From: Limnohabitans sp.
GTDB taxonomy: Bacteria > Pseudomonadota > Gammaproteobacteria > Burkholderiales > Burkholderiaceae_C
Direction: 5' to 3'
Assembly: GCF_023910625.1 (NCBI RefSeq)
Contig: NZ_JAAVVW010000003.1
Span: 2,108,001-2,172,000, forward strand
DNA length: 64,000 nt
This document shows positions 1-64,000 of the stretch, piece after piece. Below the pieces are notes generated by a model. The model was not told where the DNA came from. It did no database searches and saw only the letters and a program-made list of their open reading frames with translations. How positions within the stretch are numbered: position 1 is the first letter of the stretch; every line of letters begins with the position of its first letter. Made by a program: the position numbers and the translations under genes.

Positions 1-665
1 TGAATTTCACCGACACGCCCACCGTTTTCATTGTGGACGACGATGCCAGCGTTCGCGAAGGCATGGCTTGGCTTTTGCGCACCCGACGTTTGTTCAGCGA
101 GTCGTTTGAAAGTGCCGAGTCTTTCCTGAAGATGCTGGAAAACAATTTTCAGATCATCGGTAGCGCCCCCCCGGCTGAATACACCGGGCCCCGGCATGCC
201 GCCTGCATTTTGCTGGACGTGCGGATGCCTTCGATGAGTGGTTTGGCGCTTTTTGAACATCTGCTGAACAAAGGCTACGCCCATGCTTGGCCCGTGATTT
301 TCCTGACCGGTCATGCCGACGTGCCCACCGCTGTAGACAGCGTCAAGCGGGGCGCATTTGACTTCTGTGAAAAACCCTTCTCGGACAACGCCCTGGTCGA
401 TCGGGTGGAGCAGGCGCTGATTTTGTCGCATGAACGTTTGAACGCCCGAACTGAGCAGCAGCGCTTGCAGTCGCAGCTTATGGAGCTGACCGATCGAGAG
501 CGCGCTGTCATGCATCTGGTGGTGGAGGGCATACCCAACAAGCTGATTGCGGACCAACTTGACATCAGCGTGCGCACGGTTGAGGTGCACCGTGCGCGCG
601 TGTTTTACAAAATGGACGTGAAATCGGCAGTGGAACTGGCCAATCTGATGAGGGCATTGTCGTGA
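1..665 (+). CDS. FixJ/NarL-type response regulator (start codon cut by window edge)
   Basis: Two-component DNA-binding response regulator. Reading frame is open from base 3; bases 1-2 (TG) followed by AAT TTC ACC suggest the initiator ATG begins one base before the window, giving about 221 residues. An acidic triad (DDD) lies at residues 13-15, the likely phospho-acceptor Asp in LLDVRMP near residue 73, the conserved Thr in FLTGH near 103 and Lys in EKPF near 125. A C-terminal LuxR-type helix-turn-helix starts at LTDRERAVMHLV and contains SVRTVEVHR. The acceptor Asp is about 20 residues later than usual because of an extra segment between the second helix and third strand. The closest family style is FixJ/TtrR/TodT. 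The stop overlaps the next gene by 4 bases (GTGA), so the two are probably co-expressed. The partner kinase should lie just upstream of the window. Confidence 0.9.
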   Translation, partial: NFTDTPTVFIVDDDASVREGMAWLLRTRRLFSESFESAESFLKMLENNFQIIGSAPPAEYTGPRHAACILLDVRMPSMSGLALFEHLLNKGYAHAWPVIFLTGHADVPTAVDSVKRGAFDFCEKPFSDNALVDRVEQALILSHERLNARTEQQRLQSQLMELTDRERAVMHLVVEGIPNKLIADQLDISVRTVEVHRARVFYKMDVKSAVELANLMRALS

Positions 666-1213
666 TCCCGCGTCACGCCGCGCATCCCGGCTCGGCCTCA
701 GCACAGCCTCAACCCCATCGGCGCGCCATGCTGATGGCTTTGGGCGTCGGCCTGACTGGGCTTTTGACAGCCTGCGCTGCCCCACCTGTGGCGCGCCCGG
801 TCAGCCCACTTAACCGACCTGTCGGCCCTTACAACACAGTGCGCAATGACCTGGCCTTGTTTGCTTTGTCTTTGCTCGACACACCTTACCGATGGGGCGG
901 GCGGGGTCCGGCGACCGGATTTGATTGTTCTGGCCTGGTGGCCCACGTTTACCGGGAAGGTGGTGGTATCTCTGTCCAAGGCACCGCCGCCGAGCTGGGA
1001 CGCAAATCAAGGCCCATTACGCGATCCGCCTTGTTGCCCGGAGATCTGGTTTTTTTCAATACCCTTGGGGCACGCCACTCGCACGTGGGGGTTTATGTGG
1101 GTGATGGGCGCTTTGTTCACGCCAGCAATCCCCGCACGGGCGTGCGCGTGGATCACCTGAATCATCGCTATTACGCCCAACGCTTTGAAGGGGCACACAC
1201 TTTGCTGGACTGA
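662..1213 (+). CDS. NlpC/P60 family lipoprotein, putative peptidoglycan endopeptidase
   Basis: Predicted cell-wall cysteine peptidase that would cleave stem peptides in peptidoglycan. The 183-residue frame has a lipoprotein signal with lipobox LLTAC (Cys38), a short linker, then an NlpC/P60 domain with catalytic Cys89 in DCSGLV, His121 in HSHVGVYVG and a third polar residue around FVHAS (His133). The GTG at 662 overlaps the stop of the response-regulator gene. An ATG at 728 would also keep the signal peptide but lose the preceding basic residues (HRR), so GTG is preferred. Translational coupling to a response regulator suggests the pair forms one operon. Confidence 0.88.
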   Translation: MIPRHAAHPGSASAQPQPHRRAMLMALGVGLTGLLTACAAPPVARPVSPLNRPVGPYNTVRNDLALFALSLLDTPYRWGGRGPATGFDCSGLVAHVYREGGGISVQGTAAELGRKSRPITRSALLPGDLVFFNTLGARHSHVGVYVGDGRFVHASNPRTGVRVDHLNHRYYAQRFEGAHTLLD

Positions 1214-1223
1214 AGGCCTGTGC

Positions 1224-1373
1224 TTAGGTTTTTGTGTCGTCCGAAGGAGAACCTGTGGGCTTCGAAGCACTCGGGGGCAATTCACCTTTGTTGCGGCCGT
1301 AAAACATGGTCCACCAGACAATTGCCAGCAAAATGACCAACGCCAGCAACGCTTCCAACAAAATCAGACCCAT
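1224..1373 (-). CDS. small single-pass membrane protein
   Basis: A 49-residue frame read leftwards starting at [12 protein letters not shown]. Residues 3-20 are a strong transmembrane segment (LILLEALLALVILLAIVW), followed by a basic residue and a hydrophilic Ser/Pro/Asp-rich tail. A GGGG-containing ribosome-binding stretch lies about 8 bases upstream. Its ATG and the likely ATG of the opposite mltA gene overlap within the same CATG, so the two genes are divergent with no intergenic space. Function is not recognised. The hydrophobic profile supports a real gene, but it is short. Confidence 0.55.
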   Translation of the reverse strand: MGLILLEALLALVILLAIVWWTMFYGRNKGELPPSASKPTGSPSDDTKT

Positions 1374-2538
1374 GCAAGCACCCCGTTTTTTGTCCCGCCG
1401 ACCGCCATGGTCAGGCTGGTTGTTCGCCGCGATTGTAGGCACCTTCGCTGGCTGCTCAGTGACGCCCGTCCGGCATGACCCCGTTGCGGCAAGCCCATCG
1501 TCACCGGGTCCCGTCATCCGGGACATCACCCCGCAATTGCCCGCCCTCCTGCTGCGCGAGCAAAGCCGCTGGGTGCCTGTTCAGTGGTCAGACCTGCCGG
1601 GGCTGGACACCGATGCCATCAACGAAGCCTGGCCCGCCTGGCTGCAAAGCTGTCAACGGCCCGGCCCCGATTGGAAAGCCCTTTGCCCGGAGATCGCCCA
1701 ACTGGCCCATGCGCCTGTGGCACAGCAACGCCGCTGGATGCGTGACAAATTGCAACCATACCGCGTCGAATCCCACGAACAACGTCAGCAGGGCCTATTG
1801 ACCGGATACTACGAGCCGGCACTGACGGGCTCTCGCCGACCTCAAGGGGCCTTCAAGGTCCCCCTGTTTGCTCCACCGGCTCAATTGGGGCAGCGCAAAC
1901 CCTGGTTCAGCCGCCAGGAAATCGACACCCTGCCTGCCGCCCGCGCTGCCTTGCGGGGCAAAGAGCTGCTGTATTTGGCCGACCCGGTGGACGCGATGGT
2001 GCTGCACATCCAGGGCTCGGGCCTGGTGAACGTGACCGAGCCCGACGGCCGCCAGCGCTGGGTGCGCATGGCTTATGCGGCCACCAACGACCAGCCCTAC
2101 AAAAGCATTGGCCGCTGGCTGCTGGACCAAAACCTGATCCGCGATGCCAGTTGGCCCGGCATCAAGGCCTGGATCGACCGCAACCCCTCACGCGTCAACG
2201 AGTTGTTGTGGCAAAACCCGCGTGTGGTGTTCTTCCGCGAAGAGGCCTTGCCCGTGGGCAGCGTGCCGCCCGGCCCCAAAGGCGCACAAGGCGTGCCGCT
2301 CACGGCCGAGCGCTCGATTGCGGTGGACCGCCGCAGCATCCCCTACGGCACCCCGGTGTGGATGAAGTCCACCGGACCGCAAACGTCTTTTGACCGCCTG
2401 GTGCTGGCCCAAGACACCGGCACCGCCATTGTGGGCGCGGTGCGGGCCGACTATTACGCGGGATCAGGACCCGTGGCTGGCGAATTGGCAGGGCGGCTCA
2501 AGCAGCCCCTGCAAATGTGGGCCCTGTGGCCACGCTGA
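1372..2538 (+). CDS. mltA: membrane-bound lytic murein transglycosylase A
   Basis: Outer-membrane lipoprotein that cleaves the MurNAc-GlcNAc bond of peptidoglycan to give 1,6-anhydro ends. From ATG 1372 the product is 388 residues with a basic N-terminus, a hydrophobic stretch and lipobox GTFAGC (Cys28). The MltA domain shows LLTGYYEP, the LHIQGSG segment (about 2005-2025) and the C-terminal 3D-like region with the catalytic Asp in AQDTGTAI (near 2415). The start is uncertain: there is no strong ribosome-binding site, GTG 1306 upstream is open in frame, and a TTG at 1388 would also keep the signal peptide. Length fits the family. Confidence 0.92.
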
Positions 2539-2557
2539 CCAGGATGCCCTTGACCGG

Positions 2558-2830
2558 ATGACTTTGACCTGCCGCCCCGGCTGCGCCGCTTGCTGCACCG
2601 CCCCTTCCATCTCCTCGCCCATCCCTGGCATGCCCCAAGGCAAACCCGCGGGCGTGCCTTGCGTGCATCTTGACGAACAACTGCGCTGCAAAATTTTTGG
2701 TCAGCCCGAACGGCCCGCGGTGTGTGGGCAACTTCAAGCGTCGGTGGAGATGTGCGGGGCTGTGGCCGATGGCGGGGTGCACGCCCGGGCTTGGCTCATG
2801 CGGCTGGAAGATTTGACGCGGCCCGGGTGA
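2558..2830 (+). CDS. YkgJ family cysteine cluster protein
   Basis: A 90-residue protein with many cysteines: CRPGCAACC near the N-terminus and [14 protein letters not shown] and MCG later. This is the pattern of the YkgJ/UPF0153 family, proposed to bind zinc or an iron-sulfur cluster; its biochemical role is not established. The ATG at 2558 is 20 bases after the mltA stop. Longer in-frame upstream sequence overlaps mltA and lacks family character, so it was excluded. It may be transcribed with mltA. Confidence 0.78.
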
Positions 2831-3074
2831 TGGAAATGAAATATCGATGAATTTACTGGTTTGTATGGACCTCCATCATTCTTCAACCTTATCGCCGTTG
2901 CTCAGTCCTGAAGCCAGATGCATATGTCCACTTGATCGCAAGAACTATCTTTTATATAGTGGAATGAGCGTAGCTGCCACTTGTTAATGCGAATAGTTGC
3001 TTAGGAAAAATACCTTATAGGTCTTGATGTATTGTAAAAATACTGTATATTTATACAACCGATTGATCATGTCG
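2831..3074. other. AT-rich intergenic stretch, no gene seen
   Basis: About 240 bases, clearly more AT-rich than the mltA side, ending at the target duplication of the IS481-family element. No open frame with coding character and no convincing terminator or promoter pair was seen. It probably marks the left border of the low-GC island holding the restriction-modification genes. Confidence 0.5.
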
Positions 3075-3080
3075 TCTATA
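3075..3080. repeat. 6-bp target duplication TCTATA, left copy
   Basis: Directly abuts the left inverted repeat and matches 4171-4176. It also supplies the transposase stop codon (minus-strand TAG at 3078-3076). Confidence 0.85.
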
Positions 3081-4048
3081 TGTCGCATCCCGGATGATCG
3101 TAAGGCCGTTTTATAAACAAATGAGGATGAGAAGCGTACCAGTCTTTCATGGCCCTCATCGGTGTTTTGCTTTTAAGCGCTGACTGGGGTAACTGATGGT
3201 TGTACAGAGCCACGTAACGCATGAGCGTTTGCTCCAAATCTTCACCGCTGGTGAATCGGTGTGTCTTGAGCACGTCAGCGATACGCCCGTTGAAGCGCTC
3301 GACCATGCCATTGGTGCGCGGCGTGCGTGGTTTGGTCAGGCGGTGTTCAATGTTCAAGGCTTGGCACAGTTGATCAAACTCATGGTTGCCCGTGGCCTGG
3401 CGCTCACGGCTGGCAAACAACCTGTCAGTGAACTCCTTGCCGTTGTCGGTCAGAATTTTCTGCATCTTGATCGGGCACGCCTTGTGCAGGGCATTGAGAA
3501 ACGCTCGGGCTGCCGCTGCCGTCTTGTGGCTCTTGATCTGCACAAACACCCAGCGTGTGGCGCGGTCGATGGCCACAAACAGATAGCGCCTGCTGGTCTC
3601 GTCGGGCATCTGGGGCAGGTATTTGACATCGATGTGGATGAACCCCGGCTCATAGCTTTTGAAGGCTTTATGAGGCTCAGTGGGCTCTTTGGGCCTGAGC
3701 GCGTTGAGGTTGCCAACGCCGTGGCGACGCAAGCAACGGTCCAGACCCGAGCGTGTGGCCTGGGGGCAAAGAAACTCGCGGGTGACGGCCAGCAAGATCA
3801 TCCAGGGGCAACAGCAGCGTCTTTCTGAGTTCGACCACGATCTGTTCTTGCGCCGGTGTGAGCGTGGTTTGAAGCTTGTGCGGGGTGTGGGACGCGTCAT
3901 GAAAGCTGTCTCGACCCTTCCACTTGTAAACAGTGCCTTCACTCACGCCGAAGCGCAACGCCAAAGTGGCAGCAGTCTCCGTGCTGGCCGCCATCTCCGC
4001 ACGGGTGGCGGGCGTAGTACGTGCGTTTTTGTGCAAGGCTATCATCAT
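3076..4048 (-). pseudogene. IS481-family transposase, frameshifted
   Basis: DDE transposase in two overlapping frames. The first begins MMIALHKNARTTP at 4048 and carries the helix-turn-helix (LALRFGVSEGTVYKWKGR). The second carries the catalytic core: first Asp in HIDVKYLPQ, second in LTDNGKEF, Glu in NGMVERFNGR. The frames join near 3800, where DDL continues as LAVTREFLCP only if one base is skipped. IS481 transposases are normally a single frame, and no slippery run is present, so this reads as an inactivating one-base insertion or a sequence error. The reading frame has no stop inside the element; the TAG is contributed by the target duplication. Confidence 0.85.
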
Positions 4049-4170
4049 GACAAGGCTCCCGGGTGGACTGCTGAGGTGACGCAAAGATTGTCTATCAACT
4101 GCCGCATGACCTCTCTGGCCATGAACAGCGGATACCGTTTTGAGTCAATGCAATCATCCGGGATGCGACA
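3081..4170 (-). mobile_element. IS481-family insertion sequence (1090 bp)
   Basis: Perfect 18-base terminal inverted repeats: TGTCGCATCCCGGATGAT at 3081-3098 and its reverse complement at 4153-4170. Both ends are flanked by the same 6 bases, TCTATA (3075-3080 and 4171-4176), a target duplication. The 6-base length and the CTA core agree with the NCTAGN target described for IS481. The element carries one transposase frame, on the minus strand, broken by a frameshift. Ends and duplication are intact, so the insertion looks fairly recent. Confidence 0.92.
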
Positions 4171-4176
4171 TCTATA
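4171..4176. repeat. 6-bp target duplication TCTATA, right copy
   Basis: Directly abuts the right inverted repeat of the IS481-family element and matches 3075-3080. Confidence 0.85.
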
Positions 4177-4222
4177 GAAGCTTGATCAAGAATAGTTTGA
4201 ACATCCACACATCAGAATTGCA

Positions 4223-5218
4223 ATGAGAGACTTCATCGACTTATTTTGTGGCGCAGGTGGGTTATCACTTGGTTTAGAAGCTGCGGGCCTGAACTGCGTC
4301 GCCGCTGTAGAAATGAACCGTGACGCATGCGACACTTTCGCTCTGCAGCATTCGAAAGCTACAGTCCACAACATGCCAATTCAAGGATTGAACTTCAAAC
4401 AATATAGAGGAGTTTCCCTGCTTGCGGGCGGCCCGCCATGCCAACCTTTTTCAGCTGGTGGTAAAGGCCTAGCATCTGAAGATTCACGTGACATGATTCC
4501 GCAATTTATACGCGCAGTTGAAGAAGCACAACCGGCAATGTTTCTCATGGAAAATGTTCCTGGTCTTGCTAGTCCAAGTCACAAAGACTACTTAGAGTAT
4601 TCATTAGATAATTTTGAAGAACTTGGTTATAAAGTTTATGTTCAAGTTCTTAATGCCGCAGAGTATGGTGTACCGCAGAAGCGTCGTCGCTTAATCGTTG
4701 TTGGCGTCAAAAATGAATTGCCAGATTTTCACTTTCCTGCGCCAACTCATGGACCCAATCATTGTAAACCCTTCATTACAGCAGGTGAAACTCTTTCAAA
4801 AGTTGGTTCTATTGAATTAATAAATGAATCTAAGGTTGTATTTGCCAAACGGCCAGATTTAAGACCAAGTCCTTATGACGGACATCTCTTCAACGGTGGT
4901 GGTCGTGCTATCGACTTGTCCGCACCATCTCATACGATCCTAGCTTCAGCTGGCGGAAACAAGACTCACTTTCTTGATCTACAAAGTGAGGTGCCCGAAT
5001 ACCACAAACATCTGATGAACGGAGGAAGGCCGCGAGTTGGATGCCTTAATGGGGGACGCCGTCTTTCAGTTCAGGAATCAGCTGCTTTGCAGACCTTTCC
5101 TGATGGAATGCGTTTTTTAGGTTCGCGTAGTTCTCAATACGCTCAAATTGGTAATGCCGTTCCCCCCGAACTTGGCAAAGCACTTGGAAAATCCTTATTA
5201 AAAACTCTCATGAGTTGA
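4223..5218 (+). CDS. DNA (cytosine-5-)-methyltransferase
   Basis: C5-cytosine methyltransferase of 331 residues with all core motifs in order: motif I DLFCGAGGLSLGL (residues 6-18), motif IV PPCQPFSAGG with catalytic Cys73, motif VI ENVPG (110-114), motif VIII QKRRRLIVVG and motif X QIGNAVPPELG near the C-terminus. It transfers a methyl group from S-adenosylmethionine to cytosine in a specific duplex site, which cannot be read from the sequence. It converges on the gene at 5223-6308 with a 4-base gap. Base composition is far more AT-rich than the core genome, indicating acquisition with its neighbour. Confidence 0.95.
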   Translation: MRDFIDLFCGAGGLSLGLEAAGLNCVAAVEMNRDACDTFALQHSKATVHNMPIQGLNFKQYRGVSLLAGGPPCQPFSAGGKGLASEDSRDMIPQFIRAVEEAQPAMFLMENVPGLASPSHKDYLEYSLDNFEELGYKVYVQVLNAAEYGVPQKRRRLIVVGVKNELPDFHFPAPTHGPNHCKPFITAGETLSKVGSIELINESKVVFAKRPDLRPSPYDGHLFNGGGRAIDLSAPSHTILASAGGNKTHFLDLQSEVPEYHKHLMNGGRPRVGCLNGGRRLSVQESAALQTFPDGMRFLGSRSSQYAQIGNAVPPELGKALGKSLLKTLMS

Positions 5219-5222
5219 CCGC

Positions 5223-6308
5223 TTACTTCTCACTGAGTTCAAGTTCATCAATAAGCATAACAAACTGATTAACAACCTCTACCTTTGGTTGATAACGATC
5301 AAGTAACTCGTAAAGCCGATTTATAGCGCTAGCGCGACCTTGCCTCGTTAATGCGCTAACGAGGCTTGAAGCAAATGAATTAACTTCAAGAACTGATAAA
5401 TCCAAAGAAAGTTCTTTCAGTCTATTTATTAATGAATCACTAGCTGCATTAACACCGGTAGCAACAATCGTTAATCTACTCAGATCATTGTCTCGAATAG
5501 TTTTTTCTGCTCCAATTAATTTCTCTGTCCAATCGTTAGCGGTGACCTCTAAAGCTTCGACGACGCGATTACCCAAAAGTATCTGAATATCACCTGCTGA
5601 TCTACTGCTCTTATCTGATGCATTCAAATTTTTTGTTTCTACACGAAATGTCGCTAAGCCTTGTTGTTCAATAACAGCATGAAGGAGCGCTGCTATGGAA
5701 TATTGCTCGTACGCACCGGAAGAAGGGGTTGCGTATAACCGAGATAAAAGTCCACTAACGCGCCCAAAAGTGAGAGCCCCTCTGTTGAGAGCAGGCATTC
5801 CAAGAATAGGCCTTGCATTTGCGGCTATTTGTAAGCAACAAAAATGAAAAGCATCCTGGATTTCTTCAAACGATCGATCTGGATTTGAACCCCAAAGTAA
5901 AATCGAATCAAAATATTCATCATTGCCTCTGGCAAGCTGATCTGTGTTTTTACCAATATTTTGAAATGCATCCTTTACCGCACGTATATGTTTACTTGAA
6001 AGAAATTCTCCGAACCACTTTGAAACACCCCGACCACCCTCTTGCCGAATTTGTATGTTCACTGTTGATCCAACTGCGAGCCAAAAAGCAAACTGAATAA
6101 CAAGTGCATCGCGATAACTTATATTACTGCTAATTAGAACTTTGTTTACTTGCGATTCTATAGCTTCCGGCGCATTTAAACTATTACTCCATGAAGCTTT
6201 CCCTAAAAGAAGATCTTCGAAAGTTTTACATATTAATTCTTTTGCTCTTTCAGAGGTACGCGGTATCCCTGCAGATAGTTTTAATTTTTTAGAAGTCGAA
6301 TTAATCAT
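5223..6308 (-). CDS. probable type II restriction endonuclease partner of the C5 methyltransferase
   Basis: A 361-residue, AT-rich gene facing the methyltransferase tail-to-tail. The segment VETKNLNASDKSSR then AGDIQI, followed by VVEALEVTAND, has a GD...E-x-T spacing that could be a PD-(D/E)xK-type nuclease core with an altered last residue. The whole length and this segment remind me of the SacI-type restriction endonuclease family, but that is from memory and not a computed match. Pairing with a solitary C5 methyltransferase inside a low-GC island is the main argument for endonuclease function. Alternative: an unrelated island protein. Confidence 0.65.
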   Translation of the reverse strand: MINSTSKKLKLSAGIPRTSERAKELICKTFEDLLLGKASWSNSLNAPEAIESQVNKVLISSNISYRDALVIQFAFWLAVGSTVNIQIRQEGGRGVSKWFGEFLSSKHIRAVKDAFQNIGKNTDQLARGNDEYFDSILLWGSNPDRSFEEIQDAFHFCCLQIAANARPILGMPALNRGALTFGRVSGLLSRLYATPSSGAYEQYSIAALLHAVIEQQGLATFRVETKNLNASDKSSRSAGDIQILLGNRVVEALEVTANDWTEKLIGAEKTIRDNDLSRLTIVATGVNAASDSLINRLKELSLDLSVLEVNSFASSLVSALTRQGRASAINRLYELLDRYQPKVEVVNQFVMLIDELELSEK

Positions 6309-6630
6309 AATTAATTTTGTTTTGAAAAAGCTATTGAAAATTTGAAATACTTTTCTTAATAACTGTCTAAAATGTCATTGTCTCATGCCCCAAAATTGAA
6401 CCCACACTTTACCTGAAAAAGCCTCCAATATAGTTAATTTTATACCGATCCACAGGTAACCAAGCCATGAGCGAATGCGGACACACTTGAGTGACTATGG
6501 TCAAACGTGCTTCCCAAGGTCGGAAATATTGACCCTGAAAAATGAAGCGCTCTTCAGTCACCAACAAGTCATCCCCCCACCCCGCTTACCGCTAAGCTGA
6601 ACCCCTTTTGCTGACCTGCTGAGCACAGTC
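6309..6630. other. intergenic region at right edge of the island
   Basis: AT-rich up to about 6420, then rising in GC towards the aldolase gene. It contains short phrases such as CAAAATTGAACCCACAC that resemble worn insertion-sequence ends, but no complete element, open frame or clear terminator could be supported. Confidence 0.4.
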
Positions 6631-7416
6631 ATGGCGTTAGACATTCCTTCCTTAAAAGACAGCGTTCACCCCGACGAGTGGCAGCTGCGCCTGGACTTGG
6701 CCGCGTGTTACCGGCTGGTGGCCCTGTACGGCTGGAGCGACTTGGTGTTCACCCACATCAGCGCCAAACTGCCCGAGTCGGTGGCTGGTCAAGACCACCA
6801 ATTTCTGATCAACCCCTACGGCCTGATGTTCGATGAGATCACCGCATCCAGCCTGGTCAAGGTGGACATGCAGTGCAACAAACTGCACGACAGCCCTTTC
6901 CCGGTGAACCCGGCCGGCTTTGTGATCCACAGCGCGGTGCACGAGGCGCGGCCCGATGCCGGCTGTGTGTTGCACACCCACACCCGGGCCGGGGTGGCCG
7001 TGAGCGCGCAGGCACACGGCGTGCTGCCCATCAGCCAGCAAAGCACGTTTGTGCTGGCCTCGTTGGCCTACCACGGCTACGAAGGCGTGGCCATTCGGGA
7101 CGACGAAAAGCTGCGTCTGCAGGCCAACTTGGGCGAGGCCAATTACCTGATGCTGCGCAACCACGGCCTGCTCACCGTGGGCAAAACCATCGCCGATGCG
7201 TTTTTGTCGATGTACACGTTTGAGAATACCTGCCGCATCCAGGTTGATGCGCTGGCTGGGCAGGCGGGCCCCAAAGACCTGACGGCGGTGGACCCGCAAA
7301 TCATCAACGGCGTGGCCACGGCCATGCGCGTGCAAACGGGCGGCTTGGGGGGTGCTTTTGTGTGGCCTTCGCTGCTGCGCAAACTGCAGCGAGAGAGCCC
7401 GGACTTCACTCTTTGA
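6631..7416 (+). CDS. class II aldolase/adducin family protein
   Basis: A 261-residue member of the class II aldolase/adducin fold, zinc-dependent enzymes that include fuculose-phosphate aldolases. Visible signatures are the N-terminal helix region (LDLAACYRLVALYGWSDLV), FTHISAKLP, the metal-binding HTHTRAG near residue 114 and the downstream RNHGLL. Similar proteins are abundant in Burkholderiales, and the true substrate is usually unknown. It stands alone, ending 2 bases before the end of copA on the other strand. Confidence 0.88.
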   Translation: MALDIPSLKDSVHPDEWQLRLDLAACYRLVALYGWSDLVFTHISAKLPESVAGQDHQFLINPYGLMFDEITASSLVKVDMQCNKLHDSPFPVNPAGFVIHSAVHEARPDAGCVLHTHTRAGVAVSAQAHGVLPISQQSTFVLASLAYHGYEGVAIRDDEKLRLQANLGEANYLMLRNHGLLTVGKTIADAFLSMYTFENTCRIQVDALAGQAGPKDLTAVDPQIINGVATAMRVQTGGLGGAFVWPSLLRKLQRESPDFTL

Positions 7417-7418
7417 AT

Positions 7419-9626
7419 TTAAGGCTTCCAGCGCTTGAGCAGTAAGGCATTGGCCATGACGCTGACCGAACTGAGCGCCATGGCCGCGCCCGCCATGACG
7501 GGGCTCAGGTAGCCCATGGCCGCCAGCGGAATACCGGCCACGTTGTAGGCAAACGCCCAAAACAGGTTTTGCCGGATCTTGGCCACGGTGCGGGCCGAGA
7601 TGTCGAGCGCAGCACCGACCAAGCCCACATCGCCACGCATCAGGGTGATACCTGCGGCGTGCATGGCCACATCGGTGCCCGTGCCCATGGCCATGCCCAC
7701 GTCGGCCGCGGCCAGTGCCGGGGCGTCGTTGACTCCGTCGCCCACCATGGCCACGATGCGCCCGCCAGCGCGCAGTTTTTGCACTTGGGCGGCTTTGTCG
7801 CCGGGCAACACCTCGGCCAGCACTTCCCCGTTTTCTGGTCGCAGGCCCAAACGACGGGCCATGGCTTCGGCGGCGGCCCGATTGTCGCCAGAAATCATGA
7901 CCAACTGCAGGCCGCGCGCCCGCAAGGCGGCCAATGCTTGGGCGGCCTCCGCTTTGGGCTGGTCGCCAAAAGCAAGCAACAACAAGCCATGCACGCCGCT
8001 TGACCTGCGTTCGGCCAGCGCCGACAAGGTGGCGCCTTGTGCTTGCAGGCGAGCGATCTGCACAGACCACAAAGTCGGGTCAAGACCCTCCTGGTGCAAC
8101 CAACGCAAGCTGCCCAGCAGCAAGCCACGGCCCCCTACTGTGGCTTGCACGCCCCGCCCGGGCACAGCCGTCAAATCAGTGGGGCTGGCCAAGGACAGGC
8201 TTTGCGCTTGGGCGGCAACCAGCACAGCACGGGCCAGCGGGTGTTCGCTGCCGCTTTGCACGCTGGCTGCCCACGCCAGCATGGTGGCCGCATCGCATTC
8301 GGGAGCGGGCACTTGCTCGATCAGGCGCGGCTGGCCCACGGTGAGTGTGCCGGTTTTGTCAAACGCCACGGTGTTCACGCGGTGGGCGTTTTCCAAAGCT
8401 TGGGCGTCCTTGATCAAAACGCCATGGCGCGCAGCAACCCCGGTGCCCACCATGATGGCCACAGGCGTGGCCAAGCCCAGCGCGCAGGGGCAAGCGATGA
8501 CCAACACCGCCACAGCTTGGATGAGCGCGGCTTCAAACCCCGCGCCCAGCAACATCCACACGCCCAACGTGACCAGCGCCAGCAACATCACCACCGGCAC
8601 AAACACCGCGGCCACTTGGTCTACCAGGCGCTGAATGGGCGCTTTGCCCGCTTGGGCATCTTCGACCAGGCGAATGATGTGCGACAGCACGGTTTCGTGG
8701 CCCACGGCAGTCACGCGCATCAGCACACGACCATCGCCATTGATGGCACCGCCTGTCAACTTGGCACCCACACTTTTGGAAACGGGCAAAGGTTCGCCTG
8801 TGAGCATGGATTCGTCCATCTGGGTTTGGCCCTTGACCAGCTCGCCGTCGAGCGGACAGCGTTCTCCGGGGCGCACCACGATCAAGTCCCCTTTGAGGAC
8901 TTCATCCACCGGTACGTCAATTTCACCCTCTTCACTGAGCCAATGCACGCGGTCCGGACGCAAGGCGTGCAGGGCGCGAATGGCTTCTGTGGTTTGCCGT
9001 TTGGCGCGTCTCTCCAACCACTTGCCGAGCAACACCAAAGTGATGACCACCGCCGAGCCTTCAAAGTAAAGGTGCGGCACATGGCCTTCGTGCGCGGTAA
9101 GCCACAACCACACCGACAAAGCCCAACCTGCCGTGGTGCCAATGGACACCAGCAAATCCATGTTGCCGGTGCGTGCCTTGAGGGCGTGCCAGCCAGCCTT
9201 GTAAAAGCGTGCGCCCAAAATGAACTGAACCGGCGTGGCCAAGACAAACTGCAACCAGGCTGGCAACATCCAGTGCTGGCCCCACAAGTCGCCCAGCATG
9301 GGCAAAACCAACGGGCCCGACAGCACCAAGCCCCAAGCCACAGGGGCAAAACCGGTCCACGGCGAAGCATTTTGGGTATCGTCTTGGGCAGTGGCTGCTT
9401 GTCGGGCTTCATAACCTGCATCGCGGATGGCACGCCGCAAATGCGCTTGTGTCAGTTGGGGGTCGCTGACCTCAATACGCGCCGATTCAGTGGCCAAATT
9501 GACACTGACGGAGCTGACACCCGGCACTTTTTTCAACGCTTTTTCGACCCGGCTCACGCATGAGGCGCAGGTCATCCCGTCAATGCCGATGTCATGGGTC
9601 TGGGATTTGGTTTTGATCTGTGTCAT
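7419..9626 (-). CDS. copA: copper-translocating P-type ATPase
   Basis: P1B-type ATPase of 735 residues that exports Cu(I) across the inner membrane. In order: one heavy-metal-associated domain (GMTCASC, near residue 17), transmembrane helices, TGEP actuator motif, CPCALGL metal site in the membrane, DKTGTLT phosphorylation motif, SEHP in the nucleotide domain and MVGDGVNDAPAL. The ATG at 9626 gives a start directly before the metal-binding domain; an in-frame start 33 bases upstream lacks support. Only one N-terminal metal-binding domain is present. It is divergent from a copper chaperone gene 65 bases away. Confidence 0.95.
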   Translation of the reverse strand: MTQIKTKSQTHDIGIDGMTCASCVSRVEKALKKVPGVSSVSVNLATESARIEVSDPQLTQAHLRRAIRDAGYEARQAATAQDDTQNASPWTGFAPVAWGLVLSGPLVLPMLGDLWGQHWMLPAWLQFVLATPVQFILGARFYKAGWHALKARTGNMDLLVSIGTTAGWALSVWLWLTAHEGHVPHLYFEGSAVVITLVLLGKWLERRAKRQTTEAIRALHALRPDRVHWLSEEGEIDVPVDEVLKGDLIVVRPGERCPLDGELVKGQTQMDESMLTGEPLPVSKSVGAKLTGGAINGDGRVLMRVTAVGHETVLSHIIRLVEDAQAGKAPIQRLVDQVAAVFVPVVMLLALVTLGVWMLLGAGFEAALIQAVAVLVIACPCALGLATPVAIMVGTGVAARHGVLIKDAQALENAHRVNTVAFDKTGTLTVGQPRLIEQVPAPECDAATMLAWAASVQSGSEHPLARAVLVAAQAQSLSLASPTDLTAVPGRGVQATVGGRGLLLGSLRWLHQEGLDPTLWSVQIARLQAQGATLSALAERRSSGVHGLLLLAFGDQPKAEAAQALAALRARGLQLVMISGDNRAAAEAMARRLGLRPENGEVLAEVLPGDKAAQVQKLRAGGRIVAMVGDGVNDAPALAAADVGMAMGTGTDVAMHAAGITLMRGDVGLVGAALDISARTVAKIRQNLFWAFAYNVAGIPLAAMGYLSPVMAGAAMALSSVSVMANALLLKRWKP

Positions 9627-9691
9627 GGTCGGAGCGGCTCGATGGACTATGCTTTGCAAAGCGCAAACTCTTTTGGCCCAAAGGAAACATC

Positions 9692-9889
9692 ATGAACCAA
9701 TTTTTCACTGTTGAGGGTATGACTTGTGGTCACTGTGAAAAAGCCGTGACCAAAGCCTTGCTGGCTTTGGATGCCCAAGCCAAAGTTGTGATCGACCGCA
9801 CTCAAAATCTGGTGCAAGTCGATTCAAAACAAAGCCGCCAAGCCCTGGCCCAAGCGATCGCCGATGAAGGTTATCGTGTGACAACGTGA
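9692..9889 (+). CDS. CopZ-like copper chaperone (heavy-metal-associated domain)
   Basis: A 65-residue single heavy-metal-associated domain: FFTVEGMTCGHCEKAV with the Cu-binding CGHC pair, and the usual beta-alpha-beta layout to the C-terminus. It is predicted to carry Cu(I) to CopA. Start ATG 9692 is preceded by AAAGGAAA at a good distance. The 65-base gap to divergent copA should hold both promoters. No clear CueR-type dyad was recognised in it. Confidence 0.9.
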   Translation: MNQFFTVEGMTCGHCEKAVTKALLALDAQAKVVIDRTQNLVQVDSKQSRQALAQAIADEGYRVTT

Positions 9890-9986
9890 ACTGTTTCACT
9901 CTTCTTTACAAATCACTGCAAAGAATGCACTTGCCCTACACATGGGCAGATCAGAATTGTTCATCTCATCAACCCAAGGATGTCTT

Positions 9987-10484
9987 ATGAAATCAATTTG
10001 CACCTCTTTCATTGCCGCTTCTTTGTTAGCGGGTCTGTCTGGTCTGGCTATGGCGCAAACCCCAACCGAAGCACTCACCCCGGGGCCTCGCGGCGAACGC
10101 ATGGAACAAATGCACGCCAAAATGAGCGCTCGCCATGCCAAGCACCTGGCTGAACTCAAAGGCAAACTGAACCTGCAAGCTTCGCAAGATGGCGCCTGGA
10201 ACAATTTTGCCCAGTCCATGCAAAAGCCTGAACGCATGGCACGCCCCGATCGAGTCAGCATGGAAAAAATGAGCACCCCCGAACGGCTAGAGCGCATGCA
10301 AGCCATGAAAGCCGAACGGGATGCACACATGCAAAAACGCATCAATGGCACCAAGGCTTTTTATGCAAGCCTGAGTGCTGAGCAACAACAGATCTTTGAT
10401 AAAGAAACTGCCCAGGCCATGGGTCGCACGGGTGGCGACATGCACCGCATGCAACACGGTGGTGGACATCACGGCAGGCATTGA
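9987..10484 (+). CDS. Spy/CpxP-like periplasmic protein
   Basis: A 165-residue exported protein: signal peptide ending in AMAQ (about residue 23), then a helix-rich, Met/Gln/Lys-rich mature chain with repeated LTxxQ-like segments (LKGKLNLQASQ, YASLSAEQQQIF) and a His/Gly-rich tail. This is the pattern of Spy/CpxP-type periplasmic chaperones and stress proteins. Position next to copA/copZ and the many Met and His residues suggest a role in copper stress (inference). Start ATG 9987 follows AAGGA. The stop codon lies inside the target duplication of the IS256-family element, so the frame survived the insertion but lost its native terminator. Confidence 0.8.
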   Translation: MKSICTSFIAASLLAGLSGLAMAQTPTEALTPGPRGERMEQMHAKMSARHAKHLAELKGKLNLQASQDGAWNNFAQSMQKPERMARPDRVSMEKMSTPERLERMQAMKAERDAHMQKRINGTKAFYASLSAEQQQIFDKETAQAMGRTGGDMHRMQHGGGHHGRH

Positions 10485-10486
10485 TC
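10479..10486. repeat. 8-bp target duplication CATTGATC, left copy
   Basis: Contains the last His codon and the TGA stop of the Spy-like gene, then two more bases. Matches 11807-11814. Confidence 0.9.
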
Positions 10487-11806
10487 GAGGGTGTACGGCA
10501 TTTTGTGTAAACGGGGCTGCGATCAGTCATTGGGCATCCTGCCTTCGAACTGAATGGTAAACCGGGTCAATGCGGCTTTCCAATCTCTGAGCGGCATCGT
10601 CCACTTCTTGCTGATGTTGTTCAGCGCCAGGTAGAACAATTTCAGCAATGCCTCATCGCTGGGGAACGAGCCCCGGCTCTTGGTCACCTTGCGCAGACTC
10701 ATGTTCACCGACTCGATGGCGTTGGTCGTGTAAATGATCCGCCGAATCTCTGGAGGATATTCAAAGAACGGCACGATCCGCTCCCAGTTGCTGCACCACG
10801 ATTTCACAATGGTCGGGTAGTCAGCGCCCCATTTTTCTTCGAATTCCTGCAGCCGCAGCACGGCATCATCCGCAGTTGCGCTGCTGTAGATGGTCTTCAG
10901 GTCTGCGGCCACCACTTTGCGCATCTTCCAGCTCACATAGTTCAGGCTGTGGCGCACCATGTGCACCAGACACAGCTGCACCGCCGTTTGCGGATATACA
11001 GCCTCTATTGCCTCGGGAAAGCCCTTCAAGCCATCCACGCAGGCGATGAAGATGTCAGCCACGCCCCGGTTCTTGAGCTCCGTGACCACCTGCAGCCAGA
11101 ACTTGGCCCCTTCGGTCTGGGCAATCCACAGCCCCAGGATTTCCTTCTCGCCCGCCATGTTGATGCCCAAGGCCAGATATACGGCCTTGTTGCGCACCAC
11201 GCCTGAGTCACGGGTTTTGACGTGGATGCAGTCCAGGTAAACGATCGGGTACAGCGCATCCAGTGGACGCGCCTGCCAAGCCTTGACCTCGTCCATGACG
11301 GCATCCGTAACCGATGAGATCAGCGTGGGCGACACCTCGGTGCCATACATTTCCTGGAGATGCCCCTGAATCTCACGTACCGTCATGCCTCGGGCATACA
11401 GGGACAAAATCTTGTCATCAAAACCTGTCCAGCGCGTCTGGTGCTTGGGCACGATCTGCGGCTCAAAGCTGGCGTGGCGATCACGGGGGATATCAATGGG
11501 CAGCTCGCCAAAGTCGCCTTTGAGGGTCTTTTTGCTTTTGCCGTTGCGGGCATTGCCAGCGGCGTTGGCCACGCTGGCATTCTTGGTGTGACCCAAGTGC
11601 TCGGTCATCTCGGCTTCCAAAGCGCGCTCCACAAGGCGCTTGGTCAGCTGCTTGAGCAGGCCGTTCTCGCCGATGAGGTCTTCAGGTTTTTTATAGCCAG
11701 CGAGCAGCTGGTCGATCAATTCGTTGCTGACGGTCATGGTTCATCTTTCTGGATGTTCGGCAGTTTCCTGCCATTTGACCGTTTACACAAAATTTAGGAC
11801 ACCCTC
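10487..11806 (-). mobile_element. IS256-family insertion sequence (1320 bp)
   Basis: Imperfect 28-base terminal repeats, 24 of 28 matching; both begin GAGGGTGT and end TTTTGTGTAAACGG (10487-10514 and, inverted, 11779-11806). They are flanked by the direct repeat CATTGATC (10479-10486 and 11807-11814). The 8-base duplication is typical of IS256. It contains one intact transposase. All parts look intact, so it may still be mobile. Confidence 0.94.
10523..11737 (-). CDS. IS256-family transposase
   Basis: A 404-residue mutator-type DDE transposase, full length for the family. Features are the N-terminal LTKRLVERALEAEMTEHLGH, the catalytic-core Asp in IVYLDCIHVK, the second Asp in FIACVDGLKGFPEAI, the CLVHMVRHSLNYVSWK segment and the late Glu in IYTTNAIESVNMSLRK. 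No interruption was seen. Confidence 0.95.
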   Translation of the reverse strand: MTVSNELIDQLLAGYKKPEDLIGENGLLKQLTKRLVERALEAEMTEHLGHTKNASVANAAGNARNGKSKKTLKGDFGELPIDIPRDRHASFEPQIVPKHQTRWTGFDDKILSLYARGMTVREIQGHLQEMYGTEVSPTLISSVTDAVMDEVKAWQARPLDALYPIVYLDCIHVKTRDSGVVRNKAVYLALGINMAGEKEILGLWIAQTEGAKFWLQVVTELKNRGVADIFIACVDGLKGFPEAIEAVYPQTAVQLCLVHMVRHSLNYVSWKMRKVVAADLKTIYSSATADDAVLRLQEFEEKWGADYPTIVKSWCSNWERIVPFFEYPPEIRRIIYTTNAIESVNMSLRKVTKSRGSFPSDEALLKLFYLALNNISKKWTMPLRDWKAALTRFTIQFEGRMPND

Positions 11807-11814
11807 CATTGATC
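11807..11814. repeat. 8-bp target duplication CATTGATC, right copy
   Basis: Abuts the right end of the IS256-family element and marks where the original Spy-gene downstream sequence resumes. Confidence 0.9.
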
Positions 11815-11832
11815 AGGTTTTTTCAATCTGCC

Positions 11833-11855
11833 AAGGGCTGCTTCGGCAGCCTTTT
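11833..11855 (+). terminator. intrinsic terminator displaced from the Spy-like gene
   Basis: Hairpin GGCTGC-TTCG-GCAGCC followed by TTTT. In the pre-insertion sequence it would sit about 19 bases after the Spy-like stop codon. It is now separated from it by the whole IS256-family element. Confidence 0.75.
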
Positions 11856-11909
11856 GTGCGTTTGATGCATGTCAATTTTTAAAAATCGTACAGCGTTAAG
11901 CTTGTTGCC

Positions 11910-12785
11910 ATGACCTCCAGCGCCTCTCCACCCCCTTCGTCACCCCAAACCCCTCCCGCGCGTCACCGTGTCCGGTTGCGATTGCCCGAGATATTGCCCA
12001 TCACCTGGCAACACCCTTTTGAATGGTTGTGGTTGGGCCTGAAGGACATTTGGCATTCACCCTGGTTGAGCCTGATGCATGGCCTGGTGTTGGCATTGGG
12101 CGGTGGCTTGATCACTTGGCTGGCACACGACAGATTTTGGTTTTTGGCCAGTGCGGTGTCGGGGTTTTTGGTGGTGGCCCCGGTGTTGGCCACCAGTTTG
12201 TATGCCATGAGTCGCGCCATTGAGCGCAAAGAGCGCGTTGACCCCGGTTTGCTGTTCAAAACCTGGACACGCTGGCAAACCCAGCGGTTCAATGAACCGA
12301 CAAGCTATTGGTGTTTGGTTCGTTTTGGTTTGTTGCTGGGCTTTACCGGAACAGGTTGGGTTTTGACTTCTTCCGCCCTGATCACCTTGCTGACACCTGC
12401 TCCCATCCACACCCCCACGGATTTCATCCACCATGTCGTGCTCAGCCCAGACCACCATGTGTTTGAGTTGTGGTTGGCTTTGGGAGGGTTGATGGCGGCC
12501 CCGGTTTTTGCATCCAGCGTGGTGGCCATGCCTTTGATGTTGGACCGCAAGGTCAACACCTTGCAAGCGGTGCTGATCAGTTGGAAAACGGTGCTGACCC
12601 ACCCTGTTCCCATGGCTTTATGGGCCTTGCTGATCATGGGGTTCAGCCTTTTGGGTGTGTTGATGCTGTTTGTGGGGTTGGTGTTGATCGTTCCCATGCT
12701 GGGCCATGCGTCCTGGCACGCCTACCGAGATTTGGTGGACACCACCTCCCTTCCCGAACGCTTGTCCGGTCAGGATAAGCTGTGA
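11910..12785 (+). CDS. DUF2189-family integral membrane protein
   Basis: A 291-residue polytopic membrane protein with a Pro-rich cytoplasmic N-terminus and about six hydrophobic helices (for example residues 55-75, 77-100, 145-165, 190-212, 235-265). The layout, with SLYAMSRAIERKERVDPG between helices two and three, matches the DUF2189 family of uncharacterised betaproteobacterial membrane proteins. The stop shares one base with the next start (TGATG), so the pair is probably translated together. Confidence 0.78.
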   Translation: MTSSASPPPSSPQTPPARHRVRLRLPEILPITWQHPFEWLWLGLKDIWHSPWLSLMHGLVLALGGGLITWLAHDRFWFLASAVSGFLVVAPVLATSLYAMSRAIERKERVDPGLLFKTWTRWQTQRFNEPTSYWCLVRFGLLLGFTGTGWVLTSSALITLLTPAPIHTPTDFIHHVVLSPDHHVFELWLALGGLMAAPVFASSVVAMPLMLDRKVNTLQAVLISWKTVLTHPVPMALWALLIMGFSLLGVLMLFVGLVLIVPMLGHASWHAYRDLVDTTSLPERLSGQDKL

Positions 12786-12994
12786 TGTGGGGTTTTACCG
12801 AAGAACAGTTTGCCTGGTTTGGCCTGACAGTGGGCATAACAGCGTTCATGCTGTACATGCTGTTCATTGTGGTGCAACTGGCCTGGGAATCGAAAGCCGG
12901 AAAATTTGGCACTTTTGTTATTTTTACGGGTCTGGCTTTTGGCATGTTGGGTTTTTTGGTCAAAGCCGTGATCCAGTACTGGATTGACAAATAA
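12785..12994 (+). CDS. DUF2788-family small membrane protein
   Basis: A 69-residue protein starting MWGFTEEQFAWFGLT with two transmembrane helices (about residues 11-31 and 40-60). It fits DUF2788, a family of unknown function common in Betaproteobacteria. The ATG at 12785 overlaps the stop of the DUF2189 gene by one base. Confidence 0.8.
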   Translation: MWGFTEEQFAWFGLTVGITAFMLYMLFIVVQLAWESKAGKFGTFVIFTGLAFGMLGFLVKAVIQYWIDK

Positions 12995-13010
12995 AGCTTC
13001 TAAACAAGTC

Positions 13011-13225
13011 TGTGGATAAGAAATGCAAAAACCCTAAGTTATCCACAGTTTGATCAATTTTTAAAAAGTTGTTCATTTTGCTGCGACAGCACAAAAGCAG
13101 AGTCACACACAAGCTAAAAAGCAGGCCAAGTGCTTGTCATGCAAAGGAAAAACCACCTTGTCCACAACAAAGGGCTGTCCTTACTACTACCACTATTCAT
13201 TGATATATAGAGAAAGAAAGATAAC
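13011..13225. promoter_or_regulatory. DnaA-box cluster with AT-rich tract (origin-like or DnaA-controlled region)
   Basis: Two perfect DnaA boxes (TTATNCACA consensus): TGTGGATAA at 13011-13019 (minus orientation) and TTATCCACA at 13039-13047. A one-mismatch box, TTGTCCACA, lies at 13158-13166. About 17 bases after the last box, CTACTACCACTATT resembles a DnaA-trio array, followed by the AT-rich stretch ATTGATATATAG. The 282-base gap (12995-13276) otherwise has no gene. It lies upstream of minC and about 8 kb from mnmG-rsmG-parAB. No dnaA or dnaN gene is in the window, so origin function is inference. DnaA control of minCDE is the main alternative. Confidence 0.5.
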
Positions 13226-13276
13226 AAGGCAAGGATGCACTGGTAAGATTTGCCCCTTTCCAACCCCAGCGGCACC

Positions 13277-14032
13277 ATGGCGATTGTTCAAGAAGACGCT
13301 TCTTCCAACTGTTACGACATCAAAAGTGCAGATTTGTCCTTGGTGGCCTTGATCCTCAAATCCACCGACATCTCGCTGTTGGTTGCGGCTTTGAAACGGC
13401 AAATGGACGCAAGTCCGGGGTTTTTTGAGCAAGATCCTTTGTTGATCGATGTCAGCCAGCTCGAAAGCGAGTTCAAAGCGGCAGATTTGCAAACCTTGAT
13501 GGAGGTCTTGCGAGAGCATGCATTGGTTCCTCTGGCCATCAAAGGGGCCAAGGATGCATTTTTGGAGCATGCCAAGGGTCTTGGCCTGGTGGATGCTTCC
13601 GATGCCCGCATTCGGCGTTCTGTTCAGTTGGCCGAGGTGTCTGCATCCATGGATCATGTTCGACCCGCTGCCTCATCTGTTGCCGTAGAAGCCATGGTGG
13701 TCGACAAGCCTTTGCGTTCAGGCCAACAGGTTTATGCCAAGGGGCGAGACTTGATTGTGTTGGCGATGGTCAATGCGGGCGCTGAGGTCATTGCCGATGG
13801 GCACATTCATGTGTATGGTTCTTTGCGTGGAAAAGCAATTGCTGGAGCCAGGGGCAATACCCAAGCCAAAATTTTTGCTTTGGTCATGGAACCTGAGCTC
13901 ATTTCCATTGCCGGTGTTTACCGGACCAGTGAAAATCCCTTGTCCAATGAGGTGTTGGGCAAAACAGCCCAGGTCAGTTTGCAATCGGACCCCGAAGGGG
14001 ACAAGTTGCTGATCAAGCCTTTGAATCTTTGA
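13277..14032 (+). CDS. minC: septum site-determining protein MinC
   Basis: FtsZ-polymerisation inhibitor that, with MinD, blocks division away from mid-cell. It has 251 residues from ATG 13277: an N-terminal MinC domain (YDIKSADLSLVALILKSTD) and the C-terminal beta-helix domain with GQQVYAKGRDLIVLAMV, HIHVYGSLRGKAIAGA and the MinD-contacting region. A TTG at 13250 in the same frame is an alternative start, and neither has a strong ribosome-binding site. First gene of minCDE. Confidence 0.93.
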   Translation: MAIVQEDASSNCYDIKSADLSLVALILKSTDISLLVAALKRQMDASPGFFEQDPLLIDVSQLESEFKAADLQTLMEVLREHALVPLAIKGAKDAFLEHAKGLGLVDASDARIRRSVQLAEVSASMDHVRPAASSVAVEAMVVDKPLRSGQQVYAKGRDLIVLAMVNAGAEVIADGHIHVYGSLRGKAIAGARGNTQAKIFALVMEPELISIAGVYRTSENPLSNEVLGKTAQVSLQSDPEGDKLLIKPLNL

Positions 14033-14069
14033 ATTTTTTCATTTTCATTTTGTCCAAGAAAGTTTATCC

Positions 14070-14885
14070 ATGGCAAAAATCGTTGTTGTGACCTCTGGCA
14101 AAGGCGGCGTGGGTAAAACCACGACCAGCGCCAGTTTCGCCACGGGCTTGGCCCTCAAAGGTTTCAAGACTGCTGTCATTGACTTTGATGTGGGCCTGCG
14201 CAATCTGGACCTGATCATGGGCTGCGAACGCCGCGTGGTGTATGACCTGATCAACGTGATCCAGGGCGAAGCCAACTTGAACCAAGCCCTCATCAAAGAC
14301 AAACAATGTGACAACTTGTTTGTGTTGGCGGCTTCTCAAACCCGCGACAAAGATGCCTTGTCTCAAGAAGGCGTTGAAAAGGTTTTGAATGACCTGAGTG
14401 GCATGGGTTTCGAGTACATCGTGTGTGACTCGCCTGCCGGCATCGAGACTGGTGCATTGATGGCCATGCACTTTGCCGACGAGGCCTTGGTGGTGACCAA
14501 CCCGGAAGTGTCTTCGGTGCGTGACTCAGACCGCATCCTGGGCATGTTGGGCAGCAAAACCAAACGTGCGATTGACGGCGCAGACCCGATCAAAGAGCAC
14601 CTCTTGATCACCCGCTACAACCCCAACCGGGTTGAAGAAGGGCAGATGCTGTCGCTGCAAGACATTCAGGACATCTTGCGCATCAAGTTGTTGGGCGTCA
14701 TTCCTGAAAGCGAAAATGTGTTGCAAGCTTCCAACCAAGGCACACCTGCGATCCACATGGTCAACAGCGATGTCTCCGAGGCATACAAAGACGTGATCGA
14801 TCGTTTCTTGGGCGAAGACAAGCCCATGCGTTTCACCGAAGCTGAAAAACCCGGTTTCTTCAAACGTTTGTTTGGAGGCAAGTGA
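14070..14885 (+). CDS. minD: septum site-determining ATPase MinD
   Basis: Membrane-cycling ATPase of 271 residues that recruits MinC and is displaced by MinE. It has a deviant Walker A (GKGGVGKTTTSA, starting near residue 10), the switch region VIDFDVGLRNLDLIMG, Walker B-like IVCDSPAGIE and a C-terminal amphipathic membrane-targeting helix ending GFFKRLFGGK. Second gene of minCDE, 37 bases after minC and 3 bases before minE. Confidence 0.97.
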   Translation: MAKIVVVTSGKGGVGKTTTSASFATGLALKGFKTAVIDFDVGLRNLDLIMGCERRVVYDLINVIQGEANLNQALIKDKQCDNLFVLAASQTRDKDALSQEGVEKVLNDLSGMGFEYIVCDSPAGIETGALMAMHFADEALVVTNPEVSSVRDSDRILGMLGSKTKRAIDGADPIKEHLLITRYNPNRVEEGQMLSLQDIQDILRIKLLGVIPESENVLQASNQGTPAIHMVNSDVSEAYKDVIDRFLGEDKPMRFTEAEKPGFFKRLFGGK

Positions 14886-14888
14886 ACC

Positions 14889-15149
14889 ATGTCGTTTCTT
14901 TCCTTCCTGTTGGGCGAAAAGAAGAAAACTGCCGGCATGGCCAAAGAGCGCCTGCAAATCATCCTGGCACACGAGCGCAGTGGCCGCAATGCCGCTGAGC
15001 CCGATTACCTGCCTGATTTGCAGCGTGAACTGGTGGCGGTGATCAGCAAGTACATCAAGATCAACCCCAACGACATCAAAGTCAATTTGGAGCGTCAGGA
15101 CAACCTTGAGGTGCTGGAAGTCAAAATCGAATTGCCCGACTCACGCTGA
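14889..15149 (+). CDS. minE: cell division topological specificity factor MinE
   Basis: An 86-residue MinE with N-terminal membrane-binding start [15 protein letters not shown], the MinD-interacting helix ([14 protein letters not shown]) and the C-terminal dimerisation domain ([18 protein letters not shown]). It stimulates MinD ATPase to drive pole-to-pole oscillation. Last gene of the operon, followed by a strong terminator. Confidence 0.97.
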
Positions 15150-15212
15150 GTCCTGTTGTTGCGGCTTTTTTGAGCCGTTACTTGCTTGTCTCTGATGCGG
15201 TGTTTCAAAATG

Positions 15213-15245
15213 CCATGGCCCCTTGATCAGGGCCATGGTTTTTTT
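15213..15245. terminator. bidirectional intrinsic terminator after minE
   Basis: Perfect 9-base stem CCATGGCCC / GGGCCATGG around an 8-base loop, followed by seven T on the plus strand. The left side carries AAAA, giving a short U-run for transcripts on the minus strand. It lies between the convergent minE and oxidoreductase genes. Confidence 0.9.
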
Positions 15246-18200
15246 ATGGTTGGTCCAAAGATGCCCACAAGGAGCGTGCTGCGCGAATATTGCGTTCTTT
15301 GACATGCCCATAGCCTTTGATGTTCTCTGGCACCTGGGCCACTTTGACCGCATGGGCATGGGTTTGCTCTGACAGTTGCGTCAAGTTGCGTTCGATGTGT
15401 GCCATGTATTCGCGGATCAGGGCGCGTTCGGTCTGCCGTTCTTCGGTTTTGCCAAAAAAATCGAGTTTGGTGCCGCGCAAACCCTTGAGTTTGGCCAAAA
15501 GTTTGAAGCCCGTGAGCATGACGGGGCCGAACTTTCTTTTGACCAATTCACCTTGGCTGTTGCGTTTGGACCAAAGCGGCGGGGCCAAGTGGTAGTGCAC
15601 CTTGAAGTCGCCCTCAAAACTGTTTTGAAGACGTTCCATGAAACCCGTTTGTGTGTGCAAACGGGCCACTTCGTATTCGTCTTTGTAGGCCATCAGGCGG
15701 TACAGTTGACGCGCCACCGTTTCGCTCAAGAGTGTTTTACCCAAAGGCGCTTCGGTGGTTTGCACACGGCCCACGATGCTTTGGTAAAGCTGGGCATAAG
15801 CCGCGTCTTGGTAATCGGTCAGTCGTGCCATGCGGTCAGCGATCAGGTCGTCCAAAGATTCACGTTTTTTGAACTGGATCACTTGCACGGGCTGCAGGGT
15901 TTGCATCAGTGCGTCGATTTGATGCGCTGCGTGACGGCCCCACTCGAAAGCGGCCAAGTTGTTTTTGACCTGCACATCATTGAGCTCAATGGCCCGCACC
16001 AAAGACTCGCGATGCAAGGGCACCCAGCCCATTTGCCAGGCGTAGCCCAGCAGCATCGGGTTCACATAAATGGTGTCGCCCATGAGTTGTTTGGCCAGGG
16101 CATCGGCATCAAAAGCGCCAACGCCCGACACACCAACTTGCGCCGTAATTTCGGCCACACATTGGTCAACCGGGTTTTGCCAATTGCCATTTTTCACAAA
16201 AGCAGCGGTGGGTGTGCTGTTGCTGTTCAGGGCCACATGGGTGCGACCTGCACGCATGCGCACCGTGGTTTCTTTGGAAGCACTGACGATGGGGTCGCAA
16301 CCAATGATCAGGTCGGCAGCAGCCATGCTGACGCGTGTGGTTCGGATCTCATCTTGGGTGTTGGCCACCAAGATGTGGCTCCAAGTGGCGCCGCCTTTTT
16401 GGGCCAGACCTGCCGAGTCTTGGGTGACGATGCCTTTGCCCTCTATGTGCGCGGCCATGCCGAGCAGCTGGCCAATGGTGATGACACCTGTGCCCCCCAC
16501 GCCCGCCACCACCATGCCCCACGGCTGGTCGATGAGGGGCAGTTTGGGCTCGGGCAATGCACCCAACGCGGCAGGGTCTGGGGCTGCACGGGTCGCGGTG
16601 GCTTTCTTTTTGAAGGTGCCGCCTTCCACCGTGACAAAGCTCGGGCAAAAGCCCTTGAGGCAACTGGTGTCCTTGTTGCAGGTGCTTTGGTTGATGGTGC
16701 GTTTGCGCCCCAAAGGCGTTTCAAGCGGTTCGACCGACAGGCAGTTGGACTGCACGCCACAGTCGCCGCACCCCTCACACACCTCTTCGTTGATCATCAC
16801 CCGAACAGCAGGGTCGACCAGGGTGCCGCGCTTGCGGCGGCGGCGTTTTTCAGTGGCGCAGGTTTGGTCATAAATGATGATGGTGGTGCCTTTGATCTCG
16901 CGCATTTCGCGCTGAATGCGGTCAAGTTCGTCGCGGTGGAACACGCGCACACCTTCGACCAAAGCCACGCCATCGTATTTATCGGGTTCGTCAGTGACCA
17001 CCACAATGCGTTGCGCACCTTCGGCTTTCATGCTCATGGCGATTTGCACCACGCTGTGGCCTTCGGCTCGTTCACCGACGGGCTGCCCCCCGGTCATGGC
17101 GACGGCGTCGTTGTACAAAATTTTGTAAGTGATGTTCACACCCGAAGCCACGCTCTGGCGCACCGCCAAAATACCACTGTGAAAGTAAGTGCCGTCGCCG
17201 ATGTTGGCAAAGATGTGTTGGTCGGTGCAGAAGGGTTGTTGGCCGCTCCATGGCACACCTTCGCCGCCCATCTGGGTGAAGCCATCGGTGCTGCGGTCCA
17301 TCCAGATGGTCATGAAGTGGCAGCCGATGCCCGCCATGGCGCGTGAGCCTTCGGGCACCTTGGTGGACGTGTTGTGTGGGCAGCCCGAACAAAACCAGGG
17401 CTGGCGTTCTGCTACCGCCCCAGGGGACCGGGTCTTCATCAGCGCGTCTTTGCCCTCCAGGATGGCCAAGTGTGCGTCGATGCGTGCGGTGGCGTCGGCG
17501 TCGATGCCTAGCTTTTTCAGGCGCTTGGCGATGGCGCGGGCGATGATGGCGGGCGTCAGGTCTGCGTTGGCACGCAGCAAGGTGCGCTCGGTCGGGTTGG
17601 GAATGGACCATTCGCCGCCCGAGGTGTCGCCATCGGCTTCGTCGAATTTGCCCACGATGGTGGGGCGCACATCGTCGCGCCAGTTGTACAGCTCTTCCTT
17701 GAGTTGGTATTCGATGACTTGGCGTTTTTCTTCCACCACCAAAATCTCGCGCAGACCGGTGGCAAATTCGCGGGTGGTGTGTGATTCGAGGGGCCAGACC
17801 ACGCCCACTTTGTGCACCCGGATGCCCAAGCGCTGACAGGTGGCGTCATCCAGTCCCAGATCGAGCAGGGCCTGGCGTGTGTCGTTGAAAGCTTTGCCAC
17901 TGGCAATCAGGCCGAACCGATCGTTGGGGCCTTGAATGACGTTGTGGTTGAGTTTGTTGGCGCGGATGTAGGCCAGGGCGGCGTACCATTTGTAATCAAA
18001 CAGTCGCGCTTCTTGCTCCAGTGCGGTGTCGGGCCAGCGGATGTGCACGCCGCCAGGCGGCATCACGAATTCGGGCAGCACGATCTGCACACGCTCGGGG
18101 TCGATGTGGGCGGTGGCACTGGACTCGACGATTTCCTGAATTGTTTTCATGCCCGACCAAATGCCGGCAAAGCGGCTCAGCGCAATGGCGTGCAGACCTT

Positions 18201-18780
18201 GGTCGAGGATGTCTTGCACACTGGCCGGGAAAAACACGGGCAGGCCGCAGGCCTTGAAGATGTGGTCGCTCTGGTGGGCGGCGGTGGAGCTTTTCGCCAC
18301 ATGGTCATCGCCCGCCACGGCCAGCACGCCGCCCCAAGGCGTGGTGCCGGCCATGTTGGCGTGTTTGAACACGTCTGAGCAGCGGTCCACGCCGGGGCCT
18401 TTGCCGTACCAGATGCCGAACACGCCGTCGAACTTGTGGGTGCCCGGGGGCGCAAAACCCAGTTGTTGTGTGCCCCACAAGGCGGTGGCAGCCAGCTCTT
18501 CGTTCACGCCAGGCTGGAACACGATGTGCTGGGCCTTCAGGTGGTCTTTGGCTTTCCACAGTGACTGGTCGTAGCTGCCCAAGGGCGAGCCCCGGTAACC
18601 GCTGATGAAGCCCGCCGTGTTTTTGCCTTGCAGCGCGTCGCGTTGGCGCTGCAGCATGGGCAGCTTGACCAGGGCCTGCACGCCACTCATGAAAGCGCGG
18701 CCGACATCGAGGCTGTATTTGTCGTCCAGCGTCACCGTCTCAAGGGCCTGGCGAATCGAATCGGGCAAGGGGGCGTTCAT
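15244..18780 (-). CDS. indolepyruvate ferredoxin oxidoreductase, fused alpha/beta type
   Basis: A 1178-residue thiamin-diphosphate iron-sulfur enzyme predicted to oxidatively decarboxylate aryl- or branched-chain 2-oxo acids to acyl-CoA. The N-terminal pyrimidine-binding part (GFISGYRGSPLGSYD) is followed by the thiamin-binding part with CSGCPHNTSTKVPEGS and GDGTYFHSG. Then comes a 4Fe-4S segment with CEGCGDCG and CNKDTSCLKGFCP, and a C-terminal gamma-type domain (GVGGTGVITIGQLLGMAA). Start ATG 18780 follows CAGGAC. Divergent from an Lrp-family regulator, which probably senses amino acids and controls it (inference). Confidence 0.92.
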   Translation of the reverse strand: MNAPLPDSIRQALETVTLDDKYSLDVGRAFMSGVQALVKLPMLQRQRDALQGKNTAGFISGYRGSPLGSYDQSLWKAKDHLKAQHIVFQPGVNEELAATALWGTQQLGFAPPGTHKFDGVFGIWYGKGPGVDRCSDVFKHANMAGTTPWGGVLAVAGDDHVAKSSTAAHQSDHIFKACGLPVFFPASVQDILDQGLHAIALSRFAGIWSGMKTIQEIVESSATAHIDPERVQIVLPEFVMPPGGVHIRWPDTALEQEARLFDYKWYAALAYIRANKLNHNVIQGPNDRFGLIASGKAFNDTRQALLDLGLDDATCQRLGIRVHKVGVVWPLESHTTREFATGLREILVVEEKRQVIEYQLKEELYNWRDDVRPTIVGKFDEADGDTSGGEWSIPNPTERTLLRANADLTPAIIARAIAKRLKKLGIDADATARIDAHLAILEGKDALMKTRSPGAVAERQPWFCSGCPHNTSTKVPEGSRAMAGIGCHFMTIWMDRSTDGFTQMGGEGVPWSGQQPFCTDQHIFANIGDGTYFHSGILAVRQSVASGVNITYKILYNDAVAMTGGQPVGERAEGHSVVQIAMSMKAEGAQRIVVVTDEPDKYDGVALVEGVRVFHRDELDRIQREMREIKGTTIIIYDQTCATEKRRRRKRGTLVDPAVRVMINEEVCEGCGDCGVQSNCLSVEPLETPLGRKRTINQSTCNKDTSCLKGFCPSFVTVEGGTFKKKATATRAAPDPAALGALPEPKLPLIDQPWGMVVAGVGGTGVITIGQLLGMAAHIEGKGIVTQDSAGLAQKGGATWSHILVANTQDEIRTTRVSMAAADLIIGCDPIVSASKETTVRMRAGRTHVALNSNSTPTAAFVKNGNWQNPVDQCVAEITAQVGVSGVGAFDADALAKQLMGDTIYVNPMLLGYAWQMGWVPLHRESLVRAIELNDVQVKNNLAAFEWGRHAAHQIDALMQTLQPVQVIQFKKRESLDDLIADRMARLTDYQDAAYAQLYQSIVGRVQTTEAPLGKTLLSETVARQLYRLMAYKDEYEVARLHTQTGFMERLQNSFEGDFKVHYHLAPPLWSKRNSQGELVKRKFGPVMLTGFKLLAKLKGLRGTKLDFFGKTEERQTERALIREYMAHIERNLTQLSEQTHAHAVKVAQVPENIKGYGHVKERNIRAARSLWASLDQP

Positions 18781-18899
18781 GTTCTGTCCTGCATCTGAAT
18801 GTGAAATCACAGTGTAGGCCGATGCCCTGGACAAGTGCTTGCTTTAGGGGGCAGGATTTGCCCTATGATTTGAAAGAACCTTGCTCAAAAGGAGATATT

Positions 18900-19373
18900 T
18901 TGGAAACACTGGATAAATTTGACTGGGCGATATTGAACGAACTGCAATGTGATGGCCGATTGACCAATGCCGAGTTGGCGCAGCGCGTGGGTTTGTCTGC
19001 CGCGCCGTGTTGGCGGCGGGTGAGGGCGCTGGAGGAGTCGGGCGTCATCAAGGGCTACCGTGCCGAGATTGACCGCCAGAAAGTGGGGCTGGATGTGTTT
19101 GCCTTTGTGCGCTTGGATGCCGAGCGCAACCGGGGAGATGTGACGCGCCAATTGGAAGAAGCGATTCGCAATATCCCGGAGGTCATTTCTTGCCATTACA
19201 TCAGTGGTGCCGGCACCTTTGAGCTGCAAGTCGTCAGCAAGGACCTGAACACCTTCAGCCAGTTTGCGCGGGATGTCTTGCTCAACCTGCCCAACGTGAA
19301 AGATCTGCACACCAGTTTTTCGTTGGGCGAGGTCAAGGCCTCGGGGGCCTTGCCTTTGCGTGTGAGCAGATGA
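18900..19373 (+). CDS. Lrp/AsnC family transcriptional regulator
   Basis: A 157-residue regulator: N-terminal winged helix-turn-helix (LDKFDWAILNELQCDGRLTN, RVGLSAAPCWRRVRALEESG) and a C-terminal RAM ligand-binding domain (VISCHYISGAGTFELQV). The start is most likely TTG 18900, placed 6 bases after an excellent AAGGAGA. The open frame extends further upstream without family character. Divergent from the indolepyruvate oxidoreductase gene and convergent with glutamate dehydrogenase, so a role in amino-acid catabolism is likely. Confidence 0.93.
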   Translation: METLDKFDWAILNELQCDGRLTNAELAQRVGLSAAPCWRRVRALEESGVIKGYRAEIDRQKVGLDVFAFVRLDAERNRGDVTRQLEEAIRNIPEVISCHYISGAGTFELQVVSKDLNTFSQFARDVLLNLPNVKDLHTSFSLGEVKASGALPLRVSR

Positions 19374-19376
19374 CGA

Positions 19377-20687
19377 TCAGGGGTACAGGCCGCGCAATTC
19401 GCGCGCCTGCAAAATCCTCGTGCAAGACACGATGAAGGTGGCCGTGCGCAGGCTGACCCGGTGCTCGTCCGCGACCTGCCAGATAGCCGCAAATGCCTCG
19501 CGCATGATGCGCACCAGGCGGGTGTTGATGTCGTCTTCGCTCCAGAAGAAGCTTGAGAAATCCTGCACCCATTCGAAGTAACTCACCGTCACACCGCCAG
19601 CGTTGGCGATCACATCAGGCACGACCAGAATGCCCCGCTCGTGCAAGATGTCGTCTGCTTCGGGTGTGGTGGGACCGTTGGCCCCTTCAATGACCATGCG
19701 GGCCTTGATCTGCCCGGCGTTGGAGGCGGTGATTTGTTGCTCCAGCGCAGCCGGGATCAGGATGTCGCAATCCACGCCCCAGAACTGCGCGTCGGGCAGG
19801 GTTTCAGCCATCGCAAAGCCCTTGACGCTGCCGTGTTCGCTGACATGTTTGAGCAGGGCCGGCACATCCAGGCCCGAGGCCCTGTAGAGCGTTCCGCCAT
19901 GGTCCTGCACCGCCACGACGGTGGCACCGGCCTGGGCAAACAGTTTGGCGGCGATGCCGCCCACATTGCCAAAGCCTTGCACGGCAATTTTGGCTTTTGT
20001 GATGTCCAGGCCAATGTGCTGAGCGGCTTCTTGGCCCACGGTGTAAACGCCGCGTCCGGTGGCCTCGCGTCGGCCCAATGAGCCGCCCAGAGCAAGGGGT
20101 TTGCCTGTGACCACGCCCGAGGCGGTGGCGCCTTCGTTCATGGAATAGGTGTCCATCATCCAGGCCATGATTTGCTCGTTGGTGTTCACGTCCGGGGCGG
20201 GGATGTCTTTGGTCGGGCCGATGATGATGCCGATCTCGCTGGTGTAGCGGCGGGTCAGGCGTTCCAGCTCGCCCCGAGACAGGGTTTTGGGGTTGACCCG
20301 TATGCCGCCCTTGGCCCCGCCAAAAGGCAGGTTGACGGCCGCGTTTTTCACCGACATCCAGGCCGACAGCGCCATGACTTCAGACAGCGTCACATCCTGG
20401 TGAAAGCGCACGCCGCCTTTGCCGGGTCCACGGCTGGTGTTGTGTTGCACGCGGTAGCCTTCAAAGTGGGCCATGGTGCCGTTGTCCAGTTCAATCGGCA
20501 CGTCCACGATCAGGGCGCGCTTGGGGCGCTTGAGGGTTTCGACCCAGCGCGACAAGCTGCCCAGATAGGGCGTGACCCGGTCGACTTGCTGCAGATAGAT
20601 GCCCCAGGGGCCGGGGTGTTCGGGGTTCAGGTAAGAGGGCAGAGCGTGCTGGCTTGTGGCCTTGGCGCTTGCGGCGGAGTTGGACAT
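19377..20687 (-). CDS. gdhA: Glu/Leu/Phe/Val dehydrogenase (glutamate dehydrogenase)
   Basis: A 436-residue oxidative deaminase interconverting glutamate and 2-oxoglutarate plus ammonia. Visible are [26 protein letters not shown], the catalytic-lysine region [26 protein letters not shown] and the Rossmann motif VQGFGNVGG. Start ATG 20687 follows AAAGGC. Coenzyme preference cannot be read safely. It ends 3 bases from the stop of the Lrp gene on the other strand. Confidence 0.95.
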
Positions 20688-20777
20688 GTGTGCTTGCCTT
20701 TCTTGTCGCTGACGACTTGTCAGTGCGCTGGATCTTAGGTTCAAGCAGGGCTGCCGTCCAAGGCTGCTTTACTCTTA

Positions 20778-20800
20778 CCTTATGCGCGTAACGCATAAGG
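20778..20800. promoter_or_regulatory. perfect palindrome, operator candidate between gdhA and mnmG
   Basis: Arms CCTTATGCG and CGCATAAGG (9 bases each) around a 5-base centre CGTAA. It lies in the 268-base divergent gap, 91 bases upstream of the gdhA start. No T-run follows, so an operator is more likely than a terminator. Confidence 0.45.
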
Positions 20801-20955
20801 CTGCCGGTCTGGCCGTGGTGGTTTTTGCGGGTGTCCGCGGTGGATGCCACGGACAACGCCCCGCCTGTAAAATCATCAAATTCAGCCGACCCCGTGGCAG
20901 GGCGGCTCCGTGGCGCAGGCGGCGCCCATTTTTGGCCTTCAAAGGGCAGACTTTC

Positions 20956-22926
20956 ATGCTTTACCCTCAAGAATTCGACGTGATCGTGGTCGGTGGCGGC
21001 CATGCCGGAACCGAAGCGGCGCTGGCCTCGGCCCGCATGGGCTGCAAAACGCTTTTGCTCAGCCACAACATCGAGACGCTGGGGCAGATGAGCTGTAACC
21101 CCAGCATCGGCGGCATTGGCAAGGGCCATTTGGTCAAAGAGGTCGATGCCTTGGGTGGTGCCATGGCCTTGGCCACCGACGAAGGCGGCATCCAGTTCCG
21201 CATCCTCAACAGCTCCAAAGGTCCGGCCGTGCGCGCGACCCGCGCCCAGGCCGACCGTTTTTTGTACAAAGCCGCCATCCGACGAATGCTGGAGAACCAG
21301 CCCAACCTGTGGCTGTTTCAGCAAGCGGTGGACGACCTGATGGTGGAGGGGGACCGCGTGGTGGGCGCTGTCACGCAGGTGGGCATCCGCTTTCGCTCGC
21401 GCACGGTGGTGTTGACTGCTGGCACGTTTTTGGACGGCAAGATCCATGTGGGCTTGCAAAACTACGCGGCGGGTCGTGCGGGCGATCCCCCGGCTGTCAG
21501 CCTGTCGGCGCGCCTGAAGGAGCTGAGGCTGCCGCAAGGGCGTCTGAAGACCGGCACGCCGCCGCGCCTGGATGGCCGCACCATCGATTTTTCAAAGTGC
21601 TCCGAGCAACCGGGCGATGGTGTGCCTGGCGGCATGAACCCCGAGGGCGGGGTGCCGGTGTTCAGCTTCATGGGCCAAGCCAGCATGCACCCCCAGCAGG
21701 TGCCGTGCTGGATCACCCACACCAACGAACGCACGCACGACATCATCCGCTCGGGCTTTGACCGCAGCCCCATGTTCACCGGCAAGATCGAGGGCGTGGG
21801 CCCGCGCTATTGCCCGAGCGTGGAAGACAAGATCAACCGCTTTGCTGACAAAGACAGCCACCAGATTTTTCTGGAGCCTGAAGGCCTGACCACCCACGAG
21901 TACTACCCCAACGGCATCTCGACCAGCTTGCCGTTCGACATCCAGTACGAGCTGGTGCGCTCGATGAAGGGGCTGGAGAACTGCCACATCCTGCGGCCCG
22001 GTTACGCCATCGAATACGACTACTTTGATCCCCGCGCCCTGAAGAACAGCTTCGAGACGCGGCAGATCAATGGCCTGTTCTTTGCGGGGCAGATCAACGG
22101 CACAACCGGTTATGAAGAAGCGGCTGCCCAGGGCTTGTTTGCCGGCATCAACGCCGCGCTGCAATGCCGGGGCGAAGCCGCCTGGTTACCTGCCCGCGAC
22201 CAAGCTTATTTGGGTGTGTTGGTCGATGACCTGGTCACGCAAGGCGTGACCGAGCCTTACCGCATGTTCACCAGCCGGGCCGAGTTCCGCTTGCAGCTGC
22301 GCGAAGACAATGCCGACGCGCGCTTGACCGAAGTGGGACGACAAATGGGCTTGGTGGACGACGCCCGTTGGGACGCTTTCAGCCGCAAGCTCGATGCTGT
22401 TTCACGTGAAACAGAGCGACTGAAAGCCACCTGGGTGAATCCGCGCAACTTGCCTGCGGCCGAGTCTGAGCGGGTATTGGGCAAAGCCATTGAGCATGAG
22501 CACAACCTGTTTGACCTGTTGCGAAGACCCAATGTGACCTATCCAGTCCTCATGACTTTGGATGGTGGCCGCATGGCCAGCGCCGATGTTTCACGTGAAA
22601 CGCTGGGCGACTTGAGTGCCCCAGTGATCGAGCAGGTGGAAATTGCGGCCAAGTATTCCGGCTACATCGACCGCCAAAAGGGCGAGGTGGAGCGGGCTGC
22701 TTTTTACGAACACCTGCGCCTGCCCGAAAGCCTGGACTACCTGCAGGTCTCGGCCTTGTCGATCGAGGCGCGCCAGAAGCTGGCGAAACACCGCCCTGAA
22801 ACTCTGGGACAAGCTTCGCGCATCTCGGGTATCACACCGGCCAGCGTGTCACTGCTCTTGATTCACCTGAAGAAGGGCGGGTTCAAAGGCTTCATGCAAA
22901 CCGCAGAGGAAGGCGTGCAGGCATGA
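20956..22926 (+). CDS. mnmG: tRNA uridine-5-carboxymethylaminomethyl modification enzyme MnmG
   Basis: FAD-dependent partner of MnmE that installs the cmnm5 group at the wobble uridine U34 of certain tRNAs. It has 656 residues: FAD motif [16 protein letters not shown] near the start, [19 protein letters not shown], the family signature GTPPRLDG, and [19 protein letters not shown]. Start ATG 20956 is preceded by only a weak Shine-Dalgarno. The stop overlaps rsmG (ATGA). Two parS-like sites are embedded in the coding sequence, both encoding VSRET. Confidence 0.97.
22398..22413. other. parS site 1 (perfect)
   Basis: TGTTTCACGTGAAACA, the exact 16-base chromosomal parS palindrome bound by ParB, inside mnmG, about 1.9 kb upstream of parA. 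Confidence 0.93.
22587..22602. other. parS site 2 (one mismatch)
   Basis: TGTTTCACGTGAAACG, inside mnmG, differing from the consensus only in the last base. Confidence 0.87.
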
Positions 22927-23570
22927 GTGTGAATTTGGAGGCGGGCCTGCGTTCCGGCGTGCAGGCTTTGGGCTTGAGCTTGTCTGACGAACAAATCCAG
23001 CGCCTGCTGGCCTATGCGGCGCTGATTCAGAAATGGAACAAGGTCTACAACCTGACCGCTTTGCGCGACCCGGCCGACATGCTGACGCACCACCTGTTGG
23101 ACAGCCTCACGGCCATTGCGCCTTTGTCCCGGCACATCCAAGGTCAGCCGATCCATGTTTTGGATGTGGGTTCAGGCGGTGGTTTGCCCGGCGTGGTGCT
23201 GGCCATTTGCATGCCCGAGCTGAATGTGACCTGCGTGGACACCGTGGCCAAGAAAGCCGCCTTTGTGCAGCAAGTGGCCGTGAGCCTGAAGCTGCCCAAC
23301 TTGCGCGGCTTGCATGCACGGGTCGAATCCCTGACCGATCCTTATCAGATCATTTGCTCCAGGGCCTTTGCGTCCTTGCCTGACTTCGTGACCTGGTCGC
23401 GCTCGGCCTTGGCCGAAGGCGGCGTGTGGATGGCCATGAAGGGCAAACACCCGCAGGGCGAAATCGACGCCTTGCCTGACGATGTGAAAGTGTTTCACGT
23501 GGAACCTTTGACGGTCCCGGGGCTGGATGTGGAGCGTTGCATGGTGTGGATGCGGCCCAAGATGGTGTGA
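22923..23570 (+). CDS. rsmG: 16S rRNA (guanine527-N7)-methyltransferase RsmG
   Basis: A 215-residue S-adenosylmethionine methyltransferase acting on G527 of 16S rRNA. It shows [13 protein letters not shown], the cofactor loop [16 protein letters not shown] and the later [13 protein letters not shown]. The ATG at 22923 overlaps the mnmG stop by four bases. A parS-like site lies near its 3' end. Confidence 0.96.
23491..23506. other. parS-like site 3 (two mismatches)
   Basis: TGTTTCACGTGGAACC near the 3' end of rsmG. The central TTCACGTG core is kept. Confidence 0.65.
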
Positions 23571-23579
23571 AAGAGGGTG

Positions 23580-23595
23580 CGCTTCACGTGAAACA
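23580..23595. other. parS-like site 4 (two mismatches)
   Basis: CGCTTCACGTGAAACA, intergenic, just after rsmG. The right half is perfect; two mismatches lie in the left three bases. Confidence 0.7.
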
Positions 23596-23662
23596 CCCCG
23601 TTGTGCGTGGATCGTTCTGAGCGCATCACTTACACTCGCCACATTCCCCTGAAAGTGCATCC

Positions 23663-24277
23663 ATGTTTGGTATCTCCGATTACGGCGCATTTGTTGCGGC
23701 CATTGTGGTGTTTCTGGCCATTCCCGGCCCTGGCAATCTGGCCCTCATCACCTCCACCAGCAAGGGCGGCGTGGCCGGGGGACTCATGGCCACGTTGGGG
23801 GTCATCGCAGGGGACCAGGTGTTGATGTGGATGGCTGTGGCCGGGGTGGCCACGGTGCTGGCGACTTACCCGGCGGCATTTGTGGCTGTGCAGTGGGTGG
23901 GTGCTTTGTATTTGGCTTGGTTGGGTTGGATGATGTTGATGGCCAAGCCGGGCGACGCCCCCGTGTTGAACATTCGCCCGCGCCAGTATTTTCAGCAAGC
24001 CTTGGCCATCACCTTGCTCAACCCCAAGGCGATTGTTTTTTACATGGCGTTCTTCCCCTTGTTCGTGGACCCACAAACCCATCGGGGATGGATCAGCTTT
24101 GCCGTGATGGCCGCAACCATTGCTGTTCTGACATTTCTGTATGGTTTGGGCATGACCTTGCTGACATTCCACCTGGCCTCGCGCATGCGTGCAAACCCCC
24201 GCATTGGACGCTGGCTGGAAAAGCTGGCGGGCATTTTTCTCATTGGTTTTGGCCTCAAGTTGGCCATTTCCAAATAA
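23663..24277 (+). CDS. LysE/RhtB family amino-acid exporter
   Basis: A 204-residue inner-membrane exporter with about six transmembrane helices and the family signature near the N-terminus (FLAIPGPGNLALITSTSKGG). The substrate is unknown; relatives export lysine, threonine or homoserine. It lies between rsmG and parA, an unexpected insertion in a replication and segregation neighbourhood. Confidence 0.88.
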   Translation: MFGISDYGAFVAAIVVFLAIPGPGNLALITSTSKGGVAGGLMATLGVIAGDQVLMWMAVAGVATVLATYPAAFVAVQWVGALYLAWLGWMMLMAKPGDAPVLNIRPRQYFQQALAITLLNPKAIVFYMAFFPLFVDPQTHRGWISFAVMAATIAVLTFLYGLGMTLLTFHLASRMRANPRIGRWLEKLAGIFLIGFGLKLAISK

Positions 24278-24295
24278 ATTGGACGACTCACCACC

Positions 24296-25066
24296 ATGGC
24301 CAAAATCATCTGCATTGCCAACCAAAAAGGCGGTGTCGGCAAAACCACCACCACGGTCAATCTCGCTGCAGGCCTGGCCAAAGTCGGGCAGCGGGTGCTG
24401 TTGGTGGACTTGGACCCTCAGGGCAATGCGACCATGGGTTCGGGCATCGACAAACGAGAGGTCGAACTCAGCGTTTATGACGTCTTGCTCGAGTCGGCCA
24501 CAGTCAAAGAGGCGGTGGTCAAGGCCGACAAATGCGGCTACGACATGCTCAGCGCCAACCGTGAATTGGCGGGGGCGGAAGTGGAGCTGGTGCAGCTGGA
24601 GCACCGCGACCAGCGCCTGAGAAATGCCTTGGCCGCAGCAGATGCCGATTACGATTTCGTGTTGATCGACTGCCCACCGTCGCTGTCCATGCTCACGCTC
24701 AACGGCCTGTGCTCGGCCCATGGCGTGATCGTGCCGATGCAGTGCGAGTACTTCGCGCTGGAGGGGTTGACCGATCTGGTCAACACCATCAAGCAGGTGC
24801 ATGCCAACCTGAACAAGGACCTGAAAATCATCGGCTTGCTGCGCGTCATGTTTGACCCGCGCATCACCCTGCAGGTGCAGGTCAGCGATCAGCTCAAGGC
24901 GCACTTTGGCAACAAGGTGTTTGACACGGTGATTCCGCGCAATGTCCGCCTGGCCGAAGCCCCCAGCTATGGTTTGCCCGGTGTGGTGTTTGACCCGTCG
25001 GCCAAGGGCAGTCAGGCTTATGTCGATTTCGCCCGTGAGTTGGTGCAGCGCGCACCATCGCTCTGA
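24296..25066 (+). CDS. parA: chromosome-partitioning ATPase ParA
   Basis: A 256-residue Walker-type ATPase: deviant Walker A KGGVGKTTTTVNLAAGLA at residues 11-28, switch DLDPQGNATMGSGID, and LIDCPPSLSMLTLNG. It moves ParB-parS complexes along the nucleoid. It follows the exporter by 18 bases and directly abuts the hydrolase gene (TGA then ATG). Four parS-like sites lie within 2 kb upstream, supporting chromosomal rather than plasmid function. Confidence 0.96.
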   Translation: MAKIICIANQKGGVGKTTTTVNLAAGLAKVGQRVLLVDLDPQGNATMGSGIDKREVELSVYDVLLESATVKEAVVKADKCGYDMLSANRELAGAEVELVQLEHRDQRLRNALAAADADYDFVLIDCPPSLSMLTLNGLCSAHGVIVPMQCEYFALEGLTDLVNTIKQVHANLNKDLKIIGLLRVMFDPRITLQVQVSDQLKAHFGNKVFDTVIPRNVRLAEAPSYGLPGVVFDPSAKGSQAYVDFARELVQRAPSL

Positions 25067-25603
25067 ATGCCCGCCACAGTCTTGATTTTGCCGGGCTGGC
25101 AGGGCAGCGGTCCGGACCATTGGCAAATGCGCTGGGCGCGTTTGCATGCGTACACCGTGGTCGAACAAAACGATTGGCTCAACCCTCTGCGTGGTGACTG
25201 GATGGCCCGCTTGGACGAAGCCGTCATCGATGCGCCTGGCCCTGTGGTGCTGGCGGCGCACAGTTTGGGCTGTATTTTGGTGGCGGCTTGGGCTGCGGTG
25301 TCGCGGCACACCGACCGCGTGCAAGGGGCTTTGTTGGTGGCACCCGGTGACACCGAAGTACCGCACATGCGGGATCGACTGCCCGGTTGGTCGCCAGTGG
25401 TGCGCCAGCGCATGCCTTTCCAAAGTGTTTTGGTGGGCAGCCTGGACGACCCGTATTGTTCGTCAGAACGCGCCCAAGGTATGGCCCAAGACTGGGGTGC
25501 CCAGTGGTTAAACCTGGGTCAAGCGGGGCACATCAACGCCGAATCTTCTTTGGGCGATTGGTCGCAAGGCCATGCCCTTTTGCAAACACTCTTGAAGGAA
25601 TGA
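25067..25603 (+). CDS. RBBP9/YdeN-family alpha/beta hydrolase
   Basis: A 178-residue small serine hydrolase: LILPGWQGSGPDHWQMRW at the N-terminus, nucleophile Ser in AHSLGC (near residue 66), acid in GSLDDPYCS and His in GQAGHINAES. Substrate unknown. It sits between parA and parB without a gap on the left and overlaps an upstream ATG of parB on the right, so it is part of the same transcript. Confidence 0.87.
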   Translation: MPATVLILPGWQGSGPDHWQMRWARLHAYTVVEQNDWLNPLRGDWMARLDEAVIDAPGPVVLAAHSLGCILVAAWAAVSRHTDRVQGALLVAPGDTEVPHMRDRLPGWSPVVRQRMPFQSVLVGSLDDPYCSSERAQGMAQDWGAQWLNLGQAGHINAESSLGDWSQGHALLQTLLKE

Positions 25604-25605
25604 CC

Positions 25606-26523
25606 ATGGTCACCAAAAAACCCAAAGGTCTTGGCCGAGGACTTGAGGCCCTGTTGGGCCCAACGGTCGAAGATGGACCGGACACCGCGTCTTACGCCGA
25701 AAGTGGCTTGCCCACCCAACTCAAGCTCGACCAGATGGTGCCGGGCATGTACCAGCCGCGCACCCGCATGGACGAAGGTGCCCTGTACGAACTGGCCGAG
25801 TCGATCAAGGCGCAGGGCATCATGCAGCCGATCCTGGTCCGTCAACTCACCGACGGCCCGAACGCCGGCAAATACGAGATCATTGCGGGTGAACGCCGCT
25901 TCAGGGCCTCGCGTTTGGCGGGCTTGGATGCTGTCCCTGTTTTGGTGCGCGATGTGCCCAACGAGGCCGCAGCCGCCATGGCCCTCATCGAGAACATCCA
26001 GCGCGAAGACCTCAATCCGCTGGAAGAGGCGCAGGGTTTGCAGCGCTTGATCAAAGAGTTCGGGCTCACCCACGAAGCGGCGGCTCAGGCGGTTGGCCGT
26101 TCGCGCAGCGCGGGCAGCAACTTGCTTCGCTTGCTCAATTTGACAGAGCCCGTGCAGGCCATGCTGATGGCGGGAGATCTCGACATGGGCCATGCCCGGG
26201 CCCTGTTGTCCCTGGACAGGGCGGCGCAAATTACCGCAGCCAACCAGATCAGCGCGCGCAAGATGTCCGTCAGGGAGGCGGAAAGCCTGGTCAAAAAACT
26301 GGGCGCAGAGTTCAATTTGTTGACGCAAAAGCCAAAAAAGGAAAAATCACGGGACATTCGCCGCATTGAAGAGGAGCTCTCAGACCTCTTGACGGCAGAG
26401 GTGGAGGTTCGGGTGAAAAAACGTGTCAAGCGCTTGGGTCGGATGGAGGAGTTGGGTGAGTTGAGCATTCAGTTTGGCTCGCTGGACGAGCTCAATGGCT
26501 TGATCGACAAGCTGCGGGGATAA
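25606..26523 (+). CDS. parB: chromosome-partitioning CTPase and parS-binding protein ParB
   Basis: A 305-residue ParB: basic N-terminal KPKGLGRGLEALLG (ParA-stimulating), the ParB/Srx CTP-binding domain with GKYEIIAGERRFRASRLAGL and ENIQREDLNPLEEAQG, a helix-turn-helix (AAAQAVGRSRSAGSNLLRLL) and a C-terminal dimerisation domain. Two ATGs are possible. 25606 is chosen because GAAGGA (25594-25599) is six bases upstream of it but directly touches the ATG at 25600, which overlaps the hydrolase stop. Confidence 0.96.
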   Translation: MVTKKPKGLGRGLEALLGPTVEDGPDTASYAESGLPTQLKLDQMVPGMYQPRTRMDEGALYELAESIKAQGIMQPILVRQLTDGPNAGKYEIIAGERRFRASRLAGLDAVPVLVRDVPNEAAAAMALIENIQREDLNPLEEAQGLQRLIKEFGLTHEAAAQAVGRSRSAGSNLLRLLNLTEPVQAMLMAGDLDMGHARALLSLDRAAQITAANQISARKMSVREAESLVKKLGAEFNLLTQKPKKEKSRDIRRIEEELSDLLTAEVEVRVKKRVKRLGRMEELGELSIQFGSLDELNGLIDKLRG

Positions 26524-26528
26524 GACCT

Positions 26529-28280
26529 GTGTCAAGGCGGCTGTTTGGATGGCTCAATAACTGGTGGCGGACCTTGTTCTGGCCAGAGGGTTTTTTGCGT
26601 CTGGAGTCGCTCACCATCTATTTGATGTTGGTGTGCGTGACCACCTTTTGTGGGTTTTTGTTCACGCCCATACCGGCGGTGGCGCAGGCCAATTTGGTGG
26701 TTTCCGCTTTGGCGTTAAGCCTGTTTGCCGTGGTCCGTATCCGGGCGCTTTTTGGCTTTCTGGTGCATGCCGTCACTGCGCTTTGTGTGCTGCTCACGTT
26801 GTACACGGCCACACAGACGGGCGGCATCAATTCCACGGCCGTGATTTGGCTCAATGTTCTGTCTGTCCCCGTGTTGTTGTTCTTGGGTCGCCCGGCCTCG
26901 ATGGTGTGGATGGGCGTCATGCTGCTGTCCATTGCAGGCTTGGCCTGGTTGACCAGGGTCGGCTGGATGAGCAGCCACATCCAGGTGTCCTCATCGGTGG
27001 TGACCTGGGCTTTTTTGAACCATATGCTGGCGTTGTTGAACCTGATCCTGGGGGTTCGCATTTATGAACACTTGCACAATGTGCAATTGCGAAAACTCAA
27101 TCAGCGCAATGAGGAGCTGGAGGCCATGCATCAGGCCTTGATTCGGGCGCAGGCGCACAAGGACGAATTTGTGGCCGCTGTTGGCCATGAGTTGCGCACC
27201 CCGATGAATGTGATTTTGGGTTTCAACGGCGTATTGCAGCGAGAGTTGTCTGATTGTCCTGAGCAACTGTTGGTGGTGGGCCACATCCGTCGCTCGACCG
27301 AGCATTTGTTGAAGGTGGTCAACGACATCCTGGATTTTTCGCAGTTGCAGGCGGGCAGGTTGCGCCTGAACCCCTCGGACTTTGTCTTGCAATCCCTGCT
27401 GGATCAGTTGCAAGAGCGCCATGGCGACAAGGCCACAGCCAAAGGCGTGGCGCTGCATTTTGTGCTGGACGCTGCATTGCCCACGCGGGTGCATGGCGAC
27501 CGCCATCGACTGCTGCAGACCCTGAACAACCTGGTCGACAACGCCATCAAATTCACAAGCCATGGCAGAGTGACGGTCGGGGTCAAAGCGCAAGGCGACC
27601 GCCTGCTTTTTGAGGTGCAGGACGGTGGTCGGGGCATTCCCGTGGAGCTGCAGGCGCACATCTTCCGGCGGTTTGAACACGCCGATGTTCAGACCAACCG
27701 CACCTATGGGGGCGCGGGCCTGGGTTTGACGATCTGCGAAAAACTGGTGACCTTGCACGGTGGGCGCATTGGGGTAGACAGCCAGGAGGGGTGCGGGGCA
27801 CGCTTTTGGTTCGATGTTCCTTTGCAAGCGGCGCAATCCACGGACGCGACCTGCAGCCCTGAAGACGACACCTTGGCGGATGAGCCGCTGCAAATTCTGG
27901 TGGTCGACGACAGCAAGGTGAATCTGATGGTGGCGCAGTTGATATTGCAAAAATGCTGGCCGAATGCACACATCACCATGGCCGACAACGGCGCCCAAGC
28001 ACTCACTTTGATCGATCAACAGTTGTTCGATGTGGCCCTGATTGACATGATCATGCCGGACATGGATGGCCTGCAGGTCACACAGCAAATTCGTCGGCAC
28101 TTTCCGGCCATTGCAGCCCAAATGCCCATATTGGCCCTCACGGCCAACACCAACCCGGTCGACCGGGAGCGCTGCTTGGCAGCAGGCATGCAAGAGGTGT
28201 TGCAAAAGCCCATCGAGATGGGGGTGTTGATGGCCACGGTGGGCCAATATGTGCGTCGCGCACGGGAGGGCAAGCTGTGA
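26529..28280 (+). CDS. hybrid histidine kinase/response regulator (first of tandem pair)
   Basis: A 583-residue sensor: N-terminal region with about six transmembrane helices (residues 28-175), a short coiled linker, HisKA with phospho-acceptor His220 (AAVGHELRTPMNVIL), HATPase_c with NNLVDNAIKF and GGAGLGLTI, and a C-terminal receiver with ILVVDDSKVN and acceptor Asp in ALIDMIMPDMDG. No separate extracytoplasmic sensory domain is seen, so the membrane bundle may itself sense. GTG start 26529, 5 bases after parB. The stop overlaps the next, related gene by GTGA. Confidence 0.9.
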   Translation: MSRRLFGWLNNWWRTLFWPEGFLRLESLTIYLMLVCVTTFCGFLFTPIPAVAQANLVVSALALSLFAVVRIRALFGFLVHAVTALCVLLTLYTATQTGGINSTAVIWLNVLSVPVLLFLGRPASMVWMGVMLLSIAGLAWLTRVGWMSSHIQVSSSVVTWAFLNHMLALLNLILGVRIYEHLHNVQLRKLNQRNEELEAMHQALIRAQAHKDEFVAAVGHELRTPMNVILGFNGVLQRELSDCPEQLLVVGHIRRSTEHLLKVVNDILDFSQLQAGRLRLNPSDFVLQSLLDQLQERHGDKATAKGVALHFVLDAALPTRVHGDRHRLLQTLNNLVDNAIKFTSHGRVTVGVKAQGDRLLFEVQDGGRGIPVELQAHIFRRFEHADVQTNRTYGGAGLGLTICEKLVTLHGGRIGVDSQEGCGARFWFDVPLQAAQSTDATCSPEDDTLADEPLQILVVDDSKVNLMVAQLILQKCWPNAHITMADNGAQALTLIDQQLFDVALIDMIMPDMDGLQVTQQIRRHFPAIAAQMPILALTANTNPVDRERCLAAGMQEVLQKPIEMGVLMATVGQYVRRAREGKL

Positions 28281-30016
28281 ATTGGCTGGCCAGCCTGCGC
28301 CAGGGCGCGCCCCGCCTGGTGAGCCATTTGCCTGTGCGTTACCAAGACGGCAAGATGCCGTATTTCTTCTTCTTCATGTGCATAACGATCGTGGTGTTGT
28401 TGATTTTCGTCGCGATCAGTCCCTACCCGTTTGCCTCCGTGATCTTCGGCTCTTTGGCGGCTTGTTTGCTGCTGCTGCTGTGGTTGGTCAACAAGGGCTT
28501 TTCTTTGAACGGGGCCGTTCATGTGGGTACTGGCCTTGGCGCGCTGGTTCTGTTTTATGGGGCTTGGGTCTCCGGGGGGGTTTATTCACCCCGATTGGGG
28601 TGGATGTTGATTTTGCCTTTGACCCCTTTTTATGTGATCAACCGCAGGGCGGGGTTTTTCTGGATGTCGGTGGTGCTGGTGTTGCAGGTCGTCATGGCGG
28701 TTTCCAACCATTTGGGCTGGATTCAGGCGTTCGAGACGGGCATCAAGCATGTGCCGTCGTCGTATTTGACCTACACCTTTGTGACCTGTGTGTTGATGGT
28801 GGTGCCCTTGATTTATGACCACATGTACCGCGAGGCCCTTGAAAAAAGCCGCAATCACCAACTGGAGCTCGAGGCCAAACGAGAGGAGCTGGAGCACACC
28901 TCGGCCATGCGGGAGCATTTCATTGCCACTGTAAGCCACGAGCTGCGCACCCCCATGAATGCCATCCTGGGCTTCAACGCCTTGTTGTTGTCCCGCGTGC
29001 AAGACAAGCCCGAGGCCCTCAAGGTGCTCAACCACACACGCCAGTCGGCCGACCACCTGATGACGGTGATCAACGACATCCTCGATTACTCGCAATTGCA
29101 AACCGGGCAACTGGTCATTCAGCCAGAAACCTTCGAGTTGCGGCCCTTGGCCGAGCGCGCTTTTGAGATGTTCAAGCCACGTGTGGACAGCATGAATTTG
29201 AGCTACCGTTTGGTGCAGGATGACAACTTGCCCGTTTGGGTCACCACCGATCGCCACCGCTTGATGCAGGTGTTGGTGAACTTGTTGGGCAATGCGCTCA
29301 AGTTCACGCATCAGGGTTCGGTCGTGTTGGGGGTGCACTGGACCGACGCGGGGGTGGAGTTTTCGGTGCAGGACACGGGCATTGGCATTGCCAAAGAGCA
29401 GCAAGACCAGATTTTCAGGCGTTTTACGCAAGCCGAAAAAGACACGCAAACCATTTATGGCGGCAATGGTCTGGGTTTGGCAATTTCCCAAAAAGTGGCG
29501 CAACTGCTGGGTGGCAACATCGGGTTTGAAAGCGTGGCAGGACAAGGCTCACGCTTTTGGTTGCGTTTGCCCTTGTTGCCAGTGGCAGCGCCCGCCCAGA
29601 CACTTGAACAGCACCAGCCCCTGCACAGTGCCGGGCGGGCCTGGACTTTTCTGGTGGCCGATGACCACCCGCTGAACCGTTTGTTGCTCAAGCAAGTGCT
29701 GCAAAACGCTTGGCCTCTGAGCATCGTGCTGGAGGCTGTGGATGGGCAAAAGACTTTGGAGCTGTTGCGCGAACAGGCGGTTGACATGGTGTTCATGGAC
29801 ATGGTCATGCCCGTCATGGACGGCATTGACGCCACCCTGCTGATTCGTCAGGAGCCTGAGGCGCGCATCCGGCAAGTGCCGGTGCTGGGTTTGACGGCCA
29901 ATGTCAATCCTGTAGACCTGGGGCGTTTCAAGGCGGCAGGGCTGAGTGACTTGATGCTCAAGCCTTTCGAGCCCGAACAGTTTTGCCGTCGAATTGAGCT
30001 GCTGTTGTTGGCGTGA
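28277..30016 (+). CDS. hybrid histidine kinase/response regulator (second of tandem pair)
   Basis: A 579-residue paralogue of the preceding kinase with the same order: transmembrane bundle (about residues 30-190), linker, HisKA with His221 (ATVSHELRTPMNAILGF), HATPase_c with NLLGNALKFT and GGNGLGLAIS, and a receiver (FLVADDHPLN, acceptor Asp in VFMDMVMPVMDG). The first receiver acidic pair is DDH. GTG start overlapping the previous stop. The two may phosphorylate a common partner. No Hpt protein or output regulator is nearby. Confidence 0.9.
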   Translation: MNWLASLRQGAPRLVSHLPVRYQDGKMPYFFFFMCITIVVLLIFVAISPYPFASVIFGSLAACLLLLLWLVNKGFSLNGAVHVGTGLGALVLFYGAWVSGGVYSPRLGWMLILPLTPFYVINRRAGFFWMSVVLVLQVVMAVSNHLGWIQAFETGIKHVPSSYLTYTFVTCVLMVVPLIYDHMYREALEKSRNHQLELEAKREELEHTSAMREHFIATVSHELRTPMNAILGFNALLLSRVQDKPEALKVLNHTRQSADHLMTVINDILDYSQLQTGQLVIQPETFELRPLAERAFEMFKPRVDSMNLSYRLVQDDNLPVWVTTDRHRLMQVLVNLLGNALKFTHQGSVVLGVHWTDAGVEFSVQDTGIGIAKEQQDQIFRRFTQAEKDTQTIYGGNGLGLAISQKVAQLLGGNIGFESVAGQGSRFWLRLPLLPVAAPAQTLEQHQPLHSAGRAWTFLVADDHPLNRLLLKQVLQNAWPLSIVLEAVDGQKTLELLREQAVDMVFMDMVMPVMDGIDATLLIRQEPEARIRQVPVLGLTANVNPVDLGRFKAAGLSDLMLKPFEPEQFCRRIELLLLA

Positions 30017-30027
30017 GGTACTGCTGC

Positions 30028-31200
30028 ATGAGCCTTTGGCGTGATGTCTCGGTCTCAACCCTGGTGGCTGGCTTTGTTGCCGTGTTGGTCGGGTTCAGCA
30101 GTTCTGTGGCCGTTGTGTTTTCGGCCGCGCAAGCCTTGGGGGCCACCCCTGAACAACTGGTGTCCTGGATGTGGGCCTTGGGCATTGGCATGGGCGTGAC
30201 CAGTTTGGGTTTGAGCCTGTGGTACCGGCAACCCGTGCTGACGGCCTGGTCAACACCCGGTGCGGCGGTATTGGCCGTGAGCCAAGGCGTGAGCTTGCCG
30301 GAGGCCACGGGGGCTTTCTTGGTGTGTGCGTTGCTGATCATGCTGGCAGGCTACAGCGGTTGGTTTGAACGCTTGATGTCTAAAATTCCTTTGGCTTTGG
30401 CCAGTGCTTTGTTGGCCGGGGTGTTGGCCCGCTTTGCGCTGGACGCCGTGGGGGCCGTGGCGCATGCGCCGGTGTTGGTGCTGGCCATGACCCTGACCTA
30501 TCTGCTGGGTCGGCGCTGGTGGCCGCGCTGGTCGGTGCCCGTGGTGTTGTTGGTGGGCATGGGGGTGGCGGCACTGCAAGGCCAGCTGCAGCTGGCCAGT
30601 GTGGCCTGGACTTGGGCGGTGCCCGTGTGGGTGAGCCCAGCTTGGAGTGGTGCCGCCATGGTCAGCGTGGCCCTGCCGCTTTTTGTGGTGACCATGGCTT
30701 CGCAAAACCTGCCGGGTGTGGCGGCGCAGCGGGCTTCGGGTTATGACACGCCGATCTCTCCCGTGGTGGGGGCGACTGGTTTGGCCAGCTTGGTCTTGGC
30801 CCCTTTTGGCGGCTACGCCCTCAATTTGGCCGCGATCACGGCGGCGATCTGCATGGGCAAAGAAGCCCATTCCGACACCAGCCGCCGTTACACCGCTTCG
30901 GTTGCGGCGGGCTTGTTGTACATCGCTTTGGGTTTGGCGGGGGGCACCATCGTCAGCCTGATGGCTGCGTTTCCGCAGGCGCTGGTTTTGGCGGTGGCTG
31001 GCTTGGCTTTGCTCGGCACCATGGCCTCGGGTTTGGCGGTGGCCGTCAAAGACGAGCAGCACCGTGAGGCTGCGCTGCTCACATTCTTGGTGACGCTCTC
31101 GGGGGTGACGCTGATGGGCGTGGGTTCGGCCTTTTGGGGCGTGGTGGTCGGCGGTTTGGCGCAGTGGTTGTGGACACGACGTCAAGCAGCATCACATTGA
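30028..31200 (+). CDS. BenE-family benzoate/H+ symporter-like transporter
   Basis: A 390-residue inner-membrane protein of roughly 11-12 helices. N-terminal VSTLVAGFVAVLVGFSSSVAVVF and the conserved PLFVVTMASQNLPGVAAQRASGY are typical of BenE. No benzoate-degradation genes are in view, so the substrate is unproven. The ATG at 30028 is chosen over an in-frame GTG at 30013 that overlaps the kinase stop. Its 3' end overlaps the convergent oxidase gene by 9 bases. Confidence 0.87.
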   Translation: MSLWRDVSVSTLVAGFVAVLVGFSSSVAVVFSAAQALGATPEQLVSWMWALGIGMGVTSLGLSLWYRQPVLTAWSTPGAAVLAVSQGVSLPEATGAFLVCALLIMLAGYSGWFERLMSKIPLALASALLAGVLARFALDAVGAVAHAPVLVLAMTLTYLLGRRWWPRWSVPVVLLVGMGVAALQGQLQLASVAWTWAVPVWVSPAWSGAAMVSVALPLFVVTMASQNLPGVAAQRASGYDTPISPVVGATGLASLVLAPFGGYALNLAAITAAICMGKEAHSDTSRRYTASVAAGLLYIALGLAGGTIVSLMAAFPQALVLAVAGLALLGTMASGLAVAVKDEQHREAALLTFLVTLSGVTLMGVGSAFWGVVVGGLAQWLWTRRQAASH

Positions 31201-32619
31201 AAAAATCTTCCCCGGGTTCATGATGTTGTGCGGGTCCAGCGCCCGCTTGATGGTGCGCATCATGTCCACCGCGCCTTCGCCGGTTTCGGTGCGCAAGAAG
31301 TCCATCTTGTGCAGGCCAATGCCGTGCTCGCCGGTGCAGGTGCCCCCTAAGCGCAGGGCGCGGCTGACCAATTGTTGGTTGAGCGCTTCGGCGGTTTCGC
31401 ACTCTTGCGGGTTGTTCGGGTCGATCAAATAGCCAAAGTGGAAGTTGCCATCGCCCACATGGCCGACCAAAAAGTAAGGCAGGCCGCTGGCATCGGTTTC
31501 GGTGATGGAGTCGAGCAGGCAATCGGCCAGGCGGCTGATCGGCACGCAGGTGTCGGTGCTGATGGCGCGGCAGCCGGGTTTGCTCTGGATGGCCGCAAAG
31601 TAGGCGTTGTGCCGTGCCGTCCACAGGCGGGTGCGCTCTTCGGGGGTGGTGGCCCATTCAAACGAATTGCCGCCAAACTCGCTGGCGATTTCTTGCACCG
31701 TCTCGGCTTGTTCTTTCACGCCCGCAGGCGAGCCGTGAAACTCCATCAACAACAGGGGCTCTTCGCGCAGACTCAGTTTGGCATGCGTGTTGACCATGCG
31801 CACCGTGTTGTGGTCGATCAGCTCCACCCGGGCGATCGGCACGCCCAGTTGAATGGTCTGGATCACGGTGCGCACCGCGGCTTCGATGCTGGGGAAAGAG
31901 CAAATGGCCGCCGAGATGGCTTCGGGCAAGGGATACAGGCGCACGGTGACCTCGGTGATCACGCCCAGCGTGCCTTCGCTGCCCACCATCAGGCGGGTCA
32001 GGTCGTAGCCGGCGCTCGATTTTTTGGCGCGCGTGCCGGTGCGGATCACTTCGCCTGCTGCGGTGACCACTTCAAGGGCCAACACATTTTCGCGCATGGT
32101 GCCGTAACGCACGGCGTTGGTGCCGCTGGCCCGCGTGGCGCTCATGCCGCCAAGGGTGGCGTCGGCACCCGGATCGATCGGGAAAAACAGGCCGGTGGAC
32201 TTGATCTCTTCGTTGAGCTGCTTGCGCGTCACGCCCGGCTGCACCGTCACCGTCAGGTCTTCGGCGTTGATGGTCAACACCTTGTTCATGCGCATCAAGT
32301 CAATGCTGATGCCGCCTTGCACCGCCAACAAATGGCCTTCGAGCGAAGAGCCCACGCCAAATGGAATCACCGGCACCTTGTGCTCGGCGCACAACTTGAC
32401 AGCGTCTGCCACATCCTGCGTGTTTTCGGCAAACACCACGGCGGCAGGGGGCGGCACATGGGTGAAGGCCGACTCGTCGCGGCCATGCTGCTCGCGCACC
32501 ACCAGCGCGGTCGAGCAGTTGCCGCTAAAGCGGGCTTTGAGCGCGGTCAAAAAGGCCTCGGGCACCGCGCGTTGCGTGATTTCGGGGGCCAGGTGGGCGG
32601 CAGAGGTTGGGGCGTTCAT
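31192..32619 (-). CDS. FAD-binding oxidase, D-lactate/glycolate dehydrogenase-like
   Basis: A 475-residue flavoprotein of the GlcD/Dld type: N-terminal FAD domain (PVIPFGVGSSLEG, DPGADATLGGMSATRASGTNAVRYG) and a C-terminal domain with HVGDGNFHFG and CTGEHGIGLHKM. Predicted to oxidise a 2-hydroxy acid such as D-lactate. The exact substrate cannot be set. ATG 32619 follows GGAGAC. An in-frame start 18 bases upstream lacks this site. Confidence 0.9.
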   Translation of the reverse strand: MNAPTSAAHLAPEITQRAVPEAFLTALKARFSGNCSTALVVREQHGRDESAFTHVPPPAAVVFAENTQDVADAVKLCAEHKVPVIPFGVGSSLEGHLLAVQGGISIDLMRMNKVLTINAEDLTVTVQPGVTRKQLNEEIKSTGLFFPIDPGADATLGGMSATRASGTNAVRYGTMRENVLALEVVTAAGEVIRTGTRAKKSSAGYDLTRLMVGSEGTLGVITEVTVRLYPLPEAISAAICSFPSIEAAVRTVIQTIQLGVPIARVELIDHNTVRMVNTHAKLSLREEPLLLMEFHGSPAGVKEQAETVQEIASEFGGNSFEWATTPEERTRLWTARHNAYFAAIQSKPGCRAISTDTCVPISRLADCLLDSITETDASGLPYFLVGHVGDGNFHFGYLIDPNNPQECETAEALNQQLVSRALRLGGTCTGEHGIGLHKMDFLRTETGEGAVDMMRTIKRALDPHNIMNPGKIFSM

Positions 32620-32676
32620 GGGTGTCTCCTCAAACATTGGCCTCGTTATGGACCAATTGGAAAAGAGATTATGTCG

Positions 32677-34044
32677 TCAACGGCTTGGTTGCGTACTTCT
32701 CACCATGGATTTGAATGCATCCAAGAGCAAGGCAGGATCAGCCCCTTTGTGGTTGGCGCTCAATTGCAAAAGATTCAATTTGGCGCGTGGGTAGTTGGCT
32801 TTGGCTGCTTTTTGTAGCAATGACAAGGCTTCTTTGTTGCGGCCAGCGCCATGCCAACTCTCAGCAAGCAAGGTTTGTGCAATCGGGAAACCCTCATCAG
32901 CACCCATTTGAAACCAGTGTCTGGCCAAGGTATTGTTGCCGCCTGTTCGTGATACGGCACCTGTTTTTGAGTTCAGGGTTTTGCCGACACCTTGTTCGTA
33001 AAGCATCCCCAGTGTGGTCATGGCGATCACATTGCCCGCTTGGGCCAACTGAGTCATTTCAGGAATCTCATCTTCAGTCATATGGCGCACACGCTGCTGA
33101 ATTTGCCAATCCATTTCACTCCATTGCGCATCGGTCATTCCCATGAACCAAAGTTGCGGCTGCTGGCGGGTCGCCAATCGGTCAGAGCGCTTCTTGCCGG
33201 GTGTGCCCCCGCTTTGGCGTGGGCTTGCACTGGCCACCACTTGGGTATCGGGGGGGGGCAAAAAATAATAGTTTTGCGTGATGGACGACTCGTACCAAGG
33301 AATTTGATCGTCCCGTGTGGTGTTGCGCACCAGGGTGTTGACCTTTTTGAACACGTCCTCCAGGGTCAGCCCAGACTCCAAAAGTGTGCTGGCCAGGGCC
33401 GCGGTGTAAACGCTGTTCGATTCGCGACCATCGGCGGCCAATTGGCCGGGTTGGGTCGAATAGGCCAGCAAAGTGCCGCGAGGCGCTTGCACTTTGGCCA
33501 GTCCCATGGGGCCAGTGCTGCGGTAGCGTACAGGCGGCGGCGGTTGAAACGGATTGTCTCGGCACGCATCGAGCACCACGATATTGACCGCCGAGCGTGC
33601 TGCGCCCAGCTCATCCAACATGCGTCGCAGAGGATAGGCCCGCTGCTGCACGCTTTGCTCGCTGCTCAGTTGAATGTCCACGGGCATCAAATAGCTGGCT
33701 CCCCCAATTTGGACGCCATGACCTGCGTAGAACAACAAAGCCGTTGCACCCGCTGGCAACTCGCGTGCAAAGCGGGCCACCTGTTCGGCCATTTGCTCAC
33801 GCGTGACATCCAGCGAGGTTTGCACCTCGAAACCCAGACGCGTAAGCGTTTGTGTCATCAACCGTGCATCGTTGGCAGGGTTCTTTAGAGAACGATTGAA
33901 GCCTTGGTATTGGCTGTTGCCAATCACCAGCGCGTGTTTGGCTGTTTGATTGCGTTGCACATCGGGGAGAACAGGAGGCTTGACCTCTTGTGCACCCAAA
34001 TGCCCTGCCAGCAACAAAAGGGCCACGCACAGCAAGCGTTTCAT
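32677..34044 (-). CDS. exported caspase-like (C14) protease with Sel1-like tail
   Basis: A 455-residue protein with a signal peptide (MKRLLCVALLLLAGHLGAQ), then a caspase p20-like domain: KHALVIGNSQY, catalytic His109 in YAGHG and catalytic Cys161 in DACRDNP. A low-complexity basic linker follows (about 285-305). The C-terminal third resembles Sel1-type repeats (TLGMLYEQGVG, HWFQMGADEGFPIAQTLLAESWHGAGRNKEAL), usually protein-binding. Target unknown; such metacaspase/orthocaspase relatives normally cut after Arg or Lys. ATG 34044 overlaps the stop of the anti-sigma-like gene (ATGA), making a sigma / anti-sigma / protease operon. Confidence 0.88.
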   Translation of the reverse strand: MKRLLCVALLLLAGHLGAQEVKPPVLPDVQRNQTAKHALVIGNSQYQGFNRSLKNPANDARLMTQTLTRLGFEVQTSLDVTREQMAEQVARFARELPAGATALLFYAGHGVQIGGASYLMPVDIQLSSEQSVQQRAYPLRRMLDELGAARSAVNIVVLDACRDNPFQPPPPVRYRSTGPMGLAKVQAPRGTLLAYSTQPGQLAADGRESNSVYTAALASTLLESGLTLEDVFKKVNTLVRNTTRDDQIPWYESSITQNYYFLPPPDTQVVASASPRQSGGTPGKKRSDRLATRQQPQLWFMGMTDAQWSEMDWQIQQRVRHMTEDEIPEMTQLAQAGNVIAMTTLGMLYEQGVGKTLNSKTGAVSRTGGNNTLARHWFQMGADEGFPIAQTLLAESWHGAGRNKEALSLLQKAAKANYPRAKLNLLQLSANHKGADPALLLDAFKSMVRSTQPSR

Positions 34045-34736
34045 CGCTGACAAGTTCCGGGTGGCTGAACTTGTGAGGCAAACGCTTGCTCAACCCAAGG
34101 GTTGTTGCGCAGCAAAGTCAAGGTTTGAGCCATGGGGGTATCTAGCGGTGCACGCAGCCAAACTTCGCCATCTTCGTTGGGGCCATGAACCAGGTTCAAT
34201 TGCAAGCTTCTGAGCAGTTGCACTTGAGCCGACCAAGGCATGTTCGGTTTGAACACGGCTCGCACGCCTGGCAGATCGTTACAGGGCGGACGCTCGCCCC
34301 GGAATTGGGGTGAAGTGGTCAGCATTTCACCCGGCCGCTGCCATAACGATGGTGTGCTGAGTGCCAAGCCCACCCCCAGTACGCCTCCACCCAATACATT
34401 CAGCCAAGGCCGCCACCAGGCCGTTGTGGCGCTGCCCGTGGGTGGTCTGTCAATTGGCCTGATGCTTGGCGCATCTGTTGTGGTCCCTTGTTTGTTGCCC
34501 CCTTGGAGCTCATCCCGCAAGCGTTGCAGACGCACATCCTCTGGTGTGAGCCATTGCGCGGTTTGGCTCAACGCCATTTGGCGTTGAACTTCATTGACAT
34601 CACGTAGAAGTTCAGGATGGGCATCAAGACATGCCTGCATCCATTGCGCATCTTGAACTGAAAGTGTGCCGTTGGACCAAAAGGGTAAGTCCTCGGCAAA
34701 ACGTTGCTCATCTGACGGAGAAAGCTGGGGGGTCAT
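34041..34736 (-). CDS. putative anti-sigma factor, single-pass membrane
   Basis: A 231-residue protein between an ECF sigma gene and a caspase-like gene, with 4-base ATGA overlaps on both sides. N-terminal ~60 residues are helical without a zinc-binding HxxxCxxC motif (FAEDLPFWSNGTLSVQDAQW). One transmembrane segment lies near 110-126 (WLNVLGGGVLGVGLAL). The exported C-terminal part (GVRAVFKPNMPWSAQVQLLR, LNLVHGPNEDGEVWLRAP) resembles the propeptide/inhibitor-like ferredoxin fold seen at the end of some ECF-linked membrane proteins. Anti-sigma function is inferred from position. The ribosome-binding site AAGGAGA supports ATG 34736. Confidence 0.72.
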   Translation of the reverse strand: MTPQLSPSDEQRFAEDLPFWSNGTLSVQDAQWMQACLDAHPELLRDVNEVQRQMALSQTAQWLTPEDVRLQRLRDELQGGNKQGTTTDAPSIRPIDRPPTGSATTAWWRPWLNVLGGGVLGVGLALSTPSLWQRPGEMLTTSPQFRGERPPCNDLPGVRAVFKPNMPWSAQVQLLRSLQLNLVHGPNEDGEVWLRAPLDTPMAQTLTLLRNNPWVEQAFASQVQPPGTCQR

Positions 34737-35311
34737 CGCATCTCCTTTTTCTGCCAGCGCAGCATGCAATCGGTCACCTGAAGCCGGGCTTTGTGCAGGC
34801 GTGATTTCACAGTCCCTTCGGGACACTTTTGTACCTGCGCAATCTCGGCGGCACTTTTGTCTTCGACAAACGCCATTCGGTAGGCGATTTGTTGCTCCAA
34901 CGGCAAGGCACTGCTGCAGCGCTTCAGCGCTTGCTCTTGTTGGCGTTTGATCACGATAGACAGAGGATCTGCTTCAGTGTCTGCCTCGTTGTCTGCAGAC
35001 GGCACTGTCTCTGGCAGCAGTTGTTGGCGGCGGCCTTTTTTGCGCCAAATGTCGTTGACTTTGTTCTTGGCCAGAGAGAACAGCCAGGTGCTGAAACGAG
35101 CTTCCTCTAAAAAACCCTGAGGATTTTTAAACACATCGACCAGCACGTCATGGGTGATCTCTTCCGCGTCAGCCGGGTTGTTGTGCAAACGCATGACGCA
35201 GCGGTGAAGTTGCGGTGCATAAAACCGGTACAGCTGCTCGAACGCTGCTGGGTCATCTGGCCCGATTCGGTGCAGCAAGTCTTTCAAGACCTCGGAAGGC
35301 AAGTCAATCAT
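34733..35311 (-). CDS. ECF-type RNA polymerase sigma factor
   Basis: A 192-residue sigma-70 family factor with region 2 (AFEQLYRFYAPQLHRCVMRL, DAEEITHDVLVDVF, FSTWLFSLAKNKVNDIWR) and region 4 (LPLEQQIAYRMAFVEDKSAA, CPEGTVKSRLHKARLQV). Predicted to drive its own operon and further targets when released by the adjacent anti-sigma-like protein. The linker between regions carries an acidic patch (DNEADTEADP). First gene of the three-gene operon. Confidence 0.93.
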   Translation of the reverse strand: MIDLPSEVLKDLLHRIGPDDPAAFEQLYRFYAPQLHRCVMRLHNNPADAEEITHDVLVDVFKNPQGFLEEARFSTWLFSLAKNKVNDIWRKKGRRQQLLPETVPSADNEADTEADPLSIVIKRQQEQALKRCSSALPLEQQIAYRMAFVEDKSAAEIAQVQKCPEGTVKSRLHKARLQVTDCMLRWQKKEMR

Positions 35312-35426
35312 GGGTGTGGAGGATGGCGCAATGCGGCGATTCTAGGACTTTATGAAAAATAAAGTGAACCAATTCAAGTTGGATGACGACTAAGGAATGT
35401 CATCAACAACTTTGGAAGGCATTGAC

Positions 35427-35729
35427 ATGAAACACACGAACGTTTTGAATGTTTTGGCTCTGTGGATTGCAGCGGGTGCGAGCCAAGCCCAGGCTCCTGC
35501 GACCTGGACATCTCCATTGATGGAGGGGACGTGTGCCAACGGCGCGCCTTACAAACTGCAGTCCTACCGGGTGGAGCATTCTGAAAAACCCGCTGTCGGA
35601 TACGCCTATGAGGGACCGCTGGGGCAAGGCACGGTCTTGAGCAGCGTGTCTGTGGAGCAAGCCAAACGGCATGTTTGCAAAGAGACGAGTGCTGGCCGTT
35701 GGTTGTCCGATGATGGCGACGACCAGTAA
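35427..35729 (+). CDS. small secreted protein, divergent from the sigma operon
   Basis: A 100-residue protein with a signal peptide (MKHTNVLNVLALWIAAGASQAQA) and a mature part of about 77 residues with two cysteines (EGTCANG and HVCKE), possibly disulfide-bonded. Function not recognised. Start ATG 35427 is favoured because it begins the signal peptide. It is transcribed away from the ECF sigma operon, 115 bases from the sigma start, so it is a candidate member of that regulon (inference only). Confidence 0.6.
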   Translation: MKHTNVLNVLALWIAAGASQAQAPATWTSPLMEGTCANGAPYKLQSYRVEHSEKPAVGYAYEGPLGQGTVLSSVSVEQAKRHVCKETSAGRWLSDDGDDQ

Positions 35730-35793
35730 AAAATCCAAACCCATCAAAACTTGGTACTAAAATTTGTACCTCAATGAGTTATAAACAATGAAT

Positions 35794-35817
35794 GAACACG
35801 GCTGAAATGCCGTGTTC
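35794..35817. repeat. 9-bp perfect hairpin, possible weak terminator
   Basis: Stem GAACACGGC / GCCGTGTTC with loop TGAAAT. No T-run follows, so termination is doubtful; it may be a structured leader or a remnant of a mobile element. Confidence 0.4.
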
Positions 35818-36015
35818 GTGATGATCGCGATGGGTACATTCAAAACAAATTGCTGCTATGCATGTCACCCTGAGGCAATGATTAACGCAAGCGGTCACGA
35901 GGCTGACAAACAGTTGTACTCCATGAATGGCGTCAATTTCAAGAACGGCATGAAAAAGCTGATTGAGTGGGCGCGTGGCATGCCGGAGTCCATGAATATC
36001 CCAGTGTTAATTTGA
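35812..36015 (+). CDS. doubtful small open frame with CxxC
   Basis: A 67-codon frame with CCYACHPEA near the N-terminus and KKLIEWARGMPESMNIPV at the end. No recognised family and no clear ribosome-binding site; it could be a gene fragment. It falls in the AT-rich accessory stretch and is recorded because codon content looks partly coding. Confidence 0.25.
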   Translation: MFVMIAMGTFKTNCCYACHPEAMINASGHEADKQLYSMNGVNFKNGMKKLIEWARGMPESMNIPVLI

Positions 36016-36035
36016 TCAATAGTAAAAGGAAAAAA

Positions 36036-36380
36036 ATGAGCAAGTCTGTTTCAGAAGAAACTCAAAAAAATCGAGAAAAAATGTTTTTTGGGTGGTTTGG
36101 GGCTGTCATGTTATGTATTCCAATCGCTGGCATGCTGTTTGGGATGGTATTTTTGCCAATATTAACTGTACAAATTTTTACGAAATCAAACCAACGGGGA
36201 AAAGATTTTACAACTCTGCTGCTTGGTGTTGGCGCATATTTTTTACCGTTAGGCATTTTTATGTTGTTGGCGGCAAAAGACATCATGAACCTATTCGGCT
36301 CTGTAGTTCTTCTGGCTCTACAGGTGTTTTTGACGCACTTCTTTTTGACAAAATTCAATCATTTAGGTGACTCTAAATAA
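36036..36380 (+). CDS. small polytopic membrane protein, unknown
   Basis: A 114-residue protein: charged N-terminus (MSKSVSEETQKNREK), then three hydrophobic helices (about residues 18-45, 58-78, 84-106). AAAAGGA stands just upstream of ATG 36036. AT-rich relative to the core genome. No family recognised. Confidence 0.55.
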   Translation: MSKSVSEETQKNREKMFFGWFGAVMLCIPIAGMLFGMVFLPILTVQIFTKSNQRGKDFTTLLLGVGAYFLPLGIFMLLAAKDIMNLFGSVVLLALQVFLTHFFLTKFNHLGDSK

Positions 36381-36842
36381 TCTGATTTTTAAAACTGGAG
36401 GATGATTCAAGAAAATCAGCGAGATGTTCGGCGGCTTACCAAGCCGTATTGCCCTTCTTATTTGAATTCGAAAATTAAAAAAGGCGGAGTTTCACATGAT
36501 TTTTTGCGGGCGTGCTAATGAACTTAGTGATTTGAGTTCACGCTGGAAACTTGCCGGTGATATCAGGCCGGTTATTTGCCGTTTTTCGGCAAGGTGAGGC
36601 TTGCTAATGAACGCCCGCAAAAGTCAGCTCAACGACGGGCTGGTGTGATCAGTTGACTCATGAAACAAATGAGGGTAAGCCAGAATGGCTGCTGAGGTCG
36701 TGGCAATTGTTTGAGAATGAAGGGCATCATATATTAGACCACCTGCAATGTACACCGTACATGCAAGCTAATTTTATGACTTTTATGGCGGGTCAACCAT
36801 TAACCAATATTATGCCGTTAACGCGGGCTTTGGAGAGTATTT
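36381..36842. other. long gap with a palindromic element and a weak open frame
   Basis: AT-rich. It contains the inverted-repeat element at 36502-36622. It also contains a 65-codon TTG-initiated frame, 36653-36850, ending 8 bases inside the next gene; that frame might encode a coupled small protein but has no recognisable feature. Confidence 0.35.
36502..36622. repeat. 121-bp palindromic element (MITE-like or structured RNA)
   Basis: Perfect 12-base inverted repeats TTTTGCGGGCGT (36502-36513) and ACGCCCGCAAAA (36611-36622). Just inside and overlapping them is a direct repeat GCTAATGAAC (36514-36523, 36603-36612). The interior has hairpins CCGG...CCGG and TTGCCG-TTTTT-CGGCAA. No flanking target duplication was found. 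It could be a miniature inverted-repeat element or a transcribed structure. Confidence 0.5.
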
Positions 36843-38477
36843 GTGTTTAAATGTTTCAATCACTTTGGAATTACAAAAAATGAAATATCTTTCATAAAAA
36901 AATCACTTCTATTGGCTATTATATTCGTCTTTATATCGATTATTGGTGTGGCACTGGTGTCTATTTACTTGGTTTATGCCGAACCTGGTAAAGAAGTTGG
37001 CCTCAACCCTTGGCCATGGAATTTGGATGGTCAAACGATTGGCAATTTGTTCATTTTTGCATTTGCAAGCGCTGTTGCTTACGCCGGCGCACTAGTTGTA
37101 ATTAAAATATCAGAACGACAAGCTGAGCTTACCGAGCAGTCAACCCCTGAGTATGAACACGCTTTGAAAGTGAGCGAAAGTATCATTGAGGGGCTACAAA
37201 TAATCTCCTTGCGACTAAAGATGTTACAGGTTTTTTATCGGGCCAATCGTTTCGATGACAAGGCTTGGAGTGCTCCTGTAAATAAAACAGTTGTTGATGT
37301 GTTGGACGGCTGTCAGGAAGAGCTCGTTAAGCCATGGGTTAATCACTTGTCGCAATATATGAGTCATGCGAATGATAGGGGAACTGGCCGAATTAATTTA
37401 ACTGCGGTTACTACAGCCTTTTATGAGGCTTGTATAGATTTTAATGCGTTTCTAACAAATGATAAAAATTTGACATCCAACCGCAAACAGATCGAAATTT
37501 ACGTTGCCGATGTAATAGATAAGGCACAAAAGCTTATTGAGTCAACGATCAATATCGCTAAAGGTATAGTGATTCCCTCGGAAGTAAAATACAAGTTAAT
37601 TCATCAGGCGCTAGCACAAATTAATTATGAGGATTTGAAAATATCTCAGAATCTTTCGTCCGTTGCAAATAAATCTTCGCAACACGCATCTCGCAAAATC
37701 AAAAATAATGAATTGAAAAAAAGGCTTTCAGCAGCATTTGAATTGACAAGCAAATCCGATGTATCTGCAGAATGGCTATATTACATTGAGCATGAATTTA
37801 TGGACATGGGAACTTTTGAAGCTATTCGCGATGTATTTGATGAGATTTCCAAATCAAATGAGCGCTTATTCGATTCCTTTTATTGTGATGTAAGTAAAAT
37901 AGAAATAAAAAACTTACATCGAAAAATAATTAATTCTAAAGACACCCAAGAGTTATTTTTAATATATATTGCAGGAGATCAAGATCCGCGGTTTCTATTT
38001 GCTAATTTAGATGCATTAGACCGTTGCGTTATTGTTTTTGAAGATTTTCCTGATCCTCCGTGGCTCGCCAATTTCAAGGACTCAGAAATTTATAATCAGT
38101 TTAGTAAATGTTTTGAATTTACCCCGGCGGTGCCTAACTGCATCGATAGCCATGACATCTCAAATGGTTCTGTTGAATGGGGTGAAGTCCTCTCTAGGTT
38201 GCGTAAAGCCTCTAAGGTTGGCGGGTTAGGGCCGAATCGATTCTTTTCTGAGAATGATAAAAAAGAGATGGGGTTTGACCATCTTGTTGATGAGCTTATG
38301 GAAAAGCCAAGTCAGTGTAGAAATCATTGGATATTCATGAATCGCTTGCCCAAGCCTACGAACGTCGAAAAATGCGAGCTTCATAGCAAAATCATGGCCG
38401 GGTGGTTGAGTCACATTCCCGCGATGTGTACGCGTGGGGATGGGGAGCGCAACACATGCTGGTGGGTCGGCACCTGA
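36843..38477 (+). CDS. large unknown protein with N-terminal membrane anchor
   Basis: A 544-residue AT-rich gene, GTG start 36843. Two transmembrane helices lie at about residues 21-44 and 66-88, then a long, mainly helical cytoplasmic region with no motif I recognise. Base composition shifts sharply to GC-rich in the last ~80 bases (after MAGWLSHIP), so the native C-terminus may have been replaced at a recombination junction. Membrane anchor plus a large soluble domain within an accessory stretch is compatible with a defence or stress effector, but nothing in the sequence proves it. Confidence 0.6.
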   Translation: MFKCFNHFGITKNEISFIKKSLLLAIIFVFISIIGVALVSIYLVYAEPGKEVGLNPWPWNLDGQTIGNLFIFAFASAVAYAGALVVIKISERQAELTEQSTPEYEHALKVSESIIEGLQIISLRLKMLQVFYRANRFDDKAWSAPVNKTVVDVLDGCQEELVKPWVNHLSQYMSHANDRGTGRINLTAVTTAFYEACIDFNAFLTNDKNLTSNRKQIEIYVADVIDKAQKLIESTINIAKGIVIPSEVKYKLIHQALAQINYEDLKISQNLSSVANKSSQHASRKIKNNELKKRLSAAFELTSKSDVSAEWLYYIEHEFMDMGTFEAIRDVFDEISKSNERLFDSFYCDVSKIEIKNLHRKIINSKDTQELFLIYIAGDQDPRFLFANLDALDRCVIVFEDFPDPPWLANFKDSEIYNQFSKCFEFTPAVPNCIDSHDISNGSVEWGEVLSRLRKASKVGGLGPNRFFSENDKKEMGFDHLVDELMEKPSQCRNHWIFMNRLPKPTNVEKCELHSKIMAGWLSHIPAMCTRGDGERNTCWWVGT

Positions 38478-39049
38478 AAGACGACGCCGAGATATTTAGC
38501 AAATGGAACTCTGAAAGTACTGGTAGGCAAAATTCGATGCAATTGAATAGATTTATATTCGAATGGCAACTATTACAAACTGAACCTGACCGATAAAAAT
38601 CAATATCGTTGCATGCAAACCATCTGCCAATGGTAAGAACAGGCGTACGGCAAAGGGATGCACCGACAACCAGAAGAGCTGATGCGTTATTACCGAAAAA
38701 ATCCATCCACGAGCGCGATATCCTCTCGCCAGCAGACACCCTTACTGGCCTTCGGTACGTCGGCAGCATGATCGTGAGTCCTGATTTGCGGCAAGAGAAG
38801 CCGGCCAGGGCGGCGCTGGCTTTTGCCAGTTTGTGTGGCGCCGTACCAGAAGTCTTCAAAAACCACGGCCCGTTCCCGGCGCGTTTGCTTGGGGTAGGAT
38901 CATCAGAAATCGGATGCAAGCTCATGAAGAAATGGGGTTTTGTATCCGTTGCGCCAGACGAACAAGCCATCGATTTGCGGCCAAGAATGGAAAAAATCAT
39001 GCTGACTCAAGAGGATGCGAACATTTTTGACTTGGGCCGTAAGACTTAA
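38460..39049 (+). pseudogene. degenerate coding fragments, possible acetyltransferase remnant
   Basis: Coding-like phrases occur in different frames: MHRQPEELMRYYRKNP (about 38657-38704), then in another frame GLRYVGSMIVSPDLRQE and LGVGSSEIGCKLMKKWGF up to the stop at 39049. The latter resembles the end of a GNAT-type acetyltransferase (motif A-like segment, then GxxLMKKWGF). The pieces cannot be joined without frameshifts, so this is probably a decayed gene at the right edge of the accessory stretch. Confidence 0.35.
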
Positions 39050-39106
39050 GCTAAGGCCGCATCCCGATCTCAGTCGCACGATCGACACCGAATACAGAAA
39101 GACTCC

Positions 39107-39673
39107 ATGGGCAACCGACTCACACAAATCGCCACCCGCACCGGGGACAACGGCACCACGGGCCTCGGCAACAACCAGCGCGTGTCTAAAAACAGCCTGC
39201 GCGTGCACGCCATGGGCGAGGTGGACGAACTCAACTCCAACATCGGCGTCTTGTTGTGCGAAGACATGCCTGCCGACGTGCGCGAGGTGCTGGTGGAAGT
39301 GCAGCACCAGCTGTTCAATTTGGGCGGTGAGCTGTCGATCCCCGGCTTTGAGCTGCTCAAGGAAGAAGCGGTGGCGTCCTTGGACGTGGCCCTTGAAAAG
39401 TACAACGCCCAGTTGCCCAAGCTCGAAGAGTTCATCTTGCCCGCGGGCACCCGTGGCGCTGCGCAAGCCCATGTGTGCCGCACCGTGGCCCGCCGCGCAG
39501 AGCGCGCTTGCGTGGCGCTGGGCAACGAAGAAGCCCTGAATGACACCCCGCGCCAATACCTCAACCGCCTGTCCGACCTGATGTTTGTGCTGGCCCGCGT
39601 GCTCAACCGCATGAATGGTGGCGACGATGTGTACTGGAAAAGTCAGCGCATGAACAAAGAAACGTCGGCCTGA
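39107..39673 (+). CDS. cob(I)alamin adenosyltransferase, PduO/MMAB type
   Basis: A 188-residue ATP:corrinoid adenosyltransferase that forms adenosylcobalamin. Features are the N-terminal ATP loop region TRTGDNGTTGLGNNQRVSK, the GEVDELNSNIG segment, FILPAGTRGAAQAHVCRTVARRAER and LNRLSDLMFVLARVLNR. Length is typical of the single-domain enzyme. It supplies cofactor for adenosylcobalamin-dependent mutases that are not in this window. Confidence 0.93.
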   Translation: MGNRLTQIATRTGDNGTTGLGNNQRVSKNSLRVHAMGEVDELNSNIGVLLCEDMPADVREVLVEVQHQLFNLGGELSIPGFELLKEEAVASLDVALEKYNAQLPKLEEFILPAGTRGAAQAHVCRTVARRAERACVALGNEEALNDTPRQYLNRLSDLMFVLARVLNRMNGGDDVYWKSQRMNKETSA

Positions 39674-39677
39674 AAAC

Positions 39678-40019
39678 GTGCGCAGGCTTTTGCACACCTT
39701 GGGGTGGGCTGTGTTGAGCCTGAGCGCGCTCAGCCCCGCTGTGGCTGCGCCGTCGTCGGTGGTGCTCAGTTGCGCCGTGGCCTACCTGCCGCAGCGCAGC
39801 ACCTGGGTGCGCGAGGTGCGCATCGATTGGGACAAAAAAGCCATCCGCAGTTTGCGCATCGATGGCGTGGAGCCCCATGGTTTTTCACTCATTCCCCAGG
39901 GCGTGATGACGGCGCTCGACAACGAACGCATTCAGATTGACTTGGTCGCGCGCCAATGGCAAAGCGATTTTCGGGGCCATGCCACCGGCCAGGGCCGTTG
40001 CGAAACCGTGCCCGGCTGA
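39678..40019 (+). CDS. small exported hypothetical protein
   Basis: A 113-residue product, GTG start 39678, 4 bases after the adenosyltransferase stop. Signal peptide to about residue 23 (LSALSPAVAA), a mature domain with two cysteines (LSCAVAYLP, GRCETVPG) and a repeated strand pattern. Unknown family. Probably cotranscribed with the upstream gene. Confidence 0.6.
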   Translation: MRRLLHTLGWAVLSLSALSPAVAAPSSVVLSCAVAYLPQRSTWVREVRIDWDKKAIRSLRIDGVEPHGFSLIPQGVMTALDNERIQIDLVARQWQSDFRGHATGQGRCETVPG

Positions 40020-40103
40020 GCGCAGCGCGGCCTGTCACCTAGGTGCATGTTTCAGGGTTCTTGCGCGTGACAGCGCAGCGCAGGCGCTGCTACGCTGCAA
40101 ACC

Positions 40104-42212
40104 ATGAACAATGTGACACGCCCTTCTATTCCTGCGCCTCATTTGCCCCAAATTCGGTTGTACCAAAACTGGCTGCGCGATGAGCGCGGCCTGAGTTTTG
40201 CCACCTACAACGACCTGTGGCGTTGGTCGGTGACCGAGCTGGACGCGTTCTGGCAAAGCATTTGGGATTACTTCGACTTTCAGTCGCCCACGCCGCCCAC
40301 GGCGGTGTTGGCCAACAACGTGATGCCCGGAGCCAAGTGGTTCCCTGGGGCCCAGACCAATTACGCGCACCAAGTGCTGCGGCATGTGCAGCCCGCGCAC
40401 GACGCAGGGTTTTTGGCCGTCATCAGCCACAACGAAAAAGGCTTGCGTCGCGAAATGACCTGGCCCGAACTGCGCCGCCAAGTGGCGGCCATGGCGCTGC
40501 ACCTGCAAGCCCAGGGTGTGCAGCCGGGCGATCGGGTTGCCGCCTACATGCCCAACATCCCCGAGGCGATGGTGGCGTTCTTGGCCACGGCCAGCATTGG
40601 TGGCGTGTGGAGCATCTGCGCGCCCGACATGGGTACCAACGCTGTGCTGGACCGCTTCAAGCAGATTGAGCCCAAAGTGCTGGTGGCTGTGGATGGCGTG
40701 AGCTACGGCGGACGCGACTTTGACCGCATGGGTGTGGTGCAGGAGCTGCGCGATGCCTTGCCCAGCGTGCAGCATGTGATCATTCACGAAAACTTGGGCA
40801 CCCTCGACTTGGCCCATTGCGCCGTGGGTGCCAGCGTGCAGATGTCAACCCTCACGGCGCGTGACGATGCCGCCGTGCAGGCTTTTGTGCCCCTGTGGCT
40901 TCCATTTGACTACCCGCTGTGGATTGTTTATTCGAGCGGTACCACCGGATTGCCCAAGCCCATCGTGCATGGCCATGGTGGCACGGTGATCGTGGCGCTG
41001 GCCAACAAGATCTTGCATAACGACATCGGCTGCAGTTACCACCCCAACAGCTGGGGCGAGCGCTTTCACTGGTACAGCTCCACCGGCTGGGTCATGTGGA
41101 ACGCACAGGTGGCAGGCCTGCTCAATGGCGTGACTTGCGTGATCTATGACGGCAACCCCGGCGGCAGCAAAGACAAGCCGGACTGGGGCATTTTGTGGCG
41201 CATGGCGGCTGAAGAAAAGGTCACGTTCTTTGGTGCGGGTGCTGCTTTCTTTGCCAACTGCCAGAAGGCCGGCGTGGACATTGAGCGCTGTGGTGATTTG
41301 TCGCGGGTGCGGGCCTTGGGCACCACCGGATCGCCCTTGTCGCCCGAAACCCAAAGTTGGGGTGTGGACCAATTCAAGGCCATTGGCACCGACATTTGGT
41401 GGTGCAACATCTCGGGCGGCACCGACTTTGCGGGCGCCTTTGTGGGTGGCCACCGCGAGCTGCCGCAAGAGCCCGGCGTGATGCAGTGCAGAGAACTGGG
41501 CTGCGCGGTCGAGGCCTGGAACGAAGCGGGCGAGCCGGTCAAAGGCGAAGTGGGTGAGCTGGTCTGCACCCAGCCCATCCCGTCCATGCCGCTGTACTTT
41601 TGGGGCGACCAGAACAACGCGCGTTATCTGGCCAGTTACTTCGAGATGTACCCTGCAGGCCATGGACGCCAACCCGGCGGCGGCGACGGCCCGGCCAGCA
41701 TGGGCGGCGTCTGGCGTCATGGCGATTGGCTGCGCATTGGTAACGGAAATCCGGAGAAAAAAGGCGAGGGCGAAGGCTGCGTGATCTTTGGCCGCAGCGA
41801 CGCCACCATCAACCGCTACGGCCTGCGCATGGGCACCAGCGAGCTTTACAGCGCGGTGGAGGCCCTGCCCGAAGTCATGGATTCGATGGTGGTGGATTTG
41901 GAATACCTGGGCAAAGAAAGCTACATGCCGCTCTTTGTGGTGTTGCGCCCCGGCACAACGCTCGACGATGCGCTCAAGGCCAAGCTCAACAGCGCCATCA
42001 AGGTGGCGCTCAGCCCGCGCTTTATTCCGAATGAGATCTTCCAGGTGGCCGAGATCCCGCGCACCCTGTCCGGTAAAAAACAGGAGCTTCCGATCAAAAA
42101 ACTCATGCTCGGCCAGCCACTGGAAAAGGTCGTCAACAGGGACGCCATGGCCAACCCGTGGTGCTTGGATTGGTATGTGGAGTTGGCCAAGCAGCATTTG
42201 GCTAAGGCATGA
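40104..42212 (+). CDS. acetoacetate-CoA ligase
   Basis: A 702-residue acyl-adenylate-forming enzyme converting acetoacetate, ATP and CoA to acetoacetyl-CoA, useful when recycling ketone bodies or polyhydroxybutyrate products. Features are the N-terminal ACAS_N region (WSVTELDAFWQSIWDYF), the AMP-binding signature YSSGTTGLPKPIVHGHGG, the GTTGSPLSPE segment, WWCNISGGTDFAGAF, the C-terminal YGLRMGTSELYSAVE, and the catalytic Lys in RTLSGKKQELPIK. Start ATG 40104. Length matches AacS rather than acetyl-CoA synthetase. Confidence 0.93.
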   Translation: MNNVTRPSIPAPHLPQIRLYQNWLRDERGLSFATYNDLWRWSVTELDAFWQSIWDYFDFQSPTPPTAVLANNVMPGAKWFPGAQTNYAHQVLRHVQPAHDAGFLAVISHNEKGLRREMTWPELRRQVAAMALHLQAQGVQPGDRVAAYMPNIPEAMVAFLATASIGGVWSICAPDMGTNAVLDRFKQIEPKVLVAVDGVSYGGRDFDRMGVVQELRDALPSVQHVIIHENLGTLDLAHCAVGASVQMSTLTARDDAAVQAFVPLWLPFDYPLWIVYSSGTTGLPKPIVHGHGGTVIVALANKILHNDIGCSYHPNSWGERFHWYSSTGWVMWNAQVAGLLNGVTCVIYDGNPGGSKDKPDWGILWRMAAEEKVTFFGAGAAFFANCQKAGVDIERCGDLSRVRALGTTGSPLSPETQSWGVDQFKAIGTDIWWCNISGGTDFAGAFVGGHRELPQEPGVMQCRELGCAVEAWNEAGEPVKGEVGELVCTQPIPSMPLYFWGDQNNARYLASYFEMYPAGHGRQPGGGDGPASMGGVWRHGDWLRIGNGNPEKKGEGEGCVIFGRSDATINRYGLRMGTSELYSAVEALPEVMDSMVVDLEYLGKESYMPLFVVLRPGTTLDDALKAKLNSAIKVALSPRFIPNEIFQVAEIPRTLSGKKQELPIKKLMLGQPLEKVVNRDAMANPWCLDWYVELAKQHLAKA

Positions 42213-42284
42213 ACTGGCCAAGGGGCACACATAGTCTGTAACCATTCATGAAAAAACCATTAAACAAGAGAAAATTTCTAAAAA

Positions 42285-42295
42285 TCATTGAATGA
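42285..42295. promoter_or_regulatory. operator half-pair 1 upstream of HipA-like gene
   Basis: TCATTGAATGA, an 11-base palindrome about the central G. It is the exact reverse complement of the site at 42341-42351, 56 bases away. Confidence 0.5.
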
Positions 42296-42340
42296 CAACA
42301 GCTTAGAACGCCCGTATCATCGGCGTATTTATTCAGTTAT

Positions 42341-42351
42341 TCATTCAATGA
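42341..42351. promoter_or_regulatory. operator half-pair 2 overlapping the HipA-like start codon
   Basis: TCATTCAATGA, an 11-base palindrome covering the ATG at 42348. Together with 42285-42295 it suggests autorepression by the protein's own N-terminal helix-turn-helix (inference). Confidence 0.5.
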
Positions 42352-43679
42352 CCGACGCCGAAAACCTGATTGCAGCCCTGCGACGCCATAACGGCCAGGC
42401 CAGCAGCCCCGAGTTGCAGGCACGGCTGGGCGTGAGCCAGCCTACGGCCTCACGCCTGCTGGCCCCCTTGTTGGCGTCGGGCCAGGTGATCAAGGTAGGA
42501 GCTGCTCGTGCGCAGCGCTATTTGCTGCCGCGTGATGTGCCTGGTGTTGGGCGGCAGGTGCTCATTCATCAGGTGCTGCCCAGTGGCGAGCTGCAACTCT
42601 TTGGCACGCTCTACCCGCTGGTTGGTGGTGGGTTCTGGATGGAAGAAGCCGACAAGGTCCATGGCCAAAGCGCGTTTCACCCCAGCCTGCCCTGGTTTTT
42701 GATGGACACCCGACCCCAAGGTTTTTTGGGCCGCGCCTTTGCGCAGGTGCATGCTGAGCTGGCCTTGCCCCCCCACTTGGCGCACTGGAGCGACGACCAC
42801 ATCCTGCTGGCGTTGGTGCGCGCAGGCGAAGACTTGCCCGGAAATTTGCTGGTGGGCGCTGCGTCGCTCGACCGTTATTTGGCCTTGCCCCCCAACCGCA
42901 GCGCGGCTCCGTTGGTGACCGACTCGGCGCGCGACTACCCGCATTTGGCATTGCAGGCTTTGGGCAGTGCCGCCCCGGGCTCCAGCGCGGGGGGCGAGCA
43001 GCCCAAGTTTGGCGCGGTAAAGGACGGCTTGCCCGTGCTGGTCAAGTTCTCGCCCGCAGGCGACGCCCCGGCCGACCAGCGCTGGCGCGACCTGCTGGTG
43101 TGCGAGGCCCTGGCCCTGCAAACCTTGCAAACCGCAGGCATTGCCGCCGCGCAGACCGACATCGTGCAGGCCGGTGGTCGCGTCTTTTTGCAAAGCCGCC
43201 GCTTTGACCGCACGGTGCAGGGGCGCATGGGCATGGTGTCTTTGGAGATGTACGACGCGCACTACATCGGCATCGGATCGCAATGGGCGGCCACCGCCAT
43301 GCAGACTGGGCGAGCAGGCGCAGAAAAATTGAGCGTCACCGACATCCAGACGCTGTGCCTGCTCGATGCCTTTGGCGCCCTGATCGCCAACACCGACCGC
43401 CACCACGGCAATGTGTCGCTGCTGCTGCACCAACACCGCTGGCAACTGGCCCCCGCCTACGACATGCTGCCCATGTTTTACGCCCCGGTGGCGGGCGAGG
43501 TGGTCGAACGCGATTGGGCCAGTCAGCTGCCACGCCCCAATGCCCACACCCTGAGCGTCTGGCCGCAGGCGAAGGCGCTTGCCTTGCAGTTCTGGCAAAG
43601 CGCAGCGGCAGATGCCCGGATCAGTGAGGACTTCCGAGTTGTGGCGCGAGTGAACAGGTGCTTGGTGTCTCAGGCATGA
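42348..43679 (+). CDS. YjjJ-type HipA-like kinase with fused helix-turn-helix
   Basis: A 443-residue protein, the same length as E. coli YjjJ. The N-terminal ~75 residues are a winged helix-turn-helix (LGVSQPTASRLLAPLLASGQV). The remainder is a HipA-like kinase fold with GGEQPKFGAV (phosphate/nucleotide loop), the catalytic Asp in NTDRHHGN and the metal-binding Asp in PAYDMLPMFY. YjjJ relatives act as toxins that need no separate antitoxin gene. Start ATG 42348 is chosen; an in-frame start 60 bases upstream would swallow the operator palindromes. It overlaps only upstream frame sequence of the next gene. Confidence 0.88.
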   Translation: MTDAENLIAALRRHNGQASSPELQARLGVSQPTASRLLAPLLASGQVIKVGAARAQRYLLPRDVPGVGRQVLIHQVLPSGELQLFGTLYPLVGGGFWMEEADKVHGQSAFHPSLPWFLMDTRPQGFLGRAFAQVHAELALPPHLAHWSDDHILLALVRAGEDLPGNLLVGAASLDRYLALPPNRSAAPLVTDSARDYPHLALQALGSAAPGSSAGGEQPKFGAVKDGLPVLVKFSPAGDAPADQRWRDLLVCEALALQTLQTAGIAAAQTDIVQAGGRVFLQSRRFDRTVQGRMGMVSLEMYDAHYIGIGSQWAATAMQTGRAGAEKLSVTDIQTLCLLDAFGALIANTDRHHGNVSLLLHQHRWQLAPAYDMLPMFYAPVAGEVVERDWASQLPRPNAHTLSVWPQAKALALQFWQSAAADARISEDFRVVARVNRCLVSQA

Positions 43680-43738
43680 AACGCTACATTGGTGTGAACA
43701 AGAAACACGCGCCGATGGACGCATCAAGGAGGCTTTCA

Positions 43739-44569
43739 ATGACCGATCACGAGATACAGCTTTTTGAATCCATCCATGTCCGTTCGCATTGGGATGAGGC
43801 GCAAGAGAAATGGTATTTCTCGGTGGTCGATGTGGTTCGGGTGTTGACGGATTCCACCAACCCGACGGATTACCTCAAAAAATTACGCAAGCGAGATGCA
43901 GAGCTGGGGAGCTACCTGGGGACAAATTGTCCCCAGGTCGCCATGCCCAGTGCCTCTGGGGTGATGCGCAGAACCCTGGCCGCCGATGTGCCCACACTCT
44001 TGCGCCTGATCCAGTCCATCCCTTCGCCCAAGGCAGAGCCCTTCAAACAATGGCTAGCCAAGGTGGGCTACGAGCGCATGCAGGAAATCGCCGATCCGGC
44101 GCAAAGCCTGGACCGCGCCCGCGAAAACTGGCAAAAAATGGGGCGCAGCGATAAGTGGATTCAGCAGCGCATGACCGGGCAGGAAACCCGCAACAAGCTG
44201 ACCGATTACTGGCAGACACACGGCGTGCAAGGCTCGGATCAGTTTGCCCTGCTGACCAACCTGATTCACCAGGAATGGGCGGGCGTCAGCGTCAAGGAAC
44301 ATAAGGCGCTTAAAACCCTGAAAACCCAAAACCTGCGCGATCACATGAGTGAGGCTGAGTTGATATTCACGGCGCTGGCGGAGTTGTCCACCCGCCAGAT
44401 TGCGCAGAAAGAACAGGCGCAAGGCTTGAGCGAAAACGCCAAAGCGGGTGTCGCGGGCGGGCGTGTGGCCAAACGTGCCAAGGAAGACCTAGAGCAACTG
44501 ACGGGGCAGCTTGTGGTGACCGGGAGCAATTTTCTGCCGCCACCATCTGGGAAAAAACGGGTTCGTTGA
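43739..44569 (+). CDS. Bro-N/DinD-like protein (phage antirepressor-type)
   Basis: A 276-residue protein. The N-terminal Bro-N-like domain (KWYFSVVDVVRVLTDSTNPTD, YLKKLRKRD) is typical of phage antirepressors. The C-terminal half (TGQETRNKLTDYWQTHGV, HMSEAELIFTALAELS) is typical of proteins annotated as DinD/BRO. Function is unproven: possibly DNA-damage-linked regulation. Start ATG 43739 has AAGGAGG 7 bases upstream. It follows the HipA-like gene by 59 bases. Confidence 0.75.
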   Translation: MTDHEIQLFESIHVRSHWDEAQEKWYFSVVDVVRVLTDSTNPTDYLKKLRKRDAELGSYLGTNCPQVAMPSASGVMRRTLAADVPTLLRLIQSIPSPKAEPFKQWLAKVGYERMQEIADPAQSLDRARENWQKMGRSDKWIQQRMTGQETRNKLTDYWQTHGVQGSDQFALLTNLIHQEWAGVSVKEHKALKTLKTQNLRDHMSEAELIFTALAELSTRQIAQKEQAQGLSENAKAGVAGGRVAKRAKEDLEQLTGQLVVTGSNFLPPPSGKKRVR

Positions 44570-44669
44570 GCGAGAAAACCAGCGCACCCAGTTGGTCGAA
44601 TGCACACTCTCCGGCGAAAAACCGCACCGCGCTTTGCAACGGTTTGCGAAGGAAAAAGCCCCGGTATAA

Positions 44670-44765
44670 GCGGTGCAGGTGATGCGCGATGCGCGGCACC
44701 GCTACACGCTGGGCGACATCCAGATTGCGAGGGCTGGGGATTATTTGAATAGCCTGGCGACATAA
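44670..44765 (+). pseudogene. short C-terminal gene remnant
   Basis: In frame, the stretch reads VMRDARHRYTLGDIQIARA then GDYLNSLAT and a stop at 44763-44765. It looks like the end of a real protein with no recognisable 5' part; a stop lies at 44667-44669. Family unknown. Confidence 0.35.
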
Positions 44766-44781
44766 AAACGATGGGAAGATC

Positions 44782-45312
44782 ATGAAGACCCGCCTCATAC
44801 ACACGACCGACGAAGCAGATGCCCTGATGGCTGAGCTTTCAAAATCTGCGGATCATGCCGTCGAACAGCTGCAAAGCTTGATGCAGCATCAAGGGGGTCT
44901 TCAGGTGCTTGAGAACATCAAATTTCGACCTATCGGTCGTGATCCCCTAGATGCCGGAAGGCCCTTGAACCTCATCGAGCAGGTCAACCAGACTTTTACT
45001 TATTTGGCATCGGTCAAGGCGGTCAAAAAACTCATGGCCTTGCACCCATCGCTTGCTCCATTTACCGTGAATCTCGGCACAGCTCCAGGCTCGGACATTG
45101 CAAGCGCAAACGGCGAATTGGCCGCGGAAGTTTTTGCTGCTGTGAGCACGACGAGCAACAGAAAGCTGGTGAAAGACCGTCAAAAAGTCAGTCAAACATT
45201 CGCAACGTTCAAATATGTGTTCTTCATGTGCCCAGGTATAGGGCCAGGACGACAGCCTAACCTGGAGCGCGAGATGGGTGTAGAGGTGTGGTCTGTGGGC
45301 GAGTGGAAATGA
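44782..45312 (+). CDS. hypothetical protein, unknown family
   Basis: A 176-residue soluble protein (MKTRLIHTTDEADALMAEL at the start) with no signal, membrane segment or motif that I recognise. A central region (FTVNLGTAPGSDIASANGEL, AEVFAAVSTTSNRKLVKDRQ) looks alpha/beta. It ends before a strong hairpin terminator. It may form an operon-like run with the HipA-like and Bro-N genes. Confidence 0.6.
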   Translation: MKTRLIHTTDEADALMAELSKSADHAVEQLQSLMQHQGGLQVLENIKFRPIGRDPLDAGRPLNLIEQVNQTFTYLASVKAVKKLMALHPSLAPFTVNLGTAPGSDIASANGELAAEVFAAVSTTSNRKLVKDRQKVSQTFATFKYVFFMCPGIGPGRQPNLEREMGVEVWSVGEWK

Positions 45313-45325
45313 TGTGCGCCAGCAA

Positions 45326-45358
45326 AAACGGCGTGCCGCTTTAGCAGGCACGCCGTTT
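45326..45358. terminator. bidirectional intrinsic terminator
   Basis: Perfect 12-base stem AAACGGCGTGCC / GGCACGCCGTTT around a 9-base loop, with CGTTTT to the right and AA to the left. It separates convergent genes 44782-45312 and dapD. Confidence 0.88.
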
Positions 45359-45378
45359 CGTTTTGAGCTTCAACCGAA

Positions 45379-46356
45379 TCAGTTCTTGTGCAACTCAGCG
45401 TTCAACTCGCCCCAGCTCTTGTTGCGCGGGATCGCGTGCAACGCGCCCGACTGTGAGTCGCGGCGGAACAAGATGCCGTTTTTGCCGGACAACTCTTTGG
45501 CCTTCATGACCGAGCCGTCGGGCATTTGGACGCGGCTGCCGCCGGTGATGTAGCAACCGGCTTCGACGATGCAGTCGTCGCCCAGCGAGATGCCGATGCC
45601 GGCGTTGGCGCCCAGCAGGCAACGCTTGCCGACCTTGATGACTTCTTTGCCGCCGCCCGACAGCGTGCCCATGATGGAGGCGCCGCCGCCGATGTCGCTG
45701 GCGTCATCGACCACCACGCCTGCGCTGATGCGGCCTTCGACCATGCTGGCGCCCAAGGTGCCGGCGTTGAAGTTGCAAAAGCCTTCGTGCATCACGGTGG
45801 TGCCACTGGCCAGGTGCGCGCCCAGACGCACGCGGTCGGCGTTGGCAATGCGCACGCCCGATGGGATCACGTAGTCGGTCATTTGCGGGAACTTGTCCAG
45901 GCCCTTGATCTCAAGCACGCGGCCAGTGCCACGGGCTTTCAACCGGGCGGCGGGCACATCGGCCAGCGCGCAGGGGCCAAAGTTGGTCCAGGCCACGTTG
46001 GGCAGCAGACCAAAGATGCCGGTCACGTTGGCACCGTGCGGCAACACCAGGCGGTGGCTCAGCAGGTGCAGGCGCAGGTAGGCGTCGTGCGTGTCGGCGG
46101 GCGCGTCGGCCAGGCTTTTGATCTCGGTGCGCACGGCGACCACGGTGGCGTTGCGCACGCTGCAGGCGACCAGGGCTTGGGCCACGTCAGCGCCCAGTGC
46201 GGCGACGGCTTCGGCCAGGGTCAGGCGGGTGCTGCCGCTGGCGGCGACGTCGGCAGCCAGTTCGGGGGCCGGGAACCAGGTGTCCAGCACGGTGCCGTCA
46301 GCGGCGATGGTGGCCAGGCCCGTGGCGCGTGCGCCGGTGGTTTGGAATGTGCTCAT
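45379..46356 (-). CDS. dapD: 2,3,4,5-tetrahydropyridine-2,6-dicarboxylate N-succinyltransferase, long type
   Basis: A 325-residue left-handed beta-helix transferase of lysine/diaminopimelate synthesis, transferring succinyl from succinyl-CoA. The N-terminal ~110 residues form the extra domain of the long DapD type. The hexapeptide-repeat core includes SGVRIANADRVRLGAH, MHEGFCNFNAGTLGAS, the GGGASIMGTLSGGG loop and LLGANAGIGISLGDDCIVEA. This type is known from actinobacteria and pseudomonads; many betaproteobacteria carry the shorter ~275-residue form. Confidence 0.88.
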   Translation of the reverse strand: MSTFQTTGARATGLATIAADGTVLDTWFPAPELAADVAASGSTRLTLAEAVAALGADVAQALVACSVRNATVVAVRTEIKSLADAPADTHDAYLRLHLLSHRLVLPHGANVTGIFGLLPNVAWTNFGPCALADVPAARLKARGTGRVLEIKGLDKFPQMTDYVIPSGVRIANADRVRLGAHLASGTTVMHEGFCNFNAGTLGASMVEGRISAGVVVDDASDIGGGASIMGTLSGGGKEVIKVGKRCLLGANAGIGISLGDDCIVEAGCYITGGSRVQMPDGSVMKAKELSGKNGILFRRDSQSGALHAIPRNKSWGELNAELHKN

Positions 46357-46590
46357 GTTTTGCTCCGCAAAAGAAGGCCCGCCATGCTGGCGGGCCGTTG
46401 AAAATGGGAAGGGGTGATTATCGGGGATGTGTCATCGAGCGCATTGACTGCGCTCAATCGCTGTCTGTGCTGACCGGTTACCGTGGTCAACCGTGTTGCA
46501 GCGCGGACCTGAATTGGCAGGATAAAAACCCTGGGAACAAATGGATAGGAAATCCAACAGCATGGGCACAAGAATGGCATCGGGGTGGGG
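46357..46590. other. gap left of the CRISPR relic, no gene seen
   Basis: No coding frame with family character. It probably contains the dapD promoter on the right-hand side and unassigned sequence up to the IS21 end. Confidence 0.4.
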
Positions 46591-46823
46591 TGTTGCCGCC
46601 GACCGAAAACTGACCATCTAAACCTAGGAGTGCCGACTCAAAATTGACCAGGGTGTTCAACTGCTCTGCTGAATATTTCAGCAGGAGCGCAAGAAAGTGA
46701 TCACCATGGAAATGATAGGCAAGGTCAGGCGCATGAAGTTGCGCGAGCAACTCTCCCACAGCGAGATAGCCAAGCGCACGGGTTTGTCGCGCAACACGGT
46801 CAAAAAATGGCTCAAGACGTCGC
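46591..46823 (+). mobile_element. remnant of an IS21-family left end with istA 5' fragment
   Basis: Two related terminal-type repeats, GACCGAAAACTGACCA (46601-46616) and GACTCAAAATTGACCA (46635-46650), precede a frame starting MITMEMIGKVRRMKLREQLS with the helix-turn-helix AKRTGLSRNTVKKWLK. This is the start of an IS21 IstA transposase. After about residue 42 the frame continues as adenosine deaminase sequence, so only the end of the element survives. Confidence 0.8.
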
Positions 46824-47977
46824 AGTGGCCCTGGGACTGGCCTGATAGGCTGCACGGCTCACAGCGCGCACTGGCCAGTGCTGCGCTGCTGATTCACGCA
46901 AGCCCTGAGCAGCTACAGCACAACCTCTTTGCCGTCACCGAACCACGCGTAGCCCTGAAAAAATGCAGCGCGCACGGCTTTGCCGCATACGAGCGCCCAG
47001 GCGAACTCAGCGGCTCGGCCCTGCTGTGCCACCCGGCAGCCCTAGCCCCTTATGCGCAGGCCGTGGTGACGCAGGCGCTGCAAGAAGGTCTGTGCTACTT
47101 GGAGCTGCGCGGCAGCCCGCACAAATACCGGCCACTCGACCCAACGGGCTTTTTGCGCGATTTGTCCACCGAACTGGACCGTGCGCTGGCGGCTGCGCCG
47201 CCCATGCAGACGGGGAGCGTGGGCGTAGCCAGCAGCGCCCCGTTGCGCATCGGCTTTGTATGGATAGTGGACCGCCGCCAGCCCCAGCAAGTGCCCACCG
47301 TGGTGCAAGCTGCAGTGGCGGCACGCGCGTAACTACCCGATTTTTTACTGGGCCTGGACTTGGCGGGCGATGAAGGTACCCACAACCCCGCCGCGCTGGC
47401 CACTGGCTTTGCCCCGGCTTTTGCCGAGTGCCTACCCTTGACCATCCACGCCGGTGAAGGCGAAGCCGCGCAGAACATCTGGCAAGCCGCCTACCACCTG
47501 CACGCAGACCGCATTGGCCACGGCCTGACGCTGGCCGAGCATCCACAGCTTGCCGCGCGCTTTCGCAATCGCGGCATCTGCTTGGAGCTGTGCCCCAGCT
47601 CCAACCGCGAAGTGGTGGGCTTTTTTGACCCCGCCTACCCCGCCACCGACGGCCTGCCTCGCTACCCGCTGCGCCGCTTCATACAGCAGGGCCTGCCGCT
47701 GACGCTGTGCACCGACAACCCTGGCATCTCGCGCACCAGCTTGGCCGACGAATACCTGGCCGCTGCACGCATGAGCGAAGGCGGCTTAACTCTTTGGGAA
47801 ACACTGGCGCTTACGCGCCAAGCCTTCCTGCACGCCTTTTTGCCCGCCGCCGATCGCGAGGCGCTGCTCAAGCGCATGGACGAGCAGGTGTTTGTGCTGC
47901 ACAGCCGAGGCACGGTGCCAAGCTCGGGCCCCTCAGACATTGGCGTAGCGCAACTTCGCTCGGCCTCTGGCGCATGA
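46697..47977 (+). pseudogene. adenosine deaminase family gene, 5' end replaced by istA and split by an in-frame stop (Cad1-like?)
   Basis: From about 46830 the frame reads as the metallo-deaminase TIM barrel: ALQEGLCYLELRGSP, the zinc/catalytic HAGEGEAAQ, DRIGHGLTLAEHP, LELCPSSN and the metal Asp in LCTDNPGISRTSL. The N-terminal metal motif (HxH) and anything before it are missing, replaced in frame by the istA start. A TAA at 47330-47332 interrupts the frame between AAVAARA and LPDFLLGLDLAGDEG, with the same frame continuing on both sides. It is directly upstream of csx16. CRISPR-associated adenosine deaminases (Cad1) carry an N-terminal CARF domain, which would have been the lost part (inference). 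An ordinary deaminase is the alternative. Confidence 0.75.
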
Positions 47978-48019
47978 AGGCCTCGCGCCCCGAAGCGTAA
48001 ACCGCATTTCACACGACAC

Positions 48020-48337
48020 ATGGCCACCTGGTTCATCAGCCGCCACCCCGGTGCCAAAGCCTGGGCCGCAGAGCAAGGCCTGCACATCGACCAACACCTG
48101 GCGCATCTGGACACAGCGCTCATCCAGTACGGCGACACCGTCATCGGCACCCTGCCCGTGCACCTGGCCGCTGCCGTCTGCAGCCAAGGCGCACGGTATT
48201 TCAACCTCAGCCTGGACCTGCCCGCCGACTGGCGTGGGCGCGAACTCAGCGCCTACGAACTGCGCCAATGCCAAGCACGACTCGAGTGCTTTGAGATTCA
48301 AATGATCCCAGCTTCATTCGCCGAGGCACTGCCATGA
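48020..48337 (+). CDS. csx16: CRISPR-associated protein Csx16 (VVA1548 family)
   Basis: A 105-residue intact gene: MATWFISRHPGAKAWAAEQG, then HLDTALIQYGDTVIGTLPVH and CSQGARYFNLSLDLP plus RGRELSAYEL, the full signature of the VVA1548/Csx16 family. Members occur with type III CRISPR systems and have been proposed to degrade cyclic-oligoadenylate messengers. No type III effector complex remains nearby, so it is orphaned. It begins 42 bases after the deaminase remnant. Confidence 0.85.
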   Translation: MATWFISRHPGAKAWAAEQGLHIDQHLAHLDTALIQYGDTVIGTLPVHLAAAVCSQGARYFNLSLDLPADWRGRELSAYELRQCQARLECFEIQMIPASFAEALP

Positions 48338-48392
48338 ACCATCCGGCCATGGCAACCGACGCCGTGAACACACGGCGCTTACGAAGGACCGT

Positions 48393-48791
48393 TCAATTGA
48401 CGCCGCTTTTGACAAACAAGCGCATCCAGGCATCGCGGGGACTGAGTATTTGCATATCGCCTTGGGCACCCCAACCCAAGACCCGCCGATCCCCTGTCAC
48501 AAACACCACGGCCCCCGCCTCTTGGGCAGCCCGCACCAAACGCACATCGTTGTCGTCGGCCGGCTCATCCACATCTGGCGCACAAGCTGCCACAGACCAA
48601 ATCGCATCAAACATGGCCTGTGACTGTGGCAAATGGGGAAACTTGCGCCAGAGCACCTCATGCGCCTCAGCCTGCACCAGGCGCGTTGTCAACAGCCAAT
48701 TGCGCTGGGCCGACTCAGTCAAGATTTCTGCACACAAACCTGCAAACACCGTGGCCGACAGCCACACATTGGTGTCCAGAAACACCTTCAC
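48393..48791 (-). CDS. VapC-type PIN-domain toxin
   Basis: A 132-residue PIN ribonuclease: MKVFLDTNVWLSATVF with the first Asp at residue 6, an acidic residue in QAEAHEVLW near 42-45, DNDVRLVRAAQEAGA and VTGDRRVLG near 100. Predicted metal-dependent RNase inhibited by the adjacent antitoxin. Its ATG overlaps the antitoxin stop (ATGA), the usual coupled order antitoxin then toxin. Confidence 0.88.
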   Translation of the reverse strand: MKVFLDTNVWLSATVFAGLCAEILTESAQRNWLLTTRLVQAEAHEVLWRKFPHLPQSQAMFDAIWSVAACAPDVDEPADDNDVRLVRAAQEAGAVVFVTGDRRVLGWGAQGDMQILSPRDAWMRLFVKSGVN

Positions 48792-49015
48792 GACACGTCT
48801 CGCAAAATGTCATCCTCGGTCAGCCAGCCCGCCTGCCGCGCTGCGGGGCCCAGTTCGGAATGCGCCGCTTGCAAGGCCGTACGCAAGCGATAACCCCGCA
48901 AGGACTCGGCCAGCAACTCCCGCACCACCTCGCTCTTGGTCTTGCCCGTTTGCTCGCAAGCCAGCTGCAAATCGCGCTCTTCGCGCTCGGTCAAACGCAC
49001 GGTCAACGTACTCAT
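48788..49015 (-). CDS. ribbon-helix-helix antitoxin (CopG-type) for the VapC toxin
   Basis: A 75-residue protein: N-terminal ribbon-helix-helix STLTVRLTEREERDLQLACE, TGKTKSEVVRELL, and a toxin-binding tail (WLTEDDILRDVS). Predicted DNA-binding autorepressor. ATG 49015 is chosen; longer in-frame sequence upstream lacks support. A dyad around GTATTAC...GTCATAC (49047-49063 region) upstream is a possible operator. Confidence 0.82.
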   Translation of the reverse strand: MSTLTVRLTEREERDLQLACEQTGKTKSEVVRELLAESLRGYRLRTALQAAHSELGPAARQAGWLTEDDILRDVS

Positions 49016-49093
49016 TTCAGTCCTTTCAGCGCACCCCCATGAATGCGTATGACATCGTAATACATCCATCCACTCTCAGCAAGCTCCTATGAA

Positions 49094-50561
49094 CCTATTT
49101 CCGGCAGTTGACATTGCGTAAACCGGCTGCAAGCTAGACTAGATGCCAATTTCAATGGATTTATTGGAGTCACCAAATGGGTGAAGCAAAAAGGCGTCAA
49201 CTTGCTGTCCAAACGCAGGCACTGGAGGCCATGGTCGTGGATACGCCGGGCGGGCGAATTCATGTGAAGTAGGACCATGGTGCCAGCGCCACACCGAATG
49301 CACAGTTGACCTTCTTCTCCGAGTTCTTGGCCACCACGGGTGTGTACAGCTCCTGGGTCGATAGCTGCCCATTGACCTACACAAGCCCCAATGCACCCAG
49401 CAAACAGGATATCTTGGGCACATGGCTGCTGGCGATACTGGCAGGGCACAACCGCTACGCCCACATCACCGTGCTGCGCGACGACATCAAGCCGATGTTC
49501 GGAAAACAAAGCGGAGCTGAGGTCAGCTACAACCCACACAAACCCGGGCGCCCGAGCCACGCACTGCACACATACTGGGTTGGCAACCTGCGCTTGGTGC
49601 TGGACGTCGTTGTCTGCCCCGGCAAAGAGCACAGCGCAGCCAAAGCGCGGCCTGGTCTGATCGGCGTACTGGAAAAGCTCACGCCCCAGCAGCGTCCGAC
49701 CTTGGTCCGAGGCGACTGCGGCTTTGGCAACGAACCCTTTATCACCGAGCTGGAGGAGCGAGCCCAGCCCTACCTGTTCAAGCTGCGTCAAACTGTGGGT
49801 GTCAAGAAATTATTGGCACGCCAATTCGCGCGTGATGACTGGAGCACACCCGGCCCCAGCGAGCAAGGCTGGAGCGCAGTCGAAGATACCCTCAAACTCT
49901 CGGGCTGGGACAAATCACGTCGGGTAGTGATCTTGCGGCGTGCCGTCAAAGCCGATTTGGCGCTGAGTCGAAAGACCAAGAACGAGCCGGGCGAGCAGAT
50001 TGAGTTGCTGATGCCGGACAAGGATGTTCAGGTTTGGGAATACGCGGTGTTGGTGACAAACAGCGCCTACGCATTGGACGCGTTCGGTCAACTCTATCGG
50101 GACCGGGCTGACTGCGAGAACGGATTTGACGAGCTCAAAAATCAGTGGGGATGGGGTGGCTTCACGACCCAGGACATTGAGCGCTGCCAGACCAGTGCTC
50201 GCGCTGTAGCGCTGGTGTACAACTGGTGGTCCTGGTATTGCCGGGCGGCCAAGCCGGGTGCACGCATGGAAGCCATAACCAGCCGAGCGTTATTGCTTGC
50301 CAGTGTGGGGCGCGCTGTCAAACATGCGGGACAGACAACGCTGTATCTGACACCCATGCATGCTGCCAAGGACAAGTTGCTCGCGCTCATTGCCAACATT
50401 CGTGCGGCTTTAAGTCATGTCAGGGATGTTGCGGAGCAGTTGCCTTTTACGGATCGATGGAGGACATTTCTGGACTACGTGGTGGCCAAAATCACGCGCC
50501 CACTGCCACCTTGGCTACCGTCAGCCCAACTTACAGCGGCAGGGTAACTGCCGGATTTAGG
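49094..50561 (+). mobile_element. IS1380-like insertion sequence, degenerate
   Basis: Imperfect terminal repeats: CCTATTTCCGGCAGTTGAC at 49094-49112 and GTAACTGCCGGATTTAGG at 50544-50561 (reverse complement CCTAAATCCGGCAGTTAC). It encloses one damaged transposase. No flanking target duplication was found, which fits an old insertion or a deletion at one side. The right end joins directly to the cas2 remnant. Confidence 0.75.
49177..50547 (+). pseudogene. IS1380-like transposase, nonsense mutation and internal deletion
   Basis: The frame from ATG 49177 has a TAG at 49270-49272, exactly where GGRIHVK-W-DHGASATP would be expected. The rest is open for 413 codons from 49306. The C-terminal core is well preserved (GAEVSYNPHKPGRPSH, LVRGDCGFGNE, YLFKLRQTVGVKKL, YRDRADCENGFDELKNQWG). 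The region HITVLRDD runs straight into IKPMFGKQ, skipping the segment that normally carries the first catalytic Asp (LDxDTT-type), so an internal deletion is inferred. Inactive. Confidence 0.78.
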
Positions 50562-50774
50562 ATCATCGAACGTCTGCGCGAACTCATCGACGAACGCGCC
50601 GACGACGTGCGCATCTACCCGCTGACCGAAAACACGCGCATCTGGGGCCTGGGGACACAATTCAATGACGACGGCAATACGCTGTGCGACGATTTCATGG
50701 ATAAACTCAGAGCGGTGGACCACGACACCGAACCCAGCACGGCAGAAGACGACAAAAGGCTCAACTTTTCATGA
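50562..50774 (+). pseudogene. cas2: cas2, 3' fragment truncated by the IS1380-like element
   Basis: Seventy codons reading IIERLRELIDERADDVRIYP, LTENTRIWGLG and a variable tail to the stop. The phrase LIDxxxDDVRIYPL is the typical second half of Cas2, the small adaptation nuclease-fold protein that pairs with Cas1. The N-terminal strand with its Asp is missing; the frame begins directly at the right end of the insertion sequence. Confidence 0.82.
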
Positions 50775-50837
50775 CCCAAATTCCTTGGCAACCCAGCACG
50801 CAAGTAATGGATGCCATTGGATTTTTTGGACCGAGGA

Positions 50838-50873
50838 GCCAAACCCAAGCCCCGAAAATCAGGGGATTAAGAC
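50838..50873. CRISPR. single leftover CRISPR repeat
   Basis: A unit ending CCCC-GAAAATCA-GGGG-ATTAAGAC (50850-50873), preceded by AACCCAAG. A short palindrome around an 8-base loop with an ATTAAGAC end is the form of many type III/I repeats. It lies 64 bases after the cas2 fragment, the expected leader distance. No second copy follows, so the array has collapsed to one repeat. The length of about 36 bases is estimated. Confidence 0.6.
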
Positions 50874-50986
50874 CTGTTAGTGCGAGCATGTTTACTTGGT
50901 TAATCGCCGCCCCCAGGTTCTTGGTTGTATCGAAGCGACAACTAGTCTGACACAGGGGGGCACCAGCTTACGCAGGTGTGGGGGCT

Positions 50987-51877
50987 TCATTTGCGGTTGA
51001 CCAGCACAATGCCCACCGCCACCAGCGTCAAGGACAGGGTCAGGGTGAGTGTGACGGTTTCGCCCAGCCAGAGCATGCCGAACAACAGCGCGAACAGCGG
51101 TGTCAGAAAAACAAAGGCCGAAATTTTGGTGGCCGGGTAGTGGCCCAGCATCCACATCCAGGCCAGGTAAGTGGCAAAGGCACCGACCACGGTCTGCACC
51201 ACCACCGAGGCCATGGCAAAGCTGCTCCAGGGGTTGTCCCAGGGCTCGCCCATCCCGTGCGACAGCAGGGCCAGCACCGCGGTGCTGACGGCCAGTTGGT
51301 AGAACAGCAGCTTTTCCGCCGACAGCCGCGTGAGGTTGGTGGCCCGGATGGCCACGGTGGTCAGCCCCCACAAGGCCCCGGCTGTCAGTCCCATCAGATC
51401 GCCCGTGGCATTGCCACTGCCAAAGCCTTCGCGCAACGCGAACACCATAGCGGCAAAAGCGCAGGCCAAGCCCAGCCATTGCACTGGCCGCAGCCGTTCG
51501 GTGCGGATGAACCAAGGCAACAGGGCTGCCACCCAGAAGGGCGAGGTGTACAAAAACACCGTCAGTCGTGATGCCGAGGTGTGCTGCAGCCCGATGTAGA
51601 GAAAGGCAAATTCAAGCGCAAACAGGCAGCCTACCAGCAGACCTGCCCACAGGCTGCCATCGCGTGCAAACAGATGCACCCCGCGCCACTGGCACCACAC
51701 CCACAACAGCAGTGTGGCACCCAGGCTGCGCACCGCCGACTGGAACACCGGGGGCAACTCGGCCACTGTGGCTTTCACCATGACCTGTTGAAACCCCCAA
51801 AACAAACAGCACAACAGCAAGATCCCGACCGCCAGGGGGTCCAAGTGGTCTTTGCGGGGACGGCTTGAGGTATTCAT
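50987..51877 (-). CDS. EamA/DMT-superfamily metabolite exporter
   Basis: A 296-residue inner-membrane protein with ten predicted helices as two EamA repeats (LLCCLFWGFQQVMVKATV and TAGALWGLTTVAIRATNLT mark the two halves). Substrate unknown. ATG 51877 is used; upstream in-frame sequence is not membrane-like. It forms the right border of the CRISPR relic. Confidence 0.88.
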   Translation of the reverse strand: MNTSSRPRKDHLDPLAVGILLLCCLFWGFQQVMVKATVAELPPVFQSAVRSLGATLLLWVWCQWRGVHLFARDGSLWAGLLVGCLFALEFAFLYIGLQHTSASRLTVFLYTSPFWVAALLPWFIRTERLRPVQWLGLACAFAAMVFALREGFGSGNATGDLMGLTAGALWGLTTVAIRATNLTRLSAEKLLFYQLAVSTAVLALLSHGMGEPWDNPWSSFAMASVVVQTVVGAFATYLAWMWMLGHYPATKISAFVFLTPLFALLFGMLWLGETVTLTLTLSLTLVAVGIVLVNRK

Positions 51878-52007
51878 GGGTCGATTGTGCCGCCATCCAG
51901 CTCGGCACGCTGTCACCTTGCACGGCGGCATGGGCGGTTAACATGTCTGACAACAGCCAGCGGCTGACGCCCGCTCTTCTCCTTTTGTAATCCTGATCGA
52001 CCGCTTC

Positions 52008-53585
52008 ATGGCCTTTTCAGTCCGAACCCGTATGGATGTGTCTCGTCGAGACCTGCACCGCATGGCTTTGGCCGCAGCCTTGGCCCCCTGGATGGCGTGG
52101 GGTGTTCAGGCGCAAGGGGCAGCCCCGCGATGGCAGGTCAATCCCTTCAGTTTGGGGGTGGCCAGTGGTCAGCCCCAGCCGGGCAGTGTGGTGCTGTGGA
52201 CGCGCTTGCTCATCCACGAAGCCGATGCCGCATGGCGAACACCGGGCCCAACAGTGGTGTGCGAGTTGTATGCCGACGAGGCTTTGCGCCAGCCGGTTCG
52301 GCAATGGCGACTGGTGGCAGACCCCCAACGTGGCCACAGCCTGCATGTGCTGGCCGATGGGCTGCAAGCCGGGCGTCCCTATTGGTACCGTTTTGTCAGC
52401 GGTCAGGCCGTGAGTGCGGTGGGCCGAACCCGCACAAGCCCCGCACTGAACGAGCCGGTGCGCCGCTTGCGACTGGCTTTGGCGTCTTGCCAGCATTACG
52501 AACAAGGGCACTTTGCAGCGCACCGCCACATGGCAGCGCAAGACCTGGACCTGGTGCTGTTTCTGGGTGACTACATCTATGAAAGCAGCAACAAGAATTT
52601 CAAGATCCGCGCCCACGAAAGCGGCATGCCCTTTTCGTTGGCCGAGTACCGCGCACGCCATGCGCTGTACAAATCCGACCCCGACTTGCAGGCCTGCCAT
52701 GCGGCGCATCCCTGGCAAATGACCTGGGACGACCATGAGGTGGTGAACGACTACGCCAATGACCTGGACCGCAATTTCACCGAACCGGCCGTGTTTTTGA
52801 AGCGGCGTGCGGCGGCCTACCAAGCGTATTTTGAGCACATGCCCTTGCGCATCGGGCCTGATGCGGCGCAGCCCAGTCAGATGCGCATCCATGACCGCAT
52901 GGCTTGGGGCACCCTGGCCGATCTGTGGACCTTGGACTGCAGGCAATACCGGGACCACCAGGCCTGTCCGGATCCGATGCGGGGTGGGGGGCGTGTGGTC
53001 ATGGGTTGTGAGGCATTGAACGATCCGGCCCGCAGCATGCTCGGCGCCGCGCAAGAGCAGTGGCTGACCGCGGGCCTCACCCAAACACAGCGTCGCTGGA
53101 AATTGCTGGCGCAGTCCACCTTGATGGCCAGCAGTGGCCTGTCTACGCCCTTGGGCCGCAGCGCCTTCACCGACGGTTGGGACGGTTATCCGCAAGCGCG
53201 CTCGCGCCTGTTGCAGACCTTGGCTGATGCGCGGCTCAAGGATGTGGTCATGCTGGGCGGCGATGTGCACGCCAATGTGGCGGCGCAGCTGCGTTTGCAC
53301 GCGGGCGATGAGCGCTCGCCCGTCCTGGCCAGCGAATTGGTGACCACGTCTGTATCGTCCAGAGGCATGTCCAAAACGCTGATGGCACAAATTCAGGGCG
53401 AGAACCCGGACCTGCGCCATGCCCGTTCAGACGAACGGGGTTACACCTTCATTGACCTACGGCCTGAGCGACTGGATGCGCAGTTTTTGACCACCCCGCA
53501 CCCGGTTGCGCCCCATGCCGGACTGAGCGTTCAGGCCCGATGGGCCGTGCACCAGGGCGTAGCCGGCGTCGGGCCGGGTGCATGA
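52008..53585 (+). CDS. PhoD-type alkaline phosphatase, Tat-exported
   Basis: A 525-residue phosphodiesterase/alkaline phosphatase D. Twin-arginine signal SRRDLHRMALAAALAPW, N-terminal PhoD_N domain (NPFSLGVASGQPQPGSVVLW), then the metallophosphatase domain with FLGDYIYE, TWDDHEVVNDYAND, VMLGGDVHANV and late GYTFIDL. It needs Ca and Fe in characterised members. ATG 52008 or the in-frame ATG at 52032 both keep the Tat motif. Confidence 0.93.
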   Translation: MAFSVRTRMDVSRRDLHRMALAAALAPWMAWGVQAQGAAPRWQVNPFSLGVASGQPQPGSVVLWTRLLIHEADAAWRTPGPTVVCELYADEALRQPVRQWRLVADPQRGHSLHVLADGLQAGRPYWYRFVSGQAVSAVGRTRTSPALNEPVRRLRLALASCQHYEQGHFAAHRHMAAQDLDLVLFLGDYIYESSNKNFKIRAHESGMPFSLAEYRARHALYKSDPDLQACHAAHPWQMTWDDHEVVNDYANDLDRNFTEPAVFLKRRAAAYQAYFEHMPLRIGPDAAQPSQMRIHDRMAWGTLADLWTLDCRQYRDHQACPDPMRGGGRVVMGCEALNDPARSMLGAAQEQWLTAGLTQTQRRWKLLAQSTLMASSGLSTPLGRSAFTDGWDGYPQARSRLLQTLADARLKDVVMLGGDVHANVAAQLRLHAGDERSPVLASELVTTSVSSRGMSKTLMAQIQGENPDLRHARSDERGYTFIDLRPERLDAQFLTTPHPVAPHAGLSVQARWAVHQGVAGVGPGA

Positions 53586-53652
53586 AGTGACCTGAAGGTA
53601 TGCAAGGGTAACCATTGAGTCACTTTTAAGGCGGCGCGGATAAAATGCGGTC

Positions 53653-54276
53653 ATGCAAACCAAAACCCTTCCAGCACCCAAAAAATCGTTCAAAGTCCAG
53701 ATGCTCGCAGCCCGTGAGGCAGCAATCATCCAGTCGGTCAACCGTTTGTTGGCCGAAAAAGGCTTTGATGCGATGACGGTGGACGAAGTGGCGGCCGAAG
53801 TGGGCATTGCCAAAGCCAGTTTGTACAAACATTTCACCAGCAAGGAAGAGCTGGCCTGTGCCGCCATGGTCACGGCCATGCGCCGGGCGCAAGAAGTCAT
53901 TCAGGCCACGGACCCCAGCTTGTCACCGCTGGACAAACTGAAGTCCGTGACGCGCTGGACCATGACGCTCAAGCTGCAAGGCCAGATGCCTTCTTTGCCC
54001 AGCCAGAACTCCAGCCTGCGCGCCACCCTGATGGCCAGCAAGGACTATATGGATGGTCTGATGGAGGTCAGTGACGCATTGGGCGGCTGGATCGAAGAGG
54101 CCCAGGCTTTGGGCCAAATCAACCAGGGTTTGCCCGCTGTGGCGGTCCTCTATACCTTGTTTGCCCGGGCCTGCGACCCGGTGCTGGAGTTTCTGAAAAT
54201 GGGCCAGCAGCACACCGATGCGCAGATCCTCGACCAGGTGATGAGCACCTGCTTCGAAGGATTGAATGCCCGCTGA
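53653..54276 (+). CDS. TetR/AcrR family transcriptional regulator
   Basis: A 207-residue regulator: N-terminal helix-turn-helix (AIIQSVNRLLAEKGFDAMTV then VAAEVGIAKASLYKHFTSKE) and an all-helical ligand domain. Ligand and targets unknown. It lies 67 bases after phoD and converges on uspA. Confidence 0.92.
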   Translation: MQTKTLPAPKKSFKVQMLAAREAAIIQSVNRLLAEKGFDAMTVDEVAAEVGIAKASLYKHFTSKEELACAAMVTAMRRAQEVIQATDPSLSPLDKLKSVTRWTMTLKLQGQMPSLPSQNSSLRATLMASKDYMDGLMEVSDALGGWIEEAQALGQINQGLPAVAVLYTLFARACDPVLEFLKMGQQHTDAQILDQVMSTCFEGLNAR

Positions 54277-54286
54277 AGTATCGGCC

Positions 54287-54709
54287 TCAACGCACCAGCA
54301 GCACGGGCACTTTGCTGTTGGCCAACACCTGCGTGGCGACCGAGCCCATCACCAGGTTGCCCAGCGTGCCATGGCCGTGTGAGCCCATCACCAGCAGATC
54401 GAATTTGCCGGTATCGGCGGTCTTGGCGATGGTTTCACCCGCATGGCCCACTTTGGCCATGGTCTTGGCGTCGATGCCGTGGCGCAACAAAAACTTGGTC
54501 ACAGGGCCCAGCACTTTTTCGGCTTCTTCGCGCTGGAAAGACTCGGCCATCTCCTTGCCCACGGCAGCGCGTGCACGCGGGGGCAATTGAGGATTGACCG
54601 TCAGCAAGGTGTATTGGTTGCTGGTGCTGAAGAGTTCATCGTGCGTGGTCAGGTAAGCGAGCATTTTTTTGGTGTATTCGCTGCCATCAACGGCCAATAG
54701 AATTTTCAT
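54287..54709 (-). CDS. universal stress protein UspA family
   Basis: A 140-residue single Usp domain: MKILLAVDGSEYTKKMLAYL at the start and the ATP-binding loop VMGSHGHGTLGNLVMGSVA near the end, so probably an ATP-binding type. ATG 54709 follows AGGAGA. Monocistronic. Confidence 0.92.
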   Translation of the reverse strand: MKILLAVDGSEYTKKMLAYLTTHDELFSTSNQYTLLTVNPQLPPRARAAVGKEMAESFQREEAEKVLGPVTKFLLRHGIDAKTMAKVGHAGETIAKTADTGKFDLLVMGSHGHGTLGNLVMGSVATQVLANSKVPVLLVR

Positions 54710-54848
54710 GAAGATCTCCTGTGAGGTATCAGACAAGGTTTGACTCTAACCCGCGTCTTGGCAGCAAGTCTTGACTTGGGTCATGAAAAAGCGAGTCTGC
54801 CTGCTCGCAGCAGATGTTTGTGGTTTGACGCTCGGATGCGCCTGGCCT

Positions 54849-55721
54849 TCAGACGGCCAGCAGACAGTGGGCCTTGAACTGCAGTTGCTCGTTTTTGGCC
54901 GCATAACCCAGCGGGTTGGCCACCACGCGGCAGCCGTGTTGGGTGTAGTCGCTGGGGCAGTGCAGGTGGCCGTGCAACCAAAGCCTTGCCAGGGGCAGCA
55001 AGTGGTCCAGCGCATTGCAAAACCCCGCCGTGCCCGGCACCCGGCCATAGCGCGGGTCGGCACTGTGCAGGCTGGGGGCAAAGTGCGTCACCACCACGGT
55101 GTGACCGGCAAACGGGGTGTTCAACGCTTGCTGGAGCCAGTCCTGACACTGCAGCGCTTGCTCGCGCAGGCCTTCGGCCAACCAGGCTTGGCCCTGGCGC
55201 GTGGTGGCGGCCTTGCGAAGGTAATGGTTGGCGGCGCGAAAAGCTTTGTCGCGGGCCTTGAGCTGGCGCGTGTACGGGCTGTTGGGGTGGTGGAGCTGGG
55301 CTGGAAATTTGGCCGGTGTCGGTTCTGGCAAAGTCTGCCCCGCCAGTGGCCCCAGCGCGTCAAAGTCGCTCCACAGCGTCGTGCCCACAAAGCGAACCGC
55401 GCCCATCTCTACCACTTTGCGCTCCAGCCAGGTGATGCCCAGCCGGGCACAACTGTCCTGCAGGCGGGCGTGGGCCTCATCAAAGTCCAAGCCGTCGTAT
55501 TCGTGGTTGCCGGGCACAAACAACACGGGCGTGGGCCAGCCGTGCAGCGGCGAAAAGCGCTGCAGGCCAAAGTCGGCATCGCCTGCTGCGGCCAGCGCCG
55601 AGTTGCTTTGGTAAGAGCCAATGTCACCGGCCAGCACCAGCACATCGGCGCCAGGGGCTGGGCTGGGCATGAAACCGGGGTTGGATTCCAGGTGCAAGTC
55701 CGATAGAAGTTGGATGTTCAT
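54849..55721 (-). CDS. calcineurin-like metallophosphoesterase
   Basis: A 290-residue phosphoesterase: SDLHLES at residues 7-13, VLAGDIG, PGNHEYDGLD, VVVTHFAPS and LHGHLHCPSDY supply the five metal-binding blocks. Substrate unknown. ATG 55721 overlaps the stop of the LysR gene (ATGA), so it is translated with that regulator. Confidence 0.9.
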   Translation of the reverse strand: MNIQLLSDLHLESNPGFMPSPAPGADVLVLAGDIGSYQSNSALAAAGDADFGLQRFSPLHGWPTPVLFVPGNHEYDGLDFDEAHARLQDSCARLGITWLERKVVEMGAVRFVGTTLWSDFDALGPLAGQTLPEPTPAKFPAQLHHPNSPYTRQLKARDKAFRAANHYLRKAATTRQGQAWLAEGLREQALQCQDWLQQALNTPFAGHTVVVTHFAPSLHSADPRYGRVPGTAGFCNALDHLLPLARLWLHGHLHCPSDYTQHGCRVVANPLGYAAKNEQLQFKAHCLLAV

Positions 55722-56695
55722 GGCTTGGCCTCGGTGCCAAAAGCTGCCTGGGCCACTTGCAGCAACTGGCGGCGCAGCCATTGGTGGGCGCTGTCGTGTT
55801 GCAGGCGGCGGTGCCACAGCGCTTCGACGTGCACAGGCGGCACATCGAGTGGCAAATCGCGCAACGCCAGCTGCTCGCCCATGCCCGTGGTGGGCACAAA
55901 GTGGCGCGGCAGCACCGTCAGCAAGTCGGAGTTGACCACCACCTGACCAGCGGTGAAGAACTGGTTGACGGTGAACACGATGCGTCTCTGGCGTCCGATC
56001 GAGGTCAGGGCCTCGTCGACAAAACCATGGGGGCGACCGGAAAAGCTCACCAGCAAATGCCGCGCGGCGCAATAGCTTTCCAGCGTCATGGGCTGCTCGG
56101 CCAGAGGGTGGCTGCGTCGCATCACACACACGTACTCACCCGTGTACAGGCGCTGGTGCTCAAATGCGACAGCTTCACCGGCCTGGGCGCGTCCCGTCAA
56201 ATCGGTCAGCACCGCAGGAAAGTAGCCCAGCGCGATGTCGGCCGTCCCGTCGGCCAGCATGCTGCGCGGATCGCGCGTGGTCAGGGGCACCACGCGCAAG
56301 GACACACCGGGAGCCTGCAACTCCAGCTGTCGGGCCAGCCCGCCCATCAGTTCGGCCGCTGTGGCGTCGGCCATGGCCAGCACAAAGGTGCTGTTGGCTT
56401 GCTGGGGCTCGAAAGCGCTGGGCACGATGGTCGCCTGCAATTGGCGCAGGGCCTCGCGCACGCTGGGCCACAGCGCCAGCGCCCGGGGTGTGGGCTCCAT
56501 GCCGTGACCGTGGCGGCGCAACAGTTCATCGCCCAAGGCCTCGCGCAAACGCCGCAAGGCATTGCTCACGGCGGGCTGTGTCAGGGCCAGGTTGTGTGCA
56601 GCGCGAGTCAGGCTGCGTTCGGCCATGACTTCGTCAAACACCCGCAGCAGGTTCAGGTCCAGAGTGTGGAAGGTGCTGGGAGGCATGGGGTTCAT
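55718..56695 (-). CDS. LysR family transcriptional regulator
   Basis: A 325-residue regulator: helix-turn-helix LNLLRVFDEVMAERSLTRAA, LALTQPAVSNALRRLREALG, and a substrate-binding domain of the type seen in NodD/DntR-like regulators (RLYTGEYVCVMRRSHPL). It shares an operon with a metallophosphoesterase, unusual for LysR genes, which mostly face their target. Confidence 0.92.
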   Translation of the reverse strand: MNPMPPSTFHTLDLNLLRVFDEVMAERSLTRAAHNLALTQPAVSNALRRLREALGDELLRRHGHGMEPTPRALALWPSVREALRQLQATIVPSAFEPQQANSTFVLAMADATAAELMGGLARQLELQAPGVSLRVVPLTTRDPRSMLADGTADIALGYFPAVLTDLTGRAQAGEAVAFEHQRLYTGEYVCVMRRSHPLAEQPMTLESYCAARHLLVSFSGRPHGFVDEALTSIGRQRRIVFTVNQFFTAGQVVVNSDLLTVLPRHFVPTTGMGEQLALRDLPLDVPPVHVEALWHRRLQHDSAHQWLRRQLLQVAQAAFGTEAKP

Positions 56696-56839
56696 GGCGA
56701 GCGGCTAACTATCACGATTATGAATGGTTGAGATCATGAATATAAAGTTGAGTCGCATCAGTAAAAACCCTAGTATTCGGTCTTGATTTAAGTCATGCGC
56801 ACTGTCTGATCACACCCACTCCATCTCAGGGAAAACAAA

Positions 56840-57361
56840 ATGAAATCCGTCGCCCCCACCGTGCCAAGCCCATCGCGGCGCGAGCCTGTGGTTGCAACAT
56901 CGACCGCAGCATCCACCCGATTGCTGGCCACGGTCCTGCTGGCCGCAGGCGTTTGCGCTGTGTGTGTCGTGACCGATAGCTTGATGCAAGGTTGGGCCGA
57001 TGCCCATTTGCTGTCTGCCAACATGGTGTTGTGGGGGCTTGCGGTCTTGGCCATCGTGCTTTTGCGTGGCTTGACCCGCGCTTTGGCGCACAAGCTGATG
57101 GTTCGGCTGGATGCCTGGTCGGCGCAGTTGGCCCATCGTCGTGCCGAGCAGCGCCTGTGGGAGATGGTCCAAAACGACCCGCGAATGAGGCGCGATCTGG
57201 AAGTGGCCATGGGCCGAGCAGCCGCCAAGCACACGGTGGTGCGCCATCCGGAAAATCGCATCTTCCAGCGAGCAGCCCATTGGCTGCGCCATCGTCTTAG
57301 ATGCATGGGAGGCGCTTGGAGGGGTGTCAGCCGCCGTGTTCAGCGCCGTGATGCCAAGTAA
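56840..57361 (+). CDS. hypothetical membrane protein
   Basis: A 173-residue protein with two transmembrane helices (about residues 28-48 and 60-76) and a basic C-terminal tail rich in Arg (about 88-173). AGGGAAA precedes ATG 56840. Unknown family. The 3' end overlaps the convergent EamA gene by 22 bases. Confidence 0.6.
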   Translation: MKSVAPTVPSPSRREPVVATSTAASTRLLATVLLAAGVCAVCVVTDSLMQGWADAHLLSANMVLWGLAVLAIVLLRGLTRALAHKLMVRLDAWSAQLAHRRAEQRLWEMVQNDPRMRRDLEVAMGRAAAKHTVVRHPENRIFQRAAHWLRHRLRCMGGAWRGVSRRVQRRDAK

Positions 57362-58242
57362 ATGCCGGGCAAGATCAAGGCCGCGCCCATGGCATGGTGC
57401 CACCCCATCGTCTCGCCCAAGACCAGCCAGGCGGCCAACCCGCCATACAAAGGCCCCAGGTACAAACTGGCTGCGACCCGGCTGGCACCCAAGACCTTTT
57501 GGCAAAAGCCATAGGCCCAATACGCCCCAATCCCTGGCAACAAGCCTGCGGCCACCACCAAAAGGGTGGCCTGCGGGGTCCAAGCGGGTGTGTCGGCTTG
57601 AACGAACTCCCAAGCGGCCAAGGGCAGCAGCACCAGCATGCCCCCCATGCAAATGGCGGCCAAACGCGCGGTGGAGCCCAGCGGTGTGGGCCACTTTTTT
57701 TGCAGCAAGGCAAATGCCGCCCAGGCCACCATGGCCAACACGATCCAGCCGTCCCCTGCGACCCATTGCACTTGGCCCAAGGCCAGCCACTGGCCTTTGA
57801 CCACCACATGGAACACGCCCGCCATGGCGATCACCACGCCCAGGCCTTGTCGCCACGAAAACCGTTCGCCCAACCAGACCACAGCGCCCAGCGCGATCAG
57901 CACGGGTGAAGCGGCGTAAATGAGAGCGATGTTCATGGCCGTGGTGGTTTGCGCGCCTTGGTAAACCCAAGCCCCGCAAATCAACATGCCCAAGGCCCCC
58001 AACACCAAGTAACGACCCGCATCGCGCAGCGTGCTGTGCCGTTCGCGCCACAGTTCGCTGCGCGCAAAAAACGCCAGAATCACCCCTGCCAAAGCCCAGC
58101 GGCCCAAGGCCAGCATGTGCGGCTCCACCACGCCGGGGGCGGAGCGCGCCACGATGTAATTGACCGACCACAAGGCGGGTGTGACCCACATCAGCCACAG
58201 AGCAATGCGGGTGCGGGATTCAGCGGTTTGAAACAAAGACAT
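57340..58242 (-). CDS. EamA/DMT-superfamily metabolite exporter
   Basis: A 300-residue, ten-helix transporter with two EamA repeats (WVTPALWSVNYIVARSAPG and MVAWAAFALLQKKWPTP mark the halves; ENFxxE-type signature seen as LGERFSWRQGLG). Not closely similar to the EamA gene at 50987-51877. Start ATG 58242; the frame continues upstream without membrane character. Confidence 0.88.
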   Translation of the reverse strand: MSLFQTAESRTRIALWLMWVTPALWSVNYIVARSAPGVVEPHMLALGRWALAGVILAFFARSELWRERHSTLRDAGRYLVLGALGMLICGAWVYQGAQTTTAMNIALIYAASPVLIALGAVVWLGERFSWRQGLGVVIAMAGVFHVVVKGQWLALGQVQWVAGDGWIVLAMVAWAAFALLQKKWPTPLGSTARLAAICMGGMLVLLPLAAWEFVQADTPAWTPQATLLVVAAGLLPGIGAYWAYGFCQKVLGASRVAASLYLGPLYGGLAAWLVLGETMGWHHAMGAALILPGIYLASRR

Positions 58243-58337
58243 GGCCCCGATTGTGCAGGCCAAAAAAAAACCGCCCCGGTTTGTGGTGGCCGGTGCGGTT
58301 GGAGACTCGGACGCCGGAGGGGCGCAGATCCTGATTT

Positions 58338-60227
58338 TCAAGCCAGACGCGACTGCAGCGCCGCTTTGGTGTCCAACAAGGCCTGGGGCAGGTGGTAGCT
58401 CAGCTGCGCAAAGTGCTCGTCGTGCAGCTTGAATTCGGCTTGCCAGGCGGCACGGTCGATGTTGGTGACGGCCTTGAACTGCTCAGCGCTGAACGCGATG
58501 CCATTCCAGTTGATTTCGCTGTAAGTGGGCGCAATGCCGAACATGGTCTCTTCGCCCTGGGCCTTGCCCTCCAAGCGGTCGATCATCCACTTGAGCACGC
58601 GCATGTTGTCGCCGTAGCCGGGCCAGACGAACGAGCCGTCTTCGCCTTTGCGGAACCAGTTCACGCAGTACATCGCGGGCAGCTTGTGGCCAGCGGCTGT
58701 GGCCTTGGCACCGGTATCGAGCCAGTGCTGGAAGTAGTCGCTCATGTTGTAGCCGCAAAACGGCAGCATGGCGAACGGGTCGCGGCGCACCACGCCTTGT
58801 GCGCCAAAGGCGGCGGCAGTGGTCTCAGACCCCATGGTCGCGGCCATGTAGACGCCCTCGGTCCAGTTGCGCGCTTCGGTCACCAGCGGCACGGTGGTCG
58901 AGCGGCGGCCGCCGAACATGAAGGCGTCGATGGGCACGCCTGCAGCGTCGTCCCAAGCGGGGTCCAGAGCGGGGTTGTTGGTCGCAGCCACGGTGAAGCG
59001 GGCGTTGGGGTGAGCGGCTTTGGCACCGGTTTCTTTGGCGATCTGGGGGGTCCAGTCCTTGCCTTGCCAGTCGATCAAATGGTCGGGCAGCTTGCCGGTG
59101 TCTTTTTCCATGCCTTCCCACCACACGTCGCCGTCGTCGGTGAGGGCCACGTTGGTGAAGATCACGTCCTTGTGCAGGCTCAGCATGCAGTTGGGGTTGG
59201 TTTTCATGTTGGTGCCGGGGGCCACGCCAAAGTAACCGGCTTCGGGGTTGATGGCGACCATCTTGCCGTCGGTGTGCGGCTTGACCCAGGCGATGTCGTC
59301 GCCAATGGTGGTGACTTTCCAGCCTTCAAAGGCCGCAGGCGGCACCAGCATCGAGAAGTTGGTTTTGCCGCAGGCGCTGGGGAAAGCCGCAGCCACGTGG
59401 TATTTTTTGCCTTGCGGGTTGGTCACACCCAAAATCAGCATGTGCTCGGCCAACCATCCTTGGCGACCGGAGGGGCCCCCTGCGGCTTCCCGGCCCATGT
59501 TGGAGGCAATGCGCAGCGCAAAGCACTTCTTGCCCAAGAGCGCGTTGCCGCCGTAGCCTGAACCATAAGACCAGATTTCGCGGGTCTCTGGGAAGTGGAC
59601 GATGTACTTGGTGCTGGGGTTGCAAGGCCAAGAGGTTTTGTCTTTCTCGCCAGCGGCCAAAGGCGCGCCCACGGTGTGCATGCAAGGCACAAACTCACCA
59701 TCGGTGCCCAGCACGTCGTACACGGCTTTGCCCATGCGGGTCATGATTTTCTGGTTGACGACCACATAGGCGCTGTCGCTCAACTCGATGCCGATGTGGC
59801 TGATGTGCGAGCCCAAGGGGCCCATCGAGAACGGCACCACGTACATGGTGCGGCCCGCCATGCAGCCGTCAAACAGCGGGTTGAGGGTGGCGCGCATTTG
59901 CGCAGGTTCCATCCAGTTGTTGGTGGGGCCAGCGTCTTCTTTTTGGGCCGAGCAGATGTAGGTGCGGTCTTCCACGCGGGCCACGTCCGACGGGTCGGAG
60001 CAAGCCAGGTAAGAGTTGGCGCGTTTGGCGGGGTTGAGCTTTTTGAAGGTGCCCGCAGCGACCAGTTCAGCGCACAGGCGGTCGTATTCCTCTTGCGAGC
60101 CGTCGCACCAGTAAATGTTGGCGGGCTTGCACAGGGCGGCCATTTCGGCGACCCAGGCGATCAGTTTGGCGTTCTTGACGTAATGGGGCGTATTGAGGGC
60201 CAGGCCCTGCATCACGGGGGAGTTCAT
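58338..60227 (-). CDS. pckG: phosphoenolpyruvate carboxykinase (GTP)
   Basis: A 629-residue gluconeogenic enzyme converting oxaloacetate and GTP to PEP. Features are [14 protein letters not shown] at the N-terminus, [16 protein letters not shown] (kinase-1a loop with the reactive Cys), [13 protein letters not shown] (kinase-2), the GTP-type [11 protein letters not shown] and the [17 protein letters not shown] region. ATG 60227 follows GGAGC. A 40-base palindrome stands 25 bases upstream of the start. Confidence 0.96.
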
Positions 60228-60251
60228 GGGAAGTGCTCCAAGTTTAAAATT

Positions 60252-60291
60252 CGTTTTTTCAAAACCTCTGCGCAGGGGCTTTGAAAAAACG
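60252..60291. promoter_or_regulatory. 40-bp near-perfect palindrome between pckG and modA
   Basis: Arms CGTTTTTTCAAAACCTCTG and CAGGGGCTTTGAAAAAACG meet at a CG centre. Across the 21-base arms only two positions mismatch. It would form a long hairpin in either transcript, or a dimer-binding operator. It lies in the leader of pckG. Confidence 0.55.
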
Positions 60292-60426
60292 GCTGTGGGG
60301 CTGAGATACTGGGCATTGGCCATCGGCAGGTCTCAGCAGGGTCTCGATTTTAGGGAGACTGCCCCTTTCTTGCTTGCCAGATCGGCTCAAAACCCCGTTA
60401 AATCTATGCAAAATAATCATCAAAGT

Positions 60427-61227
60427 ATGCGAGGCGATGGATTGCCCTTGAGGCATCAGCGGCGGCGTTGTCTGGGCTTGATGGGGGCGCTGTCGGGGGC
60501 CTTGCTTGGCCCTTCTTGGGCTTTGGCGCAAACCCGGATCAAGGTGGCTGCGGCCAGCAACCTGAAGTTTGTACTTGCTGACTTGGTGGTTCTCTACAAG
60601 CAGCAAACAGGTGTTCAGGTGGACGTCAACTTGGGCGCATCCGGCAATTTGGCGCGTCAAATCTTGCAAGGCTTGCCGGTGGAGCAATTCATTTCAGCAG
60701 ACGAGGCCTGGGTGGCTGAGCTGGTCAAAGCGGGCCGAACGGTGGATGCGGGACAACGCTATGCCACTGGCCAGTTGGCCTTGGTGGTGCCCAAAAATTC
60801 AGCATTGCCACTGAGCCAAGGCTTGGTCGCTGTGGTGCACGCCTTGAAGCCGAATGACAAATTCGCCATCGCCAACCCGGCGCTGGCGCCCTATGGGGTG
60901 GCGGCAGAGGAGGCTTTGCAAAGGGCGGGTGTGCGGCCTCTGGCGGCCTCGCAAAAGGTGTTGGGGGACAACATTGGCCAGGCCACACAGTTTGTGGCCA
61001 CGGGTGCAGCGCAAGCTGGCATCACCGCGCTGGCATTGGCCAATGCCCCCGAAATCGCCAGCGCATTGCAGGTCTTGCCTTTGCCTGTGCATTTGCATTC
61101 ACCCCTGCACCAGCGCATGGTGTTGTTGCAAGGCGCCAGTGCGGCGGCCGCGAATTGGCATCGGTTTTTGCTCAGCCCGGCAGCCCAAGCGGTGTTTGTG
61201 CGCCACGGATATGCCTTGCCGCAATAA
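60427..61227 (+). CDS. modA: molybdate-binding periplasmic protein ModA
   Basis: A 266-residue solute-binding protein: basic stretch and signal ending WALAQT, then IKVAAASNLKFVLADLV, NLGASGNLARQI, EQFISADEAWV and PALAPYGVAAEEAL, typical of ModA. It binds molybdate/tungstate for the ModBC transporter. Start uncertain: ATG 60427 or ATG 60406, neither with a good ribosome-binding site. First gene of modABC, followed by frameshifted modB and modC. Confidence 0.9.
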   Translation: MRGDGLPLRHQRRRCLGLMGALSGALLGPSWALAQTRIKVAAASNLKFVLADLVVLYKQQTGVQVDVNLGASGNLARQILQGLPVEQFISADEAWVAELVKAGRTVDAGQRYATGQLALVVPKNSALPLSQGLVAVVHALKPNDKFAIANPALAPYGVAAEEALQRAGVRPLAASQKVLGDNIGQATQFVATGAAQAGITALALANAPEIASALQVLPLPVHLHSPLHQRMVLLQGASAAAANWHRFLLSPAAQAVFVRHGYALPQ

Positions 61228-61257
61228 TCAAAACCCCGCACAAGCATTCTTCACCCC

Positions 61258-61936
61258 ATGGATTGGTCTGCCCTTCACGTTTCGCTGACCCTGGCGGCTC
61301 TCACCACCTTGGCTTTGCTGCCAGTGGGCTTGGCCCTGGCCCGTTGGCTGGCCGTGACAGCCTGGGCGGGGCGGCCCGTGGTCGAGGCTTTGTTGCTGCT
61401 GCCCCTTTTGCTGCCCCCCACCGTGATCGGTTTTTATTTTTTGGTGGCTTTTGGACAAGGCAGCACCTTGGGCGCTTGGCTGGCAGCCTCGGGCATTACG
61501 GCTGGTGTTCACCCTCGAAGGCCTGTTGCTGGTGAGCGTGCTGGTCAATTTGCCGTTCATGGTGCAACCGATTCAACGCGCCTTTGCAGCGGTGCCGCAC
61601 AGCCTGCGCGAGGCGGCCTGGGTCTCGGGCTTGTCCACTTGGCAGACTTTTTGGCGCATTGAGTTGCCCCTGGCTTGGCCCGGGTTGCTGGCCGGCATGG
61701 CGCTCACCGTGGCGCACACGCTGGGCGAATTTGGCGTGGTGCTCATGGTGGGCGGCAACATCGAAGGCGAGACACGCACCCTGTCGGTGTCGCTGTACGA
61801 CAAGGTGCAGGGCATGGACTTGCAATCGGCCCATGTGATGGCGCTGGCGCTGGTGGGCGTGTCTTTGCTGGCGCTCACGCTGGTGCTGGCCTTTGACCGG
61901 GTGGGCCAGCGCGGTCGCGCCTTGCAGGAGCGCTGA
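61258..61936 (+). pseudogene. modB: molybdate ABC transporter permease ModB, frameshifted
   Basis: The first 80 codons (MDWSALHVSLTLAALTTLAL, LLLPPTVIGFYFLVAFGQGS) are in one frame. The remainder (LVFTLEGLLLVSVLVNLPFM, HTLGEFGVVLMVGGNI with the ABC-contacting EAA-type loop region) is in the next frame. The join is near 61495-61505, where GGC ATT ACG GCT should give I-LVF; removal of one base restores a full ~225-residue ModB. It is a true indel or a sequence error; no homopolymer is present at the site. Confidence 0.85.
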
Positions 61937-63109
61937 TGCAAGGCTTGCAAGTGCAACTGCGCTCGGCCAGCCCGATTCGGTTGGAGGCCGAATTTGACTG
62001 CGGCGCGGGCGAGTTGGTGGCCCTGGTCGGGCCGTCGGGCAGTGGCAAAACCAGCATGCTGCGCGCCATTGCCGGGCTGTGGACGCCCGCCGATGTGCAG
62101 GGCCACATTCGGGTGGCGGGCCAGGCCTGGCTGGACACGGCAGCGGGCGTGCAGCTCAGCCCGCAGCAGCGCCGGGCGGGGCTGGTGTTCCAGCATTACG
62201 CGCTGTTTCCGCACATGACGGCGCAGGCCAATGTGGCGCTGGCCGCTGGGCCGGGTTGGTCGAGCGCCGATGTGCAGACTTTGCTGGCCCGCTTGGGGCT
62301 GGCTTTGCTCAGCGAGCGCAGGCCCTCGCAACTGTCTGGCGGTCAGCAGCAGCGCGTGGCGTTGGCGCGGGCGCTGGTGCGTGTCATGCCCAGGCCCACA
62401 GCGGACGCCACCCCAACACCCCAAGCTTTGCCCGGTGTGTTGTTGTTGGACGAGCCGTTTTCTGCGGTGGATGCACCCACACGCCAGACGCTGTACCGCG
62501 AGCTGGCCGCATTGCGCCAAAAGGTATCGGTGCCCATGCTGCTGGTGACGCACGACCTGGCAGAAGCCCGCCGCCTGGCCGACCGGGTGGTGATCGTGGA
62601 CGCGGGCCAGACCCTGCAAACGGGCGAACCCGCCCGCGTAGTTTGCCAGCCCGCGCAACGCCCGGGTGGCCGAACTGGTGGGCATTCAAAACCATTTTGA
62701 GGGGCGCTTTTACAAGGACCACGCCGACTGGGGGCGCTTGCGCTGGACCGATGCGGCAGTCATCAGGCACCGGTCTGGACTTGGCGGTGTTACGACAAAA
62801 ACAAGATCGACGACGGCACCCCCTGTGACTTGGGTGCTGAACGGGGAACAGGTGGACGTGATGGCCGATGGCGAGGAGCCCAGCCTTGCGTCGCCTGGCC
62901 ACACCCGCCTGCGCTGCCAGTTGCTGGAGGTCTTGTCGCTGGGAGAGATCAGTTTGTGCACGCTCAGGCCCGAAGCCTTGCCCAGCCAAACCATCACCCT
63001 GAACCTGACCAGCCGATTGCTGCGGCGTTTGCAGGTTGGCTCGGGAGCCTGGGTTCAGCTGCAGATCGCGCCAGAGGCCCTGCACATCATGCCGGTGCGG
63101 ACAAAATAA
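61936..63109 (+). pseudogene. modC: molybdate ABC transporter ATPase ModC, frameshifted
   Basis: The ATPase part is in the first frame: Walker A GPSGSGKTSMLRA, Q-loop VFQHYALFPHM, signature LSGGQQQRVALARAL, Walker B LLLDEPFSAVD and H-loop VTHDLAEARRLADRV. After GEPARV (62640) the natural continuation FASPRNARVAELVGIQNHFEGRF lies in the next frame, as does the C-terminal TOBE-like molybdate-responsive part to 63109. CGCGTAGTTTGCC would be in frame as CGCGTGTTTGCC, so one inserted A explains it. The start touches the modB stop. Confidence 0.85.
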
Positions 63110-63214
63110 AACCCGCAAAGCGGTTGCTGTTGACCAACGATGGACGTATATCTCTTGCCCAGCTGCATTGGGTTGATGAACAGGACGCCGGGCAACAGCC
63201 TGAAGGAGTGAAGC

Positions 63215-64000
63215 ATGGATTTGAAATGGCTTGAAGACTTGGTGGCCATTGGCAAAACGGGCAACTTGGCTCGGGCCGCCGACCTGCGACACGTCACTCC
63301 CCCGGCGTTTGGTCGGCGTGTTCGCGCGCTGGAGGCCTGGGCAGGCATGCCGCTGGTGGATCGCGAACACAAACCCCTGCAATTGACCGAGGCCGGTCTG
63401 CAACTCATGAAGCGGGCCCAGGAAAGTCTGCAAGGCTTGCACGATGTTCGCGAAGAGCTCCAGCGCAACCGCCAAACCGACGAGGTTCTGAAACTGGCTA
63501 CGGGCCGAACCTTGGCGCGCTCCTGGGTGGCCGACTGGCTGGTCCTTATCGGACAGACCGTCAATCCCAAGCGGCTTGAGGTCAGGACCGGCGGCTTGGC
63601 CGACACGCTGGTCTGGCTCGAAGAGGGGCGGGTCGATCTGCTGGTGGCCTATCACCATCCAGCCATTGCGCAACGCCCCCGAGGGCGCGGCTTCTTGCAA
63701 AAGGTGCTGGCCCAGGACAAGCTGGTGCCAGTTCGGCAGCGGCGCCTGCACCCAAGAAGCAAGGCAATCAACGCCCTGCCCTTGCTGGCGTATGCACCCA
63801 GCTTGGCCCTGGCGGGTCTGGTCGAAGACCATCTGGAGCGCTGCCCTTGCCCGGACAGCTTGCAAAGGGTGCTTGAATGTGATTCGGCAGATGCCTTGAT
63901 GGAATACGCGATCAAGGGCATGGGTGTTTGCTGGTTGCCCTGGTCCTTGGTCGCCACGGCTTGTCAAGAAGGGCTGCTGGAGGTGTGTTGGGATCGCAGC
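63215..64000 (+). CDS. LysR family transcriptional regulator (runs off window)
   Basis: 262 codons open to the window end. N-terminal helix-turn-helix (MDLKWLEDLVAIGKTGNLAR, RVRALEAWAGMPLVDRE) and a LysR substrate-binding domain (VDLLVAYHHPAI, MEYAIKGMGVCWLPWSL). The residue string PPAFGRRVRALE in place of the usual QPAxSRxIxxLE is a variant seen in a CynR/HypT-like subgroup. ATG 63215 follows GAAGGAG. Its targets may lie beyond the window. Confidence 0.9.
   Translation, partial: MDLKWLEDLVAIGKTGNLARAADLRHVTPPAFGRRVRALEAWAGMPLVDREHKPLQLTEAGLQLMKRAQESLQGLHDVREELQRNRQTDEVLKLATGRTLARSWVADWLVLIGQTVNPKRLEVRTGGLADTLVWLEEGRVDLLVAYHHPAIAQRPRGRGFLQKVLAQDKLVPVRQRRLHPRSKAINALPLLAYAPSLALAGLVEDHLERCPCPDSLQRVLECDSADALMEYAIKGMGVCWLPWSLVATACQEGLLEVCWDRS

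What the first reader, a model, noticed from the sequence alone, without database searches (positions are those of the whole stretch)
46591..50873. Wreck of a type III CRISPR-Cas locus
Within 4.3 kb lie an adenosine deaminase remnant, an intact csx16, a cas2 3' fragment and one CRISPR-like repeat at the expected leader distance, all cut up by IS21 and IS1380-type elements and joined by a VapBC pair. No Cas10, Csm/Cmr or Cas1 remains. The strain appears to have lost a type III system and kept its accessory debris.
Basis: partly seen in the sequence, partly recalled or inferred. Interest (0 to 1): 0.8.

Follow-up and report, generated by a model that had tools for sequence, protein, structure and literature searches.

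The report
Ruined type III-B CRISPR locus
A bacterial immune locus has been gutted by jumping genes, leaving one intact helper gene, fragments of others, one CRISPR repeat and a toxin-antitoxin pair that already sat inside such loci; the ruin itself is ordinary, the recurring toxin-antitoxin passenger less so.

Summary
Between the flanking genes called dapD and EamA lie an IS21 stub fused to the back half of a CARF-adenosine deaminase (Cad1) with an in-frame stop, an intact csx16, a VapBC pair, a defective IS1380 transposase, a cas2 3' fragment, a leader and one 36-base CRISPR repeat, cut by the end of a third mobile element. Same-genus genomes settle the origin: 4 of 90 carry type III-B (Cmr) loci that between them match csx16, cas2 end, leader and repeat (35/36 in two, 33/36 in two). 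The genome shows no Cas10 and no second such repeat, but keeps type I-F genes. One point changes: VapBC did not join the wreck. The csx16-VapBC block is collinear (88%) with a complete III-B locus, and relatives of this VapBC sit among III-B genes in nine loci and beside csx16 in two further ruins, opposite in strand to the cas genes in 12 of 12 linked loci, window included. In all three ruins VapBC is intact; csx16 is broken in one. My reading: an addiction-type module that deletions spare, with csx16 in its shadow. The ruin is a known kind; the passenger deserves study.

The parts
   Evidence: ORF; 56 of 60 genus genomes match 45379-46560; gene name not tested
46697..46816 (+). stub of an IS21-type istA (helix-turn-helix end), read in frame into the deaminase
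   Evidence: NF033546 on residues 11-44; deaminase homology begins at about residue 41; boundary approximate
46817..47977 (+). Cad1 (CARF-adenosine deaminase) remnant: CARF domain and HxH segment missing, in-frame stop at 47330-47332
   Evidence: PADLOC CARF_ADA 2.2e-26 and 1.6e-88; alignment with 14 of the 43 relatives
48020..48337 (+). csx16, intact, predicted cA4 ring nuclease
   Evidence: PF09652 and TIGR02620; departs from no column that is at least 90% conserved in 20 relatives
48393..48791 (-). vapC-like PIN toxin gene
   Evidence: PIN_3 at E up to 0.01 in 16 of 16 members aligned; invariant D6, E42, D82, D101
48788..49069 (-). vapB-like ribbon-helix-helix antitoxin gene (conserved part begins near 49015)
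   Evidence: RHH_1 and DUF6290, both under cut-off; partner of vapC in relatives
49306..50547 (+). IS1380 transposase with an internal in-frame deletion
   Evidence: NF033539; 57 codons missing against L175
50556..50774 (+). cas2 3' fragment
   Evidence: 77% and 86% identity to Cas2 of G450 and G456; PADLOC Cas2 0.00025
50775..50837 (+). CRISPR leader
   Evidence: 50747-50873 is 83% identical to leader plus first repeat of G441
50838..50873 (+). single CRISPR repeat
   Evidence: 35/36 to the G441 and G439 repeats; only copy in the genome at up to 3 mismatches of a 24-base core
50874..50899 (+). 26 bases of a presumed first spacer, cut short
   Evidence: position; array periods in relatives are mostly 65-74, so spacers of about 33
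50900..50964 (.). end of a third mobile element
   Evidence: 92% to a G441 contig; 25-33 bases of it recur at five sites of G423
   Evidence: ORF; 46 of 60 genus genomes have some match to 50900-52300; gene name not tested

Best explanation
The stretch is what remains of a type III-B (Cmr) CRISPR-Cas locus of a lineage still complete in the same genus. The ancestor carried cad1, csx16 and, between csx16 and the next CARF nuclease gene, a VapBC pair on the opposite strand, then cas genes and an array. Mobile elements removed the rest: a loss reaching into cad1 next to an IS21 stub took the cmr genes and the CARF half (inferred); a loss spanning the IS1380 copy took everything from behind VapBC to the middle of cas2 (inferred from the order in G441 and G450); a third element cut the array after one repeat. 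CRISPR function is gone here: no effector, no adaptation gene, no array. The Cad1 piece lacks its sensor, the HxH segment that I take to be part of its metal site, and continuity. Csx16 is intact but has no known cA4 source. The only self-contained module is VapBC. I propose that VapBC acts as an addiction module: cells that delete it are poisoned, so deletions stop on either side, and csx16 persists as its neighbour. Shown: pieces, origin, synteny, intact VapBC and csx16 frames. Inferred: deletion events, VapBC toxicity, the sparing effect. The confidence given is for the III-B ruin with VapBC as an older part of the locus; for the sparing effect alone I would say about 0.35.
For: Families of each piece. 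Same genus: csx16 in 6 of 90 genomes; four (G439, G441, G450, G456) have cas10, cmr1 and cmr3-6. The csx16-VapBC block 48019-49072 is 88% identical and collinear with G441; the cas2 end matches G450 and G456; leader and repeat match arrays of the four. Second ruin G467: csx16 fragment with a stop beside intact VapBC. Third ruin G569 in another family: open csx16 and VapBC, no cmr match in 19.7 kb. Window vs G441: vapC dN/dS 0.06, csx16 0.25. Own genome: no Cas2 family match, no Cas10 match, one repeat.
Against: VapBC toxicity was not tested, and the PIN and RHH scores of the window proteins are below curated cut-offs. Cad1 was not found at E 1e-20 in the other 89 genus genomes, so the exact ancestor has no intact copy in hand; cad1 may stem from another III-B lineage. 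Finding VapBC in ruins is partly an ascertainment effect: G467 was met by a csx16 search, G569 by a VapC search. The dN/dS values include the branch of the intact locus. Cas10 and cmr were not searched in the whole genomes of G467 and G569. The own-genome searches are weak controls: the Cas10 query had no positive control and the Cas2 family search missed even this cas2 fragment. csx16 without a recognisable cmr gene is not confined to these ruins: 7 of 14 other family loci lack a cmr match, four of them with another CRISPR gene.
Confidence: 0.85

Rival explanations
1. Csx16 is kept for a job of its own: a stand-alone ring nuclease that destroys cA4 made by another system or by an incoming type III locus, so the ruin is a repurposed anti-signalling gene.
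For: Reading frame intact and no departure from columns at least 90% conserved in 20 relatives; csx16 is also open in the G569 ruin, though it departs at three such columns; a representative Csx16 degrades cA4 (PMC12409355, passages); a csx16 relative occurs in 2 of 50,697 phage records, two entries of one archaeal virus.
Against: csx16 is broken in the G467 ruin while VapBC is intact; no cA4 producer is known in the genome (no Cas10 match; other cyclases not searched); csx16 is the immediate neighbour of VapBC.
Confidence: 0.15
2. VapBC is a plain mobile toxin-antitoxin pair that landed in III-B loci several times and near dapD; it was in this locus before the decay but has no bearing on which debris survived. 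(This disputes only the sparing step of the best explanation.)
For: In the genus 9 of 90 genomes have this VapC and 6 of those 9 have no csx16; four of these six lie within 1.3 kb of dapD; the VapC tree of 21 rows needs 5 changes between linked and free loci, at least 4 forced, and 46 of 500 shuffles cluster as much; none of 9 plasmid III-B regions carries it.
Against: 12 of 12 linked copies are opposite in strand to the cas genes or csx16; among 27 loci with a cmr gene that were not fetched by VapC, 5 carry it, against 5 of 399 genomes in the family.
Confidence: 0.45
3. The pieces were never one locus: unrelated debris gathered between dapD and EamA by transposition.
For: Three mobile elements lie in 4.3 kb; the dapD surroundings vary across the genus.
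Against: csx16-VapBC collinear with G441, and cas2-leader-repeat order as in G450.
Confidence: 0.03

Closest known systems
Type III-B locus of same-genus genome G441 (L126)
   Same: csx16-VapBC order and strand, 88% nt over 1055 bases; leader 83% and repeat 35/36
   Different: G441 keeps cas10, cmr1, cmr3-6, a CARF nuclease gene, cas6 and 19 repeat units at its contig end; no cad1 match in that genome
Csx16 ring nuclease family (PMC12409355, passages read)
   Same: Full-length member with the conserved columns kept
   Different: No type III effector found in the genome to make cA4
Cad1, CARF-adenosine deaminase (PMC11645235, passages read)
   Same: C-terminal part of the deaminase, 1.6e-88 to CARF_ADA
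   Different: CARF domain and HxH segment absent, stop codon inside
Toxin-antitoxin pairs in cas loci (PMC3936711, passages read)
   Same: A PIN toxin pair within a CRISPR locus
   Different: That paper says such pairs were found only in type I systems of its collection; here they lie in III-B loci, on the opposite strand in the 12 linked loci seen
CreTA guards of CRISPR-Cas (abstract starts of PMC10097628 and PMC9458426)
   Same: Idea of a toxin module that punishes loss of the CRISPR system
   Different: CreTA uses an RNA toxin repressed through the CRISPR effector; VapBC is a protein pair, and no CRISPR control of it is shown

Membership tests
Type III-B CRISPR-Cas locus (as a functional system) | Cas10/Cmr2 with Cmr1 and Cmr3-6 | tested here: not met
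   No match in the 64 kb window; no Cas10 match in the own genome, without positive control
Type III-B CRISPR-Cas locus (as a ruin of one) | Pieces homologous to, and in the order of, complete III-B loci | tested here: met
   csx16, cas2 end, leader and repeat match same-genus III-B loci; cad1 has no counterpart in the genus
CRISPR array | At least two repeats with spacers | tested here: not met
   One repeat, cut first spacer
Csx16 | Profile match over the full domain | tested here: met
   TIGR02620 126.5 bits against cut-off 46.35
Csx16 | cA4 cleavage | not testable with these tools
   Shown for another member (PMC12409355, passages)
Cad1 | Deaminase domain | tested here: met
   PF00962 7.7e-33 over 158-329 of 330, second piece only; CARF_ADA for both pieces
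Cad1 | CARF sensor domain and HxH segment | tested here: not met
   Replaced by the IS21 stub; that the HxH segment holds metal ligands is recalled for the family; H243 is named as a metal ligand in PMC11645235, not mapped here
Cas2 | Full-length protein | tested here: not met
   Only the 3' part; profile positions 46-70 of 74
VapBC | PIN domain with four acidic residues | tested here: met
   PIN_3 in 16 of 16 members at E 0.01, D6 E42 D82 D101 invariant; the window's own score of 22.4 is under the cut-off of 27
VapBC | Overlapping antitoxin gene with a DNA-binding fold | tested here: inconclusive
   RHH_1 17 bits, cut-off 20.5; the pair is kept in most relatives
VapBC | Toxin activity neutralised by the antitoxin | not testable with these tools
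   Needs expression

The most novel reading that the evidence does not exclude
A VapBC pair embedded on the opposite strand is a recurrent guard of type III-B loci: transcription of the cas operon runs through vapBC in antisense and holds it down, so shutting off or losing the operon frees the toxin. Ruins such as this one are cells that escaped by keeping the pair and its neighbour csx16.
Probability: 0.1. Interest if true: 0.65.

Novelty: new member of a known kind. Interest (0 to 1): 0.4.

Why it matters
CRISPR loss is usually seen only as absence. Here complete loci and two stages of ruin coexist in one genus (a third ruin in another family), so the order of loss can be read, and they point to an embedded toxin-antitoxin pair as the part that resists deletion. 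If the opposite-strand placement has a function, it links type III immunity to toxin-antitoxin control in a way that I did not see in the listings of five literature searches (one search listed 10 of 144 papers) or in the passages found in a 2025 review of the subject.

Tried and rejected
A weak repeat-like match at 57963-57983 was taken for a possible second array relic and dropped: over 36 bases it scores 22, as do two other places. The 26 bases after the repeat have no exact match in viral contigs. Rfam finds nothing in the window at gathering scores. csx16-VapBC has no DNA match in plasmids and VapC two remote ones. Solved structures: no credible relative of Csx16 or VapC by sequence (the matches listed are weak and to other kinds of protein, and are ignored). 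Structure prediction was not used. The idea that the debris stems from VapBC copies beside dapD in other genomes was rejected: two of those are 75% identical to the window at DNA level, the G441 block 88%. Several VapC loci lie on short contigs or at contig ends (L137, L138, L151, L154, L158, L173) and give little context. L112 and L045 hold weak or partial VapC matches and were not counted as linked or free.
Full report
What is there. Reading from dapD rightwards: an ORF (46697-47332) begins with the N-terminus of an IS21 transposase (NF033546 on residues 11-44) and runs, from about residue 41, into a deaminase; after an in-frame stop the same frame continues to 47977. Both pieces match the PADLOC CARF_ADA profile, at positions 293-411 and 415-598 of 605. 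An alignment with 14 of the 43 cad1 loci found in named genomes shows that the CARF domain and a conserved LPKADLHRHLGG-like segment lie upstream of the junction and are lost. So this Cad1 is dead. csx16 follows (48020-48337), full length; against 20 relatives it departs from no column conserved in at least 90%. Then vapC and vapB on the minus strand, an IS1380 transposase lacking 57 codons, about 70 codons of cas2, a leader and one repeat.

Origin. A profile search for csx16 in the 90 held genomes of the genus found 6: this one, G439, G441, G450, G456 and, with a stop, G467. Four hold cas10, cmr1 and cmr3-6 next to csx16, and the Cas10 of G456 scores as Cas10b, subtype III-B. Window 48019-49072 is collinear with G441 at 88%; cas2 is 77% and 86% identical over 70 residues to G450 and G456; 50747-50873 matches the G441 leader and first repeat at 83%. 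The repeat differs from the G441 and G439 unit at one of 36 positions and from those of G450 and G456 at three; no other place in the window scores above 22. Chance is excluded. To the right, 50900-50964 is the end of another mobile element, found at 92% in G441 and in part at five places of G423.

What is gone. Against the order of G441 (cmr genes, csx16, VapBC, CARF nuclease, cas6, leader, array) and G450 (cas1, cas2, array), the window lacks everything left of the middle of cad1 and everything between VapBC and the last 70 codons or so of cas2; the genus reference proteins find no other cas gene in the 64 kb. The simplest account is one deletion beside each of the IS21 and IS1380 copies, plus the element that ended the array. 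This is inference. cad1 has no match at E 1e-20 in the other 89 genus genomes, though cad1 directly before csx16 occurs elsewhere (L021, L027).

The genome around it. Cas2 and Cas10 searches of the own genome were empty (the first misses even this fragment, the second had no positive control); the repeat core occurs once. A Cas1 match on another contig belongs to type I-F genes: cas1, cas2-3, csy2 and csy3 were confirmed by profiles, the neighbouring ORFs that would be csy1 and csy4 were not scanned. Between cas3 and the csy genes lies a PIN-like gene (DUF3368, under cut-off) next to a helix-turn-helix/peptidase gene. The dapD-EamA intervals of the 15 genus genomes that I fetched hold no cas gene or csx16.

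The VapBC pair. In the family sample 5 of 399 genomes have this VapC (6 places), in the order sample 10 of 399 (11 places), in the genus 9 of 90; csx16 is in 15 of 399 family genomes, 14 over the cut-off, and 6 of 90 in the genus. Both occur in 3 of the 5 family genomes and 3 of the 9 genus genomes (Fisher p = 0.0004 and 0.012; kinship ignored, and the two family draws taken to be the same genomes because their handles agree). With two cases among the cad1 loci (L024, L056), 12 loci hold VapBC within or beside III-B genes or csx16: nine with cmr genes (G441, L024, G027, G324, G248, G768, G573, G530, L056) and three ruins (window, G467, G569). In 12 of 12 it is on the strand opposite to the cas genes or csx16. 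The slots differ: csx16/CARF nuclease, cmr6/csx16, cmr6/cas6, cmr6/CARF nuclease, cmr5/cmr6, and after cas6. A VapC tree of 21 chosen rows needs 5 changes between linked and free copies, at least 4 forced by well supported branches; 46 of 500 shuffles cluster as much, so linked copies are not clearly one family. The association therefore arose or was lost several times, and the sign-test p of 0.0005 for 12 of 12 overstates the number of independent events, which may be about five. Fourteen further VapC places are not linked to cas genes in the DNA held; of six in the genus, four lie within 1.3 kb of dapD and one beside the gene that neighbours dapD-side VapBC elsewhere.

How common in III-B loci. 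Of 43 cad1 loci, 14 family csx16 loci and 5 genus csx16 loci, 16, 7 and 4 contain a cmr gene recognisable with my reference proteins; VapC is in 2, 2 and 1 of these, 5 of 27 in all (repeats of a genome between sets were not removed). The other 7 family csx16 loci show no cmr match: four have another CRISPR gene, three none, two of these on short stretches and one a sub-cut-off csx16 match. So csx16 without visible cmr genes is not unique to these ruins. Nine plasmid III-B regions out of 36 records with a Cmr4 match hold no such pair, by annotation and by a VapC profile (which also covered a tenth, csx16-bearing region). Thermus HB8 has a VapC with an AbrB-type antitoxin 1.4 kb behind cmr6 on the same strand, and Vibrio aerogenes a RelE-type pair about 3 kb behind cmr6 on the opposite strand. 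So this VapBC is a regional habit, seen here in the window's order (by the names probably Burkholderiales; not identified by a call) plus one Chloroflexota bin, not a general part of III-B.

Reading. VapBC is open in all three ruins; csx16 is open in two and broken in one. This fits an addiction module that deletions must spare, with csx16 a lucky neighbour. vapC between window and G441 has dN/dS 0.06 and csx16 0.25, but both values include the intact branch. A representative Csx16 degrades cA4 (PMC12409355, passages); here it has no known substrate source. It may still be used, and I leave that as a rival at 0.15.

Literature. PMC3936711 (passages) reports toxin-antitoxin pairs in cas loci, in its collection only in type I systems. 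A 2025 review (PMC12737573, find in the main text) has no occurrence of VapBC, type III CRISPR, type III-B or Cmr. CreTA (starts of abstracts) is the nearest idea of a guard. The listings of searches showed no paper that I could recognise as being on VapBC within III-B loci; most listed papers were not opened, and the library lacks most subscription journals.

Verdict. A decayed CRISPR locus is a known kind of thing; the repeated opposite-strand VapBC passenger is the part worth follow-up.

Noticed in passing
[quoted passage not shown]
   Followed up: partly
L169, L170, L171, L173 (G420, G405, G481, G472): A second lineage of the same VapBC lies within 1.3 kb of the 3' end of dapD in four genus genomes, on the other side of dapD from the ruin; dapD flanks look like a variable site.
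   Followed up: partly
L155 8730-9981 (G569): Ruin in another family: open csx16 and VapBC, with an integrase-domain ORF running into vapBC from the right.
   Followed up: partly
L127 9838-10713 (G467): Same-genus ruin reduced to a csx16 fragment and an intact VapBC between two ORFs that look like a carbohydrate kinase and an aminotransferase (names recalled, not tested).
   Followed up: partly
L140 9065-9508 (G027): A different PIN-domain gene (PF01850) sits between cmr4 and cmr5 on the cas strand, so this locus holds two PIN genes.
   Followed up: no
window 42288-44569: A HipA-like gene followed by a Bro-N gene lies left of dapD, the side on which four relatives carry VapBC.
   Followed up: no
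L045 4943-5173: Short VapC-like fragment 5 kb from a cad1 gene, also on the opposite strand.
   Followed up: no
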